Origin: Halobaculum limi | GTDB lineage: Archaea; Halobacteriota; Halobacteria; Halobacteriales; Haloferacaceae | Assembly: GCF_029490015.1 (NCBI RefSeq) | Contig: NZ_CP120468.1 | Span: forward strand, 2,418,001-2,482,000 | Direction of reading: 5' to 3' | Length of the DNA: 64,000 bases | Part shown: positions 1 through 64,000 of the stretch, piece after piece | How positions within the stretch are numbered: the first letter of the stretch is position 1 | Layout of the letters: every line of letters begins with the position of its first letter | Notes under the pieces: model-generated | What the model was told of the DNA's origin: nothing | Databases searched by the model: none | What the model saw: the letters and a program-made list of their open reading frames with translations, nothing else | Translations under genes and position numbers: made by a program

Positions 1-993
1 ATCTCGAAGGGCTGTGAACAGTGCTCCAAGGGCGGGAAGATGGTGCTGTTCGTGTACGGCTACTGCGACCAGCGCGACTGCTTCTACTGTCCGCTCGGGG
101 AGAACCGCAAGAACGTCACCGACGTGTACGCCAACGAGCGACTCGTCGAGTCCGACGAGGACGTCATCGAGGAGGCCAAGCGGATGTCGGCGCTGGGCAC
201 CTCCATCACCGGCGGCGAGCCACAGGAGGCGATGGCGAAGACGTGTCGGTACCTCCGTCTGCTGAAAGACGAGTTTGGCGAGGACCACCACACCCACCTC
301 TACACGGGGATTCCGGGTGGCCGCGAGAATATGCGCCGCCTCTCGGAGGCCGGTCTCGACGAGATTCGCTTCCACCCGCCGGTCGAGCAGTGGGGCGACC
401 TCCACGGCACCGAGTGGGAGGACATCCTCTACATCGCCCGCGAGGAGGGACTGACGCCGGCGTTCGAGATTCCGGGCATCCGCGCCGAAGAGGAGTTCCT
501 CGAGTTCCTCGACGAGGGTGCGGCCGAGTTCTGCAACGTCAACGAATTCGAGATGTCCGACGGGAACTACCGGCGGATGCAAGAGCAGGGCTTCGAACTG
601 CAGGAGGGCCACATGTCCGCCGTCGACGGATCGAAAGAGGCCATCCTCGACGTGATGGGCGACCACCCGAAGGTGTACTTCTGTACCTCGGTGTTCAAAG
701 ACGCCGCCCAACACCGCAACCGCTTGAAGCGGATGGCGCGCAACCTCCGTCGCCCGTTCGACGAGGTGACCGACGACGGGACGCTCGTGTACGGCAAGAC
801 GTACGCCAGCCCCGACCGCATCGCGGAACTCGGCGTGCCCGAGGAGTTCTACTCCGTCAAGTCGAACCACGTCGAGGTCGCGTGGTGGCTATTGGAGGAG
901 ATGATCGAAGAGGGTGACCTCGACGACGGCGAAGTCGTCGAACAGTACCCGACCTACGACGGGACGGTCGTCGAGCGGACGCCGCTGGCGTAA
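1..993 (+). CDS. radical SAM protein (COG2108-like), 5' end outside window
   Basis: The reading frame is open from base 1 and gives I-S-K-G-C-E-Q-C-S-K-G-G before the first ATG at 40. Because this Cys-containing segment is part of the archaeal family, the gene begins outside the window and the ATG at 40 is internal. The iron-sulfur motif reads GYCDQRDCFYCPLG, so the cysteine spacing is CX4CX2C rather than the canonical CX3CX2C; an ITGGEP motif (SAM-binding GGE type) follows. The family is related to pyruvate formate-lyase activating enzyme, but its substrate is unknown. The C-terminus is complete. Family call is confident, function is not. Confidence 0.9.
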   Translation: MSKGCEQCSKGGKMVLFVYGYCDQRDCFYCPLGENRKNVTDVYANERLVESDEDVIEEAKRMSALGTSITGGEPQEAMAKTCRYLRLLKDEFGEDHHTHLYTGIPGGRENMRRLSEAGLDEIRFHPPVEQWGDLHGTEWEDILYIAREEGLTPAFEIPGIRAEEEFLEFLDEGAAEFCNVNEFEMSDGNYRRMQEQGFELQEGHMSAVDGSKEAILDVMGDHPKVYFCTSVFKDAAQHRNRLKRMARNLRRPFDEVTDDGTLVYGKTYASPDRIAELGVPEEFYSVKSNHVEVAWWLLEEMIEEGDLDDGEVVEQYPTYDGTVVERTPLA

Positions 994-1036
994 GGCGGCA
1001 GAAGACACTTACTGCGGTTCTCGGTATGGTTGCGCC

Positions 1037-1516
1037 GTGATCAGTGCCCTCCGTCTGCTCGTGGTCTGTTGTCTCGTCGCGTCGGCGGGGTGTCTCGGTC
1101 CCTCCGGCGCAGCTCCCTCCACGACTGACGCGCCCACCGACTCGCCAGCCGCGACGCCGACCGTGACGCCGACAGCGACACCCACGCCTCCCGTCTCGGC
1201 CGAGGCCGCGGGTGAGCGAGCCATCGCCGCCGAGAAAGACCGGATCGAACGGGTCGCTGCGGACGACGACACGCTCACGGGGCTCGCATTCGGTATCCTC
1301 CGTCCCGCCGAGTTCGAGGTCGTAGAGTGGAACCGAACCAGCATCACCGTTCGCGTGCGCGTCGGCTACAGCGTCTCGTTCGACTGCGACGGCGACGGAG
1401 ACCCGGAGTCGTCGGCCGACGGCGCGTACACCGAGGCGACGTATCTCGTCACGGAGACGGAGACGGAACTGCGAACCATCTCGCAGGAGTTCCTACCGAG
1501 CGGTGGGCACTGCTAG
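1037..1516 (+). CDS. small secreted lipoprotein, function unknown
   Basis: I place the start at GTG 1037, giving 159 residues. The N-terminus is a hydrophobic stretch ending in a lipobox (LVASAGC at about residues 13-19), so the mature protein would be lipid-anchored outside the membrane. A Pro/Thr-rich linker (repeated TPT) follows, typical of haloarchaeal surface proteins, then a domain of about 110 residues with no motif I recognise. The frame is open further upstream, but a longer start would bury the signal peptide. It ends 2 bases before the convergent NYN gene stop. Confidence 0.75.
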   Translation: MISALRLLVVCCLVASAGCLGPSGAAPSTTDAPTDSPAATPTVTPTATPTPPVSAEAAGERAIAAEKDRIERVAADDDTLTGLAFGILRPAEFEVVEWNRTSITVRVRVGYSVSFDCDGDGDPESSADGAYTEATYLVTETETELRTISQEFLPSGGHC

Positions 1517-1518
1517 AG

Positions 1519-2064
1519 TTACTCCCCGAGTGTCACCGCGTCGTCGGCACTCCGGCGGAGTGCGTCCGACCGCCCGTAACTGCCCGGCGCGATAGCGAGC
1601 GTGCGCAGGCCGTACTCGTTGGCAGCCTCTAGCGCGGGCTTGAAGTCGGTGTCGCGCGAGGCGACGGCGACCGTCGCGGCGCGGCGTTCGGCCGCGAACG
1701 TCGCCACGTCGACGGCGAGTTTCACGTCCACGTCGCCGCTGGTGGTGACGACCTGGAAGCCGTTGGCTTCGGCGGCTTGGATGAGGCCAGGCGTCGCGTG
1801 TTCGTCGAGGTACAGGCGGGCGGTCACGAGGTCACCGTCGGCTTCCGCGGCCGCACGGAGGTCTGCGAAGTCGACGTCGAACTCGTCGCGAAACACGTTC
1901 GGCCCGTCGACGAACAGGGCGACGCCGCGAGGTTCGGCGTACGACCCGTCGGCGTCGTGCCACGGTCCGTGGGGGCCGGCGTGCCCCGCCCCGGCGGGGG
2001 GCGTGTCGTCGCCGGCCGCGTCGGCGGTCGGAGACGACGTCCCCAGCCAGTCGAACAGTCCCAT
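1519..2064 (-). CDS. NYN domain protein (PIN-like nuclease fold)
   Basis: 181 residues. After an acidic, low-complexity N-terminus of about 45 residues comes the NYN core: VALFVDGPNV with the first acidic residue, then DVDVKLAVDVA and ASRDTDFKPAL carrying the other conserved Asp residues, and a C-terminal LRTLAIAPG strand. NYN proteins of this type (TIGR00288/LabA-like) have the metal-dependent PIN nuclease fold and are thought to act on RNA; the target here is unknown. The acidic set looks intact, so nuclease activity is plausible. It is divergent from the protease gene and shares a palindrome-containing intergenic region with it. Confidence 0.85.
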   Translation of the reverse strand: MGLFDWLGTSSPTADAAGDDTPPAGAGHAGPHGPWHDADGSYAEPRGVALFVDGPNVFRDEFDVDFADLRAAAEADGDLVTARLYLDEHATPGLIQAAEANGFQVVTTSGDVDVKLAVDVATFAAERRAATVAVASRDTDFKPALEAANEYGLRTLAIAPGSYGRSDALRRSADDAVTLGE

Positions 2065-2114
2065 ACTCGCGGATTCTCCCAGTCGCCGATACGCGTTCCG
2101 GTCCTCGGCCAGTA

Positions 2115-2144
2115 TTTGAATTTTTATTCTGTCGACAGTTCAAA
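2115..2144. promoter_or_regulatory. palindrome block in divergent NYN/protease intergenic region
   Basis: A 10-base perfect palindrome CTGTCGACAG (2129-2138) lies between TTTGAA (2115-2120) and TTCAAA (2139-2144), which are each other's reverse complement. The surrounding 2105-2160 stretch is AT-rich. It lies about 50-80 bases upstream of the NYN ATG, so it could be an operator for that gene, for the protease, or for both. Inference only. Confidence 0.4.
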
Positions 2145-2313
2145 AACAAAATAAGAGCGTTCGGTCAGAAGAATCTATAGGAAATCGCCAGCAAGCGTAG
2201 CGAACGAACGGTCGGCTTCGACCACTGGATACACGTTTATTTCAGATTACTCTGTATAGTTTGCAGTATTAAATTGTTGAATATAACAGTAGAATTAAGT
2301 AGAGCGCTCGACC

Positions 2314-3936
2314 GTGACAGATCGTCTCATGACAGACAGCAACGAACGCGACGGCGTGCGGCGACGCGGATTCTTGAAACTGACTGGTGTGGCCGCCGGG
2401 ACGGCCGCGATGGGCGGAGTCGCCGCCGCTCGTTCCGGGCGAGACCCGGGCCCGAAGGAAGACGAGGTTCTCGTCGGTGTCTCCGTCACCGCCGACGACA
2501 TCGAACAGGAGGTCGCACAGTACGTCCCCGGCAACGCCGAGGTCGTCCACAGCAACGAGACGCTCAGTTACGTCGCGGTCGCGTTCCCGTCGGAGGCCGC
2601 AGACGTGGCACGGGAGAACTTCGTCGAAGCGATCACGAAGAAAGACCACATCAAGTACGCCGAGGACAACGAGACGCTGGAGACGCAGTTGGCTCCCAGC
2701 GACCCGCAGTTCGACAGTCAGTACGCGCCTCAACAGGTCCGCTCGGACGAGGCGTGGGACACGACGCTCGGTGACTCCTCGGTGACCATCGCCGTCGTCG
2801 ACACCGGCGCACAGTACGACCACCCTGATCTGCAGGGTAACTACGCTTCGGACCCCGGCCGCGACTTCGTAGACGACGACTCCGACCCCGCTCCTGACGT
2901 CCCGAGCGACGAGTACCACGGCACACACGTCTCCGGATGTGCGGCGGCCGTCGTCGACAACGGTTCCGGCGTCGCCGGACAGGGTAACTCTACGCTCATC
3001 AACGGCCGTTCGCTCGACGAGTCGGGGTCCGGGTCGACCGCGGACATCGCCGACGCGGTCCAGTGGGCCGCCGACCAAGGGGCGGACGTGATCAACCTCA
3101 GCCTCGGTGGCGGTGGCTACACAAGCACGATGAAAAACGCCGTCAGTTACGCCGACGACAACGGGGCGCTCGTCGTCGCCGCCGCCGGCAACAACGGCAC
3201 CTCGTCGGTCAGCTATCCCGCGGCCTACAGCGAGTGTCTCGCCGTCTCAGCGGTCGACTCCAACGAGAACCTCGCGTCGTTCTCGCAGTACGGCGACAGC
3301 GTCGAACTGTGCGCGCCTGGCGTCAACGTCCTCTCGACGACGACCGAGACCCGCGGCGGCTACGAGGAACTGTCCGGCACGTCGATGGCGACGCCCGTCA
3401 CCAGCGGCGTCGCCGGTCTGACGCTCGCGAAGTGGTCGAGCCTCACGAATCTCGAACTCCGCGACCACCTGAAGGCGACCGCCAGCGACGTCGGTCTCTC
3501 CAGCACCCAGCAGGGGAGCGGACAGGTCGACGCGTACGCCGCCGTCACCACCGACCCCGCGAATAGCGACGGCGGTGACGACGGGGGTGACGGTGGCGAC
3601 GGCGGCGGGAGCGGCGACACCACGACCGGGTCGGTCGACGGGTCGCTGTCGGGGTACTGGGACTACGACAACTACACGTGGGCGTGGACGTACTCCGCGC
3701 CGAGTCGTGTCGTCGTCGAACTCGACGGCCCCGCCGACGCCGACTTCGACCTGTACGTCAACACGGGCACCACGCAGAATGCCTCACCCAGCAACTACGA
3801 CTACGCCTCCTACACGATGGACAGCCAAGAGTCGGTCACCATCGACGACCCCGACGACTCCACGGACCTCCAGATCGACGTGGACTCCTACAGCGGATCG
3901 GGAAGTTACACGCTGACGATCACCGAGTACCAGTAA
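2314..3936 (+). CDS. secreted subtilisin-family serine protease (halolysin-type)
   Basis: 540 residues from the first of two in-frame ATGs (2314 and 2329; the second may be used). A Tat signal (RRRGFLKLTG, about 16-25) marks export of the folded enzyme. Residues about 49-125 look like an I9-type propeptide. The S8 triad is present: Asp163 (VVDTGAQYDHPDLQG), His202 (HGTHVSG) and Ser357 (SGTSMATP). A Gly/Asp linker at about 415-435 leads to a C-terminal PPC-type beta domain (about 440-540), as in halolysins. It should degrade extracellular protein at high salt. The 5' region (about 2225-2310) is AT-rich and holds several TATA-like stretches. No neighbour suggests a specific substrate. Confidence 0.95.
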   Translation: MTDRLMTDSNERDGVRRRGFLKLTGVAAGTAAMGGVAAARSGRDPGPKEDEVLVGVSVTADDIEQEVAQYVPGNAEVVHSNETLSYVAVAFPSEAADVARENFVEAITKKDHIKYAEDNETLETQLAPSDPQFDSQYAPQQVRSDEAWDTTLGDSSVTIAVVDTGAQYDHPDLQGNYASDPGRDFVDDDSDPAPDVPSDEYHGTHVSGCAAAVVDNGSGVAGQGNSTLINGRSLDESGSGSTADIADAVQWAADQGADVINLSLGGGGYTSTMKNAVSYADDNGALVVAAAGNNGTSSVSYPAAYSECLAVSAVDSNENLASFSQYGDSVELCAPGVNVLSTTTETRGGYEELSGTSMATPVTSGVAGLTLAKWSSLTNLELRDHLKATASDVGLSSTQQGSGQVDAYAAVTTDPANSDGGDDGGDGGDGGGSGDTTTGSVDGSLSGYWDYDNYTWAWTYSAPSRVVVELDGPADADFDLYVNTGTTQNASPSNYDYASYTMDSQESVTIDDPDDSTDLQIDVDSYSGSGSYTLTITEYQ

Positions 3937-4058
3937 CGTCCGACGACGACCGGACCACTCGATCGCGGTCAGAACCACCGCCTCGACCCCTGTCGGTTGC
4001 CTGCCCGCTGATTCCCGAGAGGGAAACCGACATACGCCTGCCACGCGTGAGGCGAGGT

Positions 4059-4517
4059 ATGAGCAATTGGACCGACGCCATCGTCTCCGAGCGGATGGCT
4101 GTCGACCGCGAGTTCTCCCAGCGGGTGCAGCAGTCGCAGTTCTCCAACCAAGAGTGGAGTCTCGTGATGACCGCCACGGAGTTCGAGATCGAACACGCGG
4201 ACGACCCCGAGCGTGCCCGCATCGTCGCGGACACGTCGAAACTCCCGCAGATTATGCCCGAGATGGACAACATCTCGAAACAGATGGGCGCGATGGCCGG
4301 CGGCGGCGACCCGAGTGCCTCCTCGAAAGACGGCGTGTTCGGCGGCATCCTCTCGGACATCAAAGACGTCATCACCGGCGGAGGTGGCAGCGGGGGGCAA
4401 GACAAAGAGAAACTCGCGGCCGCCGAGCAACTCGCACAGGAGTACGCCGACGAACTCCAGACGCACCTCGAACGGAAGGGGCGCTTCGAGCAGGTCTGTC
4501 TCGCGTACCAAGAGTAA
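4059..4517 (+). CDS. haloarchaeal conserved protein (DUF5799-like)
   Basis: 152 residues from ATG 4059. The N-terminal half (MSNWTDAIVSERMAVDREF, then a motif like EWSLVMTATEFEIEHADDPE) resembles a protein family that I recall as DUF5799 and that is restricted to haloarchaea. A Gly-rich linker (about 105-112) precedes a C-terminal helix rich in Glu and Gln. There are no membrane segments or catalytic motifs. The frame is open far upstream through the protease 3' end, but only the part from 4059 has normal protein character. Function unknown; the DUF number is from memory. Confidence 0.75.
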   Translation: MSNWTDAIVSERMAVDREFSQRVQQSQFSNQEWSLVMTATEFEIEHADDPERARIVADTSKLPQIMPEMDNISKQMGAMAGGGDPSASSKDGVFGGILSDIKDVITGGGGSGGQDKEKLAAAEQLAQEYADELQTHLERKGRFEQVCLAYQE

Positions 4518-4602
4518 GTAGCGCGGGCCCTCCCGTCGCGGCTGCTGTTGCTCGACGTGTCCTGACGGTCTGAACTGTCTGCGAAAACGTGGAGCGGCGG
4601 GT

Positions 4603-5616
4603 CTACAGTCGCGCCAGCACCGCGTCGGTCACGTCCTCGGTCGTCGCCTCGCCGCCCAAGTCGGGCGTGCGCGGGCCGTCCGAGAGGACGGACTCGACGG
4701 CCGAGCGAATCTGTGCGCCGGCCTCGTCGTCGCCGAGCGATTCGACGAGCATCGCCGCCGACAACAGCGTCGCCGATGGGTTCGCGACTCCATCACCGGC
4801 GATGTCGGGTGCGGTGCCGTGGACCGGTTCGAACAGCCCACGTTCCGGGCCGACGTTCGCGGACGGGAGCAGACCGAGGCCGCCGACGAGTCCGGCCGCC
4901 AGATCCGAGAGCACGTCGCCCGCGAGGTTGGGACAGACGACCACGTCGAACTGCTCGGGGTCGAGACAGACGTGCGTGGCGAATGCGTCCATCAGAACCG
5001 TGTCGGCGTCGACGCCTGCCGCCTCCGCTTCCGCGAGGACGGTGTCGCGAAACAGGCCGTCCGTCTCGCGCATCACGTTCGCCTTGTGCGCGACGGTGAA
5101 GCCGTCGTACCCTCGCTCCTCGACGAACTCACACGCGAACTGTCCCAGTCGCCGCGACGCCGACTGCGTGACGACGCGCGTCAGCGTCGACACGTCGTCG
5201 GTGAGGCGGTCCTCGTGGCCCGCGTACACGCCCTCGGTGTTCTCCCGCAGGAAGACGAGGTCCGTCTCCGGGCGAAGCGCGTCGACGCCGGGGTACGCCC
5301 GCGCCGGGCGGATATTGACGAACGACCCGACGGCCTCCCGGAGCGGGAGGATCACGTCCGCGGCCGACTCCCCGGCCGCGCCGAACAGCGTCGCGTCCGC
5401 GGACGCCGCGAGGTCGTACGTCTCGGCGGGCAACGCTTCACCCGTCTCGTCGAGGGTGGCGTCGCCGGCCTCCGCCTCGGTGAACTCGTAGTCGCCGACG
5501 GCGTCGAGTACGTCGACGGCCGCGGGGACGACCTCCTGCCCGATGCCGTCGCCGGGGATGACCGCAATCTCCGGGACGTCGCCGCCGTCGGTCACCGTGT
5601 TCGCTCCCTCAGTCAT
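4603..5616 (-). CDS. leuB: 3-isopropylmalate dehydrogenase
   Basis: 337 residues. LeuB oxidatively decarboxylates 3-isopropylmalate to 2-oxoisocaproate with NAD, the last dedicated step to leucine. Seen: [14 protein letters not shown] near the N-terminus, [12 protein letters not shown] with the substrate-binding Arg, HKANVMR with the catalytic Lys, [29 protein letters not shown] with the metal-binding Asp residues, and [13 protein letters not shown]. It is the last gene of the ilv-leu block; its start overlaps the leuD stop by 8 bases, which supports translational coupling. Confidence 0.96.
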
Positions 5617-6226
5617 CGGTGTACGGGAGGTCGTCGTGGGTCGCTTTCGCGCGGTCGAGATTGCTCCGCATCACGGCGGTCGTGTCCCAGATGCCCTCCA
5701 ACAGGGCCTCTCGCATCGCGGGCGGGATGGTCCCCTCGACGGTGTTCCCGTCGTAGCGGACGGTCTCTGAGCGCACGTCCACCTCGATGCCGGCCTCGGG
5801 ATTCGACTCGATGAACTCCTGCAGGGCGTCGACCTCCTCGGCGTCGACCGCGAGCGTGACGATGCCAAGCGACTTGCAGTTGTCCTGGAAAATCTCCGCG
5901 AACGACTCGCCGACGATGGCCTCGACGCCCCACCGCATCAGCCCTTGCGGGGCGTGTTCGCGCGAGGAGCCACAGCCGAAGTTGTCGTTGACCGCGAGGA
6001 CGTTCGCGCCCTGGTACTCGTTGAGTGGGTGGTCGTTGAGGGTGCCGTCCTCGTCGCGCCGCTGGTCGTAGAAGGCGTATTCACCCATATTGTCGAAGGT
6101 GACGGCCTTCAGGAATCGGGCGGGGAGGATCTGGTCGGTGTCGATGTCGTCGCCGCGGACGGGCATGCCCGTCCCCGCGACGCGACGGATGGACGGCACG
6201 GAGACGCCCTCCGCGTCGTCGCTCAT
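5609..6226 (-). CDS. leuD: 3-isopropylmalate dehydratase small subunit
   Basis: 205 residues from the ATG at 6226, which overlaps the leuC stop in an ATGA. LeuD is the swivel subunit of isopropylmalate isomerase, acting with LeuC. Family motifs seen: [15 protein letters not shown] near the N-terminus and [12 protein letters not shown] in the substrate loop. Longer upstream starts would lie inside leuC and are not needed. The length is normal for the family. Confidence 0.95.
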
Positions 6227-7659
6227 TCGTCCACCTCCGCGCCGACGCTGTCGGCGGTGTCGAGTTCTCGGACGTCCGTCACCGCACCCTCGACGGCCGC
6301 CGCCGCGACCATCGCGGGCGACATCAGGTGGGTGCGCCCCTCGGTGCTCCCCTGTCGACCGACGTAGTTGCGGTTCGACGAGGAGGCACACACCTCGTCG
6401 CCCTCGAGGGCGTCGTCGTTCATCGCGAGGCACATCGAACACCCGGCCTCGCGCCACTGGAAGCCGGCGTCTTTGAACACCTGATCGATGCCCTCGGCCT
6501 CCAGTTTCCGCTTGACTGTCCCCGACCCGGGGACCGCAAGCGCACGCACGTCGTCTGCGACTTCACGACCCTCCAGCACTCGTGCGGCCTCGCGGAAGTC
6601 CGCGACACGACCGTTCGTACACGTCCCGAGGAACGCAACGTCGACGGCGTGTCCCTCCATCGTCTCGCCGGGCGTGACCTCGGTGTGCGCCTGTGCGCGT
6701 TCGGCCGCGTCCGGGTCGCGCGTGTCGGCGGGGTCGGGAACCGCTTCGTCGACGCCGACGACCTGTTCGGGGTTCGTCCCCCACGACACCTGCGGCGCGA
6801 GGCCGTCGGCGTCGACCTCGACCACGTCGTCGTACTCGGCGTCGTCGTCCGAGCGGATGGACTCCCAGTACTGCTTGCGTTCCTCGAACGCCTCGCCCTC
6901 GGGGGCGAACTCGCGGCCTTCGAGGTACTCGTAGGTGGTCTCGTCGGGGTTGATGTAGCCCGCGCGAGCGCCGCCCTCGATAGACATGTTGCACACGGCG
7001 AGGCGACCCTCCATATCCAGCGAGCGGATAGCCTCGCCGCCGTACTCGTACACGTGGCCGACGCCGCCGTCGACGCCGAGTTGTCGGATGACGTGCAGGA
7101 TGATGTCTTTCGCGCCGACGCCGTCACCGAGTTCGCCGGAGACTTCGACCCGGCGGACGGCTTTCTTGTCTGCGGCGATAGAGCCAGTCGCGAACACGTC
7201 GCGAATCTGGCTGGTCCCGATGCCCATCCCGATGGCGCCGAACGCGCCGTGGGTGGAGGTGTGGCTGTCACCACAGACGACCGTCATTCCCGGCTGGACG
7301 AAGCCCAGTTCCGGGCCGACTACGTGGGCGATGCCCTGTCGGTCGTCGTCGAGACCGAAAAAGCGGATGCCCGCCTCCTCGGTGTTGCGTTCGAGGTGGG
7401 TAAGCATCTCCTCGGCCTGGTCGTCCGCGAGCGGTCGCTCACGACCCTCCGGGTCGGTCGGCACGATGTGGTCCGTCGTCGCCACGGTCCGGTCCGGAAA
7501 CGCGACCTCCATCTCGCGTTCGCGCAACATTCCGAACGCCTGCGGACTCGTCACTTCGTGGACGAGGTGGAGGCCGATGAACAGTTGGTCCTGTCCGTTC
7601 GGCAGGTCCGCCACCTTGTGCCGCTCCCACACCTTGTCGTACAGCGTTCCCTCGCTCAT
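6223..7659 (-). CDS. leuC: 3-isopropylmalate dehydratase large subunit
   Basis: 478 residues from ATG 7659 ([14 protein letters not shown]). LeuC carries the [4Fe-4S] cluster that isomerises 2- to 3-isopropylmalate. Seen: VCGDSHTSTHGAFGAIGMGIG, the cluster cysteines in FLGTCTNGR and GCSMCLAMN, and SSNRNYVGRQG near the C-terminus. Its start overlaps the stop of the small upstream ORF by 4 bases (ATGA). The internal Asp/Glu-rich stretch near residues 210-250 is a halophilic trait rather than a separate domain. Confidence 0.96.
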   Translation of the reverse strand: MSEGTLYDKVWERHKVADLPNGQDQLFIGLHLVHEVTSPQAFGMLREREMEVAFPDRTVATTDHIVPTDPEGRERPLADDQAEEMLTHLERNTEEAGIRFFGLDDDRQGIAHVVGPELGFVQPGMTVVCGDSHTSTHGAFGAIGMGIGTSQIRDVFATGSIAADKKAVRRVEVSGELGDGVGAKDIILHVIRQLGVDGGVGHVYEYGGEAIRSLDMEGRLAVCNMSIEGGARAGYINPDETTYEYLEGREFAPEGEAFEERKQYWESIRSDDDAEYDDVVEVDADGLAPQVSWGTNPEQVVGVDEAVPDPADTRDPDAAERAQAHTEVTPGETMEGHAVDVAFLGTCTNGRVADFREAARVLEGREVADDVRALAVPGSGTVKRKLEAEGIDQVFKDAGFQWREAGCSMCLAMNDDALEGDEVCASSSNRNYVGRQGSTEGRTHLMSPAMVAAAAVEGAVTDVRELDTADSVGAEVDE

Positions 7660-7820
7660 CGGTCCGTCTCGTCGCCGGTGGTGTCGTCCGTCGCGTCGTC
7701 GCGACCGCGCTCCCACACCGCGTTCGGGTCGGCCGCGCCCTCGGGCGCTTCGTGGTCGATGTCCGCGATGGTGTCGGCGTCGTCCTCGTGGTCGGCAGCC
7801 GTCTCCGCTGTGTCAGTCAT
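7656..7820 (-). CDS. small acidic protein inside the ilv-leu operon, unknown
   Basis: 54 residues beginning [16 protein letters not shown]. The ATG overlaps the ilvC 3' end by 8 bases, and the stop overlaps the leuC start as ATGA, so the frame exactly bridges two biosynthetic genes. It is very rich in Asp, Glu, Ala and Thr, with one central hydrophobic patch ([22 protein letters not shown]). No motif is recognised. The precise overlaps at both ends argue that it is translated, either as a small protein or only to couple translation of leuC to ilvC. Confidence 0.6.
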
Positions 7821-8874
7821 CCGCTCGTACCTCGGCTTTCTCGTCGTCTTCGGACTCCGAGGCTGGCGCTTCGCCGCCCCACGCGAACAGCGAGCGGAGG
7901 TCTTCGCCCACGTTCTCGATGTCGTGGTTCTTCTCGGCCTCGCGCAGTTGCGTGTAGGAGGGCCGTCCGGCCTGGTTCTCCGCGATCCACTCACGGGCGA
8001 AGGTGCCGTCCTGCACCGCTTCGAGGACTTCCTCCATATTCTCTCGGGCGTGTTCGTCGACGACTTCGTCGCCGCGGACGAGACCGCCGTACTCCGCGGT
8101 GTCGGAGACGGAGTCCCACATCTCGCCGAGTCCACCCTCGTACATGAGGTCGACGATGAGTTTCAGTTCGTTCAGGCACTCGAAGTACGCCATCTCTCGG
8201 CTGTACCCCGCGTCGACGAGTGTCTCGTACCCCTGCTTCACCAGCGAGGTGACGCCGCCACACAGCACCGCCTGTTCGCCGAACAGGTCCGTCTCCGTCT
8301 CCTCTTGGAAACTGGTCTCGATGACGCCCGCGCGGGTACAGCCGATGGCGTGAGCGTACGCGAGGCCCTCCTGGCGGGCCTCGCCCGTAGCGTCCTGATA
8401 CACTGCGAGCAGGCCGGGCGTCCCCTCACCGGCCTCGTAGTTGCGGCGCACGAGGTGGCCGGGCGATTTCGGCGCGACCATCGTCACGTCGATGCCCTCC
8501 TTCGGAACGATCTGGTTGTAGTGGATGTTGAAGCCGTGCGCGAACTGGAGGGTGTCGCCCGCCTCGAGACCGTCTTTGATCTCCTCGTAGACGGCTGGCT
8601 GGACCGTGTCGGGGACGAGGACGGAGACGATGTCTGCTTCCTCGGCGGCGTCGGCGGGCGTCTCCACGCGCAGGCCGTCGGCTTTGGCGGCCGTCCGCGA
8701 GGAGGAGTCCTCGCGCAGGCCAACGATGACGTCCACGCCGGAGTCGTTGAGGTTCTGCGCGTGGGCGTGGCCCTGGCTGCCGTAGCCGAGGACGGCCACG
8801 GTCTTGTCGTCGATCATCGAGCGGTCGGCGTCGTCGTCGTAGTGTACGTCGGTGTCGAAGGTGTCGTCAGTCAT
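7813..8874 (-). CDS. ilvC: ketol-acid reductoisomerase (NADP+)
   Basis: 353 residues. IlvC converts acetolactate or acetohydroxybutyrate into the dihydroxy acid by alkyl migration and NADPH reduction. The Rossmann motif is [20 protein letters not shown] (about residues 28-47). Catalytic acidic and Lys/His residues fall in [25 protein letters not shown] and in [13 protein letters not shown], and the C-terminal knotted domain contains [20 protein letters not shown]. The size is that of the short class I enzyme plus acidic tails at both ends. It lies 17 bases after ilvN. Confidence 0.97.
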
Positions 8875-8891
8875 TGTGTCTCGTAACAGCG

Positions 8892-9626
8892 TCAGTCGTC
8901 GTAGTTGGTGAACTCGTCGTCCTCGGTCGATGCCGCCGAGTCGCCTGGTTCCTCGCCGGGCGTCGTCGGGGAGTCGCCGCGTTCCAGCGCCGTCTGACCC
9001 GTCCGGGCGATCTCGATGATGCCGAACTGCTCGAACGCGTCGATGGCGTCGTCGATCTTCGATTCGCCGCCGGTGATCTGCACCGTGATGGTGCGCGGAC
9101 CGGCGTCGAGCGTCTGTCCCTCGTACATCTCGGTGATGGCGTGGACCTTCGCCGGGTCGGTGCCGCGAACCTTCAGCAACACCAGTTCGGCGGCCACGGC
9201 GTCGTCGCTCAACTCGCCGACCGCGATGACGGGCGTGAGTTTCGCGAGTTGCTTCTTCGCCTGGTCGATGCCCGCCTCCGTCTCCTCGACGACCAGCGTG
9301 ATCCGCGAGTGGCCCTCGATGGTCGTCGGACCGACGGTCAGGCTCTCGATGTTGAACTGGCGACGGCGGAACAGTCCCGCCGCCCGCGCCAGCACGCCGG
9401 GTTCGTCCTCGACGAGCGCCGAGACGGTCGTCCGGCGCGTCGGTTCGGGACCGTGATCCGGCTCTTTTCGGACGCCGTGTTCGTCACGGCGACCAGTCGG
9501 GTGCGGGCGCTCTTCGGGGCGCGGTCCCGACAGTCCCGTCTCTAGACCTTCCGAACTCGCCGGGCGGGCGCGTTCGGCCGCCGGGTGGTCGGCCGGGTGG
9601 TCGGGAGACTCGTCGCTCCCGCTCAT
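8892..9626 (-). CDS. ilvN: acetolactate synthase regulatory (small) subunit
   Basis: 244 residues from ATG 9626, whose ATGA overlaps the ilvB stop. The ACT domain begins at about residue 66 ([21 protein letters not shown], then [12 protein letters not shown]) and mediates valine feedback in this family; a second regulatory half follows ([22 protein letters not shown]). The first 65 residues and last 35 residues are hydrophilic, Pro- and Asp-rich extensions not found in bacterial IlvH/IlvN, a common haloarchaeal feature. Confidence 0.93.
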
Positions 9627-11425
9627 AGTTGATCCTCCGCGAGGGCGAACTGGCCGTTCGCCGCGCCACTCGCGACCATCGGGTAGACGTTCGCGTTCGG
9701 GTCGACGTGCGCGTCGACGACCGACGGGCCGTCGTAGTCGAGCGCCGCCTCGACCACGTCTTCGACCTCGTCGTAGTCGTCGATGCGGAAGCCCTTCGCG
9801 CCGAACGCCTCCGCGAGCGTGTCGAACTCGGGCATCCAGTCGTACTCGGAGGCCGTGTGCCGCCCCTCGAAGAAGGCGTCCTGCCACTGGCGGACCATCC
9901 CGATGTACTCGTTGTTGAGGACGACGACGGTGATGTCGAGGTTCTCGCGGACGGCGACCGACAGTTCCTGAATCGTCATCAGGAACGATCCGTCGCCCTC
10001 GAAACTGACCACCTCGCGGTCGTCGTCTGCGGCTATCCGTGCGCCAATGGCGGCGGGCAGGCCGTACCCCATCGTCCCCAGGCCGTGCGAGGAGACGAAC
10101 GTTCGTGGCTCGCGGAACGTCCAGTACTGCGCGGCCCACATCTGGTGTTGGCCGACGCCGGTGGTGACGTACGCGTCGTCGCCGGTCGCGGCGTCGAACG
10201 CCTCGACGACGAACTCCGGTCGAACTGGCTCGTCGGGGTCGATGGTGTAGTCCATCGGGTACTCCGCGCGCCACTCGTCACACTGGGCACACCACTCGCT
10301 CGTGTCGGGCGCGTCGGCGCTGCGAATCTCGGCGTCGATCTGTTCGAGGACGGTCTCCGCGTCGCCGACGACCGGGTAGTCCGCGTGGATGTTCTTGGAT
10401 ATCTCCGCGGGGTCGATGTCGACGTGGACGACCTCTGCCTCGGGGGCGAAGGTGTCGACGCCGCCGGTGAGGCGGTCGTCGAAGCGCGTCCCCACGGCGA
10501 TCAGACAGTCGGTGTGGGTGATCGCCATATTCGCGTAGCCCGTGCCGTGCATCCCCGCCCACGACAGACACAGGTCGTCGTCTTCGGGGAAACTGCCGAT
10601 GCCAGGCATCGTCGTCACGACCGGGATGTCGTACGCGCGAGCGAACGCGCGGGCCTCCTCGGTCGCGTCGCCTTTGATGACGCCGCCGCCGAACAGACAC
10701 AGGGGCCGGTCGGCGCTCTCGATGGTGCGCGCGGCGGCCTCGACCTGGTCGTCGTCGGCTTCGGGAGTCGGGACGGACCGTTTAGGCGGCGTCGGTTCGC
10801 CGACCGGTCGCTCCGTCTCGCCGAAGGAGACGTCTTTCGGCAGGTCGACGAGCGTCGGCCCCGGTCGTCCGGTCCCAGCGAGGGCGAACGCTTCGCCGAC
10901 GGTGCGACCGATGTCGTCGGAGTCGCTCGCGAAGTAGTTGTGCTTCGTGATGGGTGCGGTGACGCCGACGGTGTCCGTCTCCTGGAAGGCGTCGGAGCCG
11001 ACCATGTCGGAGGGGACCTGCCCCGTCAGCGCCAACATCGCGTCGGAGTCCATCGAGGCGTCGGCGATGCCGGTGACGAGGTTCGTCGCGCCCGGCCCCG
11101 AGGTAGCGAGACAGACGCCGGGGTCGCCCCGGACGATGCCGTAGGCGTCGGCGGCGTGGACTGCGCCCTGTTCGTGGGCCATCGTGACGTGGTGTATCGA
11201 CGACCCCCCAAGGGCGTCGTAGACGGGCATAATCGCCCCACCCTGCACGCCGAAGGCGGTCTCCACGCCCGCCGCTTCGAGGGCGGCGACGACCGCGTCC
11301 GCGCCCGTGCCGGGGATACGGCTCGCGGCCTCCGCGCGTCGATCGGCGTCACTGCTGTCGGTTCGCCCCGCGTCGTCCGTCTCGTCCGCGTCCGTCGCGG
11401 TGTCGGGGGTTGCTGGCTCGCTCAT
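9623..11425 (-). CDS. ilvB: acetolactate synthase catalytic (large) subunit
   Basis: 600 residues. IlvB condenses pyruvate with pyruvate or 2-oxobutyrate using thiamine diphosphate, the shared first step to Val, Leu and Ile. After an acidic leader of about 38 residues come the PYR domain with catalytic Glu85 (MAHEQGAVHAADAYG), the central FAD-associated domain, and the PP domain with the thiamine diphosphate motif running from EGDGSFLMT to VVVLNNEYIGMVRQWQ. It is preceded by a leader ORF with a hairpin and a TATA box, so the ilvBNC-leuCDB unit probably has its own promoter and regulation. Confidence 0.96.
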   Translation of the reverse strand: MSEPATPDTATDADETDDAGRTDSSDADRRAEAASRIPGTGADAVVAALEAAGVETAFGVQGGAIMPVYDALGGSSIHHVTMAHEQGAVHAADAYGIVRGDPGVCLATSGPGATNLVTGIADASMDSDAMLALTGQVPSDMVGSDAFQETDTVGVTAPITKHNYFASDSDDIGRTVGEAFALAGTGRPGPTLVDLPKDVSFGETERPVGEPTPPKRSVPTPEADDDQVEAAARTIESADRPLCLFGGGVIKGDATEEARAFARAYDIPVVTTMPGIGSFPEDDDLCLSWAGMHGTGYANMAITHTDCLIAVGTRFDDRLTGGVDTFAPEAEVVHVDIDPAEISKNIHADYPVVGDAETVLEQIDAEIRSADAPDTSEWCAQCDEWRAEYPMDYTIDPDEPVRPEFVVEAFDAATGDDAYVTTGVGQHQMWAAQYWTFREPRTFVSSHGLGTMGYGLPAAIGARIAADDDREVVSFEGDGSFLMTIQELSVAVRENLDITVVVLNNEYIGMVRQWQDAFFEGRHTASEYDWMPEFDTLAEAFGAKGFRIDDYDEVEDVVEAALDYDGPSVVDAHVDPNANVYPMVASGAANGQFALAEDQL

Positions 11426-11524
11426 CGTCGTCGGCCTCCTGCCGTGTGTGTCATACGTTCGCAGTCGTTGGTCGGGTGTCGCTAGTCGTCGGAAGTCGGT
11501 GCACGGGTCGGTTGGGGGAGTGAT

Positions 11525-11546
11525 GTGGGGGCGGTTACGCCCCTAC
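11525..11546 (-). promoter_or_regulatory. hairpin enclosing the leader stop codon, candidate attenuator
   Basis: On the minus strand GTAGGGGCG is followed by loop TAAC and then CGCCCCCAC, giving 8 pairs of 9. The loop holds the TAA stop of the 31-codon leader, so a ribosome terminating there would sit in the hairpin. There is no U-run directly after it. Function is inferred from position. Confidence 0.5.
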
Positions 11547-11630
11547 GATACCCACGACCCCGGCGAGAAGGGCGACGACACGGTCGCTGGTCGCCGAGCG
11601 GACGGCGTCCATCGTGACTCGCGTCGTCAT
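11535..11630 (-). CDS. ilvB leader peptide, Val/Leu/Ile-rich (candidate)
   Basis: 31 residues from ATG 11630, beginning MTTRVTMDAVRSATSDR and ending VVALLAGVVGIVGA. Eight of the last 14 codons specify the end products of the operon: five Val, two Leu, one Ile; they include CTT and GTA, which look uncommon in neighbouring genes. A TATA box 26 bases before this ATG predicts a leaderless transcript starting at it. The TAA lies in a hairpin loop, and ilvB starts 109 bases downstream. This is the layout of a translation-sensing leader. A longer frame (ATG 11726) would place the TATA box inside the coding region. It could instead be a small conserved protein. Confidence 0.55.
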   Translation of the reverse strand: MTTRVTMDAVRSATSDRVVALLAGVVGIVGA

Positions 11631-11656
11631 CTCGCTGATGCGTATCGGGTCGACGG

Positions 11657-11662
11657 CTATAA
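11657..11662 (-). promoter_or_regulatory. TATA box of the ilvB leader/ilvBNC-leuCDB transcript
   Basis: The minus strand reads GGTTATAGCC, with TTATAG ending 26 bases before ATG 11630. That spacing fits transcription starting at or just before the ATG. It lies in the gap after the leuA stop, which implies that ilvB can be transcribed separately from leuA. Confidence 0.6.
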
Positions 11663-11735
11663 CCCTGGCGTGGGTGGCAACGATTGCACCCCGCCGTAGC
11701 CCGTCGCCGGTCGTGTTCGCGGACATCTGCGCCGA

Positions 11736-12984
11736 TTAGAGTTTGGCCTCTCGTTGTGGCGGTTCGTCCTCGTGGTCGTCGTCCATTCGGGCGACGCCCT
11801 CCTCCTGGGCGAATCGCTTCACGTCGGACATCGTCACGCGACCCTCCGCACCCGCGTCCTTCACCCGCCGGGTGACGGTGCGAACCTGCGACTCGGTGGG
11901 GTCGAACCCCGCGTCGGTGAGGCGCTGGCGGACGGAGTGGGTGCCGGTGTGTTTGCCCATAACTAACTCGCGGGTCGCACCGACCATCTCCGGCGTCATC
12001 ACGCCGGGTTCGAACGTGTCACTGTTCTCAATGACACCGGCGGCGTGGATGCCGGACTCGTGGCTGAAGGCGTTGCGCCCGACCACGGGCTTGTTCGGCG
12101 GCACCGCGATGTCGCTGGCCTGCTCGACCATCCGCGAGACCTCGGTGATCCGCGTCGTGTCGATGCCGGTGTCGGCGTTGTACAGCGACTCGGCGGCCAT
12201 CACGACCTCCTCTAAGGCGGCGTTGCCCGCGCGTTCGCCGATGCCGTTGACCGACACCTGCATCTGGTGTGCGCCCGCCTCGATACCGGCCAGCGCGTTG
12301 GCCCCGGCCAGCCCGAAGTCGTCGTGCGTGTGCACGTCGATTCGGGCGTCGGTGTGGGCCGCGACGACTTCGATGAGGTCGCCGAAGCGGCGCGGCGTCG
12401 CGACGCCGCAGGTGTCGGGGATGTTGATCCAGTCGACACCGACCTCGCTGACGGCCTCGATGACCTCGACGAGGAACGACTCCTGCGTTCGGGTGGCGTC
12501 CATCGGCGAGAACATAACCTCCGCGCCGGACTCTTTGGCCATCTCCACCGCCTCGACGGCACGCTGTTTCACTTCCTCGCGGGTGGCGTGCATCGAGTCT
12601 TCGATCTGGACGTCGCTGGTCGACACGAACGTGTGGATCATCCCGACGCCGCTGTCGATGGCGGCCTGGATGTCTTTCTCGACCACGCGGGCGAGGCCGC
12701 AGACGGTCGTGTCGGTCGACTCCGCGATGTCTTTGACGGCCTCGAACTCCGCGTCGGAGTTGACCGGGAAGCCCGCCTCGATGACGGACACGCCCAACTC
12801 GTCGAGGGCCGCGGCTATCTCTCGTTTCTCCTCGTAGCTGAACGACGTACGTGGCGACTGCTCTCCGTCACGCAGCGTCGTGTCGAATATTCGGACAGAA
12901 TCGAACTCGTCAGTTGCACTCAGTGTGCCCTGGAAGAACTCGTTCCGCCGGACTGGTTACCGACGAGTCCTGGTGATGGGACAT
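11736..12984 (-). CDS. leuA: 2-isopropylmalate synthase/LeuA-CimA family, apparent 5' frameshift
   Basis: The body is a DRE-TIM synthase: VRIFDTTLRDGEQSPRTSF (metal and general base, from 12896), GVSVIEAGFPVNSD, IDVHTHDDFGLAGANALAGIEAG with the metal His pair, VSVNGIGERAGNAALEEVVM, and NAFSHESGIHAAG. The frame is open upstream only to a TAA at 12959-12957, and no ATG, GTG or TTG lies between that stop and the catalytic motif; the first is a TTG at 12797, after it. A leaderless-looking ATG at 12984 is one base out of frame. Dropping one base near 12950 joins MSHHQDSSVTS to RRNEFFQGTL. The usual C-terminal leucine-feedback domain is absent, so the product may be LeuA or citramalate synthase. 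Confidence 0.82.
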
Positions 12985-13008
12985 CAACAGGTGCGAGGAC
13001 GGAACTGA

Positions 13009-13015
13009 TTGTAAA
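13009..13015 (-). promoter_or_regulatory. TATA box upstream of leuA
   Basis: The minus strand reads CGCTTTACAATC; TTTACAA ends 24 bases before the ATG at 12984. This places the transcription start at or near that ATG and supports 12984 as the intended start of leuA despite the frame problem. Confidence 0.5.
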
Positions 13016-13261
13016 GCGTTGTGGTCGGACAGGTCGTGATCCGTGTGCCCATTTATCACGAACGTCAGATCAGTTCCAAAATCGCACGACAGCGACGGGT
13101 AGGTATGGGCTCGAAGAATCATTACGACCTTATACACATTGTATTGACGAACGGTCGCTCCGTGGCGATGGGTGGGGGAACGACAGCCCACCTGGCGGAC
13201 GTCTGACGCCCGCCCGACGCCCGTCCGAACGCTTTTGAGAGGACGTCCCGTGCCCCGGAGT

Positions 13262-13552
13262 ATGAGTGACTTCGGGCTCGACCTCCGCGACGCCGAGGAG
13301 ATGATGGAGTCGGAGGGAACGGTGGGGGACGTCGTCTTGGGGGTCTTAGACGGAGAGACGGAGCCCGAACACTGGATCCGAAACATCGAATACGGGAACG
13401 TCCTCGTGCTTGCCGTCGAGGGCGACATCAACGAACGCGCCAGCGGCTTCGCCCGCGAGGTGAAAGATATGGGCGGAGAACTCACGCACTTCCGCGGGTT
13501 CCTCATCGTCTCGCCGCCGAACGTCTCCGTCGACACCGACCTGCTCGGCTGA
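13262..13552 (+). CDS. haloarchaeal conserved protein (DUF5779-like)
   Basis: 96 residues from ATG 13262, starting MSDFGLDLRDAEEMM. The central part (VVLGVLDGETEPEHWIRNIE, then NVLVLAVEGDINERASGFAREVKDMGGELTHFRGFL split by short turns) alternates strands and helices and looks like a compact soluble alpha/beta fold. The pattern matches a small haloarchaeal family that I recall as DUF5779. No catalytic residues stand out. It is divergent from leuA across about 280 bases and convergent with the cupin gene. Confidence 0.75.
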   Translation: MSDFGLDLRDAEEMMESEGTVGDVVLGVLDGETEPEHWIRNIEYGNVLVLAVEGDINERASGFAREVKDMGGELTHFRGFLIVSPPNVSVDTDLLG

Positions 13553-13578
13553 GCGATCGAGGACGCGACCGCCGTCAG

Positions 13579-13947
13579 TCAGGCGGTTCCCAGCGCGAGG
13601 AACCGACACGGTTCGTCGCCGGCGACGACCGGCCGCGCGGGCGGTTCCGGCGGCACGAGTACGACCTCGTTCGGTCTAACCCGTAGCGTCTCGTCTCCCG
13701 TCTCGATGCGGAGTTCCCCCGAGAGCACGAGCAACAGGTCCTCTACCTCTAACCCACGGTGCGTCGCGGGTGCGACTGCGTCGCCGGGGTCGACGCTGCG
13801 GACGTCGAACGGCGTGGTCTCGTCGTCTCCGTCGGTGAGTCGCTGGATCGCCTCGGGTTCAGGTCCGCCGTCCCAGCCGTCGACAGAGACGTGCCGATAC
13901 GATCGCGTCGCTCCACTTCCTTCGATGCCATCCCCCTGGTCGGACAT
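13579..13947 (-). CDS. single-domain cupin protein
   Basis: 122 residues. The cupin barrel runs from about residue 50 to the end: VAPATHRGLEVEDLLLVLSGELRIET is the first cupin motif (His and Glu present), and PNEVVLVPPEPPARPVVAG is the second, where the usual metal His is replaced by Pro/Arg, so metal binding is uncertain. The protein ends CRFLALGTA, the same motif found before the zinc ribbon of the next cupin gene, so the two are probably paralogues. Substrate unknown. Confidence 0.8.
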   Translation of the reverse strand: MSDQGDGIEGSGATRSYRHVSVDGWDGGPEPEAIQRLTDGDDETTPFDVRSVDPGDAVAPATHRGLEVEDLLLVLSGELRIETGDETLRVRPNEVVLVPPEPPARPVVAGDEPCRFLALGTA

Positions 13948-14028
13948 AGCGGCCGTAGCGGATACGCAGGCATAAACTACGCTGCAAACGGGTTGTCACC
14001 TCCGAGACGCGGTAGGAGGGCCGAGTAG

Positions 14029-14577
14029 CTACCCTGAGAACCGTCCCACGTCCGCGCCACACACCGCGCACTCCAACACGTACTCTTCGACGTCCGGCGA
14101 GTCGCCGGTGCCGAGTTCCTCGATCCGGTACGTCCGATCGGTCGCTTCGCCGCACTCGGGACAGTGCTCGCTGATCACTGCGCTGTCCGACTCTTTCGGT
14201 GCGCCGACCGCGAGGAACCGACACGGCGTGTCGCCGACGGCGACGGCGCGATTCGGCGCGCCCGCGGGGACGAAGAACGCCTCCTGTGACCTGACGCGAT
14301 ACGTCCCGTCGGGCGTCTCCACCTCCAGTTCGCCGTCGACGACGAAGAACAGTTCCTCGTGGTCCGGGTGGCGGTGATACCCCCACGGCACCTGCTCGCC
14401 GGGGTCCGCCTCGTAGTAGTTGCACCCGAACAGGGAGACGCCGAGTTCCTCGTCGAGTTCGCGCTTCACCCGCGTCGGGTTCGGCGTGTTCGCCACATCG
14501 TCGACGGCGACCCGTCGGTAGCCGTACTCGTCGTCGGCATCTCGCTCCCCACTCCCCAGGCAGTCTCGATCACGCAT
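14029..14577 (-). CDS. cupin protein with C-terminal zinc ribbon
   Basis: 182 residues from ATG 14577. The cupin domain (about 35-130) has GYHRHPDHEELFFVVDGELEVET, with the His-X-His and Glu of a metal site, and a second motif EAFFVPAGAPNRAVAVG. After CRFLAVGAP the chain continues into a treble-clef-like ribbon with CPECG and, about 35 residues later, CAVCG. The fusion suggests a sensor or an enzyme with an added zinc site. The frame is open far upstream inside the VOC gene, but composition and the cupin boundaries favour 14577. Confidence 0.8.
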   Translation of the reverse strand: MRDRDCLGSGERDADDEYGYRRVAVDDVANTPNPTRVKRELDEELGVSLFGCNYYEADPGEQVPWGYHRHPDHEELFFVVDGELEVETPDGTYRVRSQEAFFVPAGAPNRAVAVGDTPCRFLAVGAPKESDSAVISEHCPECGEATDRTYRIEELGTGDSPDVEEYVLECAVCGADVGRFSG

Positions 14578-14624
14578 ACGCGGACGTCTCTCACTGCGAC
14601 GGAAAGCGGTTCTGTCCGGCCGCG

Positions 14625-15380
14625 TCACTCCGTTGGCAACAACACGAGGTGGTGCCCGTCGGGGTCGTACACCTCGACGGACCCGTCGGGCATCTCGCGG
14701 GGCGTCACCGACGGCATGTCGCCGAACGCGTGGTCCGCGACGGCCGCCGGTTCTTGGACGCGGAACGCGACGTCGACGTGGACGCCGCCGCGGGCGTCGG
14801 CGAGGCCGAGTTGTGGCTCCCACAGTTCTACGTCGAACTGACGGTCGGCACCGACGGGTCCCCGCATTCGGATGCGCCGGCGCTCGTCGCCCCGGTCGAC
14901 GGCGGAGAAGCCCATCGCAGACCAGCAGTCGCTGGCGAGGTCGACGTTCGCCACCTCGAACACCACTTCGAAGATGCCGACGAGGCCCTGGCCGTCGGTC
15001 GCGGTGCCGCCGATCTCCGGGGCGTGGCCGTCGTCGTCCTCCAGGTACAGTGAGCGGAACGACCCAAAGTCTATCTCGGGAGCGTCCGGAAATCGAGCCC
15101 GCCACGCGGGATACTCGTGGTCGGTGGTCTCGAACGCGAAGTGGGTGTGCAGGCCGCCGCGGGGGACCGACGTCGGTCGACGCAGAATCAACTCCGTGCC
15201 GCCGACGTCGAAGGTACACTCCGTGTCGGTCCGCCGCGTCGGGACGAGGCCGAACGTGTCGGCGTACCACGCAGCGGCGCGACCCAAGTCCGTCACCTCC
15301 AGTGCGAGCGACGCGAGCGCCGGAGTCGACGCGTCCGAAGCGGTCGACGACTCCGACGCCGGATCGGTGTCCGAGGCCAT
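14625..15380 (-). CDS. VOC (glyoxalase/dioxygenase superfamily) protein
   Basis: 251 residues from ATG 15380. Two vicinal-oxygen-chelate modules: ASLALEVTDLGRAAAWYADTFGLVPTRR opens the first, and IFEVVFEVANVDLASDCWSAMGF opens the second. The C-terminal EVYDPDGHHLVLLP is the typical last motif of the fold. VOC proteins are metal-dependent isomerases, dioxygenases or resistance proteins; the ligands do not allow a substrate call. The first 20 residues are Ser/Asp/Ala-rich. It is divergent from the gene at 15438, with starts 58 bases apart. Confidence 0.8.
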   Translation of the reverse strand: MASDTDPASESSTASDASTPALASLALEVTDLGRAAAWYADTFGLVPTRRTDTECTFDVGGTELILRRPTSVPRGGLHTHFAFETTDHEYPAWRARFPDAPEIDFGSFRSLYLEDDDGHAPEIGGTATDGQGLVGIFEVVFEVANVDLASDCWSAMGFSAVDRGDERRRIRMRGPVGADRQFDVELWEPQLGLADARGGVHVDVAFRVQEPAAVADHAFGDMPSVTPREMPDGSVEVYDPDGHHLVLLPTE

Positions 15381-15437
15381 CACGGTACCCGATCCGACGG
15401 CACCCCACTTAAGCCCGCGGCGCTCTTCCCCTCGGGT

Positions 15438-16118
15438 ATGCCGATGAAAGCCTCCGGCGACGCCGACCTCGCCGTCATCGACGAGTTCGACGGCGGTGTC
15501 GGGTGGATCGCGTATCCCGACGAGACGATGGAACGCGCGAGTCACGCCCTCTCCGTCGACGGGGAGGTGTGGGTACTCGACCCGGTCGACGCGCCCGGTG
15601 TCGACGACCTCCTCGCAGACATAGAGGGCGACATCGCTGGCGTCGTCGTCTGTCTAGACCGCCACAAGCGCGACGCGGCGGCGATCGCGACCCGCCACGA
15701 CGTGCCGGTGTACGTCCCCGACTGGATGACGGGCGTCGCGGCGAAACTCGACGCGCCGGTCGAGCGGTTCGGTCGAGAACTGGGCGGGATGCGAGCGATC
15801 ACAGTCCGTGACTCGTCGATCCCGCCGTGGCAAGAGGTCGCACTGTACGACGAAGACGGCGGCACGCTGTACGTCCCGGAGGCGGTCGGCGCGTCAGAAT
15901 ATATGCGAACGAAGGGTGAGACGCTCGGCGTCCACCCGATGCTGCGACTCACGCCGCCGCGACGAGCGCTCTCCGGTCTCTCGCCCGAACGCGTGCTGTG
16001 CGGACACGGCGAGGGCGTCCTCACCGACGGACAGCGAGCGCTCGAAACTGCGCTGTCGGACGCCCGCAGCAACGCACCCGGCCTATACGCCAAGACGCTG
16101 ACGATGTTCCTGGGGTGA
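15438..16118 (+). CDS. uncharacterised protein, MBL-fold-like organisation
   Basis: 226 residues from ATG 15438. The order of motifs recalls a metallo-beta-lactamase-like domain: VWVLDPVDAPGVDDLLADIE, a strand VVVCLDRHKRDAAAIATRH, then VPVYVPDWM, and a late LCGHGEGVL. The classical HXHXDH metal motif is reduced to LDRHKRD, so zinc binding and hydrolysis are doubtful. Haloarchaeal homologues of this kind are usually annotated hypothetical. The fold assignment is inference from motif order only. Confidence 0.65.
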   Translation: MPMKASGDADLAVIDEFDGGVGWIAYPDETMERASHALSVDGEVWVLDPVDAPGVDDLLADIEGDIAGVVVCLDRHKRDAAAIATRHDVPVYVPDWMTGVAAKLDAPVERFGRELGGMRAITVRDSSIPPWQEVALYDEDGGTLYVPEAVGASEYMRTKGETLGVHPMLRLTPPRRALSGLSPERVLCGHGEGVLTDGQRALETALSDARSNAPGLYAKTLTMFLG

Positions 16119-16128
16119 GGGCATCGGC

Positions 16129-16644
16129 GTGAACAGAGACGGGCGCGACTGCGGAAGCAAGACGGACAACGGCGAGTGGGGTGACCCACCGGGAGCGACA
16201 GCGACCGACGGCGACGGTCGCGCGACGACGGTCCACATCACGACGGACCTGCTGTCGCTGTTGCTCGAACGCGCGGAAGATGCCGATCCGACCGCCGAGA
16301 ACGTCGTCCTCGACGTGACGGCAGCGGGCGATTTGGTCGGTGCACCACCAGATCTGCCTCCCGAGACGCCGGTGTTGACCCACTTCTACTTCCCGAGCGC
16401 TGGGGGGTCGGTGTCGGCGGTGTTCGGGATGGATCTGGGGCGGCCCTCCGGTCGCGCACGGTTTCTCTCACACCCCGACGGCGACCGACGATTGACCGAA
16501 GAGGACGACCTCGCGGCGACCGTCCTCGTCGCGATTCCGCCGTACGGGCACGAGGACGTGGTCGCGTACGACCGTCGAGGCCGACGGCGCGAGTTGGTCC
16601 GCGTCGACGCCGCACCGCCGGAAGAGCGAGTCGACGACGCCTGA
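16129..16644 (+). CDS. haloarchaeal conserved hypothetical protein
   Basis: 171 residues from GTG 16129, 10 bases after the previous gene; the true start could be further in, as the first 32 residues are low complexity. The conserved-looking core is VHITTDLLSLLLERAEDADP, then PETPVLTHFYFPSAGGSVSAVFGMDLG and RFLSHPDGDRRLTEEDDL. There are no transmembrane segments. The core has the look of a compact enzyme-like alpha/beta domain, but I cannot assign a family. Confidence 0.65.
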   Translation: MNRDGRDCGSKTDNGEWGDPPGATATDGDGRATTVHITTDLLSLLLERAEDADPTAENVVLDVTAAGDLVGAPPDLPPETPVLTHFYFPSAGGSVSAVFGMDLGRPSGRARFLSHPDGDRRLTEEDDLAATVLVAIPPYGHEDVVAYDRRGRRRELVRVDAAPPEERVDDA

Positions 16645-16696
16645 CCGGTCGCTGCTTCCCGTCGGAGCGCCCGCGGACCACGACTTCGCAAGGTCC

Positions 16697-16906
16697 CTAC
16701 TCCAAGTAGCCCAAGTCGCGGAGTTGGTCTGTTATCTCCTCGAACTCGGCCTCCGAGAGCGACCCGCGCTTCTGATGCTGGATGACGATGCTGCGCAGGA
16801 GGAACCGAACCAGGTCCGACGTCGAGGAGAAACTCGTCCCCTCAATGGTGTCTTCGACGCGCTCTGCGAGGTCTTTCGGGATGGAGACGGTGGTGTAGTC
16901 AGTCAC
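16697..16906 (-). CDS. ribbon-helix-helix (CopG/Arc-type) DNA-binding protein
   Basis: 69 residues. The N-terminal strand DYTTVSIPKDLAERVEDTIEG and helix pair FSSTSDLVRFLLRSIVIQHQK form a classic RHH dimerisation and DNA-binding unit; the short tail (SEAEFEEITDQLRDLGYLE) is acidic. RHH proteins bind DNA as dimers or tetramers. No toxin partner is adjacent, so it is more likely a free-standing regulator than an antitoxin. Its target is unknown; it is divergent from the gene at 17011. Confidence 0.88.
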   Translation of the reverse strand: MTDYTTVSIPKDLAERVEDTIEGTSFSSTSDLVRFLLRSIVIQHQKRGSLSEAEFEEITDQLRDLGYLE

Positions 16907-17010
16907 ACACGGCAGGACGGGCGGACGGCCGATAAGGCCGACGGAGGCGTCCGTCGGCGTGCGAGTCGATTCCCCGACGGTTTTAGTCCCCCGAGCGACA
17001 ACACGTCTCT

Positions 17011-17337
17011 ATGGCTGCGCGACCGCCGACGGGGGGTGGGTCTGACCCCGACGCTATCGAGTTCGGGATCGCTGTACTCGGCGAACGACTCGACCGCGCG
17101 GGGGTCCGATTCCCGGCGACGACGACAGAGTTGATCGAGTCGATGGACGACACTGAGGTCGCCTACGACGCCTCGGGCAACACGCTCGACGTCGCCGCGG
17201 AGCTTCGAGACCTCCCCGTAGAGCACTTCGATACCAAACGGGACGTACTTAATCGCCTCCATCCGATCTTCGAGGAACGACGCCGCAGCGGTGCGGGGTC
17301 ACTGCTCGGGCGCGTTCGCACACTGTTACCGTTTTAA
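17011..17337 (+). CDS. haloarchaeal conserved protein (DUF5789-like)
   Basis: 108 residues. The core (AIEFGIAVLGERLDRAGVRF, then PATTTELIESMDDTEVAYDA and HFDTKRDVLNRLHPIFEERRR) matches a short haloarchaeal family that I recall as DUF5789, predicted all-alpha and soluble. It carries no catalytic motif. It is the last typical high-GC gene before the gene-free block and the glycosylation cluster. Confidence 0.75.
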   Translation: MAARPPTGGGSDPDAIEFGIAVLGERLDRAGVRFPATTTELIESMDDTEVAYDASGNTLDVAAELRDLPVEHFDTKRDVLNRLHPIFEERRRSGAGSLLGRVRTLLPF

Positions 17338-18035
17338 TCACGTCACGAGCGAGCACTTCCTGACTACGTTGGAAGCAGTGGAGGGGCGACCTCGACGTTC
17401 CAACCCAACGTACCCACTCCGATCGACGCTGTCAGCGTGCGAATGGACCGCTATCGAGGGCCGAGGATCCGTAAATGGCTTCTCACATCTAGAGTTTTCC
17501 TCCGGAAGAGAAGAGAACCAGCGTAGCATCGCCCAGTGTGATCCAGTATCGAGTCGTCCCGTAGCGTCGAACCCCTGCGAATGCCACAAAGAGAGCCCGC
17601 CATACCAAACGGAATTCGAAGGGGATGTTCACACACGGTTGCCGTCTGCGTGTTTTGCTCAACAACCCGAATTTGATTGGGTAGTGCATCAGCTCGAATA
17701 GTACTCATAACACTCCTATCCCGCGAATTCGGCTTCAAGACGGCTACTCGCGTTCGTCCACGACTGCAGAAGCATCCGCAAGGATCGTTCCACACTCGAA
17801 TTCACAGCCGTTCAAACACCAATTTCCGGGAGTGTGAACCGATTGTGAACCGCCTGTGTCCCTACTAGCGCCCCCCTCGGCGCAGCTCATCGCCGTTCGA
17901 GTGAGAATCAGACTGTGGAACACTCCCGCTTCCACCAGCACCAGCTACCCCCTGATGGGGCTGTCGAGAGTGTGGAAAAACGCTTGATGGTTAACTTAGC
18001 TCACAATAGAGCGGGTTCGCTTCCTCAGCAAGATG
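17338..18035. other. 698-base stretch with no supported gene
   Basis: Open frames of 60-136 codons exist on both strands but lack haloarchaeal amino-acid composition (few Asp/Glu, many Cys, Arg, Ser) and recognisable domains. Base composition is less GC-rich than the flanks. No tRNA, hairpin array or transposase signature is evident. It may hold decayed coding sequence at the edge of the glycosylation cluster. Confidence 0.5.
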
Positions 18036-19037
18036 TCATCGTTCTGGCTCTGGGGGATCTGCACGCTGCTCGCCGTCTTCGCTGGAAGGTGCCGCATCGA
18101 CAGCAGCATCTCCCTGCGGGCTTGTTGCACGCTCTACGCGTCGGACGCGATCGAGAGTCTCCTGGTGGAGTGTAACAACGAGGTCAGAGAGAACGCCGAA
18201 GATGAGTAACTGTACCCCAAGAATGATCCCAACACCAGCAACGATCGCAAGGACGTTGTGTGAAATCCCATTCACAAACCAGTCGTATGCAACGTAGGAG
18301 GCAATGAGCATCCCTGCAATACCGGCAACACCGCCAGCGCTCCCGAAGTAAAACAGCGGGTTCGATGTCTTTGCCTGCCGATAAATTGCCATCAGGATGA
18401 TGCCACCATCTTTCACCGGATGGAGATTTGTATCGGACCCATCTGGACGTGGCAAGTACGTGATTGGGACGACAGTCGTGCGGACGCCGTGCCGCGCACA
18501 CTCGACAGCCATCTCAGTCTCGATACCGAACCCATCAGCCGTGAGACGGAGTCGCCCGAAGGAGTCACGTGTGAAAGCGCGGTAACCAGAGAGAATGTCG
18601 CCGTAGTCTTCGTGGTGAACAAGCGAGAACAAACTGTTAAAGATAGTATTGCCAACGCTGTTCAGGCTCGTCATCGCGTCATCATGCATATTGGCAAACC
18701 GGTCGCCAATAACGTGTTCAGCGGTCCCCTCACGGAGCGGGGTGAGCATCGCGTCAGCATCGGCTGCCTCATATGTACCGTCTGCGTCTGCCATTAGAAC
18801 ATATTCTGCATCAACGTACTTACGAACGGCCTCACGAATGGCTTGTCCTTTTCCAGTGCCGGATTGAATCTCAACACGTGCGCCGGCATCACGAGCCAAG
18901 GCACGAGTGTCGTCTGTTGACCCACCGTCAATGACAAGAATATCTTCGTAGCCGTGAGATCGAAAGTCGGTGACGACGTCCGCAACGGTAGCGGCTTCGT
19001 CGTACGTGGGGAGGAGGACGCAGACGTCGTCAGTCAT
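18036..19037 (-). CDS. aglJ: GT2 dolichol-phosphate sugar transferase, AglJ-like
   Basis: 333 residues. The GT-A fold is clear: CVLLPTYDEAATVADVV, LVIDGGSTDDT, AGARVEIQSGTGKGQAIREAV, and YVLMADADGTYE with the metal-binding DXD. Then GDILSGYRAFTRDSF and TADGFGIETEMAVECARHGV are typical of DPM1/AglJ-type enzymes. Two C-terminal hydrophobic spans (about 228-250 and 262-285) anchor it to the membrane. AglJ of Haloferax adds the first sugar to dolichol phosphate in S-layer N-glycosylation; the similarity and nearby aglB support that role here. It ends in an acidic tail. Confidence 0.88.
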   Translation of the reverse strand: MTDDVCVLLPTYDEAATVADVVTDFRSHGYEDILVIDGGSTDDTRALARDAGARVEIQSGTGKGQAIREAVRKYVDAEYVLMADADGTYEAADADAMLTPLREGTAEHVIGDRFANMHDDAMTSLNSVGNTIFNSLFSLVHHEDYGDILSGYRAFTRDSFGRLRLTADGFGIETEMAVECARHGVRTTVVPITYLPRPDGSDTNLHPVKDGGIILMAIYRQAKTSNPLFYFGSAGGVAGIAGMLIASYVAYDWFVNGISHNVLAIVAGVGIILGVQLLIFGVLSDLVVTLHQETLDRVRRVERATSPQGDAAVDAAPSSEDGEQRADPPEPER

Positions 19038-19160
19038 AATTAATTGGTGGAGGTGGTGGTGAGTTATTGGTTTCGGGAGCGCGACGAAAACGACTCATCT
19101 CAAACAATGACCAACTTAGAGATATTCATAGGTGTCCCCTCATTACAAAGTCGGCGTGTT

Positions 19161-19166
19161 TTATAT
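19161..19166 (+). promoter_or_regulatory. TATA box for the GT2 gene at 19198
   Basis: TTATAT within GTTTTATATTGAG ends 31 bases before ATG 19198, fitting a leaderless or very short-leader transcript. It argues against the GTG at 19132, which would put the promoter inside the gene. Confidence 0.55.
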
Positions 19167-19197
19167 TGAGTTGAATATCTACTCACACACAGGTTCA

Positions 19198-20073
19198 ATG
19201 GCCCTCGACACCGTTTCTGTCTCAATTATTGTTCCAGTATATAATGATGCTACAGGGATAGCACAAACTATCGAGTCTTTGCTGAAATTGAATCACACCC
19301 CTGCAGAAATCCTAATCATCGACAACAACTCCACGGACAACACTCGAGATGTGATTCGCCAGAGTGCTGGAAACCACGACCACATCCAACTGCTTGTTGA
19401 AGATCAAGTACAGGGATCCTATGCAGCTCGAAATAGAGGAATAGAGTACGCAACGGGCGATGTCCTCGTCTTTCTGGATGCTGACGAGACTGTAACTAGT
19501 GACTGGCTGGGCGCTGCCGTCAGAGCATTAATTGATCAAGATGTCGACTACCTCGGCTGTAATGTGGAGCTCACGCTCGGCCAACACACGTACGTTGGAA
19601 AGTATAACGTTCGGACTGGCTTCCCGATCAAAGAATACATACAGAAACAACATTATGCACCAACTTGTGCTCTCCTTGTTCGAAAACAGGTATTTAATCA
19701 GATAGGCTCATTCGATAGCCGACTTATTTCAGGCGGTGATAAAGAATTTGGCGAGCGTGCCTATGAGGCGGGCTATAAGCAAGGGTATACCGATAGTGCA
19801 ACCGTCTATCATCCTGCACGCACTCAATTCAAATCGCTTGCAAAAAAGAACATCCGTGTGGGTCGGGGATTTTGCCAATTACAGCGTCACTATCCTGAAC
19901 GGTACGGAAATCCGGGAATCCCACCACGCCCTGAAGGCCCCACTACCAGCAGCGGTAACGGTAAAGAACCAACGTCGACGCAAGTTGTGTTCTTCGTTCT
20001 ATCTATTGTTATGCTTGCCTTCCGTGGTTTTGGCTATTATTATGAGTTCATCTCCAGTCGAAAGACGGATTGA
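19198..20073 (+). CDS. family 2 glycosyltransferase with C-terminal membrane span
   Basis: 291 residues from ATG 19198. GT-A motifs: SVSIIVPVYNDATGIAQTI, LIIDNNSTDNTRDVI, GSYAARNRGIEYATG, and VFLDADETVTSDW with the DXD. A later segment (FDSRLISGGDKEFGERAYEAGY) fits the acceptor domain. One hydrophobic span near residues 263-280 suggests membrane attachment. The gene is visibly more AT-rich than its neighbours and uses codons such as ATA, AAT and TAT freely, which suggests acquisition by transfer. Its place between aglJ and aglB points to N-glycan or other surface glycan assembly. The donor sugar cannot be read from sequence. Confidence 0.85.
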   Translation: MALDTVSVSIIVPVYNDATGIAQTIESLLKLNHTPAEILIIDNNSTDNTRDVIRQSAGNHDHIQLLVEDQVQGSYAARNRGIEYATGDVLVFLDADETVTSDWLGAAVRALIDQDVDYLGCNVELTLGQHTYVGKYNVRTGFPIKEYIQKQHYAPTCALLVRKQVFNQIGSFDSRLISGGDKEFGERAYEAGYKQGYTDSATVYHPARTQFKSLAKKNIRVGRGFCQLQRHYPERYGNPGIPPRPEGPTTSSGNGKEPTSTQVVFFVLSIVMLAFRGFGYYYEFISSRKTD

Positions 20074-20216
20074 ACGTCTGATTTTAGCTGCTTTGAGGTC
20101 TAAAAACCTTGCTCAGTGAGTACAAAATAAGGCGCGAGCAGAGAAGAGACACAGCGTCGAACGGCACTTTTACCCTTTTACACTCACGGGCCACAGGCCA
20201 CGCAGTCACAATTGTT

Positions 20217-20232
20217 CCGCAGGGAACTGCGG
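20217..20232 (-). terminator. hairpin between convergent glycosyltransferase genes
   Basis: On the minus strand CCGCAG-TTCC-CTGCGG is a perfect 6-bp stem with a 4-base loop, bracketed by ATTG and CAAT, starting 4 bases after the TAA of the gene at 20237. Its position fits a 3'-end processing or termination structure; T-rich sequence lies about 40 bases away on the plus strand. Confidence 0.4.
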
Positions 20233-20236
20233 CAAT

Positions 20237-21175
20237 TTACGAATTAGCTTTTTCGACCACACCCGGAGTCAGAGTTGCATATAGATAGCCAAGCCCAACG
20301 ACCGCGGTGAATACAAAGATCGTGAGCAACTGCTTGACTCCCGCAATTGACGGTGAACGAATCAATGCTGAAAGTCGTTTGGGTACGAAATGCATCATTA
20401 GTTGGTTGAGATATGCGCTCTTGTTATCTGGCGCATTTGGATACAAGAGGTCCATTACCCGCTTCGAATACCCCTGCCAGAACGATCGAAAGACCAGCCA
20501 AGTGAACTCACCCCGGTACTCGAACAACTTGTGGTGAACAATAGCACTCTCGGTGAATATCATCCCTTTCCCAAATGTGTTCAAAAGTCGAATCCCGACC
20601 GGGGCTTCGTGTGCTTGTAGGTGTTTGTCACCCTTACGCCCAGTGTTAGGGTCGTAACCGCCAACCTCGAGGAACTGCTCGCGGCGGTACGAAATATTCG
20701 AGCCGTAGGTATTACGCACCTCTTCACCGTCCTCAGCGAACCCCGGTTCGACGACCCCAACCAACCAATAGAATTCTTCCGGGAAGAAGTCAGGTTTGGC
20801 AACCTGCCAGTCAGGGCGGACGTCCCCACCGACAGCGATGGCGTCAGTAGACTCGTACACGTCGACGAGGTTCGCGACCCAATCTTCTTCAGCGACAGCG
20901 TCATCATCAATAAAGGCGACAATCTCGCCGCTAGCGAGCTCGGCGCCTTTTGTCCTACTGTAGGAGATGCCGCGGTTCTCGTCGTTGCAGTGAATGACTG
21001 TATTCGGTCGGTCGCTGAAATCCTCGCGGACTCGGTCGAACACCGCTTCGTTTCCGTCAACGACGAGGACGACCTCAACAGAGTCGTACGTCTGTGCGTA
21101 CGCGCTCTCAACGGTCTCCGAAAACGCCTCATATCGGTCCATCGCGTACGTACACACGACGACAGAGACTTCCAT
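20237..21175 (-). CDS. aglG: family 2 glycosyltransferase, AglG-like
   Basis: 312 residues. Motifs: SVVVCTYAMDRYEAFSETV, VVLVVDGNEAVFDRV, GISYSRTKGAELASG and IVAFIDDDAVAEEDW with the DXD, then EVRNTYGSNISYRREQFLEVG and GRKGDKHLQAHEAPVGIRLL. One C-terminal hydrophobic helix (about 284-305) anchors it. The motif pattern and position immediately before a divergent aglB match Haloferax AglG, which adds a hexuronic acid to the dolichol-linked glycan. The name is by similarity and synteny; AglI or another paralogue cannot be excluded. The starts of this gene and aglB lie 105 bases apart. Confidence 0.8.
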   Translation of the reverse strand: MEVSVVVCTYAMDRYEAFSETVESAYAQTYDSVEVVLVVDGNEAVFDRVREDFSDRPNTVIHCNDENRGISYSRTKGAELASGEIVAFIDDDAVAEEDWVANLVDVYESTDAIAVGGDVRPDWQVAKPDFFPEEFYWLVGVVEPGFAEDGEEVRNTYGSNISYRREQFLEVGGYDPNTGRKGDKHLQAHEAPVGIRLLNTFGKGMIFTESAIVHHKLFEYRGEFTWLVFRSFWQGYSKRVMDLLYPNAPDNKSAYLNQLMMHFVPKRLSALIRSPSIAGVKQLLTIFVFTAVVGLGYLYATLTPGVVEKANS

Positions 21176-21280
21176 TAGGTTGCTGTTGTTGGCAGGCCGC
21201 GTTAAAATTTGGTTATCGCGTCGCGCGCCGAGACGAGGGTTTCACAAGGCTTATCCTCGTTTTCCGAATTTACCGATGCA

Positions 21281-24200
21281 ATGAGTCGCAGCGACAGTGA
21301 CACGGCTCCGGATGGAGGATCGTCCCCAGCCTCCGTTTCGGGGTTAGACTACGACTTCTCGGGAAAGTCCGCCACGGACATCCTCCGAGACTTCTATCAC
21401 GTCCCAGCCCTGCTCGCAGTGATTGCGGTGATGCTGTGGATTCGTCTCCAATCGTACAGTAACTTCATTCGAGACGGCGAGGTCTACTTCTCGGGCAACG
21501 ACGCTTGGTACCACCTCCGTCAAGTTGAGTATACAGTTGCGAACTGGCCGTTCACGATGCCATATGACCCCTGGACGTACTACCCGTTCGGCACCAACGC
21601 TGCCCAGTTCGGTACGCTGTATGATCAGCTGGTCGCGACGGCGGCGTTAGTCGTCGGCCTCGGGTCACCCTCCGAGACGCTCGTGGCGCAGACGTTGCTC
21701 GTCGCGCCTGCAGTATTCGGCGCGCTTGTTGCTATCCCGACGTACCTCATTGGGAAGCGCCTCGGCGGCCGGCTCGGTGGCCTCTTCAGCGCCGTCATTC
21801 TGATGCTGCTTCCGGGAACGTTCCTCCGCCGAGGCCTCGTCGGTTTCGCAGATCACAACGTCGCAGAACCTCTATTCCAGGGTCTTGCAGTCGTTGCGTT
21901 GATGATCGCACTGGCGGTCGCTCAGCGTGACCGGCCTATCTGGGAACTCGCCCAAGCACGTGAGTGGGACGAACTCAAGCCGACTACAGCGTGGAGCGCA
22001 CTAGCTGGCGTCGCGGTCTCGCTATACCTGTTCGTGTGGCCTCCGGGCGTCCTCCTCATTGGTATCTTTGGGGTCTATGTCATCTACCAGGTCGTGAGCG
22101 CCCACGCTGGTGAAACATCCTCCCCAGACCACGTGGCGTTTGTCGCTGCTGTCTCGATGGGAGTGACGACGCTGCTACTGCTACTTAACCTTGAGACGAC
22201 TGGATTTAGCCCGACTGATTACGGGCTGCTGCAGCCATTTGCCTCGGCCAGTGTCGCCGTCGCTGCTATAGGATTAGCGTGGGGCGCCCGTATCCTGAAC
22301 GCAGCAGATGACGAACGTCTCCGCGAGTTCGGCTTCCCCGGTGCGATTCTTGGGCTGTCGGTGGTCGGCGTCCTTGCGCTGTTGTTCGTTGACCTCTCGG
22401 TGTTTGTCACGATCCGGACGAACCTCCTGCGATTCGTCGGCTTCTCAGCGGGCGCGGAGACGCGAACCATCGGCGAGGCTCAGCCATTCCTTCAGTCTGG
22501 TTTAGTCCAGTATTACGGCGGCTTTGGCGTCGTACTTGCGGAGTACGGCTTTGCGTTCCTCACCGCAACTGCAGCGGCCGTGTGGCTCCTAGTAAAACCA
22601 CTCTGGAAGCGCGGCACTACGGGTGACTACTACTACCTTGGCGGTTCAGCGGCGGTGTTGCTGTTAATCTTCGTCGGCGGCCCCGTGTTCAACAGCGTCG
22701 CGAGCGGCCTCGGATTCAGTCCGCAGGTGGCTGGCCTCGCACTGGTCGCCCTCCTCGTGTTCGGCGCAGTCGCGCGTATTCACTACGACGCCGAACACTT
22801 GTTCGTGTTCGTCTGGGCGGCGTTCATCACTGCCGCGGCGTTCACGCAGGTGCGCTTCAACTACTACCTCGCTGTCTCTGTGGCGGCGCTGAACGCGTAC
22901 TTCCTGAAAGAAATCCTCGCAGTCATCGGCATCAACTTCGCGGAAGGACTCTCACTTCCGGACATCAAGACATACCAGTACATCGCCGTCGCGATGGCAG
23001 TGCTGGTCGTCTTGGGTCCGGTACTCGTCGTGCCGCTGTCGCTGGGTAACAGCGGCAGTCCCTCCATCGACCGCACGGGCACCGCCGTCGGCGTCGGCAA
23101 CAATACCGGCCCTGGGTCGGTCACCATCTGGGATGAGAATCTCCAGTGGATGAATGAGAATACGCCCGCAGAGGGTAACCTCGAGGGTGCAGGTAACGCC
23201 GACGAGTTAGAGTACTACGGCACCTACGAGCGTCCTGCAGACAGTGACTACGATTACGCTGAGGGAACCTACGGCGTGATGTCGTGGTGGGACTACGGCC
23301 ACTGGATCACGACGCGCGGCGAGCGCATCCCGCACGCTAACCCGTTCCAGCAGGGGGCGACTACGGCCGCGAACTTCCTGCTTGCACCGAGCGAAGAGCG
23401 TGCAGGTGAGGTCCTCGCTGGCATTGACGACGACGGCGAGGCCGAACAGATGCGATATGTGATGGTCGACTGGCAGATGGTCACCGTCGGCTCGAAGTTC
23501 GGCGCACCCGTCGTCTTCTACGACGACGAGAACGTCTCCGCGTCAGACTTCTATTCGCCAACGCTGCGCGCCCAGCAGACTGCACAGGGAACGCAGTACG
23601 GCGTGGCGTTCTACGACCGCGAACAGCGGTACTACGAGAGTATGATGGTTCGGCTGTACAAGCACCACGGGAGTCGGGCCGAACCGACGGTCAACACGCT
23701 GTTCGGTGAGCGTGTCGTCGTCTTCGACTACGACACCGTCTCCGCGAACGACGGAACGACGTACAAAGTGCTCCCACAAGGAGAGAACGCGACTGCCATT
23801 CGGACGTTCGCGAATATGAGCGCCGCTCAGCAGTTCGTCGAGGAAGACGGCACCGCACAAATCGGTGGTGTCGGGGCGTACCCGCGCGAGCCCGTGCCAG
23901 CGCTGGAACACTACCGCCTCGTGAGCACGACGAACACGTCGGCGTACGCTGCCGGCGATTACCAGCGGAGCGTCCTCCGTCAGTCGCAGTCGCTCGGCCT
24001 GCGTCCGTCGCTGCTCCAGCAGACGCAGCCGCAGTGGGTAAAAACGTTCGAGAAGGTGCCCGGTGCGACCATCGAAGGCTCGGGTGCAGACCCCAACGAA
24101 ACGGTGACTGCGACGGTCCGCCTGCAGGTGCCGAACGGCGGCACCGGTGGCAACGCTTCGACGTTCACGTACACCCAAGAGACGACCGCTGGGCCTGACG

Positions 24201-24652
24201 GGAACTTCGAGTTCACCGTTCCGTACTCGACGGTTGGCTACGACGAGTACGGCCCTGAAAACGGCTACACCAACGTGAGTGTACGCGCCGTCGACGGCTA
24301 CACCATCACCGGCGAGGTTCGCTCGAATGAGAGCGGCTACATCCTCCGCAACCAAGGGAACGTGAACGTGAGCGAGGGCCTCGTCAACGGCGATATGGAT
24401 GGAAGCGCGTCGGTCGACCTCAGCGAGAGCGTCCTGCGTGTGCCCGAGGGTGCACAGAACGATTCTGCGTCGAACAACACGACCGAGAACACGAGTGCAC
24501 TTCCCAGCGAGTTCGACTCGCTGAACGCGAACGGGCTTGACGCCGCCACCGCGACGGCGGCCGACTCACCTGACGCGGTCGGCGTTGACGACGGCCTCGC
24601 TGCCGAACCGTTTGAGATTCGCGCACCAACCAGCCGCAGTATCGCTCCGTAG
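21281..24652 (+). CDS. aglB: archaeal oligosaccharyltransferase (STT3/AglB)
   Basis: 1123 residues from ATG 21281; an AT-rich element (CTTATCC) lies about 26 bases upstream. AglB transfers the lipid-linked glycan to Asn in N-X-S/T sequons on the outer face of the membrane. Seen: a single N-terminal span, then SGNDAWYHLRQVEY (Asp74, metal and catalytic), about a dozen membrane helices to about residue 595, the signature MSWWDYGHWIT (WWDYG 669-673) in the soluble domain, and a long C-terminal beta-rich region with its own N-X-S/T sequons. The frame is open a little further upstream, but MSRSDSDTAPDG is the natural hydrophilic start. The next gene begins on the base after the stop. Confidence 0.95.
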   Translation: MSRSDSDTAPDGGSSPASVSGLDYDFSGKSATDILRDFYHVPALLAVIAVMLWIRLQSYSNFIRDGEVYFSGNDAWYHLRQVEYTVANWPFTMPYDPWTYYPFGTNAAQFGTLYDQLVATAALVVGLGSPSETLVAQTLLVAPAVFGALVAIPTYLIGKRLGGRLGGLFSAVILMLLPGTFLRRGLVGFADHNVAEPLFQGLAVVALMIALAVAQRDRPIWELAQAREWDELKPTTAWSALAGVAVSLYLFVWPPGVLLIGIFGVYVIYQVVSAHAGETSSPDHVAFVAAVSMGVTTLLLLLNLETTGFSPTDYGLLQPFASASVAVAAIGLAWGARILNAADDERLREFGFPGAILGLSVVGVLALLFVDLSVFVTIRTNLLRFVGFSAGAETRTIGEAQPFLQSGLVQYYGGFGVVLAEYGFAFLTATAAAVWLLVKPLWKRGTTGDYYYLGGSAAVLLLIFVGGPVFNSVASGLGFSPQVAGLALVALLVFGAVARIHYDAEHLFVFVWAAFITAAAFTQVRFNYYLAVSVAALNAYFLKEILAVIGINFAEGLSLPDIKTYQYIAVAMAVLVVLGPVLVVPLSLGNSGSPSIDRTGTAVGVGNNTGPGSVTIWDENLQWMNENTPAEGNLEGAGNADELEYYGTYERPADSDYDYAEGTYGVMSWWDYGHWITTRGERIPHANPFQQGATTAANFLLAPSEERAGEVLAGIDDDGEAEQMRYVMVDWQMVTVGSKFGAPVVFYDDENVSASDFYSPTLRAQQTAQGTQYGVAFYDREQRYYESMMVRLYKHHGSRAEPTVNTLFGERVVVFDYDTVSANDGTTYKVLPQGENATAIRTFANMSAAQQFVEEDGTAQIGGVGAYPREPVPALEHYRLVSTTNTSAYAAGDYQRSVLRQSQSLGLRPSLLQQTQPQWVKTFEKVPGATIEGSGADPNETVTATVRLQVPNGGTGGNASTFTYTQETTAGPDGNFEFTVPYSTVGYDEYGPENGYTNVSVRAVDGYTITGEVRSNESGYILRNQGNVNVSEGLVNGDMDGSASVDLSESVLRVPEGAQNDSASNNTTENTSALPSEFDSLNANGLDAATATAADSPDAVGVDDGLAAEPFEIRAPTSRSIAP

Positions 24653-25678
24653 ATGAGTGACGCCGGAGACGACGAGGCGGGAACGCAACCCGACGGCGGC
24701 GTGGAAGCCGTCGACACCGACGCAATGTCGGTTGATGACGACCTCGCGAACGACGTCGGCGCGGTCGGTGCGTACCTCCGTGGCGTCGCAATGGGGGCGG
24801 CAGACGCTGTCCCCGGTGTCTCCGGCGGCACAATCGCGCTGATCACCGGTATCTACGACCGCCTGATCACGGCGTTCACCTCGGCGTCACCAGCGCTTGT
24901 GCGTCGTGTCCTCTCGGATCTGGTGTCCGACCCAGCCGACCTCAAGACGGTGTTTCGTGAGGTCGATGGCGCGTTCTTGCTCGCGTTGGGTGCGGGCATC
25001 GCAACAGCTATCCTCACCGTAACCCGCGCGCTTGACATCGCTTTAGAGACGATTCCAGTACTGACCTACGGGTTCTTCTTCGGCCTAATCGGAGCCTCGG
25101 CAGTCGTCTTACGTGGCGAACTCGTCTTGAATACGCGTGGCCGGATCGCTGCCGCAATCGTGGGCGTCGTCGTCGCGTTCGTCGCCTCTGGAAGCGCAAG
25201 CGCCGCGCTCGGTACCTCGGTCGCGGCAACATTCTTCGCAGGCGCAGTCGCAGTGAGCGCGATGATCCTCCCTGGTATCTCCGGATCGCTGTTGCTCGTT
25301 ATCCTCGGCCAGTACGAACGGATGACGAGTGCGCTGTCGGCGTTCGTTGACGCCCTCCTGGCAACACTCACAGGCGGGTCAACGGCGACCGTCGTCGAGA
25401 CGGGCGTACCCGTCGTCGCCTTCCTCTCCGGCGGTGTCGTTGGCCTGTTGACGGTCGCCCACACCGTGCGCGCGGCGCTGTCAGCCCGTCGGGAGGCGAC
25501 GCTGGCGTTCCTCGTCGGACTCATCGTGGGTGCGCTTCGTGCCCCTGTCGTCAGAGTCACCGAGGCGGTCGGCAGCTGGACACTCACCATCGGCGGTGAG
25601 TTCGCCCTCGCCGCTGCAGTGGGAGCTGTACTTGTCGTCGGCGTCGAACGCGCTGCCGGCGGCATCGACATTGACTGA
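24653..25678 (+). CDS. DUF368 membrane protein, predicted polyprenyl-phosphate transporter
   Basis: 341 residues, starting directly after the aglB stop, so the two are surely co-transcribed. An acidic N-terminus of about 40 residues is followed by 8 or so membrane helices. The family signature occurs twice, as expected of an internal inverted repeat: DAVPGVSGGTIALITGIYDRLI and SAMILPGISGSLLLVILGQYE. Bacterial DUF368 proteins (PopT-type) return undecaprenyl phosphate across the membrane. Beside an oligosaccharyltransferase, the likely cargo is dolichyl phosphate or pyrophosphate carrier released on the outer face. Family call is firm; cargo is inferred. Confidence 0.88.
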   Translation: MSDAGDDEAGTQPDGGVEAVDTDAMSVDDDLANDVGAVGAYLRGVAMGAADAVPGVSGGTIALITGIYDRLITAFTSASPALVRRVLSDLVSDPADLKTVFREVDGAFLLALGAGIATAILTVTRALDIALETIPVLTYGFFFGLIGASAVVLRGELVLNTRGRIAAAIVGVVVAFVASGSASAALGTSVAATFFAGAVAVSAMILPGISGSLLLVILGQYERMTSALSAFVDALLATLTGGSTATVVETGVPVVAFLSGGVVGLLTVAHTVRAALSARREATLAFLVGLIVGALRAPVVRVTEAVGSWTLTIGGEFALAAAVGAVLVVGVERAAGGIDID

Positions 25679-25780
25679 TCCGGCATCGGTACCGCCACGA
25701 GTCGGTCACGCCCTACCTCTCTCACGTCCGCACGCTCGCGAGTCGCTCTCGTTTTGTCCCGGGCGGTCGGACTCGACGTT

Positions 25781-26227
25781 ATGAGTGATGAGACCGCCGA
25801 CACTGCGGTCCGCGAGGTAATCGTTCGCGCCGAAGGACACGAACACGTCTCTGCCGAGCACACCAGTACGTTCGAAGTGACGAGCGACGACTGGCTCACC
25901 CCCGCGGGCGACTGCATTCTCGCAGTCGACGCCGACACCACCCCCGCAGACGTGCCACAGTCGTTCGTCGAAGCGTGTCGAAGTCACGAGGCGACGATCA
26001 CCGCTGAATTCGCCGCGGCCGATGCGACACAGACGGTCGAGGGGCACGGTCATCCGGACCTCACCTTCGAGGGCAACCGGAGTATGGTCGGGCGAACAAG
26101 CGAGTACGTTGATGAGCGAACCATTATGATCGGCGCGGACGCGGCCGCCACGGACTTCCACCGCCGACTCGTCACGGCGTTGGAACGGGGCGCACCGCTG
26201 ACGATGACGCTGCGTGTCGAACCGTGA
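25781..26227 (+). CDS. DUF371 family archaeal protein
   Basis: 148 residues from ATG 25781. The family pattern is visible: a GHEHVSAEHTSTFEVTSDDWLTPAGDC-type beta region (about 20-46, ending in the conserved Cys), ILAVDADTTPADVPQSFVEACR, and a second half GHGHPDLTFEGNRSMVGRTSEYVDERTIMIGADAAATD. The family is widespread in archaea with no known activity. It stands alone between the glycosylation cluster and a secreted protein gene. Confidence 0.85.
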   Translation: MSDETADTAVREVIVRAEGHEHVSAEHTSTFEVTSDDWLTPAGDCILAVDADTTPADVPQSFVEACRSHEATITAEFAAADATQTVEGHGHPDLTFEGNRSMVGRTSEYVDERTIMIGADAAATDFHRRLVTALERGAPLTMTLRVEP

Positions 26228-26252
26228 CGCGGCAAGGCCGTCACCACGACCG

Positions 26253-26714
26253 TTACTGACCGCTATCCGTCTCCTCGACCGAACACTCCGCTTGTCTGAC
26301 GCCCTCAACGGGCGACTCCGACTGCGTGTAGGTGTCGTCGCCGGGAGCCATCGCGAGCATCGGGAGCGACAGCGTGTAGTCGAACGCGATCGCGAACCGC
26401 GAGAACGGGTCCGCGAAGAACGAACTAACGTCGCCGACGCCGGCGAACACGAGGCCGGTTCGCAGCGAGACCACCTGCACCTCACCAGTGTTGCCGGTGA
26501 TAGAAACGCCAAGCGCTCCTTTTCCTGTGAAGTTGGTGAACAGTGAAGTGTACACAGAGATGTCCATCGTCGGTCCCTCTGTACCAACGTCGAGGTCGCG
26601 ACCGTCACCGAAGCAGTCTGCGGGGTCGGCAGCCGCGGGCGCGACTGCGGGTCCCGTGAGCATCGAACAGACGAGTACAACCGCGACGAGCGACCGGAGG
26701 AGCGGCGATGTCAT
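26253..26714 (-). CDS. secreted protein of unknown function
   Basis: 153 residues from ATG 26714. A Sec-type signal peptide (LLRSLVAVVLVCSMLTGPAV, cleavage near AAADP at about 30) is followed by a soluble domain beginning ADCFGDGRDLDVGTEGP and including FTGKGALGVSITGN, then a moderately hydrophobic segment (FAIAFDYTLSLPMLAMAP). The tail carries one Cys in an acidic context. No family is recognised. Earlier in-frame starts would push the signal peptide inward. Confidence 0.7.
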   Translation of the reverse strand: MTSPLLRSLVAVVLVCSMLTGPAVAPAAADPADCFGDGRDLDVGTEGPTMDISVYTSLFTNFTGKGALGVSITGNTGEVQVVSLRTGLVFAGVGDVSSFFADPFSRFAIAFDYTLSLPMLAMAPGDDTYTQSESPVEGVRQAECSVEETDSGQ

Positions 26715-26789
26715 CGAGTCTACTCCGAACTCGCGTCTACTGGTTGAAAAACCTACACACCCGAGTCTCACGACTGATGCGGTCGAGAG

Positions 26790-27161
26790 TCACTCGCCGA
26801 GACCGATCCCCTCTACGAGATACGACGCCGACGTGGGATTCGTCGCCAGCGGCACGTCGTGAACGTCGCAGATGCGCAACAGCGCGGAGATGTCGGGTTC
26901 GTGCGGTTGAGCGGTCAGCGGGTCTCGGAGGAAGACGATGCCGTGGCAGTCGCCGTTGACCACCTCCGCACCGATCTGCATATCACCGCCGAGTGGGCCA
27001 GACGACTTCCGCTCGACCGTGAGGTCCGTCTCCTCGTTCAGGCGCTTTCCAGTCGTCCCCGTCGCGAGGAGGTCGTGCGTCGAGAGCGTATCGGTGTACT
27101 CGCGAGCGAAGTCGATGAGCGTCTCCTTCTGTTCGTCGTGCGCGATGAGCGCGAGGCGCAT
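26790..27161 (-). CDS. mgsA: methylglyoxal synthase
   Basis: 123 residues, the usual family length is about 130-150. MgsA converts dihydroxyacetone phosphate to methylglyoxal, a bypass of lower glycolysis. Seen: ALIAHDEQKETLIDFA, LLATGTTGKRL (phosphate site), SSGPLGGDMQIGAEV with catalytic Asp60, and IVFLRDPLTAQPHEPDISALLRI with His87 and Asp90. The C-terminus NPTSASYLVEG is typical. The chain is complete and all active-site residues are present. Confidence 0.95.
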   Translation of the reverse strand: MRLALIAHDEQKETLIDFAREYTDTLSTHDLLATGTTGKRLNEETDLTVERKSSGPLGGDMQIGAEVVNGDCHGIVFLRDPLTAQPHEPDISALLRICDVHDVPLATNPTSASYLVEGIGLGE

Positions 27162-27246
27162 ACGTGGGTCTCACCGCGGCACGACTTGAGTTCGGGTGTC
27201 GAACGCGCGGCGGTCGGACGCCGAATCAGCCGAGAACGCGCCGATC

Positions 27247-29172
27247 CTACTTGAAGCGGAACGTCTCGAGGTTCTTCGGCGCGAACGTCCGCATATTGTA
27301 CTCGTGGTACAGCGCCGACGAGAAGTCTTGGACGGAGCGCTCGTCGCCGTGGACGCACAGCACCTTCTCGGGACGGGGGTTCATCGTCTTCACGAAGTTC
27401 TCCAGTCCCTGGCGGTCGGCGTGGCCGGAGAAGCCGTCGACTGTCTCGACGCCCATCTTGAGCGTGAGCGTCGAGGTGCGACTCCGATCTTGCGGGTCCT
27501 GTACGGGAATCTCGTCCCAACCGTTCTGGATGCGTCGGCCGAGCGTCCCCTGTGCCTGGTAACCAACAAACGTGAGTTTCGAGTTCTCCTCGGTTCCGAG
27601 GTGGCGCAGCCACGACATAATCGGCCCGCCGGTCATCATCCCGGAGGTCGAGAGGATGACGCAGGGGCCGCCGTCGGCGACCTCCTGGCGCTCCTCTTCG
27701 CCGCCGTCGATGTGGTTGAACTGGTCGGCGAGGAACGGGTTCTCGTCTTCGTGGAAGATGCGGTCGCGGAGGTCGTCGCGGAGGTACTCGGGGTAGGTGG
27801 TGTGGATGGCCGTCGCCTCCCAGATCATCCCGTCGAGGTGGACGGGCATCTCGGGAATCTTGTCGGTGCGCATCGCCTCCTCTAACACCATCATAATCTC
27901 TTGTGACCGGCCGACCGCGAACGCCGGGATGAGGATCTTGCCGTCCTCCTCGTACGTCTCGTTGATCACCTCGATCAACTTGCGCTCGGAGTCCTCCTGG
28001 TCGGTCTGGTAGTCGTTGCGCCCGCCGTAGGTCGACTCCATCACGAGCGTCTCGACGCGCGGGAAGTCGTTGACCGCGCCGTTGAACAGGCGGGTGTCGT
28101 CGTAGTGAATGTCCCCCGAGAAGCAGACGTTGTAGAGGCCGTCGCCGATGTGGAAGTGCGAGACTGCGCTCCCCAGGATGTGCCCCGCGTTGTGGAACGT
28201 GAGTTTCACGTCCGGCGCGATGTCGGTCACGTCGCCGTACTCCAGCGGGATGGTGTGTTTGATCGCCTCGCGCACCTGCGCCGACTCGTAGGGCGGCGTA
28301 CGCCCCTCCTTGCTCGCGACGTCGAGGTAGTCGAGCGTGAGCAAACCCATCAGGTCGCGCGTCGGTTCCGTGCAGTAGATGGGACCGTCGTAGCCGTACT
28401 TGAACAGGAGCGGAATGAGCGCCGAGTGGTCGAGGTGGGCGTGGGTTAGCACGACCGCGTCGAGGTTCTGTGCGCCCGCGCCGAGTGCCTCCGGCACCTG
28501 GAGGTACGGCACTTCGCCCTCCGCGCCGGGCTTGTCGCCGCAGTCGATGAGGATGCGCGTCTCGGCGGTGTTGAGGATGAACGACGCGCGTCCGACCTCG
28601 CGACAACAGCCGAGGGTGGTGATGCGGACCCACTGCTCGTCGGCCATCTCTTCGCGGTGGATGGTGCGGCCGACGCGTTCGAGGATGTCGCGGCGCTCCT
28701 CGCGTTCCTGCTTCAGGAAGTTGCGAACGTTTGAGACGGTGGAGGACTCGATGGGGGGCGTGCGAACGACCTCGGGGGTCCAGCCGACTTCTTGAGTAAT
28801 CTCGCGGAGAGTCGCGCCGTGGCGGCCGATGACCATTCCCGGCTTCTCCGCCTCGATGACGACCTCGCCGGTGTCCTCGTGGAAGTCGAGGTCGGTGACG
28901 CCGGCCTCCTCGGGGATGACGTCACGGATCTTGGATTCGGCCTCACGCGGGTCAGAGAGGACGTCCGGATGCGGACGAACCGTGATTCGCTTGCGGAGTT
29001 TGGAGGCGAGGCGTCGGATCAGGTCGCCATTCTGCGCGAACGCTTTGGGGTGGCGCGTGTAGATGACCAGTTCCGGCCCCTCGTATTTGACGTCGGTAAC
29101 CGTGATGTCGCTGGGGATTTCCGATTCGATCTGTGCTTTCGTCTGCTCTAACTGTTTCTCGACTTGGCTCAT
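27247..29172 (-). CDS. fttA: archaeal CPSF-type ribonuclease, termination factor FttA (aCPSF1)
   Basis: 641 residues from ATG 29172. Two N-terminal KH-type domains (the second with PGMVIGRHGATLREIT at about 111-125) are followed by a metallo-beta-lactamase core with HAHLDHS (244-250), HNAGHILGSAVS and FSGDIHYD, and a beta-CASP insertion (LVMESTYGGRND, PAFAVGRSQEIM). The C-terminus has VDGFSGHADRQGL and CVHGDE. FttA cleaves nascent RNA and drives archaeal transcription termination. The frame is open another 48 codons upstream, but homologues begin at MSQVEKQLEQ. All catalytic His/Asp residues appear intact. Confidence 0.95.
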   Translation of the reverse strand: MSQVEKQLEQTKAQIESEIPSDITVTDVKYEGPELVIYTRHPKAFAQNGDLIRRLASKLRKRITVRPHPDVLSDPREAESKIRDVIPEEAGVTDLDFHEDTGEVVIEAEKPGMVIGRHGATLREITQEVGWTPEVVRTPPIESSTVSNVRNFLKQEREERRDILERVGRTIHREEMADEQWVRITTLGCCREVGRASFILNTAETRILIDCGDKPGAEGEVPYLQVPEALGAGAQNLDAVVLTHAHLDHSALIPLLFKYGYDGPIYCTEPTRDLMGLLTLDYLDVASKEGRTPPYESAQVREAIKHTIPLEYGDVTDIAPDVKLTFHNAGHILGSAVSHFHIGDGLYNVCFSGDIHYDDTRLFNGAVNDFPRVETLVMESTYGGRNDYQTDQEDSERKLIEVINETYEEDGKILIPAFAVGRSQEIMMVLEEAMRTDKIPEMPVHLDGMIWEATAIHTTYPEYLRDDLRDRIFHEDENPFLADQFNHIDGGEEERQEVADGGPCVILSTSGMMTGGPIMSWLRHLGTEENSKLTFVGYQAQGTLGRRIQNGWDEIPVQDPQDRSRTSTLTLKMGVETVDGFSGHADRQGLENFVKTMNPRPEKVLCVHGDERSVQDFSSALYHEYNMRTFAPKNLETFRFK

Positions 29173-29394
29173 AACTGAGATACGCGTCGTCTGCACCGCG
29201 GGGCGTCGCTGTCGGTCGCTACGCCCTCGGGTCGACTGTGAGTGGAAGACTGCATGAGTACGGGACGCTCCGTTGAGGTAGCCCAAGTGGGCGACGGAAA
29301 ACCCGCTTGTTCCCACGTAGTCGCCGCGTGTTATAAAACTCTTCGCAAACCGCTACCCGGAAACCACTACCCGTCATTGGGACGTATTTCGGAT

Positions 29395-29919
29395 ATGCAC
29401 GTCACTCCCGACTCTGTCACCGCCGAACGCGACCGCCTGCGCGACCGAGCGTCGGTCGTCGTTCCCCTCCTCAACGACACTCGCGCCGCTCTCGCCGAGA
29501 TGTTCGAGACGGAGGTGGCGTCCGTCACCGAGGCCCAGTATCGCCGCGAGATAGACCTCTTGTTCGCCGACGGCGACCGCGCGGTCAACGTCGCCGCCCT
29601 CGCGGGTCTCCTCAGGGAATTGGACGTCGAGGGCGACTATCCGGGGTTCGTCGTCGACGAACTCCTCGGCCGGCAGTTGGCGGCGACCATCGCCGGCGAG
29701 CAACCCCTCGCCCTCCTCGCAGAAGCGACGTTCCACTTCGCGGATACGCGGAGTCACGGCGACGACGGCGACCCTGCCGGCGTCGACGACCTGGACGCCG
29801 CCCTCGCAGCAGGGATTCAGACCCGCCTCCCCGGGTGGTCGTGGCGCGAGCGTGAGAGTCCGTTCGCGGTCGACCCTGCGGACACAGGACGCGACGATAG
29901 CGACTCGACAGAGCGATGA
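29395..29919 (+). CDS. haloarchaeal conserved hypothetical protein
   Basis: 174 residues from ATG 29395, divergent from fttA. Mostly helical and acidic; the middle (REIDLLFADGDRAVNVAALAGLLRELDVEGDYPGFVVDELLG, seen in pieces) contains no catalytic motif. The stop overlaps the Nudix start as ATGA, so the two are translationally coupled and may act together. A TATA-like TTATAAAA lies at about 29329-29336, roughly 60 bases before the start. Function unknown. Confidence 0.7.
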   Translation: MHVTPDSVTAERDRLRDRASVVVPLLNDTRAALAEMFETEVASVTEAQYRREIDLLFADGDRAVNVAALAGLLRELDVEGDYPGFVVDELLGRQLAATIAGEQPLALLAEATFHFADTRSHGDDGDPAGVDDLDAALAAGIQTRLPGWSWRERESPFAVDPADTGRDDSDSTER

Positions 29920-30440
29920 TCGGACGCGCAGGTGAGGTGACACTCGCCCCGGCCGCCGCCCGCGACCGACTCCCGGAGGCGACGCTGTGTCACGTCGTCG
30001 ACGGTGACGAGACGCTCCTCATCAGGAAACGACGCGGCGTCGGCGCGGGGAACCTCGTCGGCCCCGGCGGGAAACTGGAGGCCGGGGAGACGCCACGCGA
30101 CTGTGTCGTACGCGAGGTGCGCGAAGAAGTGGGCATCGACGTTCACACTCCTGACCTCGCAGGTACGTTCGCCTACTGGGCCGACGACTGGTCGGCCGTC
30201 GTCCACGTCTTTCGCGCGACGGCGTACGAGGGAACGCCGACGGAGAGCGAGGAAGCCATCCCGGTGTGGGCCCCCGTCGAAGACCTCCCGACCGACGAGA
30301 TGTGGGAGACGGACCGAATGTGGCTGCCGACGGTCCTCGCGGGCGGGACGTTTCGCGCGACGTTCGTGTATCACGAGGGACAACCCCGGCACGTCGACGT
30401 GGAGACGGGCGTCGACCCGGTCGTTCAGCCGCGTGAGTGA
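29916..30440 (+). CDS. Nudix hydrolase
   Basis: 174 residues. The Nudix box GX5EX7REUXEEXGU is complete at residues 52-74 (GGKLEAGETPRD, then CVVREVREEVGI), so the magnesium site is intact. Arrangement and length resemble MutT/8-oxo-dGTPase and Nudix proteins that pair with an RNA- or nucleotide-related gene; the substrate cannot be assigned from sequence. Translation is coupled to the preceding hypothetical gene by a 4-base overlap. Confidence 0.88.
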   Translation: MIGRAGEVTLAPAAARDRLPEATLCHVVDGDETLLIRKRRGVGAGNLVGPGGKLEAGETPRDCVVREVREEVGIDVHTPDLAGTFAYWADDWSAVVHVFRATAYEGTPTESEEAIPVWAPVEDLPTDEMWETDRMWLPTVLAGGTFRATFVYHEGQPRHVDVETGVDPVVQPRE

Positions 30441-30646
30441 TCCACAGGGTGGGGGAACGCTCTTCTCGGGCGGCGGTCTCACGTCGACTATGCGCGTCGC
30501 CGTCGCCGGACATCGATCCGTCACCCACCGTCGCGAGCGACGCGGCCCGTCGCCGCTGCCGCCGCGTGGCGCGTAGCCACGCCTCCCACCTTCTTCCCCG
30601 CGACCGAACGCACCGAGTTTAAGACGGCAGTCCGATACCCACGAGT

Positions 30647-32140
30647 ATGAGCGAACACGACGACGCCGACTCCGACGCACAGGAGTTGGGCATCACGAAA
30701 TCGAAGGAGTACGAGACGGGAGACTGGTACGCGGAAGTCGTCCGCAAGGCTGGTCTCGCAAACTACGCGCCCGACGGGATGTCCGGGTTCATCATCACCC
30801 GCCCGCGCGGGTACGCCCTCTGGGAGCGCCTGCAGAACTTTCTCGACGCGAAGTTCAAGAACACGGGCGTCCAGAACGCCTACTTCCCCCTGCTCATCCC
30901 CGAGTCCTACCTCGAAGCCGAGAAGGACATCGTCGAGGGGTTCGACCCCGAGGTGGCGTGGGTCACCCACGGCGGCCACGAGGAGTTGGAGGAGCGACTC
31001 GCGGTGCGGCCCACCTCCGAGTCCATCATCGCCCCCTACATGTCGCAGTGGGTCCGGAGCCACCGCGACCTTCCCCTCCGCTTGAACCAGTGGGCCTCCG
31101 TCGTGCGCTGGGAGGCGACCGACACGAAGCCGTTCTTCCGCACGAAGGAGTTCCTCTGGCAGGAGGGGCACACCGCCCACGCCACCCGCGACGGCGCGTG
31201 GGATGAGACGATGACTCGCCTCGACCAGTACGAGTCGGTGTACGAGGACTTCCTCGCCATCCCCGTCCTCCGCGGGCAGAAGCCCGACCACGACAAGTTC
31301 CCCGGCGCGGACACCACCACGACCGTCGAGGCGCTGATGCCCGACGGAAAATCCGTGCAGGGCGGCACCTCCCACTACCTCGGAACGAGTTTCGCGGAGG
31401 CGTTCGACATCACGTTCTCCGACGAGGACGAGGCCGACCGCGTCGCCCACACCACCTCGTGGGGGCTGTCGTGGCGGGCGCTCGGCGCACTCATCATGAC
31501 CCACTCCGACGATCAGGGACTCGTGCTCCCGCCCACGGTCGCACCCACGCAGGTCGTCATCGTCCCCATCTGGCAAGAGGAGACGAAAGACGACGTGTTG
31601 GAGTACGCCGAGGGCGTCGCCGAGGACTTGGAGGACGCGGGCGTCCGCGTCGAACTCGACGACCGCGACACGCGCAATCCCGGCTTCAAGTTCAACGAAC
31701 ACGAACTCAACGGCGTCCCGGTCCGCTTCGAGATCGGTCCCTACGAGGTCGAGGACGACGAGGTCACCGTCATCCACCGCCCCGACGGTGAGGAGTCGAC
31801 CGTCGACCGCGAAGCCATCGCCGAGACGACGCGCGACCACCTCGACGAGGTGTACGCGAAACTGTACGCCCGCGCGGAGGAGAACCTCGAAGGCGAGGTG
31901 CGCGAGGCCAACTCGCGCAACGAGATCCTCGGCACCATCGGCCAACACGGCGGCTACGTGAAGACGCCGTGGTGCGGCGACGAGGCGTGTGAGGCAGAGG
32001 TCAAAGACCAGATCGCCGCGGAAATCGTGATGGTCCCCTTCGAGGACGACGACGACCTCCACGGCGACGACCACGACGAGACGTGCGCCGTCTGCGAGGA
32101 GGACGCCACCCGGACGGCGTACTTCGCGAAGTCGTACTGA
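30647..32140 (+). CDS. proS: prolyl-tRNA synthetase (archaeal/eukaryal type)
   Basis: 497 residues. Class II synthetase that charges tRNA-Pro. Seen: GFIITRPRGYALWERLQN (motif 1 region), VRPTSESII (120-128), LNQWASVVRWE, FFRTKEFLWQEGHTAHA (motif 2), and SWGLSWRALGALIMTHSDDQGLVLPP (motif 3). The anticodon-binding domain follows (QVVIVPIWQ), then a C-terminal zinc-binding-type domain with CGDEACE and TCAVCEE, ending in Tyr as in archaeal ProRS. The start has a TTTAAG element about 30 bases upstream. Confidence 0.97.
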   Translation: MSEHDDADSDAQELGITKSKEYETGDWYAEVVRKAGLANYAPDGMSGFIITRPRGYALWERLQNFLDAKFKNTGVQNAYFPLLIPESYLEAEKDIVEGFDPEVAWVTHGGHEELEERLAVRPTSESIIAPYMSQWVRSHRDLPLRLNQWASVVRWEATDTKPFFRTKEFLWQEGHTAHATRDGAWDETMTRLDQYESVYEDFLAIPVLRGQKPDHDKFPGADTTTTVEALMPDGKSVQGGTSHYLGTSFAEAFDITFSDEDEADRVAHTTSWGLSWRALGALIMTHSDDQGLVLPPTVAPTQVVIVPIWQEETKDDVLEYAEGVAEDLEDAGVRVELDDRDTRNPGFKFNEHELNGVPVRFEIGPYEVEDDEVTVIHRPDGEESTVDREAIAETTRDHLDEVYAKLYARAEENLEGEVREANSRNEILGTIGQHGGYVKTPWCGDEACEAEVKDQIAAEIVMVPFEDDDDLHGDDHDETCAVCEEDATRTAYFAKSY

Positions 32141-32279
32141 GCGCTCGCACCCCTCGACTTCGCGTCGCCATCGCCACTCCCGTCCGGCGACAATCCTCCG
32201 ATTCGATACTCGTTCGTGAGTGAATCCCTCCGGAACTTTATACGTAAACGACGGTGACGCTCCGAATCACCAGTATACC

Positions 32280-32332
32280 TTATACATATTAATATGGCAA
32301 TAACACACCCTTAGCCGTTTAGGGTCAACCCT
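32280..32332 (+). promoter_or_regulatory. gltB promoter with repeated ACCCT/AGGGT half-sites
   Basis: The gap upstream of gltB is AT-rich, with TTATACATATTAATATGG at 32280-32297 as the likely TATA region. Just downstream are three copies of one half-site: ACCCT (32307-32311), AGGGT (32321-32325) and ACCCT (32328-32332); the last two form the palindrome AGGGT-CA-ACCCT. The spacing puts them over the expected transcription start, as for a repressor operator. Inference from pattern. Confidence 0.5.
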
Positions 32333-32359
32333 TTAGTTAGGTGGTCGAACTACCCACAT

Positions 32360-36901
<4,542 letters not shown>

Positions 36902-36903
36902 CG

Positions 36904-36930
36904 CGAGACGCGAGCGAAGCGAGCGTCTCG
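36904..36930 (+). terminator. hairpin after gltB
   Basis: CGAGACGC (36904-36911) and GCGTCTCG (36923-36930) form a perfect 8-bp stem with an 11-base loop, starting 3 bases after the gltB stop. No T-run follows. The loop contains GAGCGAAGCGA, a sequence type often seen between haloarchaeal genes. Confidence 0.4.
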
Positions 36931-37077
36931 GAGCGACGGCGGAGCGGTCTTCGTGCCGCTCCGCCCACGAACGAGGCCTCAGAAAACCGGCGACGAGGTC
37001 TCCGTGCCGAGTCACCCGGTCAGCGCGTCGTCACCGAACAAGACCGAACTTAACCGGGATGCCGACGAAGCCGCCGT

Positions 37078-38013
37078 ATGGACAGTCTCAACCGGATGGC
37101 GGTGGAGTTGGTCGACGAGGCGCTCGATTTCGCCGACGAACTCAACATCGCTGGCTACGAACTTGACAGCGGCGCGACGGTCATCGACTTCGGCGTCGAG
37201 GCAGACGGCGGCCTCGAGGCCGGTCTCCTCCTCGCTGAGATCCAGACCGCCGGTCTCGCCACCCTCCAGACGCGGATGGGTCGCGTCGACGGGTCGCCGA
37301 CGCCGTTCGTCGAACTCACGACAGACCACCCCGGACTCGCGCTGCTCGGCTGTCAGAAGGCGGGGTGGGAACTCGACTTGCCCCACTTCGCCGGCCTCGG
37401 CTCGGGTCCCGCGCGGGCGCTCGTCGGCGAGGAGCGCGAGTATCAGGCGCTGGGCTACTTCGACGAGTTCGACCTGACCGTCCTCTGTGTCGAGAGCGCT
37501 ACGCTCCCCGACGACGACGTGGTCGAACACGTCGCCGAGAAGGCGAACGTAAACCAGCCCGCCGTCTTCCTCCCGACGACGGCACTCGGATCGACTGCGG
37601 GGAGCGTCACTGCCGCCGCCCGCGCCGCGGAACTCGCGGTGTTCCGCCTGTTCGAACTCGGCTACGACTTAGACGACGTCAAGTCGGTCGCGGGGACCGC
37701 GCCGGTCGCGCCCGTCAGTTACGACGAGACGGAGGCGATGGGCCGGACGAACGACGCGCTGGCGTACGGCGGCGAGGTCCACCTCACCGTCGCGGAGGAC
37801 TTCGACCAGTTCGATGAAGTCCCCTCCAGCGCGGCCAGCGAGTACGGTCGTCCGTTCAGCGAGGTGTTCGCGGACGCCGACTACGACTTCTACGAGGTCG
37901 ACGAGTCGGTGTTCGCGCCCGCCGCCGTCACGGTCGACGTGCTTGACGGTCCGACGTACGCACTGGGCGACACGCACGACGACCTGCTGGCCGAGTCGTT
38001 CGACTACCAGTAG
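37078..38013 (+). CDS. mch: methenyltetrahydromethanopterin cyclohydrolase
   Basis: 311 residues, the normal family length. Mch interconverts methenyl- and formyl-tetrahydropterin in C1 transfer. Seen: MDSLNRMAVELVDEALD, GATVIDFGVEADGGLEAGL, PGLALLGCQKAGWEL, and HFAGLGSGPARALVGEE, the conserved family region; then KANVNQPAVFLPTTALGSTAGS and NDALAYGGEVHL near the C-terminus. A TTAA element about 27 bases upstream suggests a leaderless start. Present without other methanogenesis genes in the window, so it probably serves biosynthetic C1 metabolism. Confidence 0.93.
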   Translation: MDSLNRMAVELVDEALDFADELNIAGYELDSGATVIDFGVEADGGLEAGLLLAEIQTAGLATLQTRMGRVDGSPTPFVELTTDHPGLALLGCQKAGWELDLPHFAGLGSGPARALVGEEREYQALGYFDEFDLTVLCVESATLPDDDVVEHVAEKANVNQPAVFLPTTALGSTAGSVTAAARAAELAVFRLFELGYDLDDVKSVAGTAPVAPVSYDETEAMGRTNDALAYGGEVHLTVAEDFDQFDEVPSSAASEYGRPFSEVFADADYDFYEVDESVFAPAAVTVDVLDGPTYALGDTHDDLLAESFDYQ

Positions 38014-38019
38014 AAGTAG

Positions 38020-38586
38020 ATGAAGTTCAAACTCGTTCCGGAGCCACCGGCGTCGCTCGCTCTCGTCGCAGAGGCACACGCGGCCGTCCCGCTGGTTCCG
38101 GGCAGCGAGGACGACTGCTGTGCGCGGCTGATGCGACGGGTGGGCTTTCGCTCGCGCGACGTGGCGCGGACGTGGCTCACCTTCCTGCGAGCGGTCGGAC
38201 TAGCCGAGGAGACGCCGGACGGCTTCAAGCGACTTCGTGACGATCCGACGCCAGAACTGCTCCGCGAACGACTGCTCGACGGCGTGTACGGTGCGAGCAA
38301 CACCGCCGACGCCCTACTCGCGACGGCGGACCCCCTCGACGCCGCCGCTGCCTTCGAGGGGTTCGCCGACCGAGTTCCCAACTGGGAGCGGTACCGGACC
38401 GACGACTGGGAGTCCGTGTGGCGTGAACGAGTCGAGCGACACCTGGAGTGGTTCGTCCTCCTCGACCTCGCGGAGTCGGTCGACGGCGGCTACCGCCCGA
38501 CTGACCGCCTCCGAGCGCTCCGCGACGACGACAGCGCCGACAGCGAAGATACCGGGAGTCACGACACCACCGACGACGATGCCTGA
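38020..38586 (+). CDS. haloarchaeal conserved hypothetical protein
   Basis: 188 residues, 6 bases after mch, so likely in the same transcript. The N-terminal half (RLMRRVGFRSRDVARTWLTFLRAVGLAEET, seen in pieces) has the look of a winged-helix unit; the rest (FADRVPNWERYRTDDWESVWRERVERHLEWF) is helical and acidic. The stop overlaps the HAD gene start by 8 bases. A DNA-binding role is possible but not supported beyond secondary-structure impression. Confidence 0.7.
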   Translation: MKFKLVPEPPASLALVAEAHAAVPLVPGSEDDCCARLMRRVGFRSRDVARTWLTFLRAVGLAEETPDGFKRLRDDPTPELLRERLLDGVYGASNTADALLATADPLDAAAAFEGFADRVPNWERYRTDDWESVWRERVERHLEWFVLLDLAESVDGGYRPTDRLRALRDDDSADSEDTGSHDTTDDDA

Positions 38587-39271
38587 CGACGGGAGTCGTC
38601 TCGCCGCGCCGCTCGCAACCGCCGACGCCGTGACGTTCGACCTCGACGACACGCTCGTCTCGTATCGCCGGTCGCCCGGCGAGGTGTTGGCGGCCGCGTT
38701 CGAGACGGTCGGCGTCGACCCGCTGTTCCCGGTGGAGGCGTACTACGAACGGTTCGCCGAGTTCAACGACCAGACCGACTCGATGGCGGACCTCCGCGAG
38801 GCCTGCTTCGCTGCGCTCGCTGCCGAACGTGGTCACGACAGCGACCTCGGCCGGACTGTCGCCCGCGCGTTCGCACGTGAGCGCGACCACGGAAACGTCG
38901 AGTGGTGCCCGGGCGCACGCGAGGTGTTGGACACGCTCGACGCGGCGGACGTCTCGTATGCGGTCGTCACGAACGGCCCGCCGGACGCGCAGGCGGCGAA
39001 AGCCGGAGCCGTCGGCGTGGATGAGCGTGCCGTCACCGTCGTGTTCGCCGGTCACGACACGGCGGCGAAACCCGATCCGGCGCCATTCGAGCGTGCGCTG
39101 TCGACGCTCGGCGTCGCAGCCGGTGATGCCGTCCACGTCGGAGACTCCGCTGACTCGGACGCCGCAGGCGCACTCGACGCCGGAATGGGCGCAGTTCTGG
39201 TCGGAACCGACGGCGTGGCCCCAGATGGTGCGATTCGGGTGCCGTCGCTAACGGCGGTACTGCGCGACTGA
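38579..39271 (+). CDS. HAD superfamily hydrolase
   Basis: 230 residues from ATG 38579, overlapping the preceding gene. HAD motifs are complete: motif I VTFDLDDTLVSY with nucleophile and acid/base Asp, motif II VVTNGP, motif III Lys in DTAAKPDPAPFE, and motif IV HVGDSADSDAAGA. A helical cap follows motif I (C1 type), as in phosphoglycolate-phosphatase-like enzymes. A small-molecule phosphatase is likely; the substrate cannot be named. Confidence 0.9.
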   Translation: MPDDGSRLAAPLATADAVTFDLDDTLVSYRRSPGEVLAAAFETVGVDPLFPVEAYYERFAEFNDQTDSMADLREACFAALAAERGHDSDLGRTVARAFARERDHGNVEWCPGAREVLDTLDAADVSYAVVTNGPPDAQAAKAGAVGVDERAVTVVFAGHDTAAKPDPAPFERALSTLGVAAGDAVHVGDSADSDAAGALDAGMGAVLVGTDGVAPDGAIRVPSLTAVLRD

Positions 39272-39295
39272 ACGACGTACCGCGCTGTCCGGCAG

Positions 39296-40918
39296 TTACT
39301 CGTCGGCGTAGTTGACGCCGGTGACGGTGCCGACACCCTTGCTTCGCCCCTCGCGGAAGACGAACCGCTGGCCCTCCTCGACGAGATACGGCTGGAACTT
39401 GAATCGAACCGTTGTCTCACCGGTGTCGCCCGGGAGGAGTCGCCCGCCGTCGGGCGAGAAGACGGCCGCCTCACTGATCGTTTCGAGGTGGACGACGGGT
39501 TCGTATCCGGCTTTGATCCGCGTCGGGTGGTTGAGCACCATCACCTCCGCCTCGAACGAGCGGACGGGCCGCGGGTCTGCGTCGCGGGGGACCAGTGCCA
39601 TCCCGCGAGAGATGTCGGCTTCCTTCACGCCCTTCAGCGCGATGCCGACGATCCGACCGGCGCGTGCCTTATCGACGCGGTGGTAGTGCATCTCGATGGA
39701 GCGCACCTCCACCTCGCGGAAGGTGCCGTCGGGCATCGGGCCCAAGAGGAGTTCGTCACCCGCCTCTACTTCACCCGAGCGGATGGTGCCGGACGCGACC
39801 GCGCCGACGCCTTTCACGTCGTACGCGCGGTCGACGTACATCCGGAAGTCGCCGTCGGCGTCGTCGGCCCGCTTTGGCAGCGACTCCAGCATCTCGTCGA
39901 GTTCCGGGATGCCCTGTTTCGTGACTGCCGACGTGAGGAGGATCGGCACGACGCCGTCGCCAATCTCCTCGACGGCGGTCGCGACGCCGTGGCGCTCCAC
40001 TCGCAGCGGCGTCTTCCCCACGTCTCGGAGCATCGACTCCACCTCGCGTTCGACTTCGAGCATCCGCTGTTCGGGCGCGGCGTCGACCTTCGTGATGGCG
40101 ACGACGGTCGGCAACTCCATCGCGAGGAGGATGCCGAGGTGTTCGCGCGTGGTCTTCGTCGGGCCGTCGTCGGCGGCGACGGTGAGGAGGCCGTAGTCGA
40201 GTTTCTGCCCGACTAGTCCGCGGATGGTCGTGCGGAGCCACGGTTCGTGGCCGACCGTGTCGACGAACGAGACGAGTCGATCCGCTTCCTCGACGACGCG
40301 TGCGCGGTCCGATTTGCGGTCGGGGTTGTCCATCCGGACGGGGCCGTCGTCGTCGAACCCGTAGACGCCGTAGCTCAGGTCGGCAGAGAGCCCCCGCTCC
40401 ATCTCGTGGGGTTGCACGTCGAGGTACGAGCGGGTGCCGCCCTCGCCGTCGTCGGCCTGCCCGGTGACGAGCGTCCCGACGAGGGTGGACTTGCCGTGGT
40501 CGACGTGGCCTGCCGTGCCGACCACGATGTGGTCGTCGTCGGCCTCGAACGCCGCGCCCTCTCGGACGGTGGCGATGCCGACGAGTCCACCCTCGGCCTC
40601 GTCGCTGCCGGCGGCCCACGTCTCGACCTCGTGGATGTGTGCGTCGGCCTCCTCGGCGAGCAACGAGAGGACGTCCATCGACTCGGAGAATTCGGCGGGT
40701 GCGATGCCCGCGATGCCGCCGTCGTCGGTGACGCCGATGACGTACTGCGCCTCGCCGTCGCCGGAGAGGACGCGGTGGCGCAACTGTGCGGCCAGCGATT
40801 CCATCCGCCCCTCTGCGAGGTGGACGGCTCGGGTCAGGCGGGTTTTGAACTCGATGTTGCCGCCCTCCGTCTCGCCGTGCGCAATCGTCCGTCGAAGCAC
40901 GGCGCGGTCAGCGCCCAT
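39296..40918 (-). CDS. GTPBP1-like translational GTPase family protein
   Basis: 540 residues from ATG 40918. A distinct N-terminal domain of about 125 residues (with EGGNIEFKTRLTRAVHLAEG) precedes an EF-Tu-like core: G1 GTAGHVDHGKSTLVG, G3 DTVGHEPWL, G4 TKVD and a SAVTKQG G5, then domain II/III strands (DRAYDVKGVGAVASGTIRSGEVEAG, seen in pieces). This matches the archaeal/eukaryal GTPBP1/GTPBP2 group, linked to ribosome rescue and mRNA turnover. TTATAG 27 bases upstream of the ATG fits a leaderless transcript and rejects the longer start. Confidence 0.88.
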   Translation of the reverse strand: MGADRAVLRRTIAHGETEGGNIEFKTRLTRAVHLAEGRMESLAAQLRHRVLSGDGEAQYVIGVTDDGGIAGIAPAEFSESMDVLSLLAEEADAHIHEVETWAAGSDEAEGGLVGIATVREGAAFEADDDHIVVGTAGHVDHGKSTLVGTLVTGQADDGEGGTRSYLDVQPHEMERGLSADLSYGVYGFDDDGPVRMDNPDRKSDRARVVEEADRLVSFVDTVGHEPWLRTTIRGLVGQKLDYGLLTVAADDGPTKTTREHLGILLAMELPTVVAITKVDAAPEQRMLEVEREVESMLRDVGKTPLRVERHGVATAVEEIGDGVVPILLTSAVTKQGIPELDEMLESLPKRADDADGDFRMYVDRAYDVKGVGAVASGTIRSGEVEAGDELLLGPMPDGTFREVEVRSIEMHYHRVDKARAGRIVGIALKGVKEADISRGMALVPRDADPRPVRSFEAEVMVLNHPTRIKAGYEPVVHLETISEAAVFSPDGGRLLPGDTGETTVRFKFQPYLVEEGQRFVFREGRSKGVGTVTGVNYADE

Positions 40919-41031
40919 GTGCGAGGGTAGCGTTCGGCGCCTATAACGGTTTTCACGAGTATGCCTCACAAACACACGGGAGCGCTCGGGAGCGGTCTAT
41001 CGCGACGGAGAGAATCTGCGTAGCTGCCGGC

Positions 41032-41544
41032 TCAGTCGTCTTTCAGCGTCTCGTAGGCGCGATTGACGCGCTTAAACTCCTCTTCGTCGCCGCCGGAGTC
41101 GGGGTGTGTCTCTTTCACGCGTTCGCGGTACGCCGACTTCAGGTCCGACTCGGAGACGCCGGCCTCGACGCCGAGCGTTCGCCGCGCGTCGCCCGGCGGC
41201 ATCCCCGAGTTTCCGCGCATACTGGCACCACCCGTCGGACCGCGACCGTTCGGACCGACCCGGCCGCCGTCGCCCATCCGCGCGCGTGCCTCCCTTGCGA
41301 ACCGGGAGTTGCCGCCGCGAGGGCCGCGACTCGCCCGTGCCCGGGCTTGCTCTCTGGTCGCTCGGTCGCGGAGGTCCTCCTTCATCCGGCCGGACGCCTG
41401 ATACCACATAAAGTACGCCGCCGCCCCGGTCGGGATGGCCGCGACGAGGACGAACAGCGACTGCGTGATCCCGAGCATCACGAGCGTCGCCGTCAACCCG
41501 GCGAGCACGGCGGCGATCCCGAGGATGAGTACGTCACGGTCCAC
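41032..41544 (-). CDS. membrane-anchored J-domain protein
   Basis: 170 residues from GTG 41544 (MDRDVLILGIAAVLAGL). Two N-terminal hydrophobic helices (about 4-24 and 30-48) are followed by a basic, Arg/Gly-rich linker and a C-terminal J-like domain with the HPD tripeptide (KETHPDSGGDEEEFKRVN). J domains stimulate Hsp70 ATPase; this one would recruit DnaK to the inner membrane face. The frame is open 19 codons upstream; the GTG has a TTTACG element about 30 bases before it. Confidence 0.83.
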   Translation of the reverse strand: MDRDVLILGIAAVLAGLTATLVMLGITQSLFVLVAAIPTGAAAYFMWYQASGRMKEDLRDRATREQARARASRGPRGGNSRFAREARARMGDGGRVGPNGRGPTGGASMRGNSGMPPGDARRTLGVEAGVSESDLKSAYRERVKETHPDSGGDEEEFKRVNRAYETLKDD

Positions 41545-41668
41545 AGCCAGTATCGGCGACGGCGAACCGTAAACCCCTCGCCGGGCCACCGAGCACACCA
41601 ACCGTGATGAGACTCCGCGAACAGCGGAGAGAGACGAGTATGAGCGTCACCGGACTGTGTCAGGTGTG

Positions 41669-42964
41669 TCAGTGACCCACGACTGAAGTCGTGGGCTTGT
41701 CAGTGGACTCCCCTTCTGCCGTCGCTTTGACGGAGGCGGTGTAATCGCCGTTCAGGTTCAGCGTCCCTGACGTCAGCGCACACTGACGGGGTGCGCCTCC
41801 ACCCGAAGACGTCTGCCCCGAGTGGAGTCGCTTGAGAAGTTTGCGAGCGATATTCTTGCTCGCGTTGTAGTCCGCGTTCAGTTCGTACTCGCACTTCTGA
41901 CACACGAATTCGTGCTTCGACCGTCGATTCGATTCGTGCGTAAATCCACACGACGAACACCGCTGAGAGGTGTATGCTGGACTTATCTGTTCAACCTCGA
42001 TTCCGAACATTTCGGCTTTGTATTCGGTGTACTGGTACAGGCGTCGGAACGCCCACGCGTGGAATCGCTTCGCACCGGCAATCCGCTCGCGAATGTCGGT
42101 CAGATTCTCGAAGGCGATGTGCGTACAGCCGTGGTCGCGAGCCTCTTCGAGAATCTGATTCGAGGCGCGGTGCAGTTCGTCCTGCATCCAGCGGTGTTCT
42201 CGATCTTGCATCGACTGAATCGACAGGTGCGCCGAGCGCGTCCCTGTCTGTTGCATCGACCCGCGAGTCTTCTCGAACTCTCGGCGCCGATGATTCATCT
42301 CGTCGGCGTTCCCGATGAACGCGCCCGTGGAAGTCACGGCGAGCGAGCCGTCCACGTTCAGGTCGACGCCGAGGACTGTTCTGTGCTCGGCGTCAGAAGA
42401 AGTCGTGGACTGCTCGTCACTTTCAATTCGGCGCATCCGAGCGTGGAGGTAGAACGACTCCGTAGAGCGGTCGTACTGCAACGTGGACATTCGGAACTCG
42501 AAGTCCTCGTTCAGCAGGTACTCGCCAATCGGTGTTTCGTTGGGGTTGTCGGGAAGCACGTAGTCGCACTCGACGCGACCGCTCACCGTGGAAAGGGAAA
42601 CGTGGTCGCGGTGGAACGTCGCTGACCGCTTATCATAGACGACGCTCCACGCATCAAACTGCGGTTGGCTGGTTTTCTCACCCTTCTTGAGTCGGGCGAC
42701 ACCGCTTTTCGTAGCCTCGATAGCACGACGAATCCCTTTCTGCACGAGGTTTGCGGTCAACTCCGTCTCGTTTCGGAGTTGGTTGTAGAGGGCGTTCTCG
42801 GCGTTCTGTTTCGAGGTGACGCAGTAGTCGTGTGGGTGTCTCCACGCCCACTCTGCGGTGGTGTTCGCACAGTGGAGGAACTGGTTTTTGGTTTGATGGA
42901 GGTCGTCGCACCGCTCGTGGGGTACGTCGAGTTTGACCTTGACGGTGCGAATCGCGTCCTCCAT
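41669..42964 (-). CDS. tnpB: TnpB (IS200/IS605 group, IS1341-type) RNA-guided nuclease
   Basis: About 431 residues from MEDAIRTVKVKLDVP (ATG 42964; another ATG at 42982 adds six). RuvC-type catalytic residues, counted from the upper start, are Asp207 (LGVDLNVDGS), Glu292 (IAFENLTD) and Asp371 (NADYNASKN); a zinc ribbon has CSSC (342-345) and CQKC (361-364). All appear intact. No tnpA transposase is adjacent, so movement would need one in trans. The reading frame runs through the right-end hairpin and takes the last base of its stop codon from host DNA. TnpB is an RNA-guided nuclease, the ancestor of Cas12. Confidence 0.93.
   Translation of the reverse strand: MEDAIRTVKVKLDVPHERCDDLHQTKNQFLHCANTTAEWAWRHPHDYCVTSKQNAENALYNQLRNETELTANLVQKGIRRAIEATKSGVARLKKGEKTSQPQFDAWSVVYDKRSATFHRDHVSLSTVSGRVECDYVLPDNPNETPIGEYLLNEDFEFRMSTLQYDRSTESFYLHARMRRIESDEQSTTSSDAEHRTVLGVDLNVDGSLAVTSTGAFIGNADEMNHRRREFEKTRGSMQQTGTRSAHLSIQSMQDREHRWMQDELHRASNQILEEARDHGCTHIAFENLTDIRERIAGAKRFHAWAFRRLYQYTEYKAEMFGIEVEQISPAYTSQRCSSCGFTHESNRRSKHEFVCQKCEYELNADYNASKNIARKLLKRLHSGQTSSGGGAPRQCALTSGTLNLNGDYTASVKATAEGESTDKPTTSVVGH
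41676..41695. repeat. right-end hairpin of the IS element
   Basis: CCCACGACT-GA-AGTCGTGGG, a perfect 9-bp palindrome inside the 3' end of tnpB, 6 bases from the element's end. In this group the tnpB 3' end plus right end is the scaffold of the guide RNA. Confidence 0.85.
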
Positions 42965-43066
42965 CTGTACTTCACATCTCAAAGTATTTCTTTATATTTC
43001 TACGATTGGCGTGGGGAGTCGGACTGCCATCGCTCGTGGGTTTGTTCGAGGATTGTCGGATTCCTC

Positions 43067-43084
43067 CCACGGCTAAAGCCGTGG
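43067..43084. repeat. left-end hairpin of the IS element
   Basis: CCACGGCT-AA-AGCCGTGG, a perfect 8-bp palindrome 20 bases from the left boundary. It resembles the right-end hairpin (shared CCCACG...CGTGG), as in IS200/IS605 ends recognised by TnpA. Confidence 0.8.
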
Positions 43085-43248
43085 CTGCCTCCTTGCATTC
43101 GTGTGAAGCCGCCCCGGCGCGCTTCACCTGCGACCACTGTGGCGCGGCCGTCTGTGCGGACCACTACGACGAGGCCGCGGGCACGTGCGTCGAGTGCGCA
43201 CGGCTTCGGGACTGACTGACCCCGCCGACAAGCCGCTCGGATCGGCCG

Positions 43249-45075
43249 TCACTCCCGAGGCTCGCGATTCGCGTCGGCGGTCGCGTCGACAGAGACACCG
43301 TCCCCGTCGGTCACCGGCGTCTGTTGGGGGGCGTCGATCGCGGCAGAGCGAACGGGGTCACCATCCCCGCCCGCGCTGTCGGGGGAATCACCATCCGCGA
43401 CCACGTGGCGTGGGAGCGTCACCGTCGCAGTCGTCCCGCCGTCGTCGGCGTCAAACAACAGGTCTGCGCCGAGGATGCGCGTTCCCCACCGAACCACCCA
43501 GAGTCCGAGACCGCTCCCGTGTGAGAGGGCGCTCTCGGTGCCCGTGCGGATGCTCTCCAGTTCCGTCTCCGGGATGCCGGGGCCGTCGTCGGCGACGACG
43601 AACCGCACGCCGTCGTCGTCGACCCGAACGGCGACGCGGATGGCCGATTCGTCGGTGTGCTCTGCGGCGTTCTCCACGAGATTCCAGAGGACGACGTCCA
43701 ACACCGACTCTCGGACGGTGAGCGTCAGGCCTTCGGGCACGTCGACGGCGATATCGGCGTTCGGGCACGATTCGCGCGTCTGTTCGACGAGGCTGCGACA
43801 CAGAGCTCTCGCGGACACGTCGTGGACGCCGCGGTCGTCGCCGTCGAGTATCTCCTCTACGTCGCGGGCCTTCTCACCGAGTCGTTGGAGTGCCCGCCCG
43901 CGGCGGCGGATGGCGTCGGCGAGCGGTGCGTCCGCCTCCTCGACACGTTCGGCGAGGAGGTCCGCGTTGCCGACGACGACCGTCATATCGTTGCGGAGGT
44001 TGTGTCTGAGGACGCGGTTGAGCACTTCGAGGCGCTGTCTGCGTGCCTCTCGGTCGGTCACGTCCGCGAACGTGACCGTGTAGCCGACGGTCCGATCGTG
44101 GTGGTCTGCGATGGCGGAGACGGTCGCCTCGTACACGCGATACTGCGCCGCGTGCGTCTGTTCGATACGCTGTGGCTCCGTCGTCTTCAGGTCGACGTCG
44201 TCGACGAACGTCGACAACGGCGTTCCCGCGACCGCCTCCTCTTCTCTGTCCACGCCCAGCACCGGCCGCGCAGCGCCGTTGAACTCGATGATCTGTCCGT
44301 CCGCGTTGACGACGACGAGACCGACGCCCACGTCCTCGATGGCCGCGCGGCGGCCGAGCACCTGCGTCGCTGGAAGCAGGCCCTGGAGTTCGAATCGGAA
44401 CAGCGCGAACCCGAAGAGTATCCCCGTGATGGCGAGCGTCAACGGCGTCAGATCGAGCGCCGGGACCGGCGGGATGAAGAACGTCGCCTTCACGTGCGCG
44501 ACGAAACTGACGGCGGTCCCGAGGATGAGAGCGATCCCCTGATCGCGATACAGCGACCCGTACGACAGCACCGGTTCGAGCAAGAACACCACCCCCGCGC
44601 CGATGACGGCCCACCCAAAGGCGGCGTGGACGTAGAACCACGGCCCCGGATCGAACGTCACCGTCGCGGCCCCGAAGACGGGCGTGATACGGTAGTTCGT
44701 CCACATCAGGCCGTGCGTCGGCGCGGTCGCGACCAGGACGGTCGTCACCACGGGGACGACCGCCAGCACGGCGATCAGTCGGCGACTGACGTACTCGCCG
44801 CGTCCGGTGTAGCCCAACGCGAACAGGAGCCACGCGGGCGCGATAATCGCTTTCCCGATTTCGAGTGGAACCTCGAACAGTTCGCGCACGCCCGGATCGA
44901 ACGCGGTCAACGCGAGTGCGTACGACAGCGACCAGACTGCGACACCCGCCATCAAGGCGGCGAAGGGGGCCGCACCGGGTTCGCCACGATTTTGCCACGC
45001 GTAGGTCCCGACGGCCGTCGCCGTGCCACCCGCGAGGAACGCGAAGATGACAACGACAGCACCGTCGGAAAGCAT
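43249..45075 (-). CDS. membrane sensor histidine kinase with 7TM, PAS and HATPase domains
   Basis: 608 residues. Seven N-terminal membrane helices (about 1-225) form the 7TM sensor type found in many haloarchaeal kinases. A PAS domain (about 235-340, GVGLVVVNADGQIIEFNGAA) and then the HisKA region with phospho-accepting His358 (VLNRVLRHNLRNDMTVV) follow. The ATPase has NLVENAAEHTDES, VADDGPGIPETEL and SHGSGLGLWVVRWG. No response regulator lies next to it, so its partner is elsewhere. The C-terminal 50 residues are disordered and acidic. Signal unknown. Confidence 0.92.
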   Translation of the reverse strand: MLSDGAVVVIFAFLAGGTATAVGTYAWQNRGEPGAAPFAALMAGVAVWSLSYALALTAFDPGVRELFEVPLEIGKAIIAPAWLLFALGYTGRGEYVSRRLIAVLAVVPVVTTVLVATAPTHGLMWTNYRITPVFGAATVTFDPGPWFYVHAAFGWAVIGAGVVFLLEPVLSYGSLYRDQGIALILGTAVSFVAHVKATFFIPPVPALDLTPLTLAITGILFGFALFRFELQGLLPATQVLGRRAAIEDVGVGLVVVNADGQIIEFNGAARPVLGVDREEEAVAGTPLSTFVDDVDLKTTEPQRIEQTHAAQYRVYEATVSAIADHHDRTVGYTVTFADVTDREARRQRLEVLNRVLRHNLRNDMTVVVGNADLLAERVEEADAPLADAIRRRGRALQRLGEKARDVEEILDGDDRGVHDVSARALCRSLVEQTRESCPNADIAVDVPEGLTLTVRESVLDVVLWNLVENAAEHTDESAIRVAVRVDDDGVRFVVADDGPGIPETELESIRTGTESALSHGSGLGLWVVRWGTRILGADLLFDADDGGTTATVTLPRHVVADGDSPDSAGGDGDPVRSAAIDAPQQTPVTDGDGVSVDATADANREPRE

Positions 45076-45147
45076 ACGCCCCCTTCGTCGCTCGACACCT
45101 AAATACGAACCTGCCCGGTTCGCAGAACCGATAGCGGCCGACGGACG

Positions 45148-45966
45148 CTACGCTTCGGTTCGATGCCGATTCAGTCGGTCGCGGAGGCGCTTGGCGGCCT
45201 GCCCGGACGCCTTCGCGAAGTTCTCGCCAGCGTCCTCACCTGCGAAGATGATGCCCCGCGAGGAGTTGACGAGACCGACGCCGTCGGCGAGGCCGTACTC
45301 GACGGCCGCCTCCGCGTCGCCGCCTTGCGCGCCGACGCCGGGGACGAGGAACGGGAGGTCGGGCACCTCCTCGCGGAGTTCCTCCAACTCATCGGGCGCG
45401 GTCGCGCCGACGACGAGGCCGACGTTGCCGCGTTCGTTCCACAGGTCGGCGACGGCGGCGACCCGGCGGTACAGCGGTTCGCCCGACGCCAGTTCCAAGT
45501 CCTGCAGGTCCGCCCCGCCGGGGTTCGAGGTGCGACAGAGGACGAACACACCCTTGTCGGCCTTCGAGAGGAACGGCTCCAGCGAGTCGCGACCCATGTA
45601 CGGGTTCGCGGTGATGGCGTCGACGTGGTCCAGCAACTCGGCGTACTTCCGGGCCGTGTTGCCGATGTCGGCACGCTTCGCGTCCAGCAAGACGGGCACG
45701 TCCTTCCCGTGAGCGTACGCGACCGTCTCGCGGAGGCTTCGCCAGCCGTCGGCGTCCTCGTAGAAGGCTGCGTTGGGCTTGTAGCAGGCGGCGTACTCGT
45801 GGGTGGCGTCGATGATGCGACGGTTGAACGCCCACCGCGGCAGATCCTTCTCGTGGAGGTGGTCGGGGATGCGGTCGAGGTCGGCGTCGAGGCCGACGGA
45901 GACCACCGTGTCCTTGCGGTCGATGCGGTCGCGAAGCGTCTCGAAGAAGGCGTTGAACTGGGGCAT
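45148..45966 (-). CDS. pyrF: orotidine 5'-phosphate decarboxylase
   Basis: 272 residues from ATG 45966, the length of the type 2 enzyme. PyrF makes UMP from OMP. Seen: VVSVGLDADLDRIPDHL, the catalytic tetrad in LLDAKRADIGNTARKYA (Asp95, Lys97, Asp100), and LVPGVGAQGGD with the phosphate loop, then VNSSRGIIFAG. The frame continues 29 codons upstream without homology, so MPQFNAFFETL is preferred. It stands alone, not in a pyr operon. Confidence 0.95.
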   Translation of the reverse strand: MPQFNAFFETLRDRIDRKDTVVSVGLDADLDRIPDHLHEKDLPRWAFNRRIIDATHEYAACYKPNAAFYEDADGWRSLRETVAYAHGKDVPVLLDAKRADIGNTARKYAELLDHVDAITANPYMGRDSLEPFLSKADKGVFVLCRTSNPGGADLQDLELASGEPLYRRVAAVADLWNERGNVGLVVGATAPDELEELREEVPDLPFLVPGVGAQGGDAEAAVEYGLADGVGLVNSSRGIIFAGEDAGENFAKASGQAAKRLRDRLNRHRTEA

Positions 45967-46009
45967 ACGCCGCGGTTCGCGGCCGGCGGGATAATGCTTC
46001 TCGGTTCGG

Positions 46010-48754
46010 TCACGCGGCCTTCGGCGGGTCGGCGTGGCTGTCGTCGTCCTCACCGTCTTCGTCGGTGGGAGCGGCCGCCGTGTCGGTAGTGTCGGCCCCG
46101 TCGTCGGCCGTCGCGCCCACCTCGGCTGGTTCCGAGCCGGGGTCGTCGGGTGAGACGCGCGCGAGTCGACTCGCGTTCGCCGTCACGCCGACGGTCATCC
46201 CGGCGTCGCCAGCGAGGACGGCGAACCAGATGGGGACGAGACCGAACGGGACCGCCGCCGCCAGCGCCGCCTTCGCCGCGAGACTGGTGTAGACGTTCTG
46301 CCGGATGACGCCGTTCGCTCGCTCCGCGAGCGTCCGCAGGTACGGCAGCGTCGAGAGGTCGTCGGCGAGGAGGGCCACGTCCGCAGTTTCCAGCGCCGTG
46401 TCCGTGCCCGCCGCACCCATCGCGATGCCCACCGTCGCGGTGGCGAGGGCGGGCGCGTCGTTGACGCCGTCGCCCACCATCGCGACGCCGTCGTGTTCCG
46501 CGAGCAACTCCTCAACGGCGGCCACCTTCTCGTCGGGGAGCAGTTCCGCGCGGACCTCGTCGACGCCGACCTGCGCCCCGACGGCGCGGGCGGTTCGCTC
46601 GTTGTCGCCGGTGAGCATCACCGTCCGCACGCCCGCCTCGCGGAGGCGTTCGACCGTGCGGCGGGCCTCGGGGCGCACCTCGTCGGCGACAGCGACGACG
46701 CCCTCCAAGTCGTCTTTTGTGCCGACGAGGACGACCGTCTTCCCTTCCGACTGGAGTTCGGGAACGGTATCGCTCAGGAGGTCGAGACAGTTGTTCTGCT
46801 CACAGATTGCGCGAGAGGTGCGGGTGACGACGCCGCCGTCGGTGGCCGCGTGGACGTGCGACAGGTCGAAGCCGAGGTCGGCGAAGAGGCCGGGCTTGCC
46901 CGCGTAGTGGGGCGTCCCGTCGAGCGTCGCGGTGACGCCCTTTCCGGTGACGGCCTCGAAGTCCTCGACGGTTCGGTCGTCGACGCCTTCAGCGTTCGCG
47001 CGGTCGACGATGGCGTCGCCGATGGGGTGTTCCGACCGGAGTTCGAGACCACGAGCACAGCGTAACACGTCGGCCTCGGTGTTGTCGCCGAGCGGAATGA
47101 CGTCGGTGACAGTCAGTTCGCCCTTCGTGAGCGTCCCCGTCTTGTCGAAGGCGACGGCGTCCACGTCGCCCATCGCTTCCAGGTACGATCCGCCCTTGAT
47201 CAGGACGCCGTTACGCGCGGCGGCGGTGATGCCCGAGACGACCGTGACGGGCGTGGAGATGACGAACGCACAGGGGCACGCGAGGACGAGCAGCGTCAGG
47301 CCGTACAGGACGTACGTATCCCACGCCCCGCCGAGTGCGAGGGGCGGGCCGAGTGCGACGAGGAGGGCGAAGCCGACGACGACGGGCGTGTAGTAGCCCG
47401 CGAACCGCTCGACGAACTGCTCGCGCTCCGAGCGGTCGCTCTGTGCGGCTTCGACCATCTCGACGACTCGGGAGAGGGTGTCCTCTCCGGCGGGCGTCGT
47501 CACTTCGACTTCGAGGTAGCCGCCCTCGACGATGGTGCCCGCGAACACCTCGTCGCCGGCGGCCTTGTCGACGGGGACGGACTCGCCCGTGACAGGGGCC
47601 TGATTCACTGCGCTCGTGCCGTCGCGAACGACGCCGTCGCGAGGAATACGCTCGCCGGGGCGAACGACGACCGTCTCGCCCACGTCCACCTCTTCGGCGG
47701 GGACAGTCTGTTCGTCGCCGTCGCGGACGACCGTCGCCTCCGTGGGCGACAGTTCCATCAGTTCCCGCAGGGAGTTTCGCGCGCGGTCCATCGCCGCCGA
47801 CTCCAGCAGTTCGGAGATGGAGAACAGCGTGGTCAGCGTCGCCGCCTCGAAGTACAGCGGTTCGTCGAAGCCGATGCCCGCGGCGACCGCACCGAGGATG
47901 GCGACGCTCATCAGCAGGTCGATATCGAGGCTGCGCTGGCGCAGCGAGTAGTAGCCGTTGCGGAAGACGGGGACGCCGCCGACCGCGACCGCGCCCAGAT
48001 ACGCGAGGTCACCGATCCGAACTGCGCGGCCGAGTACGTCGACCGTCGGCCCCGAGAAGCCTGTGAGCGGATTCGCGAGGACGAGGCCGACCAGCGTGAG
48101 CAGACCCGCCGCGTACGTCGCGTACGCTCGGCGACTCCGCCACACCGACGCGGACGCTCCGCCGTCGTCGTCGAGCGACGTGGACTCGACCTCGTAGCCG
48201 GCGGCCTCGACTGCGGAGACGACCGACTGGAGGTTCGTCCTGTCGGGGTCGAATCGGAGGACGACCGTGCCGGTCGTCGGGCGCGTCTCGAACTCGCGGA
48301 CGCCGTCGACGCCGTCGAGGGCACGAGTTACTTTCGAGGCACACGAGGCGCAGTCCATGTCGGGAATCGACAGCGTCACCGACTCGGTGTCGTCCGCGAC
48401 GGCGTAACCGGCCGACTCGACGGCCGCGACGACGGAGTCGCGGTCGACCGAGCCGTCGGTTCCGACGATGAGCGTCCCCGTCGTCGGGCGCGGGTCGATG
48501 TCGGTGACCCCGTCGACGGCCGAGACGGCGTTCGTCACCTTCGACGCACACGACGCGCAGTCCATCTCCGGCACCGACAGACAGAGGTCCGTCTCGGCGT
48601 CGACCGCGCCTGCCGTCGCCTCTTCGGTCGGCAGATCCGACGCTGTGCTGTCGTGGTCGTGATTCGCGTGTTCGTCGCGGCCGTCGTGGGCAGTAGGCCC
48701 GTCACCGTCGGACCCACGGGCGGCCTTCTCCCCCGTCGGGTCGTCTCCTGGCAT
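46010..48754 (-). CDS. P1B-type heavy-metal ATPase, Zn/Cd/Pb-type by motif
   Basis: 914 residues. A His/Asp-rich N-terminus is followed by two heavy-metal-associated domains with MDCASC (Cys66/69 and Cys135/138). The transport core has TGES (APVTGESVPVD), the membrane metal motif CPC at 493-495 within LACPCAFVISTP, phosphorylated Asp537 (FDKTGTLTKGE), the SEHP motif and GDGVNDAPAL. The sequence after CPC (FVISTP rather than LGLAT), with Lys and Asp in the last two helices (AAKAAL; AGDAGMTVG), fits zinc/cadmium export (P1B-2) rather than copper. The tail is acidic. A palindrome lies just upstream of its promoter. Confidence 0.9.
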   Translation of the reverse strand: MPGDDPTGEKAARGSDGDGPTAHDGRDEHANHDHDSTASDLPTEEATAGAVDAETDLCLSVPEMDCASCASKVTNAVSAVDGVTDIDPRPTTGTLIVGTDGSVDRDSVVAAVESAGYAVADDTESVTLSIPDMDCASCASKVTRALDGVDGVREFETRPTTGTVVLRFDPDRTNLQSVVSAVEAAGYEVESTSLDDDGGASASVWRSRRAYATYAAGLLTLVGLVLANPLTGFSGPTVDVLGRAVRIGDLAYLGAVAVGGVPVFRNGYYSLRQRSLDIDLLMSVAILGAVAAGIGFDEPLYFEAATLTTLFSISELLESAAMDRARNSLRELMELSPTEATVVRDGDEQTVPAEEVDVGETVVVRPGERIPRDGVVRDGTSAVNQAPVTGESVPVDKAAGDEVFAGTIVEGGYLEVEVTTPAGEDTLSRVVEMVEAAQSDRSEREQFVERFAGYYTPVVVGFALLVALGPPLALGGAWDTYVLYGLTLLVLACPCAFVISTPVTVVSGITAAARNGVLIKGGSYLEAMGDVDAVAFDKTGTLTKGELTVTDVIPLGDNTEADVLRCARGLELRSEHPIGDAIVDRANAEGVDDRTVEDFEAVTGKGVTATLDGTPHYAGKPGLFADLGFDLSHVHAATDGGVVTRTSRAICEQNNCLDLLSDTVPELQSEGKTVVLVGTKDDLEGVVAVADEVRPEARRTVERLREAGVRTVMLTGDNERTARAVGAQVGVDEVRAELLPDEKVAAVEELLAEHDGVAMVGDGVNDAPALATATVGIAMGAAGTDTALETADVALLADDLSTLPYLRTLAERANGVIRQNVYTSLAAKAALAAAVPFGLVPIWFAVLAGDAGMTVGVTANASRLARVSPDDPGSEPAEVGATADDGADTTDTAAAPTDEDGEDDDSHADPPKAA

Positions 48755-48799
48755 CTTCGTACCGACCCTAGTCCGCCAAGCGTTATTAATTCGACTGCC

Positions 48800-48814
48800 A
48801 ATAGGCCGCCTATT
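48800..48814. promoter_or_regulatory. 15-base palindrome upstream of metal ATPase promoter
   Basis: AATAGGC-C-GCCTATT is a perfect inverted repeat with a one-base centre, in an AT-rich gap. A TATA-like TTATTAAT (48783-48790) lies between it and ATG 48754, so the palindrome sits about 10 bases upstream of the TATA box. This position suits a metal-responsive regulator. The regulator gene is not adjacent. Confidence 0.55.
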
Positions 48815-48850
48815 TTTACTCTATTATACTAATCGTATCTGCCTGAGTTA

Positions 48851-49165
48851 TTAACTCTCGTCGCTCCGCGCGGGCCTCCCGAGTTCCCGTTCGACTGCGT
48901 CTACCTTCTCGCTCGCCCGTTGCGACCGGGTTCGCTTGTCGTCTATCTTGAGGAACGTGGAGACGCGGTCGCCGTCGACGGCGTTGTGCGCGGCGGTCGC
49001 CGCCGCCATCAACTCTTCCATCGACTCGGTCTCGATGACGGTTCCCATCGGGTTCGTCTCGTAGGCTACGTCGAAGTCGTCGAGTACGGCGACTGCTTTC
49101 GCCACTTCCCTCGACATACTCCCCTCGACGACCGGTGCGACGCTCAACAGCGCGATGACTGTCAT
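48851..49165 (-). CDS. MTH1187/YkoF-type thiamine-binding family protein
   Basis: 104 residues from ATG 49165. The ferredoxin-like fold pattern of this family is recognisable: MTVIALLSVAPVVEGSMSREVAKAVAVLD, then VAYETNPMGTVIETESMEELMAAATAAHNAV and RVSTFLKIDDKR. Family members bind thiamine or its pyrimidine precursor and often act beside ABC importers; none is next to this one. An upstream 18-codon extension of the frame is possible but not needed. Confidence 0.85.
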   Translation of the reverse strand: MTVIALLSVAPVVEGSMSREVAKAVAVLDDFDVAYETNPMGTVIETESMEELMAAATAAHNAVDGDRVSTFLKIDDKRTRSQRASEKVDAVERELGRPARSDES

Positions 49166-49290
49166 ACCCTCGACACTACCGCCAGCGACTAAGCGGTTCC
49201 TCCCAGAGTGGCCCGCCACGCGCCGCAGTAGTCGTCAGACGATTCCAGCGCCGCCGGCGTGTTTTTCGCCTCCGGGTGCGTTGGCCGGCT

Positions 49291-50403
49291 ATGGATCGAC
49301 ACCGCGTCGTCTCGCTCGCCCGCGCGGTCGTTCACGAAGTCCGCACCGAGAAGATAACCTTTCTCGCTGGCAGCGTCGCCTACCACGCGTTCGTCTCGTT
49401 GCTCCCGTTGCTCGTCCTCGTGGTCGTCGTCCTCTCGTCGGTCGGCGGCCGAGGGCTGGAGTCGTCGTTCGAGTCGCTCGTCGCGGCCGCACTCACGCCC
49501 AACGCCGGGCGGGAACTGCTCGCGGAGTTAGAGCGTGCGAGCGCCTCGCGAACTCTCTCTGTCGCCGGTGTCGCCGTCCTCATGTGGGGGGCGCTTCGGG
49601 TGTTCCGCGGACTCGACACGGCGTTCTCCGACATCTACGAGACGGAGGCCGAGAACACGTTTCTCGACCAACTCGGTGACGGCGTCCTCGTCTTGGTCAC
49701 CTTCGGTCTCGCGGTCGTCGTCGGTGCGGCGCTGACGGATGCCGTCGCCGGTGTGGCGACCGGCCCCGCCGGATGGGCGCTCTCGCGGTTCGCACTCGCG
49801 CTCGCGCTGACAGTCACGCTGTTTCCGATGTACTACGTGTTCCCGGATGCGGACGTGAGTGCAGTCGAGGTGCTTCCGGGAGCGGTCTTCGCGGGCGCGG
49901 GGCTGACCGCGGCGGAGTCGCTGTTTCGCGTGTACGTCTCCTGGAGTAGCGCCCAACCGGATCAGAGCGTCATCGCCGCCATTCTCGTGTTCCTCTCGTG
50001 GCTGTACCTCTCGGGGCTGTTGTTGCTGCTCGGAGCGGCCGTCAACGCAGTTCTCTCGAATCGCTCTGCGGACGTCGACATCGCCCCGGTGTTCGGCGGC
50101 GTGCAGAGGGCCCCCGACCGTCCGAATCGCGAAGCAGTGGTCGACGACCTCGACCACCTCCAACGACTCCTCGCCGCTGCGGACGGCGACGAAGGTTCGC
50201 CCGTCGCCGTAACGGTCTCGTTCGACAGCGAATCCGTGACGCTCCCGCCGCCGACCCGCGTCGAGGTGGACACCGAGGCGTTGTTGCGTGGGCGTGACGT
50301 CGGCGTGTCGATGTGGTGGACACCAGACCCGGACGCGGTCGATGAAAGCGCCGACTCGGAGGCGACTGCCGCCCGCGACGGCGGACGCGAGCGCTCGTCG
50401 TAA
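49291..50403 (+). CDS. YihY/BrkB family membrane protein
   Basis: 370 residues from ATG 49291. The family opening EKITFLAGSVAYHAFVSLLPLLVLVVVVL and the run of six hydrophobic helices to about residue 260 are seen, with conserved VAVLMWGALRVFRGLDTAFSDIY and SAQPDQSVIAAILVFLSWLYLSGLLLLLGAAVNA (in pieces). The last 110 residues are a soluble acidic cytoplasmic extension not found in bacterial YihY. Function in the family is unsettled; earlier assignment as RNase BN was an error. Confidence 0.9.
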   Translation: MDRHRVVSLARAVVHEVRTEKITFLAGSVAYHAFVSLLPLLVLVVVVLSSVGGRGLESSFESLVAAALTPNAGRELLAELERASASRTLSVAGVAVLMWGALRVFRGLDTAFSDIYETEAENTFLDQLGDGVLVLVTFGLAVVVGAALTDAVAGVATGPAGWALSRFALALALTVTLFPMYYVFPDADVSAVEVLPGAVFAGAGLTAAESLFRVYVSWSSAQPDQSVIAAILVFLSWLYLSGLLLLLGAAVNAVLSNRSADVDIAPVFGGVQRAPDRPNREAVVDDLDHLQRLLAAADGDEGSPVAVTVSFDSESVTLPPPTRVEVDTEALLRGRDVGVSMWWTPDPDAVDESADSEATAARDGGRERSS

Positions 50404-50467
50404 CGACACGACGCAGTACAGTAGGTGCAGTACGATCCGATGCGAGGGTCGCGCGTGCGCGTGTGAG

Positions 50468-50869
50468 TTATCGGGGGAGCCGCGAGAGGTAGGCGGTGAG
50501 GTCGGTCGTGGAGACGACGCCGACGACGCCCTCGTCGCCGTCGGTGACGGGCATGTGGTGGAAGCCGTGTTCGAGCATCGTGTCCGCGACGTGCGACAGC
50601 GAGTCCCCAGGGGCGGCCGTGATGAGGTCTGCGCTCATATACTCGGAGACGGGCGTCTGGTCTTTGGGCTGTCGCTCCGCGACGATCTGGACGAAGTCCG
50701 TGTTGGTGAGGATGCCTCGGAGCGTGCCGTCGTCGTCGACGACGATGACGGAGCCGATGCGACGCTCCATCATCCCGTTGGCCGCTTCTTCGACCAGCGT
50801 CTCGGGCGTGACGGTGTAGAGGCTCTCGGACATAACCTGGGCGACGAACACGTCGTCTAATTCATCCAT
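50468..50869 (-). CDS. two-CBS-domain protein
   Basis: 133 residues, made of two CBS modules: AQVMSESLYTVTPETLVEEAANGMMER with GSVIVVDDDGTLRGILTNTDF, then EYMSADLITAAPGDSLSHVADTM with HHMPVTDGDEGVVGVVSTTDLTAYL. Such pairs bind adenosine nucleotides and regulate enzymes or channels. It has no fused output domain, so its partner is unknown. The start MDELDDVFVAQVM is complete. Confidence 0.92.
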   Translation of the reverse strand: MDELDDVFVAQVMSESLYTVTPETLVEEAANGMMERRIGSVIVVDDDGTLRGILTNTDFVQIVAERQPKDQTPVSEYMSADLITAAPGDSLSHVADTMLEHGFHHMPVTDGDEGVVGVVSTTDLTAYLSRLPR

Positions 50870-50959
50870 ATGGCGTGGATACGGGGGCCGTCGAATAAGG
50901 GTTGGTGTCCTATCGGTGTTCTCTCCAACGGTCGACGGTCGCGCTCTCGCGGCGACAGG

Positions 50960-51481
50960 CTACTCGTCGAGGAACGCCCGGAAGCCCGACCGGAATCCGG
51001 GGTACGTCTGGTACCGGGTCCCGTCGATCCGGATCGAGTTCTCGCCGGCGGTGCCGCCGAACACCTGCCAGTCGGTCTCTTTCTCGACGTCGATGGGTCG
51101 CTCGGCGACGACGACGATGTCTTCGACGCCATCGGGGAGCGAATCGACCGTCTCCTGTACCACCGCGGCGTTGTCGATAGTCACGATTCGGACCTGGAGG
51201 GCGTCGAGTCCCCACTCTGTCTGTCGGTCGCGGTTCCTGCGGTTCTGCCAGTTTCGGAGCCAGTACACGCCGAGTTCGAAGTCCCAGAACAGCACCGGGA
51301 CGGTGTAGAGAAGTACTAACTGCCAGAGGACGAACGCGACGAACACCTCCGGGTTCGAGAGGACGAACTCGGCCGCCTCGCCGAACACTCGGACCAGATA
51401 GTCGACACTGATCTGGAATGGTAGGTGGGTCGTGGCCGCTGGACCCACTGGATCGACACCTCGTACCGGATAGCTGCTCAT
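50960..51481 (-). CDS. membrane protein, glycosyltransferase-N-terminus-like
   Basis: 173 residues. One long hydrophobic helix (about 45-66, VFVAFVLWQLVLLYTVPVLF) and a basic stretch (WLRNWQNRRNRDRQTE) place the rest in the cytoplasm. The following strands VRIVTIDNAAVVQETVDSLPDGVEDIVVVAERPIDV resemble the first part of haloarchaeal membrane glycosyltransferases, but the chain ends (YPGFRSGFRAFLDE) before any DXD motif. It may be a truncated transferase or a small family of its own. Confidence 0.6.
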   Translation of the reverse strand: MSSYPVRGVDPVGPAATTHLPFQISVDYLVRVFGEAAEFVLSNPEVFVAFVLWQLVLLYTVPVLFWDFELGVYWLRNWQNRRNRDRQTEWGLDALQVRIVTIDNAAVVQETVDSLPDGVEDIVVVAERPIDVEKETDWQVFGGTAGENSIRIDGTRYQTYPGFRSGFRAFLDE

Positions 51482-51691
51482 CTAAGTCCTCGAACGTGCC
51501 GGATTGAAACCGGGTCATCACCAGTCAGGCGTTATCAGATATTAAAGAAACGGTCAAATATGGTGAATATACAACACGAATGGCTGTTTGGAGGACGGTA
51601 CGGCCGGAGTAGGGACGACGTGCTGGCAGACCAACGGATCGATGGTGGACATCACAAGACTACGTCTCGTCGGGTGGTCTTCGAAAGAAGA

Positions 51692-51762
51692 TGCACTGGC
51701 TGGGATTTGAACCCAGGTTGTGACCATGGCAAGGTCACGTGATACCACTACACTACCAGTGC
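51692..51762 (-). tRNA. tRNA-Gly (anticodon GCC)
   Basis: The minus strand begins GCACTGG and ends CCAGTGC plus discriminator A, a perfect 7-bp acceptor. The anticodon arm TGACC-TTGCCAT-GGTCA carries GCC (reading GGC/GGU Gly codons). The T arm is CTGGG-TTCAAAT-CCCAG. No CCA is encoded and no intron is seen. The D arm is AGTGTAGTGGTATCACG-like. Confidence 0.95.
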
Positions 51763-51828
51763 GTACCTGCATCCGGGCGCCGTCTCCGGCTTTCTCCCGG
51801 TGCGCATTTTCTACTAACGGCAGGGTGA

Positions 51829-51836
51829 TATATAAA
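51829..51836 (-). promoter_or_regulatory. TATA box of the tRNA-Gly gene
   Basis: The minus strand reads GGATTTATATATCACC; TTTATATA lies about 66 bases upstream of the mature tRNA 5' end, leaving a 5' leader of roughly 40 bases for RNase P to remove. Confidence 0.55.
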
Positions 51837-52033
51837 TCCGTTCTTCCGGTTCCGCAGTGTGGGAACGTAACGTGTCTCTGAATGACATTCGTCTGGTGGC
51901 GTGTGGCACGTGAGAGAGTGTCACGTGAAACCTCCGATAACGGGTGTGTGAAGCCGTCACGCCGTGGCCGGCGATTCAATACCCTTTTAGGTCGGGGCCG
52001 AGCAAGCTTGCAGTACAGTCCGGTGTAGCGACA

Positions 52034-52867
52034 ATGAACGGAACGAGACTCGACGTACTCGTTCCGTCGTCGCTCGTCCGGGAGGCCGAGGACGGCCGCG
52101 AGGCCACACGGAAACTCGGCTACGTCGCCCGCGCGGCGACGATCTTCCGGGCGGACCGGTTGGTCGTCTTCCCAGACAGGGAAGGCGAACGCCGTAGAAG
52201 TGAGGAGTACGTGAAGACCGTGCTGGAGTACTGCGCGACTCCCTCCTACCTCCGACGCGAGGTGTGGGGGAAACGCGACGAACTCCGACACGTCGGCGTG
52301 CTCCCGCCGATGCGGCCCGCTCGCTCCGACCCAGACGGGTCGGAATTACGAGAGGGAATCGTGACCGAGGTCGGACCTGAAGGCCGCGTTCGGGTCAATT
52401 GCGGAATGCAACACCCGATCTCCCTGCACGCGTCTCCCGGACGGGAGTACGTGGAGGGGGAGCGCGTCACCGTCAGGGTCTCTTCGAGAGAACCGGTCCG
52501 TGCCCGCCTCACCGACGACCCCCCACCGGGGTTCCGAGTGACGGGCGCGGCCTTGGAGGATGCCCTCGCCGACGCCGAAACCGCCATCGCCACATCGCGA
52601 CACGGACGCGAACTGTCCGTCTCGCGGCTCGGCGACGTGCGCGCACGGATGCGCGACACACACGTGGCGGTCGCGTTCGGCGCACCCGGCAGAGGGCTTC
52701 CGGACATCATCGGTCTGGACACCGACGATGTCCCGGTCGACCCCGACGCCACGGACGGCTCGGGGTTCGATCTCTGGTTGAACGCGATTCCGCGACAGGG
52801 CAGCGAGGTGGTGCGGACCGAAGAAGCGATCTTCGCCGCGCTCTCGCCGCTCACGCTCACGGAGTAA
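52034..52867 (+). CDS. SPOUT-class RNA methyltransferase (COG2106 family)
   Basis: 277 residues from ATG 52034. The N-terminal DVLVPSSLVREAEDGREATRKLGYVARAATIFRADRLVVFPD (in pieces) and C-terminal HVAVAFGAPGRGLPDIIG and WLNAIPRQGSEVVRTEEAIFAALS form the knotted SPOUT fold with its SAM loop; an OB-like insertion (about 110-175) lies between. The family (C9orf114/SPOUT1-like) is thought to methylate rRNA uridine. It starts the ribosomal protein operon, 9 bases before rpl3, which supports an rRNA role. TATA-like AATACCCTTTTAGG lies at about 51979-51992. Confidence 0.88.
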   Translation: MNGTRLDVLVPSSLVREAEDGREATRKLGYVARAATIFRADRLVVFPDREGERRRSEEYVKTVLEYCATPSYLRREVWGKRDELRHVGVLPPMRPARSDPDGSELREGIVTEVGPEGRVRVNCGMQHPISLHASPGREYVEGERVTVRVSSREPVRARLTDDPPPGFRVTGAALEDALADAETAIATSRHGRELSVSRLGDVRARMRDTHVAVAFGAPGRGLPDIIGLDTDDVPVDPDATDGSGFDLWLNAIPRQGSEVVRTEEAIFAALSPLTLTE

Positions 52868-52876
52868 GCAAACAAC

Positions 52877-53893
52877 ATGCCACAACCAAGCAGACCACGC
52901 AAGGGTTCGCTGGGCTTCGGCCCGCGCAAGCGCGCGAGCAGTGAAGTCCCCCGCATCCGCTCGTGGCCCGAGGACGACGGCGCTGCCGGCGTCCAGGGCT
53001 TCGCGGGCTACAAGGCGGGCATGACCCACGTCGTTATGGTGAACGACGAATCCAACTCCCCACGCGAGGGGATGGAGGAGTCCGTTCCCGTGACGGTCGT
53101 GGAGGTGCCCCCCATGCGGGCAGTCGCCCTGCGAGCCTACGAAGACACGCCGTACGGACAGAAGCCGGTCACCGAGGTTTGGGCCACCGAGTTCCACGAC
53201 GAACTCGACCGCGTGCTCGACCTGCCGGCGGAGAACACCTTCGAGGAAGACGCCGCGGAACTTCGCGAACTGGTCGACGACGGCGTCGTCGACGACCTCC
53301 GGTTCATCACGCACACCGAACCGGCGAAGCTCTCGAACGTCCCCAAGAAGAAGCCTGACGTGATGGAGACGCGTGTCGGCGGTGGCTCGGTCGACGAGCG
53401 CCTCGACTACGCACTCGACCTGGTCGAAGATGGCGGCGAACACGAGTTCGGCGACGTCTTCCGCGCCGGCGAGTACGCGGACGTCTCCGGCGTCACGAAG
53501 GGGAAGGGCACCCAGGGTCCCGTCAAGCGCTGGGGCGTCCAGAAGCGGAAGGGCAAACACGCACGACAGGGCTGGCGGCGCCGGATCGGTAACCTCGGCC
53601 CGTGGAACCCGTCGCGCGTTCGCTCGACCGTTCCCCAGCAGGGGCAGACCGGCTACCACCAGCGCACGGAGCTCAACAAGCGGCTCATCGACTTCGGCGA
53701 GGGCGACGACGCCTCCGTCGAGGGCGGCTTCAAGGGCTACGGCGAGGTGGACGGCCACTACGCGCTCGTGAAGGGCTCGCTGCCGGGCCCCTCCAAGCGC
53801 CTCCTGCGGTTCCGCCCGGCCATCCGGCCGAACGACCAGCCGCGCCTCGACCCTGAGGTGCGCTACGTCTCCACCGAATCGAACCAAGGATAA
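52877..53893 (+). CDS. rpl3: 50S ribosomal protein L3 (uL3)
   Basis: 338 residues, typical for archaeal uL3. Starts MPQPSRPRKGSLGFGPRKRA. The loop region reaching toward the peptidyl transferase centre is present (VTKGKGTQGPVKRWGVQKRKGKHARQGWRRRIGNLGPWNP, in pieces), and the C-terminal SLPGPSKRLLRFRPAIRPND is archaeal-type. First ribosomal gene of the operon; its TAA overlaps the rpl4 ATG by one base. Confidence 0.97.
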   Translation: MPQPSRPRKGSLGFGPRKRASSEVPRIRSWPEDDGAAGVQGFAGYKAGMTHVVMVNDESNSPREGMEESVPVTVVEVPPMRAVALRAYEDTPYGQKPVTEVWATEFHDELDRVLDLPAENTFEEDAAELRELVDDGVVDDLRFITHTEPAKLSNVPKKKPDVMETRVGGGSVDERLDYALDLVEDGGEHEFGDVFRAGEYADVSGVTKGKGTQGPVKRWGVQKRKGKHARQGWRRRIGNLGPWNPSRVRSTVPQQGQTGYHQRTELNKRLIDFGEGDDASVEGGFKGYGEVDGHYALVKGSLPGPSKRLLRFRPAIRPNDQPRLDPEVRYVSTESNQG

Positions 53894-54639
53894 TGAAGGC
53901 AACAGTACGCGACCTGAACGGCGACGAGGCGGGCGAGGTCGACCTCCCCGACGTCTTCGAGACGCAGTTCCGCTCGGACCTGATCCAGCGGGCCGTCGTC
54001 GCCGCACAGGCAAACCGAAAGCAGGCGTACGGCGCTGACGAGTTCGCCGGCCTCCGCACCCCCGCGGAGTCGTTCGGCTCCGGTCGCGGGATGGCCCACG
54101 TGCCCCGACAGAACGGGCAGGGTCGCCGCGTGCCGCAGACCGTCAAGGGCCGCCGGGCCCACCCGCCGAAGGCCGAGAAGGACCAGAGCAAGAAGGTAAA
54201 CGACAAAGAGCGCAAGCTCGCGACCCGGTCGGCCATCGCGGCCACCGCCGACGCCGAGCGTGTCGCCGAGCGCGGCCACGTCTTCGACGAGGACACCGAG
54301 CTTCCGCTCGTCGTCTCCGACGAGTTCGAAGACCTCGTGAAGACGAAGGAGGTCGTCTCCTTCCTCGAGGCCGTCGGTGTCCACGGCGACGTTGAGCGCG
54401 CCGACGAGGGGCGCAACATCCGCGCCGGTCGTGGGACCACCCGTGGCCGCAAGACGAAAGAGCCCAAATCGGTTCTGTTCGTCACCAGCGGCGAGCCGTC
54501 GAAGGCCGCACGCAACCTGGCGGGCGTGGACGTGACCACGGGTCGTGAGGTCAACGTCGAGGACCTGGCACCCGGCACGCACGCCGGTCGCCTGACCGTC
54601 TTCACCGAGAGCGCACTGGAGGAGGTGGCCGAGCGATGA
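53893..54639 (+). CDS. rpl4: 50S ribosomal protein L4 (uL4)
   Basis: 248 residues. Archaeal/eukaryal uL4: [22 protein letters not shown], then the exit-tunnel loop [33 protein letters not shown], conserved between species, and [24 protein letters not shown]. Starts one base inside the rpl3 stop; its stop overlaps the rpl23 ATG by 4 bases, implying coupled translation. Confidence 0.97.
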
Positions 54640-54890
54640 AGTCGGTCATCCACCACCCGCTCGTCACCGAGAAGGCGATGGACGAGATGGACTTCCAGAA
54701 CAAGCTCCAGTTCATCGTCGACATCGACGCCAACAAACACGAGATCGCAGACGCGGTCTCCGCGCAGTTCGACGTCGGCGTCGAGTCGGTCCGGACGCAG
54801 GTGACCCCCCAGGGCAAGAAGAAGGCAACCGTCGAACTCGTCGAGGACGACGACGCGCAGGAAGTCGCCTCGCGAATCGGGGTGTTCTGA
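54636..54890 (+). CDS. rpl23: 50S ribosomal protein L23 (uL23)
   Basis: 84 residues: [26 protein letters not shown] and the two-strand core [38 protein letters not shown] (in pieces). uL23 sits at the tunnel exit and docks SRP and other factors. Short, single-domain archaeal form. It overlaps rpl4 by 4 bases and ends 2 bases before rpl2. Confidence 0.96.
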
Positions 54891-54892
54891 CC

Positions 54893-55621
54893 ATGGGACG
54901 CAGGATTCAGGGACAACGACGCGGTCGCGGTGGCTCGACGTTCCGAGCCCCGTCGCACCGCTACAAGTCGGACAAGCAGCACAAGAAGATCGAAGAGGAC
55001 GCCGCGGACACCGTCCACGGCGAGGTCGTCGGCATCGAGCACGACCCCGCACGGTCGGCACCGCTGGCGGACGTGGAGTTCGAGGACGGCGACCGCCGCC
55101 TCGTGCTCGCGCCGGAGGGCATCACCGTCGGCGAGACGCTGTCGGTCGGCGTCTCCGCGGAGATCAAGCCCGGCAACACGCTCCCCATCGCAGAGATTCC
55201 CGAAGGGGTTCCGGTGTGTAACGTCGAGTCCAAGCCCGGCGACGGCGGCAAGTTCGCCCGCGCCTCGGGTGTCAACGCGACGCTGCTCACCCACGACCGT
55301 GACGTTGCGGTCGTTCAGCTTCCCTCCGGAGAGGTCAAGCGCCTCAACCCGGACTGCCGCGCGACCATCGGCGTCGTCGCCGGTGGCGGTCGGACGGAGA
55401 AGCCGTTCGTCAAGGCAGGGAACAAGTACCACAAGATGCGCTCTCGCGGGACGAAGTACCCGCGCGTCCGTGGTGTGGCGATGAACGCCGTCGACCACCC
55501 GTTCGGTGGCGGTGGCCGCCAGCACCCCGGACAGCCGAAATCCGTCTCGCGGAACGCCCCGCCGGGCCGGAAGGTCGGTGACATCGCCTCCAAGCGAACC
55601 GGTCGCGGGGGCAACAAGTAA
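54893..55621 (+). CDS. rpl2: 50S ribosomal protein L2 (uL2)
   Basis: 242 residues, beginning [19 protein letters not shown]. The universally conserved C-terminal part is intact: [26 protein letters not shown] with the His residue linked to peptidyl transferase-centre function. Basic C-terminus KRTGRGGNK. Located 2 bases after rpl23 and 3 before rps19. Confidence 0.97.
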
Positions 55622-55624
55622 CCC

Positions 55625-56047
55625 ATGAGTCAGGAATACCGCACCGGCCGCGAGGGTGAGTTCACCTACCGCGGTCACACGCTCGACGAGCTGCAGGAGA
55701 TGGAGCTCGAAGAAGTCGCGGAACTGCTGCCCGCCCGTGCGCGGCGAAGTATCACCAGAGGACTCGGCGTCCAGCACCACAAACTGCTGGAAGCCGCCGA
55801 GGACGCCACCGCCGAGGAGACGGCGAACGACCCGATCCGGACGCACGTCCGCGACATGCCGATCGTGCCGTCGTTCGTCGACCTCACGTTCGAGGTGTAC
55901 GACGGCCAGTCGTTCGAGCGCGTCGTCGTCGAGCCCGAGATGATCGGGCATTACCTCGGCGAGTTCAACCTGACCCGTAACTCCGTGGAGCACGGGCAGG
56001 CCGGTATCGGCGCGACCCGGTCCTCGAAGTTCGTGCCCCTCAAGTAA
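55625..56047 (+). CDS. rps19: 30S ribosomal protein S19 (uS19)
   Basis: 140 residues, longer than bacterial S19 as in archaea. Seen: [78 protein letters not shown] (in pieces) and the archaeal tail [10 protein letters not shown]. Binds the head of 16S rRNA. The start and stop are 2-3 bases from its neighbours. Confidence 0.96.
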
Positions 56048-56049
56048 CA

Positions 56050-56511
56050 ATGGGAATCAGCTACAGCGTCGACGCCGACCCGGAGACCACCGCCAAGGGG
56101 ATGCTCCGCGAGCGGCAGATCAGCTTCAAGCACAGCAAGGCCATCGCCCGAGAGATCAACGGCGAGACGGTCGCCGACGCAGAGGAGTACCTGCACGCGG
56201 TCATCGACGGAGATCGCTCCGTCCCGTTCCGCAAGCACAACTCCGGCGTGGGTCACCGCTCGGACATCGACGGCTGGGACGCCGGCCGCTACCCCGAGAA
56301 GGCCTCCAAGGACTTCCTGAAGCTCCTTGAGAACGTCAAGAACAACGCCATCGAGCAGGGGTTCGACGGCGAGGCGATGACGATCAAGCACGTCGCCGCC
56401 CACAAGGTTGGCGAGCAGCAGGGTCGCAAGCCCCGCGCGATGGGTCGCGCAAGCCCCTGGAACAGCCCGCAAGTGGACGTGGAAATGATCATCGAGGAGG
56501 AAGACGCATAA
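56050..56511 (+). CDS. rpl22: 50S ribosomal protein L22 (uL22)
   Basis: 153 residues. Archaeal uL22: GISYSVDADPETTAKGMLRERQISFKHSKAIAREI, then GRYPEKASKDFLKLLENVKNNAI and the tunnel-lining hairpin around GRKPRAMGRASPWNSPQVDVEMII. Starts 2 bases after rps19 and ends one base before rps3. Confidence 0.96.
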   Translation: MGISYSVDADPETTAKGMLRERQISFKHSKAIAREINGETVADAEEYLHAVIDGDRSVPFRKHNSGVGHRSDIDGWDAGRYPEKASKDFLKLLENVKNNAIEQGFDGEAMTIKHVAAHKVGEQQGRKPRAMGRASPWNSPQVDVEMIIEEEDA

Positions 56512-56512
56512 C

Positions 56513-57451
56513 ATGGCGGACGAACATCAGTTCATCGAGGACGGGCTCCAGCGGAGCCAGATCAACGAGTTCTTCGAAGAGGAACTCGGCCGCGCCGGCT
56601 ACGGCGGCATGGACGTCGCCAAGACCCCGATGGGCACGCAGATCGTGCTCAAGGCCGAGAAGCCCGGGATGGTCATCGGCAAGGGCGGAAAGAACATCCG
56701 CAAGGTGACCACCGAACTCGAGGAGCGCTTCGATATGGACGACCCGCAGATCGACGTGCAGGAGGTCGACGAACCCGACCTCAACGCGAAGATCGTCGCG
56801 GACCGTCTCGCGAACGCTCTGGAGCGCGGCTGGTACTTCCGCCGTGCGGGTCACACCACCATCGACCGGATTATGGACGCAGGCGCACTGGGCGCCGAGA
56901 TCGTCCTCTCCGGAAAGGTGACGGGTGCCCGCTCGCGCGTGGAGAAGTTCAACCGCGGCTACATCAAGCACAACGGCGAACCCGCCGAAGAGGTCGTCGA
57001 CGAGGGTCAGGGCGTCGCAGTCATGAAGCTCGGGACCATCGGCGTGACGGTGAAGATCATCCCGCCGGGCGCGGTGCTGCCCGACGACTTCGAGATCGCC
57101 GAGGACGCCGACGCGCCCGAAGTCGAGCAGGCGACTCCCGCCAGCGAGGGCGTGGAAGACCTGCTCGCCGACGTGGACGACGAGGAAATTCCGGAGGCCG
57201 ACGACGTCGACGCCGAGTTCGACGAACCGGAGATTCCGGACGAGGACCCCGAAGACGTCATCGACGAAGAGGTCGTCGAGGAGGTCATCGAGTCCGAGGA
57301 GACGGCCGACGGCGACGACGCCGAGACGGCCGAACCCACCGACGAGGAGCCCGAACTCGACGACCTCGACGAGGACGTCGAAGCCGAGGCCGAGGACCTC
57401 GTCGCGGAGATGGAATCGGACGACGAAGACGCCGACGAGGAGGAGGAGTAA
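56513..57451 (+). CDS. rps3: 30S ribosomal protein S3 (uS3) with long acidic tail
   Basis: 312 residues. The KH domain (KPGMVIGKGGKNIRKVTTELEERF, about 52-75) and the C-terminal S3 domain (GARSRVEKFNRGYIKHNGEPAE) end near residue 195. The last roughly 115 residues are almost wholly Asp, Glu, Ala and Val, an extension characteristic of haloarchaeal S3 and probably a salt adaptation. Located one base after rpl22 and three before rpl29. Confidence 0.96.
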   Translation: MADEHQFIEDGLQRSQINEFFEEELGRAGYGGMDVAKTPMGTQIVLKAEKPGMVIGKGGKNIRKVTTELEERFDMDDPQIDVQEVDEPDLNAKIVADRLANALERGWYFRRAGHTTIDRIMDAGALGAEIVLSGKVTGARSRVEKFNRGYIKHNGEPAEEVVDEGQGVAVMKLGTIGVTVKIIPPGAVLPDDFEIAEDADAPEVEQATPASEGVEDLLADVDDEEIPEADDVDAEFDEPEIPDEDPEDVIDEEVVEEVIESEETADGDDAETAEPTDEEPELDDLDEDVEAEAEDLVAEMESDDEDADEEEE

Positions 57452-57454
57452 CAC

Positions 57455-57673
57455 ATGGCGATCCTTCACGTCCAAGAGATTCGCGACATGACGCCCGCAG
57501 AGCGCGAGGCCGAACTCGAAGAGTTCGAGACCGAACTGCTCAACGCGAAGGCGGTGCAGGCGGCCGGCGGTGCCCCGGAGAACCCGGGGCGCGTCGGTGA
57601 GCTGAAGCGCACCATCGCGCGGGTCAAGACGGTCCAGCGCGAGGAAGGCGACTTCGACGACGCAGACGAGTAA
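57455..57673 (+). CDS. rpl29: 50S ribosomal protein L29 (uL29)
   Basis: 72 residues: [60 protein letters not shown] in pieces, two antiparallel helices with the conserved Asn-Pro-Gly-Arg turn. It packs beside uL23 at the exit site. Followed after 5 bases by rnp1. Confidence 0.96.
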
Positions 57674-57678
57674 CGACG

Positions 57679-58155
57679 ATGGCACGCACCCCCGAGACAC
57701 TCACGCGACACGAACTCCGCGGCCTCCCTGTACGGGTGGTCGCCGCCGCCAGCGACGCCCACGTCGGGCTGGCTGGCGTCGTCGTGTCCGAGAGTATGCG
57801 CACCCTGACGGTGCGCACCGCTCGGGGGGACAAGCGCGTGCCGAAAGAGGGGACGACGTTCCGGTTTGTCCTCTCTGCGCAGGAATCGGGAGACGGCGTG
57901 GGCCGCCGTCACACCCAGCCCATAGATGAAGCCGCGGGGGACCGCAAGGCCCCCGGGTCCGCGTTCGAACTTCCGTCGTCCACGCACCCCACACTGGCCG
58001 GGGAGCAGGGACAGTACGAAACTGCCGGTGTCAGAGCCGGTCAGTCGGACGGTTGCGAGGACGCGGTCTCCGTTACGGTGGATGGGGCCAGACTGCTCTC
58101 ACGACCCGCCTTCCGCACGGAACGTGCGGGTGATCACCAATGGCAATCGGACTGA
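57679..58155 (+). CDS. rnp1: ribonuclease P protein component 1 (Rpp29/Pop4 homologue)
   Basis: 158 residues. The Sm-like barrel is seen in [40 protein letters not shown] and [14 protein letters not shown] (in pieces), the archaeal Rnp1 signature; it supports the catalytic RNA in tRNA 5' maturation. A linker of about 50 residues (about 78-128) interrupts the fold before the final strand region [21 protein letters not shown], a halophile-type expansion. It overlaps rps17 by 16 bases. Confidence 0.93.
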
Positions 58156-58472
58156 ACGTAACAGAACCGGAGGAGGCCTGCTCCGACGAGAACTGCCCGT
58201 TCCACGGATCGCTTTCCGTGCGCGGACAGACGCTCGAAGGAACGGTCGCCTCCACATCGATGGACAAGACGGTCGTCGTCGAGCGCGAATACGACGTATT
58301 CGTGCCGAAGTACGACCGGTATATGAAACGACGAAGCCGCGTGCCGGCCCACCTGTCGCCCTGCCTCGACGTCGAGGAGGGTGACCGGGTTCGGATCGCC
58401 GAGACGCGGCCGCTGTCGAAGACGAAGAGTCACGTCGTCGTCGAGACGCTCGACACGGAGGGTGATGCCTGA
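58140..58472 (+). CDS. rps17: 30S ribosomal protein S17 (uS17)
   Basis: 110 residues from ATG 58140, which lies within the rnp1 3' end. Seen: [34 protein letters not shown] in pieces, [38 protein letters not shown] in pieces, and the tail [10 protein letters not shown]-fold primary 16S rRNA binder. The N-terminal Cys pair ([11 protein letters not shown]) is typical of archaeal S17. Overlaps rpl14 by one base. Confidence 0.96.
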
Positions 58473-58870
58473 TGGAGGCTCTGAAGGCCGACGTCACGCA
58501 GGGCCTGGAGAAAGGCTCCCTGATCACGTGCGCCGACAACACCGGCGCACGTGAACTCAAGGTCATCTCCGTTGCGGGCTACTCGGGGACGAAGAACCGC
58601 CACCCCAAAGCGGGCGTGGGCGACAAGGTCACCGTCTCGGTGACGAAGGGGACGCCGGAGATGCGGCGTCAGGTGCTGGAAGCGGTCGTCGTTCGCCAGC
58701 GCAAACCCATCCGTCGCCCAAGTGGCCAGCGCGTCAAGTTCGCGGACAACGCCGCCGTCGTCATCGACGACATGGAAGAGCCGCGCGGGACCGAGATCAA
58801 GGGTCCCATCGCGCGTGAGGTCGCCGAACGCTTCGGGAGCATCGCATCCACTGCGACACAGATCGTATGA
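58472..58870 (+). CDS. rpl14: 50S ribosomal protein L14 (uL14)
   Basis: 132 residues. Signature seen: [76 protein letters not shown] in pieces, and [24 protein letters not shown]. Forms an intersubunit bridge and contacts uL19/eL-type partners. Starts on the last base of rps17; overlaps rpl24 by 4 bases. Confidence 0.97.
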
Positions 58871-59229
58871 GCGAACAACCACGCAAACAGCGCACTCGGA
58901 CCCGGGACGCGCCGCTGCACGAGCGACAGAAGTTCGTTCGCGCCACCCTCTCGGAGGAGCTCCGTGAGGAGTACGGCCAGCGGAACGTCCGCGTCAACGC
59001 GGGCGACACCGTCGAGGTCATGCGCGGCGACTTCGCGGGCGAAGAGGGCGAGGTCATCGACGTGGACTTGCGGAAGTCCGTGATCCACGTCGAGGACGTC
59101 GTCGTCGAGAAGGCCGACGGGGAGGAGACTCCGCGTCCCCTCGACGCCTCGAACGTTCGCGTCGTCGACCTCGATCTCGACGACGACCGCCGTGAGGCGC
59201 GACTGGAGTCCGACGAGGAGGCTGCATAA
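58867..59229 (+). CDS. rpl24: 50S ribosomal protein L24 (uL24)
   Basis: 120 residues. Archaeal uL24 with KOW motif: [55 protein letters not shown] in pieces, then [18 protein letters not shown]. Early assembly protein of the large subunit. ATGA overlap with rpl14; ends one base before the eS4 gene. Confidence 0.96.
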
Positions 59230-59230
59230 C

Positions 59231-59929
59231 ATGAGTAACCACCAGAAGCGACTGTCGGCCCCGAACTCGTGGCCGATCGAGCGGAAGGAAGAGACGTTCA
59301 CCGTGAAGGCGGGCGCGGGCCCGCACGGCGAGTCCGGTGTGCCCCTGCTCATCGTCCTTCGGGACGTGCTGGGGTACGTCGACTCGCGTAAGGAAGCGCG
59401 CTACGCGCTCGATCACGGATCCGTGCTCGTGAACGGCAAGGCGGTCTCGGACGAGGCTCGCCCGGTCGGGATGTTCGACATCCTGGCGTTCAACGAGCGC
59501 GAGGAGTACTACCGCGTGTTCCCCGGCGAGGGCGGTCGGCTCTCGCTGACGCCCATCGACGAGGAGTCCGCCTCCTCGCGCCTGGGCAAGGTCGCCGGCA
59601 AGACGCAGGTCGCCGGCGGCGACTTCCAGTACACGCTGCACGACGGCACGACGCTCGTCACCGACGAGGCGTCGTACGCCGGCGGCGACTCGCTGGTCGT
59701 CGACAACGAGACGAAGGAGGTCGTGGCGCACTTCCCGTACGAGGAGGGTGCGCTCGTGACCGCCGTCGCCGGTTCCCACGCAGGGGAGATCGGCACCGTC
59801 GAAGAGATCACCGTCACCGCCGGATCCGGCGCCAACGCCGTCACCGTCGAACAGGACGAGGGCGGCTTCGAGACGGTCGAAGACTACGTCGTCGTCATCG
59901 ACGAGAACTTCACGGGTGATGACGAATGA
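59231..59929 (+). CDS. rps4e: 30S ribosomal protein S4e (eS4)
   Basis: 232 residues from ATG 59231. Archaeal/eukaryal-specific: [28 protein letters not shown], the S4-type RNA-binding segment [24 protein letters not shown], and a C-terminal KOW-like region ([18 protein letters not shown]). A few in-frame codons lie upstream inside rpl24 but homologues begin at [14 protein letters not shown] overlap with rpl5. Confidence 0.96.
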
Positions 59930-60447
59930 GCGAGGCTGACTCCTTCCACGACATGCGCGAACCGCGCATCGAGAAGGTCGTCGTCCACATGGCCGTCGGC
60001 CAGGGTGGTCGCGAACTCGCCAACGGCGAGGACATCCTCGAAGAGATCACCGGGCAGGAGACGGTTCGAACGACGGCCAAACGCGCCATCGGCGAGTTCG
60101 ACATCCGACCCGGCGACCCCATCGGGGCGAAGGTCACGCTGCGCGAGGAGGACGCAGACGAGTTCCTGCAGACGGCGCTGGAACTGGTCGACCTCACGCA
60201 GTCGCAGTTCGACGACACCGGGAACTTCAGCTTCGGCGTCGCCGAACACACCGAGTTCCCGAGTCAGGAGTACGACCCGCAGATCGGAATCTACGGGCTC
60301 GACGTCACCGTGACGCTCACGCGACCCGGCTACCGCGTCTCCCAGCGAGACAAGGTCACCCGGTCCATCCCGAGCGGACACCGGATGAGCGTCGAGGACG
60401 CCGTCGCGTTCCTCGAACGCGAGTTCGACGTGGAGGTCACTCAATGA
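59926..60447 (+). CDS. rpl5: 50S ribosomal protein L5 (uL5)
   Basis: 173 residues: [55 protein letters not shown], and [26 protein letters not shown]. Binds 5S rRNA. A halophile-typical acidic surface. ATGA overlaps at both ends tie it to the eS4 and uS14 genes. Confidence 0.97.
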
Positions 60448-60635
60448 GCGACGCAGACATCGAAACGAACGGACCCGAGGAGACGGGCGAACACGCCTCC
60501 AGCCGCACGGGCCAAGAGGCCCAGTGCCGTCGCTGTGAGCGCAAGCAGGGGCTCGTCGGCAAGTACGACATCAACCTCTGTCGCCAGTGTTTCCGAGAGG
60601 TCGCCCGGGACATGGGGTTCCGGAAGTACCGATAA
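60444..60635 (+). CDS. rps14: 30S ribosomal protein S14 (uS14, zinc form)
   Basis: 63 residues. Zinc-ribbon form with [22 protein letters not shown], two CXXC pairs, followed by [14 protein letters not shown]. It has a longer hydrophilic N-terminus (about 25 residues, rich in Asp/Glu) than most archaeal S14, probably a salt adaptation. Overlaps rpl5 by 4 bases. Confidence 0.96.
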
Positions 60636-60637
60636 CT

Positions 60638-61030
60638 ATGGCAGGTAACGACCCACTCGCCGACGCTCTCGCCGGTCTCGACAACGCCGAGGACGTCGGT
60701 CACCTACAGCACACGGTCCAGCCCGCCTCGAACATCATCGGCTCCACGCTCGAAGTCCTGTACGACAGCGGCTACGTCGACGGCTTCGAGTTCGTGGACG
60801 ACGGCCGAGCGGGAACGTTCGAGGTCGAACTGAAGGGCGCCATCAACGAGTGTGGCGCAGTCAAGCCGCGCTACTCTGTGGCCGCAGACGGCTACGAGAA
60901 ATGGGAGAAGCGATTCCTCCCGGCGCGAGACTACGGCGCACTCATCGTGACCACGAGTCACGGCGTCATGAGCCACTACGAGGCCCGCGAACAGGGCATC
61001 GGTGGCCAGGTAATCGCATACGTCTACTGA
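60638..61030 (+). CDS. rps8: 30S ribosomal protein S8 (uS8)
   Basis: 130 residues from ATG 60638: DPLADALAGLDNAEDVGHLQHTVQPASNIIGSTLEVLYDSGYVDGFEFVDDG in pieces and the C-terminal SHGVMSHYEAREQGIGGQVIAYVY. Central 16S rRNA binder. The start follows rps14 by 2 bases; extending upstream would run through the rps14 3' end. Confidence 0.97.
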   Translation: MAGNDPLADALAGLDNAEDVGHLQHTVQPASNIIGSTLEVLYDSGYVDGFEFVDDGRAGTFEVELKGAINECGAVKPRYSVAADGYEKWEKRFLPARDYGALIVTTSHGVMSHYEAREQGIGGQVIAYVY

Positions 61031-61031
61031 T

Positions 61032-61565
61032 ATGGAACGAGAAATCGAACTACCCGAGGACGTCTCCGCCGATCTCGACCACCTCGACCTCACCGTCGAG
61101 GGGCCCGAGGGCTCGGTGACGCGCCGCCTGTGGTACCCGAACGTCAGCGTCTCCGTCGAGGACGACGCCGTCGTCATCTCGTACCCGGACGACGCCGATC
61201 GACAAACCAAGGCCACCGTCGGCACCTTCGAGAGCCACGTGGACAACATGGTCCACGGGGTTCTCAACGGCTGGGAGTACCAGATGGAGGTCTTCTACGC
61301 TCACTTCCCGATGGACGTGTCCGTCGAGGGTGAGGAAGTCGTCATCACGAACTTCCTCGGGGAGACGGCACCTCGTCGCGCGAAGATCCGCGGCGACACC
61401 GACGTACAGATCGACGGCGAGGAACTGACCCTGACTGGCCCCTCGAAAGAGGACGTCGGGCAGACCGCCGCCGGCATCGAACAGTTGACCCGCGTGACCG
61501 ACAAGGACACGCGCGTCTTCCAGGACGGCGTGTACATCACGCAAAAGCCCACGGGTGATGTCTAA
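61032..61565 (+). CDS. rpl6: 50S ribosomal protein L6 (uL6)
   Basis: 177 residues, two L6 repeats: EIELPEDVSADLDHLDLTVEGPEGSVTRRLWYP and the second around HFPMDVSVEGEEVVITNFLGE. Includes the family GPSKEDVGQTAAGIEQLTRV region with VFQDGVYITQKP at the end. Near the factor-binding site of the large subunit. Next gene begins immediately at its stop. Confidence 0.97.
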   Translation: MEREIELPEDVSADLDHLDLTVEGPEGSVTRRLWYPNVSVSVEDDAVVISYPDDADRQTKATVGTFESHVDNMVHGVLNGWEYQMEVFYAHFPMDVSVEGEEVVITNFLGETAPRRAKIRGDTDVQIDGEELTLTGPSKEDVGQTAAGIEQLTRVTDKDTRVFQDGVYITQKPTGDV

Positions 61566-62276
61566 ATGAGCGACGACATCGCGGAACTCGAGGACATCTC
61601 CGGCGTCGGCCCGTCGAAGGCCGACGCGCTTCGTGAGGCCGGCTACGAGTCCGTCGAGGACGTCAAGGCCGCCTCGCAGGGTGAACTGGCAGAAGTCTCC
61701 GGCGTCGGGAACGCCCTCGCGGCCCGCATCAAAGCGGACGTGGGCGGCCTCGAAGTCGAATCGGAGACCGAAGCCGAAATCGAAGAAGACGAGCCCGAGG
61801 AGGAGGCCGAGGAGGCCGACACCGAGGACGTCGAGACGGAGCTTCGCCCCCGCGGGCACGCGGACAAGACGCCCGAGCTGGACGCCGAGAAGGCTCGTGC
61901 GCTCGCGAAGAAGCACCGCACGTCCACGCCGCAGTTCAACCGGCAGGACTACCACAAGAAGAAGCGCGTCCCGACCTCGTGGCGTCGCCCCCGCGGTCAG
62001 CTCTCGAAGCAGCGTCGGAGCATCAAGGGCAAAGGCCCGAAGGTCGAGGCCGGCTTCCGCTCGCCGAAGGCCGCCCGCGGCCTGCACCCGAGCGGCTTCG
62101 AGGAGGTCCGCGTGTTCAACACGGACGACCTCGAGGGTGTCGACCCCGCGACGCAGGCGGTCCGTATCGCCTCGTCGGTCGGCGGTCGCAAGCGCGAAGC
62201 CATCGAAGACGAGTGTGAGGACCGCGAGATTCGCGTTCTCAACCCGACCTACGTGGAAGTCGAGGTGGACCAATGA
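61566..62276 (+). CDS. rpl32e: 50S ribosomal protein L32e (eL32) with N-terminal HhH domain
   Basis: 236 residues. The first 60 or so residues form two helix-hairpin-helix-like repeats ([20 protein letters not shown] and [20 protein letters not shown]), then an acidic linker, then eL32 from about 100: [44 protein letters not shown] in pieces. The HhH fusion is common in haloarchaeal L32e and may add rRNA contacts. Zero spacing from rpl6; ATGA overlap with rpl19e. Confidence 0.96.
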
Positions 62277-62734
62277 GCGACCTGGCAGCACAGCGCCGGC
62301 TCGCCGCCGACGAACTCGACGTCGGCAAGAGCCGCGTCTGGCTCAACCCGGAAGCACAGGACGAACTCGCGGACGCAATCACGCGTGAGGACATCCGCGA
62401 GCAGATCGAACAGGGCAACATCCGCGCCGAAGACGCCAAGGGGAACTCCCGCGGCCGGGCCCGCGAACGCGACGCGAAGCGTGCGTACGGCCACCGCACC
62501 GGTGCTGGCTCCCGCAAAGGGAAGGCCGGCGGCCGGCAGAACTCCAAGGACGACTGGATCGCGCGGATCCGCGCCCAGCGTGCACGACTCAAGGAACTCC
62601 GCGACGACGGGCCCCTCGACAGTTCGCAGTACCGCGAACTGTACAACAAGGCCTCCGGTGGGGAGTTCGAGGACGTGCGCCGACTCGACTCGTACATCGT
62701 GAACAACTACGACGTAACTCTGGAGGACGACTAA
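62273..62734 (+). CDS. rpl19e: 50S ribosomal protein L19e (eL19)
   Basis: 153 residues: [41 protein letters not shown] in pieces, the basic [57 protein letters not shown] in pieces, and a short C-terminal part. Archaeal/eukaryal-specific. 4-base overlap with rpl32e, one-base overlap with rpl18. Confidence 0.96.
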
Positions 62735-63297
62735 TGGCGACCGGACCACGCTACAAGGTACCGATGCGACGTCGCCGAGAGGTCCGGACGGACTACCATC
62801 AGAGGTTGCGCCTGCTGAAATCCGGCAAGCCGCGCCTCGTTGCGCGCCTGTCGAACAAGCACATCAGGGCGCAGCTGGTTTCCCCCGGTCCGAACGGTGA
62901 TGAGACACACGCGTCCGCGTCCAGCGAGGACCTCGCGGAGTACGGCTGGGAAGCCCCCACGGGCAACCTCCCCAGCGCGTACCTCACGGGCTACCTCGCG
63001 GGCCTGCGGGCGGTCGAGGCTGGCCTCGAAGAGGCCGTCCTCGACATCGGCCTGAACACCGCGACGCCCGGTAACAAGGCGTTCGCGGTGCAGGAAGGAG
63101 CGATCGACGCCGGGCTCGAAATCCCCCACAACGACAGCGTCCTCGCCGACTGGTCGCGCAACCGCGGCGAGCACATCGCCGAGTTCGCCGAGCAGCTCGA
63201 CGAGCCGCTGTACAGCGGGGAGTTCGACGCGGCGGACCTGCCCGAGCACTTCGACGAGCTTCGGGAGACACTGACGGAGGAATTCGACAATGAGTAG
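62734..63297 (+). CDS. rpl18: 50S ribosomal protein L18 (uL18)
   Basis: 187 residues. Archaeal uL18 with long N-terminal: [37 protein letters not shown] in pieces, the central [51 protein letters not shown] in pieces, and an acidic tail. Binds 5S rRNA with uL5. Its stop overlaps the rps5 start by 8 bases. Confidence 0.97.
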
Positions 63298-63937
63298 AAA
63301 CGGCGGCTGGGAGCCGCGCACGCGGCTCGGCCGGAAGGTACAGGAGGGCGACATCACCACGATGGAGCAGGCGCTCAACTCGGGACTCCCGCTGAAGGAG
63401 TACCAGTTGGTCGACCAGCTGCTCCCCGACCTGGAGGACGAAGTGCTGGACATCAACATGGTCCAGCGCATGACCGACTCCGGGCGTCGTGTCAAGTTCC
63501 GCTGTGTCGTCGCCATCGGCAACCGCGACGGCTACCTCGGCTACGCCGAGGGCCGCGACGACCAGGTCGGCGGCGCGATCCAGAAGGCCATCGAAGTGGC
63601 CAAGCTGAACATGATCAAGGTCGACCGTGGCTCGGGTTCCTGGGAGGACTCCGCTGGTGGAGTCAACTCCCTCACCCGGACGGCGACCGGCAAGGCCGGA
63701 TCCGTCGAGGTCGAGATCAAGCCCGCCCCGCAGGGGCTGGGCCTCGCGGCGGCACCGACCGTCCGCAACATCCTCGAACTCGCCGGCGTGCAGGACGCCT
63801 GGACGTCGTCGAACGGGAACACCCGGACGACGGTCAACCTCGCGAAGGCGACGTTCAACGCCCTGAAGAACGCCTCGCAGGCTCGCACGCCCGACCGGGC
63901 GCGGCGCATCCAGCGCGAAGCGGAGGGTGAGAACTGA
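63290..63937 (+). CDS. rps5: 30S ribosomal protein S5 (uS5)
   Basis: 215 residues: [33 protein letters not shown], the double-stranded RNA-binding-like [46 protein letters not shown] in pieces, and [35 protein letters not shown]. Involved in decoding fidelity. Overlaps rpl18 by 8 bases and shares one base with rpl30. Confidence 0.97.
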
Positions 63938-64000
63938 TGCAGGCAGTCGTCCAACTGCGCGGCGAGATCGACATGTCCGCCGCTCAGCGCGACACCCTGA
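63937..64000 (+). CDS. rpl30: 50S ribosomal protein L30 (uL30), partial at window end
   Basis: Only 21 codons are in the window: [21 protein letters not shown], the start of archaeal uL30. ATG 63937 overlaps the rps5 stop by one base, the position expected in archaeal S10/spc operons. The rest lies beyond base 64000. Confidence 0.9.
   Translation, partial: MQAVVQLRGEIDMSAAQRDTL

Follow-up and report, generated by a model that had tools for sequence, protein, structure and literature searches.

The 5′ part of the ilvB transcript of Halobaculum limi is probably a translation-dependent attenuator that senses the charging of Ile- and Val-tRNA. Ahead of ilvB, a short leader reading frame ends in an Ile codon and the rare Val codon GUA, and its stop codon is located in the loop of a GC hairpin. 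The device most likely acts by terminating transcription, although this is unproven. The window analysed here is a stretch of 64,000 nt, and its minus strand carries leuA, the leader, ilvB, ilvN and ilvC in that order. The features are as follows, in window positions.

11658..11662, minus strand: TATA box (TTATA) of the leader promoter, read from the sequence, ~27 nt 5′ of the leader ATG
11535..11630, minus strand: leader ORF of 31 sense codons plus TAA, read from the sequence; only the terminal Ile-Val-Gly-Ala-stop is kept class-wide
11544..11549, minus strand: sensor codons AUC (Ile) and GUA (Val), from the comparison of 110 elements
11525..11546, minus strand: GC hairpin whose loop contains the leader stop, from the 110-element comparison, folding and compensatory changes
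11505..11524, minus strand: post-hairpin tract, poor in G and rich in pyrimidines across relatives, though not rich in U here
11426..11534, minus strand: spacer from the leader stop to ilvB, weakly structured and without a promoter, with AGGAGG before ilvB here
9623..11425, minus strand: ilvB, acetolactate synthase large subunit, the putatively regulated gene (TIGR00118, 692.7 bits against a cut-off of 538; TPP enzyme domains)
8892..9623, minus strand: ilvN, acetolactate synthase small subunit (NF008864/TIGR00119, ACT_AHAS_ss); exact start not fixed
7813..8874, minus strand: ilvC, ketol-acid reductoisomerase (TIGR00465), downstream of ilvB on the same strand

The leader frame opens with the ATG at 11630 on the minus strand, its sense codons run from 11630 to 11538, and it closes with the TAA at 11537-11535; the ilvB ATG at 11425 follows 109 nt past this stop. 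The encoded peptide is MTTRVTMDAVRSATSDRVVALLAGVVGIVGA, with the C-terminus Gly-Ile-Val-Gly-Ala. The hairpin at 11546-11525 reads GUAGGGGCG-UAAC-CGCCCCCAC and forms 8 of 9 pairs, with the stop inside the loop. RNAfold puts this hairpin at the centre of the predicted local fold, although the 236-nt leader taken as a whole shows no unusual stability (z −1.2). A first-pass annotation of this DNA had described the TATA box, the ATG, the 31-codon frame, the stop and the 109-nt gap to ilvB, had counted five Val, two Leu and one Ile among the last 14 sense codons of the leader, and had located the stop in the loop of the GC hairpin. On re-reading, these features were confirmed, the recount agreed, and the hairpin was evident both in the sequence and in the fold. 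Its description of the leader as Val/Leu/Ile-rich holds for this genome, but class-wide the richness of the tail is genus-specific and the sensor is narrower, consisting of Ile-Val with an invariant rare GUA. Downstream, only the last 180 residues of the ORF at 8892-10274 match the ilvN family, and the window ilvB is 85-86% identical to the ilvB of three Halobaculum species.

We compared 80 ilvB loci, 79 of them archaeal and one a distant match from Bacillaceae. In 76 of the 80, an open frame was found upstream, no more than 400 nt from the ilvB match, whose product has [IV]VG[AVG] at its end, followed by one further residue at most; one locus (L031) is without upstream sequence, and two (L063 and L065) have a compensated variant. 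A strict pattern, ATYGTAGGGGY-N(2-12)-CCCC, was then searched in 391 Halobacteria genomes, with the reversed pattern as a control. It is present in 373 genomes and in 79 of 86 genera, usually once per genome, while the reversed control is near zero. The position of ilvB was compared for 52 of the positives, and all 52 elements lie directly upstream of ilvB. With tighter spacing than in the class-wide search, the core motif is single-copy in its own genome and occurs only at the ilvB leader. Thus, the leader element is far beyond chance, as judged from its single copy here, its occurrence in nearly all of the genomes and the near-zero control. The first-pass annotation had staked its reading on conservation of the leader codons and hairpin across haloarchaea, and this is borne out.

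The 18 genomes negative for the strict pattern comprise 11 carriers of a variant, one without an ilvB match (G391), one with a truncated ilvB (G148, left out of the leader inspection) and five that show no leader before ilvB. Among the variant carriers, G176 and G309 have more diverged forms with the stop outside the hairpin loop; the others are G010, G091, G094, G159, G161, G171, G248, G288 and G367. No recognisable leader was found before ilvB in G160, G181, G307, G354 and G418 (L147, L152, L155, L157 and L159), and in the last four of these genomes ilvB sits close behind an upstream coding sequence. Among other archaea of the phylum, the DNA ahead of ilvB was inspected in 20 genomes of several families, and no comparable leader was seen. 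The leader ORF is 55-71% identical within the genus, and the part conserved class-wide is only AUY-GUA-GGG-G, the stop and CCCC.

A second copy of the leader and hairpin was seen at L160 (G246:C2) and L161 (G380:C1), with frames ending ..LIVGV* and ..ILIVGV*. These second copies precede a protein of 45-50 aa with the motif MADxxHTPPxEAPxANRVFERG, which has no Pfam match.

An A/T-rich box is located 25-36 nt 5′ of the leader ATG in 76 relatives. A box score of 6-7 out of 7 was obtained for 48 of 58 measurable leaders, versus 3 of 79 positions before the ilvB ATG. Since the box precedes the leader in nearly all species and is rare before ilvB, the leader promoter presumably also drives ilvB, which gives a predicted 5′UTR of roughly 200 nt. 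From the distance to the TATA box, we infer that the leader transcript is itself leaderless. The TATA box noted in the first-pass annotation has counterparts at a leaderless distance in relatives, where ilvB is without a promoter of its own. Beyond the hairpin, about 16 nt are almost G-free; G makes up 2-7% of the first 20 nt versus ~25% further on, and T rises to as much as 33% at 10-20 nt past the hairpin versus ~10% later. Runs of four or more T were found in 21 of 78 spacers, all but one of them within 36 nt of the hairpin. This tract resembles an archaeal termination zone by analogy, and the termination factor FttA prefers U-rich RNA (PMC11616081). The termination step remains uncertain because the U-tracts are weak in many species, this one included.

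How might the leader work? The codons, frame, stop-in-loop hairpin, tract and leader-only promoter can be observed by sequence comparison, and the scheme that we propose builds on them. The leaderless transcript would begin at the leader ATG, with the ribosome trailing the polymerase. Near the end of the leader, the ribosome would decode Ile (AUY) and the rare Val GUA, codons that form or border the 5′ arm of the hairpin. If Ile-tRNA and Val-tRNA(UAC) are charged, the ribosome would reach the stop and depart, and the hairpin would form; together with the G-poor, U-enriched tract, it would most likely bring about a premature end of transcription, of the U-tract/FttA type. If Ile or Val is scarce, a stalled ribosome would cover the 5′ arm and block the hairpin, and transcription would read on into ilvB, and probably ilvN and ilvC. 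Since stalled and terminating ribosomes both open the hairpin, the response would depend on timing. Leader translation, stalling at low tRNA charging, the direction of the response and termination are inferred, without 5′-end, 3′-end, ribosome-footprint or expression data for the locus. The first-pass reading of this region as a regulatory leader is supported by conservation, compensation and promoter placement, while the regulatory role itself is still an inference.

The main rival keeps the same sensor with another output: the leader ribosome would control ilvB translation or mRNA stability, without premature termination. This is possible, though we consider it doubtful. With little structure in the spacer and no obvious SD at many ilvB genes, ribosome traffic from the leader could matter, and the scarcity of T-runs means that a classical intrinsic terminator is not universal. 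However, relatives differ in how far GTA lies from the ilvB ATG (85 to about 300 nt), we saw no pairing to the start of ilvB that is conserved, and the U-enriched tract behind the hairpin is a better fit to termination.

Selection on the tRNA-sensing attenuator proposed here is seen at the level of codons. GUA is invariant in all 110 elements, while the same group's ilvB genes use it for 0.6% of their Val codons. The preceding position holds AUU in 70 elements, AUC in 34, a Val codon in 3, and a Leu, an Arg and a Phe codon in 1 each; it is thus Ile in 104 of 110 and Ile, Val or Leu in 108. AUU accounts for 64% of the codons at this position, versus 6.6% of the Ile codons in ilvB. These 110 elements come from related genomes, and the counts are not independent events. 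The A of GUA is unpaired in 44 of the 110 elements and yet is never altered; its retention even where unpaired shows that pairing alone does not explain the conservation of GUA. A ribosome-mediated attenuator is expected to have a short ORF with codons for the amino acids of the pathway, and this is satisfied by the Ile-Val of the 110 leaders. Translation of the leader is inferred from the conservation of its frame, its stop and its synonymous Ile codons and from the TATA box at leaderless distance, in the absence of ribosome profiling.

It might instead be supposed that the frame encodes a small protein under conservation, or a peptide that arrests the ribosome as it is made, whose C-terminal IVGA would sense a metabolite, as in TnaC, rather than tRNA charging. 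The conserved C-terminal Ile-Val-Gly-Ala/Val would be expected in that case, but the third positions of GUA and GGG are unvarying although synonymous codons are common, and in G367 Gly is replaced by Arg with the hairpin retained. Outside its last codons the body of the peptide is unconserved and shows no third-position bias, so the leader peptide is not a conserved protein and a functional peptide was rejected. We regard this explanation as quite unlikely. A longer protein from the in-frame ATG at 11726, whose conservation would have refuted the regulatory reading according to the first-pass annotation, is kept in only a minority of relatives and was also rejected.

The four-pair core of the hairpin, with the stop in the loop, is present in 110 of 110 elements, with loops of 5-13 nt, and at least 6 of 7 pairs form in 95 of them. 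The left arm is nearly invariant and the right half is much less conserved; because the left arm hardly varies, covariation is rare. The compensatory changes by which the first-pass annotation would have judged the hairpin were nevertheless found in two lineages. One is GUAGGGC/GCCCUAC (GGGC/GCCC) in the Actinarchaeum lineage (L063, L065 and L154). The other is CGGGC/GCCCG at L158 (G367), with the arms GUACGGGC/GCCCGCAC, where Ile, Val, the hairpin and the stop in its loop stay despite the Gly to Arg change. The element is more stable than dinucleotide shuffles (mean z −2.94, n = 55 sequences), whereas the 76 nt after it are no more structured than shuffles (z +0.19), and no second conserved hairpin was seen. 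Two mutually exclusive RNA structures, one of them a terminator, are also expected of an attenuator, and on this point the leader fails, having one conserved hairpin only. Without a mutually exclusive second hairpin, it is not a classical two-state attenuator.

The inverted repeat GTAGGGG..CCCCTAC could also be a DNA operator for a transcription factor, with the ORF incidental. The element is a palindrome, and its left half does not vary across more than 100 species. However, the half-sites stand 5-13 nt apart, a variation exceeding half a helix turn, conservation of the right half is far below that of the left, and there is usually one site per genome, hence no regulon. Furthermore, the Ile codons vary synonymously, the reading frame is never lost and the stop never leaves the loop, and the site follows the inferred start by roughly 50-130 nt. 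We rejected the operator, as fixed spacing and several sites per genome both fail, and we give it hardly any weight. A translation-independent riboswitch of the T-box type, binding tRNA or another ligand, is the least credible explanation, for although a conserved RNA element before an amino-acid biosynthesis gene might suggest one, the hairpin has only 6-8 bp, no Rfam covariance model matched positions 10500-13500 up to E = 1, and the conservation of frame and stop would be left unexplained.

The ilvB attenuator that we favour may not stand alone. We scanned the leaders of pheS and of a trpS paralogue (trpS2) in 29 genomes. Phe-rich leaders ending in GFGFFF or similar precede pheS at 17 of 29 loci, and Trp leaders (WRWR/WRWW) precede trpS2 at 8 of 9 loci (L322-L329, e.g. 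L322:1137-1214). At the pheS loci L294-L317 (e.g. L294:704-790), the leader ends in GFGFFF(A/T/G), hairpins lie close to its stop codon, and the motif GG(U/C)GGAC recurs behind. A dRNA-seq study of Haloferax volcanii lists uORFs of 26 codons for pheS and 23 codons for a Trp-tRNA ligase within long 5′UTRs (PMC4983044, Table 2), and from position and length we infer that the pheS and trpS2 leaders are these published uORFs. That table reports mapped short-ORF transcripts and gives neither an amino-acid match nor an attenuation model, and the ilvB leader is absent from its 16 uORF cases. A second ilvB in G297 (L162, G297:C4:123300-124300) has an Ile-rich leader, SIIAIIAIIGVS, and this leader, MQWSTIPGRSSVGSGASIIAIIAIIGVS, has its own GGGG..CCCC hairpin with the stop in the loop and no GUA. 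That separate leaders each carry the cognate amino acid is difficult to account for unless tRNA charging is being sensed. No conserved His- or Trp-rich leader was found before hisG and trpE, with a single chance hit, and candidate conserved k-mers upstream of these two genes were discarded as they appear to be coding sequence of the neighbouring genes.

The start of leuA is anomalous. In the window, leuA has no in-frame start before the catalytic LRDGEQ motif, and at 12984-12910 (minus strand), overlapping leuA, a leaderless out-of-frame ATG with a TATA-like box at 13015-13010 opens MSHHQDSSVTSPAERVLPGHTECN. The leaderless ATG in another frame is found in 28 of 28 genomes readable at LRDGEQ (including loci L185-L211), and in 27 of the 28 the out-of-frame ORF finishes, above the start of LeuA, in a peptide containing RVL[PR][GR]H. 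In many leuA genes, the LeuA frame offers neither ATG nor GTG nor TTG from the preceding stop up to LRDGEQ. This suggests a conserved +1 frameshift at CGA-GUU-CUU-C, near the CUU at 12936-12934, for which the putative junction is MSHHQDSSVTSPAERV/FFQGT. For Haloferax leuA2 (HVO_1510), the suggested solutions are a CTG start in frame or slippage that sets out from an out-of-frame ATG and may take place only at leucine shortage (PMC8305020), and ilvB is not mentioned in the main text of that paper. As far as sequences can tell, the class-wide leuA pattern supports slippage. This case concerns the adjacent Leu gene and differs from the ilvB leader in that the frameshift occurs within the coding sequence and there is no leader with a hairpin. 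Whether haloarchaea use a family of ribosome-read switches, with Ile/Val for ilvB, Phe for pheS, Trp for the trpS paralogue and, in leuA, +1 frameshifting where Leu is decoded, seems to us an evenly balanced question.

In bacteria, attenuation through the translating ribosome is textbook knowledge, and it requires coupled transcription and translation. A 2021 paper stated that nearly nothing is known about this coupling in archaea (PMC8576121), and exclusion of FttA by the ribosome has been proposed as a hypothesis (PMC11616081). A 2016 study of H. volcanii came to the conclusion that haloarchaea do not typically rely on structured leaders for control (PMC4983044). We found no archaeal ribosome-mediated attenuation and no archaeal ilvB leader in the literature, with many subscription papers and two Haloferax ribosome-profiling studies outside the coverage. 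An element that is usually single-copy, in at least 79 genera of a genetically tractable group, offers a direct assay for coupling and for ribosome-FttA exclusion.

Among bacteria, ribosome-mediated attenuation is known from the ilvBN, ilvGMEDA and leu leaders of enterobacteria and from the ilvB leader of Corynebacterium. The haloarchaeal leader shares with these branched-chain leaders a short ORF before ilvB, codons for the pathway products, rare codons beside a hairpin and a spacer without its own promoter. In E. coli, the Phe-rich leader pheM precedes the Phe-tRNA synthetase genes pheST; the likeness of the haloarchaeal GFGFFF leaders before pheS to it rests on anatomy only, and they belong to a different domain of life. 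The ilvB leader would work like bacterial ribosome-mediated attenuation, but we leave it outside that class because no pair of mutually exclusive structures was found. Unlike the bacterial ilv leaders, it is archaeal and leaderless, with one stop-in-loop hairpin where they have an antiterminator competing with a terminator. Its sensor codons number only one to three, the invariant GUA among them, and most species have no strong U-run.

Follow-up and report, generated by a model that had tools for sequence, protein, structure and literature searches.

A DUF368 membrane protein encoded directly behind aglB in haloarchaea, a candidate for the return of dolichyl phosphate in archaeal N-glycosylation

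In a segment of the Halobaculum limi genome, a gene that encodes a PopT/DUF368-family membrane protein follows aglB without any intervening nucleotide, and we find the two genes linked in 51 of 77 genera of Halobacteria. The reading that we favor, with a probability of roughly 0.66, is that the product is an archaeal PopT/DUF368 transporter that would return spent dolichyl phosphate in the service of AglB, with the direction of transport presumably inward and the two genes putatively co-transcribed. After AglB has transferred the glycan, uncharged dolichyl phosphate remains on the outer face of the membrane, and each round of N-glycosylation strands one such molecule on the wrong side. The features that bear on this reading are listed below; by the window we mean the whole 64,000-nucleotide stretch of DNA that was analysed, and all positions refer to it.

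18036..19037, minus strand: aglJ, for the glycosyltransferase that opens the haloarchaeal N-glycan pathway
20237..21175, minus strand: aglG-type dolichyl-phosphate glycosyltransferase, divergent from aglB
21281..24652, plus strand: aglB, encoding the archaeal oligosaccharyltransferase (1123 codons when counted from the ATG; TAG stop at 24650-24652)
24650..24655, plus strand: junction of the aglB stop TAG and the DUF368 ATG, with a spacer of 0 nt
24653..25678, plus strand: DUF368/PopT-family membrane protein gene (PF04018; 341 aa; ATG at 24653, TGA at 25676-25678), the proposed dolichyl-phosphate return transporter
24812..24826, plus strand: PGVSG, the first of the two signature loops (residues 54-58; flanked by predicted helices 34-52 and 58-65)
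25271..25285, plus strand: PGISG, the second of the two signature loops (residues 207-211; flanked by predicted helices 190-203 and 211-217)
25781-26227, plus strand: DUF371 gene of unknown function, about 100 bases behind the DUF368 gene

The product of aglB matches TIGR04154 with 876.8 bits against a cut-off of 450, placing it among the AglB proteins, and contains the Pfam domains PF02516, PF22627 and PF18079 (STT3, AglB-core, AglB_L1); WWDYG is present in its sequence, presumably as a motif of the oligosaccharyltransferase type. An alternative, longer aglB could start at a TTG at position 21209. Just upstream, AglJ matches TIGR04182 (439.6 bits, cut-off 325) and the AglG-type protein matches NF041394 (513.8 bits, cut-off 440), and because both exceed their equivalog cut-offs the site can be recognized as an N-glycosylation locus. 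Between aglJ and aglG lies a family 2 glycosyltransferase gene at 19132-20073, whose product passes no equivalog cut-off among the best 25 of its 30 NCBIfam matches, and which possibly serves a later step of the glycan. The original prediction placed the start of the DUF368 gene on the base after the aglB stop, and the sequence agrees, with TAG at 24650-24652 and the ATG immediately following; we infer from the zero spacing that the two genes would be expressed together on one message. A scan for bacterial-type promoters, which does not cover archaeal ones, gave 0 sites. The genome contains one copy of PF04018.

Membership of the downstream protein in the PopT/DUF368 family, originally proposed from two PG-(V/I)-SG loops, is borne out by a match to PF04018 of 210.1 bits (gathering cut-off 26) across profile positions 1-227 of 246, and Pfam now describes this family as undecaprenyl phosphate translocase-like. 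At E ≤ 0.001 the protein matches no other Pfam family, and the DedA/UptA family PF09335 (VTT) is accordingly not among its matches. The two relevant NCBIfam equivalog models, each with a cut-off of 400 bits, give scores of 187 (NF052564, VCA0040-type) and 83.7 (NF052563, PopT), so that the protein is best described as a family member and not as a named equivalog; its PHROGs match carries no known function. In a 39-row archaeal alignment and in a 48-row alignment of archaeal and bacterial sequences, the P, G, S and G of both loops never vary; D51 is conserved as well. When the N-terminal half is compared with the C-terminal half by hhalign the two align with both loops in register (probability 98, E 2.7e-13), indicating that the protein is an internal duplication with one loop in each half. 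An AlphaFold2 model made from 48 sequences (mean pLDDT 88.2, pTM 0.82) places each loop between two helices. The two halves may be inserted in the membrane in opposite orientations, a family trait for which the model supplies the order of the helices. Sequence searching revealed no solved relatives, and a Foldseek search of the PDB with the model returned no match at E ≤ 0.001. The top row from VIA-align, BbZIP, has a Z of 10.4 and an rmsd of 3.9 across 162 residues, values that are common for helical models with this tool, and we therefore claim no kinship in fold.

Two surveys show how widely the gene pair occurs. Among 292 genomes of the class, PF04018 and TIGR04154 were each found in at least 289, and in a second sampling of one genome per genus, covering 77 genera of Halobacteria, they were found in 76 and 77 genera respectively. 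DUF368 lies directly downstream of aglB and on the same strand in 47 of these genera, with less than 1 kb between the profile matches, and four more have it downstream in the same orientation at a distance of about 2-3 kb; the 51 genera that we therefore count as linked span nine of the eleven haloarchaeal families. Immediate same-strand adjacency in 47 of 77 genera leads us to reject chance as the cause of the junction, and the 51 linked genera rule out a quirk of this strain, so that the pairing first noted in a single genome extends well beyond it. The linked loci number 51 when the window is counted with the 50 that were fetched; 31 of them have a candidate DUF368 start no more than 20 nt away from the aglB stop and nine others have one at 21-100 nt, under a rule that takes the nearest in-frame ATG, GTG or TTG and has a bias to short spacings. 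Of the four loci with larger gaps, two contain an inserted UDP-glucose dehydrogenase gene that is encoded on the opposite strand, joined in one of them by a gene for a nucleotidyl transferase; both insertions are in genomes of a single family (f1).

In 25 of the 77 genera DUF368 is located away from aglB, with the two genes on different contigs in seven of the 25, some of these perhaps reflecting assembly breaks, and one genus (G021) has aglB but no DUF368. Among named haloarchaeal records, aglB is no more than 6 kb upstream of DUF368 in 10 of 18 loci recovered by a genome scan, including those from Halorubrum, Halolamina, Haladaptatus, Haloglomus and Halorhabdus, and at least two of the eight other loci appear to be extra copies: L222, on a plasmid, and L208, apparently the second copy of genome G231. 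The plasmid-borne copy belongs to Haladaptatus pallidirubidus, and the start of its extracted frame is unlike the family. Two draft genomes of one genus are without both STT3 and DUF368, a double absence that fits joint loss and also fits a joint assembly gap; in a further genome, G225, DUF368 is present and no STT3 was found.

Plain inertia of gene order would be a simple explanation for the linkage in Halobacteria, and we judge it unlikely because the other downstream neighbors of the pair have been lost. Of the genes that lie downstream in the window, DUF371 is near aglB in four of 50 linked loci, DUF7332 in two, mgsA in one and the beta-CASP gene in two; since these 50 loci were selected for having DUF368, the fair rate for DUF368 itself is 51 of 77. 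The divergent aglG is kept in 30 of the 50, as expected for a gene of the pathway. In a tree of 104 rows, linked rows occur throughout the haloarchaeal clade, and of the 27 unlinked rows 21 group in a single nested clade; the linked label requires eight changes, as against a mean of 35 when shuffled. This distribution makes the linkage look ancestral in Halobacteria, with an origin at the base of the class followed, as it appears from the tree, by one major relocation and a number of individual losses.

The 21-row unlinked clade (L142-L149, L151-L158 and L160-L164) nests within the clade of the window's own family and occurs in other families also, and in genome G131 a copy of this type is found alongside a second, different one. 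The clade looks like the product of horizontal spread and displacement. Some of its copies adjoin chaperonin and metallo-beta-lactamase genes, and no glycosylation genes were recognized beside the unlinked copies that were examined.

Outside of Halobacteria the picture is different. DUF368 is rare in the rest of the phylum, with PF04018 in 34 of 203 genomes; all 34 contain STT3, which was counted in these positives only, so that co-presence is not used as support. STT3 and DUF368 are within about 20 kb of each other in only five of the 34 genomes, which are from methanogens and relatives, and side by side in none. In four genomes of one family (f30) they are 13-15 kb apart. The single locus that was annotated in detail has chaperonin and TiaS genes in the interval, and as these are unrelated the proximity was not counted as support. 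In several methanogens (L195, L198, L200-L203 and L205) DUF368 is directly followed by a gene of one cluster, the scanned member of which is methanogenesis marker 12 (TIGR03281), and beyond this are 2-oxoacid:ferredoxin oxidoreductase genes.

The Thermoplasmata have PF04018 in 13 of 80 genomes, from which 14 loci were fetched. A same-strand run of STT3, AMMECR1, amidohydrolase and DUF368 genes is found in all ten loci that reach STT3 (L309, L310, L312, L313, L314, L316, L317, L318, L320 and L321), and a gene of the inositol-phosphatase family follows DUF368 in nine of the ten, the contig of the tenth ending near the end of the DUF368 match. The loci that end before STT3 are L308, L311, L315 and L319, the last a divergent copy that groups with bacteria. 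In the tree, 11 of 13 Thermoplasmata DUF368 rows form a clade apart from the haloarchaeal one. The run is a second, looser linkage of STT3 and DUF368; because the whole of it is conserved on both sides of DUF368 the STT3-DUF368 pair is not singled out, and gene-order inertia is a possible explanation here.

DUF368 proteins are reported to be undecaprenyl-phosphate translocases, and in the part of that report available to us the Haloferax volcanii member HVO_RS12060 restores, at least in part, the growth of a Vibrio cholerae DUF368 deletion strain under alkaline conditions, with dolichol phosphate named as a wider implication (Sit et al. 2022, PMC9876793). As far as that portion of the report goes, the rescue makes it likely that an archaeal member of the family transports polyprenyl phosphate. 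Taken together, the known translocase family, the Haloferax rescue and the linkage to aglB are best read as pointing to a protein that returns dolichyl phosphate to the inner leaflet. AglB would transfer the glycan and leave the spent polyprenyl (dolichyl) phosphate in the outer leaflet, the DUF368 protein would move it back to the cytoplasmic leaflet, perhaps by alternating access through its two repeat halves, and AglJ and AglG would recharge it. The original prediction of a role in dolichyl-phosphate recycling has thus held up with respect to family, loops, linkage and probable polyprenyl-phosphate transport, but a role dedicated to AglB is weakened by the 25 of 77 genera without linkage, by the genus that has aglB and no DUF368, and by the occurrence of DedA proteins in 76 of 77 genera. 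A more specific proposal, in which DUF368 would act as a module for carrier return coupled to the oligosaccharyltransferase, made from AglB's message and taking up dolichyl phosphate at the site where AglB releases it, ancestral in Halobacteria and extending to the Thermoplasmata, we put forward only tentatively; if true, the carrier of archaeal N-glycosylation would have its first assigned return route.

The unlinked third of the genera, G021, G225, the DedA proteins, and the chaperonin and metallo-beta-lactamase neighbors raise the prospect that the DUF368 protein serves several pathways. It might then be a general recycler of polyprenyl phosphate that serves a number of envelope pathways and acts in salt or pH stress, positioned beside aglB merely since AglB uses more of the carrier than anything else does, and without being specifically coupled to it. 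This would account for the occurrence of DUF368 in 76 of 77 genera whether linked to aglB or not, and for the absence of any recognized glycosylation gene beside those relocated copies that were examined; it would also fit the enrichment of DUF368 in Halobacteria and the role in salt and alkaline fitness proposed in the available part of Sit et al. 2022 (PMC9876793). However, it leaves unexplained why aglB, and not a gene of another pathway, is the partner in 51 of 77 genera, and it offers no account of the STT3 run in Thermoplasmata; we consider it unlikely, if still worth serious attention.

The position beside aglB would suit equally well an outward flippase of glycan-charged dolichyl phosphate that feeds AglB, and the portion of PMC4335974 consulted gives the mechanism of outward transfer in haloarchaea as unknown, with AglR involved. 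Against this, the activity tested for bacterial members of the family is on undecaprenyl phosphate in its bare form, the bacterial mutant rescued by the Haloferax homologue is affected in that same step (PMC9876793, as seen in part), and homologues are present in many bacteria; an outward role is accordingly very improbable. We give the slightest chance of all to a scheme in which an UptA-like DedA protein carries out the return and DUF368 is redundant or acts on another lipid. The broad distribution of PF09335 is compatible with this, as is G021, where aglB and DedA matches are found and DUF368 is not, and the genome containing the window encodes three PF09335 proteins, one of which is nearest to UptA (54 bits, cut-off 250). 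Nonetheless, all three are weak matches (41-44 bits against a cut-off of 33.9) and their genes lie elsewhere, none of them beside aglB. Return of dolichyl phosphate by the DUF368 protein for AglB remains the reading that we prefer.

The DUF368 family, its activity and the bacterial test of an archaeal member are already known; linkage to aglB was not found in the literature searched, which contained no paper treating AglB and DUF368 together and did not extend to Roney and Rudner 2022, reportedly the companion paper to Sit et al. 2022. Searching for AglB with dolichol phosphate and recycling recovered only work on a Sulfolobus pyrophosphatase, which, in the part of that work seen, recycles dolichyl pyrophosphate to dolichyl phosphate (PMC5222938). 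Likewise, those parts of the literature on archaeal pathways that were consulted name no protein that flips dolichyl phosphate back. The Halobacterium cluster described in the available portion of PMC4335974 runs from VNG1048G to VNG1068G, and because it ends with aglB (VNG1068G) a gene behind aglB would fall outside of it. We regard the DUF368 protein as the best candidate for the missing carrier-return step in archaea, and the conserved aglB-DUF368 unit provides a named candidate for deletion in Haloferax volcanii, an organism for which assays of S-layer glycans exist. A role in return would extend a recently recognized bacterial transporter family to carriers of the dolichol type.

Among the systems with which the window protein can be compared, Haloferax volcanii HVO_RS12060 is likewise a haloarchaeal DUF368 protein, and it is to this homologue that the rescue data, as seen in part of Sit et al. 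2022, belong. UptA and other DedA proteins (PF09335), proposed for the same task on undecaprenyl phosphate, are from a different Pfam family. With bacterial PopT and VCA0040 the window protein shares a PF04018 score over the cut-off and the same two PG-x-SG loops, its nearest NCBIfam model being the VCA0040 type. It differs from them in having an oligosaccharyltransferase gene as its partner, in scoring below the 400-bit equivalog cut-offs and in belonging to a clade apart from the bacterial rows, and also in the carrier of its archaeal host, which we take to be dolichyl phosphate.
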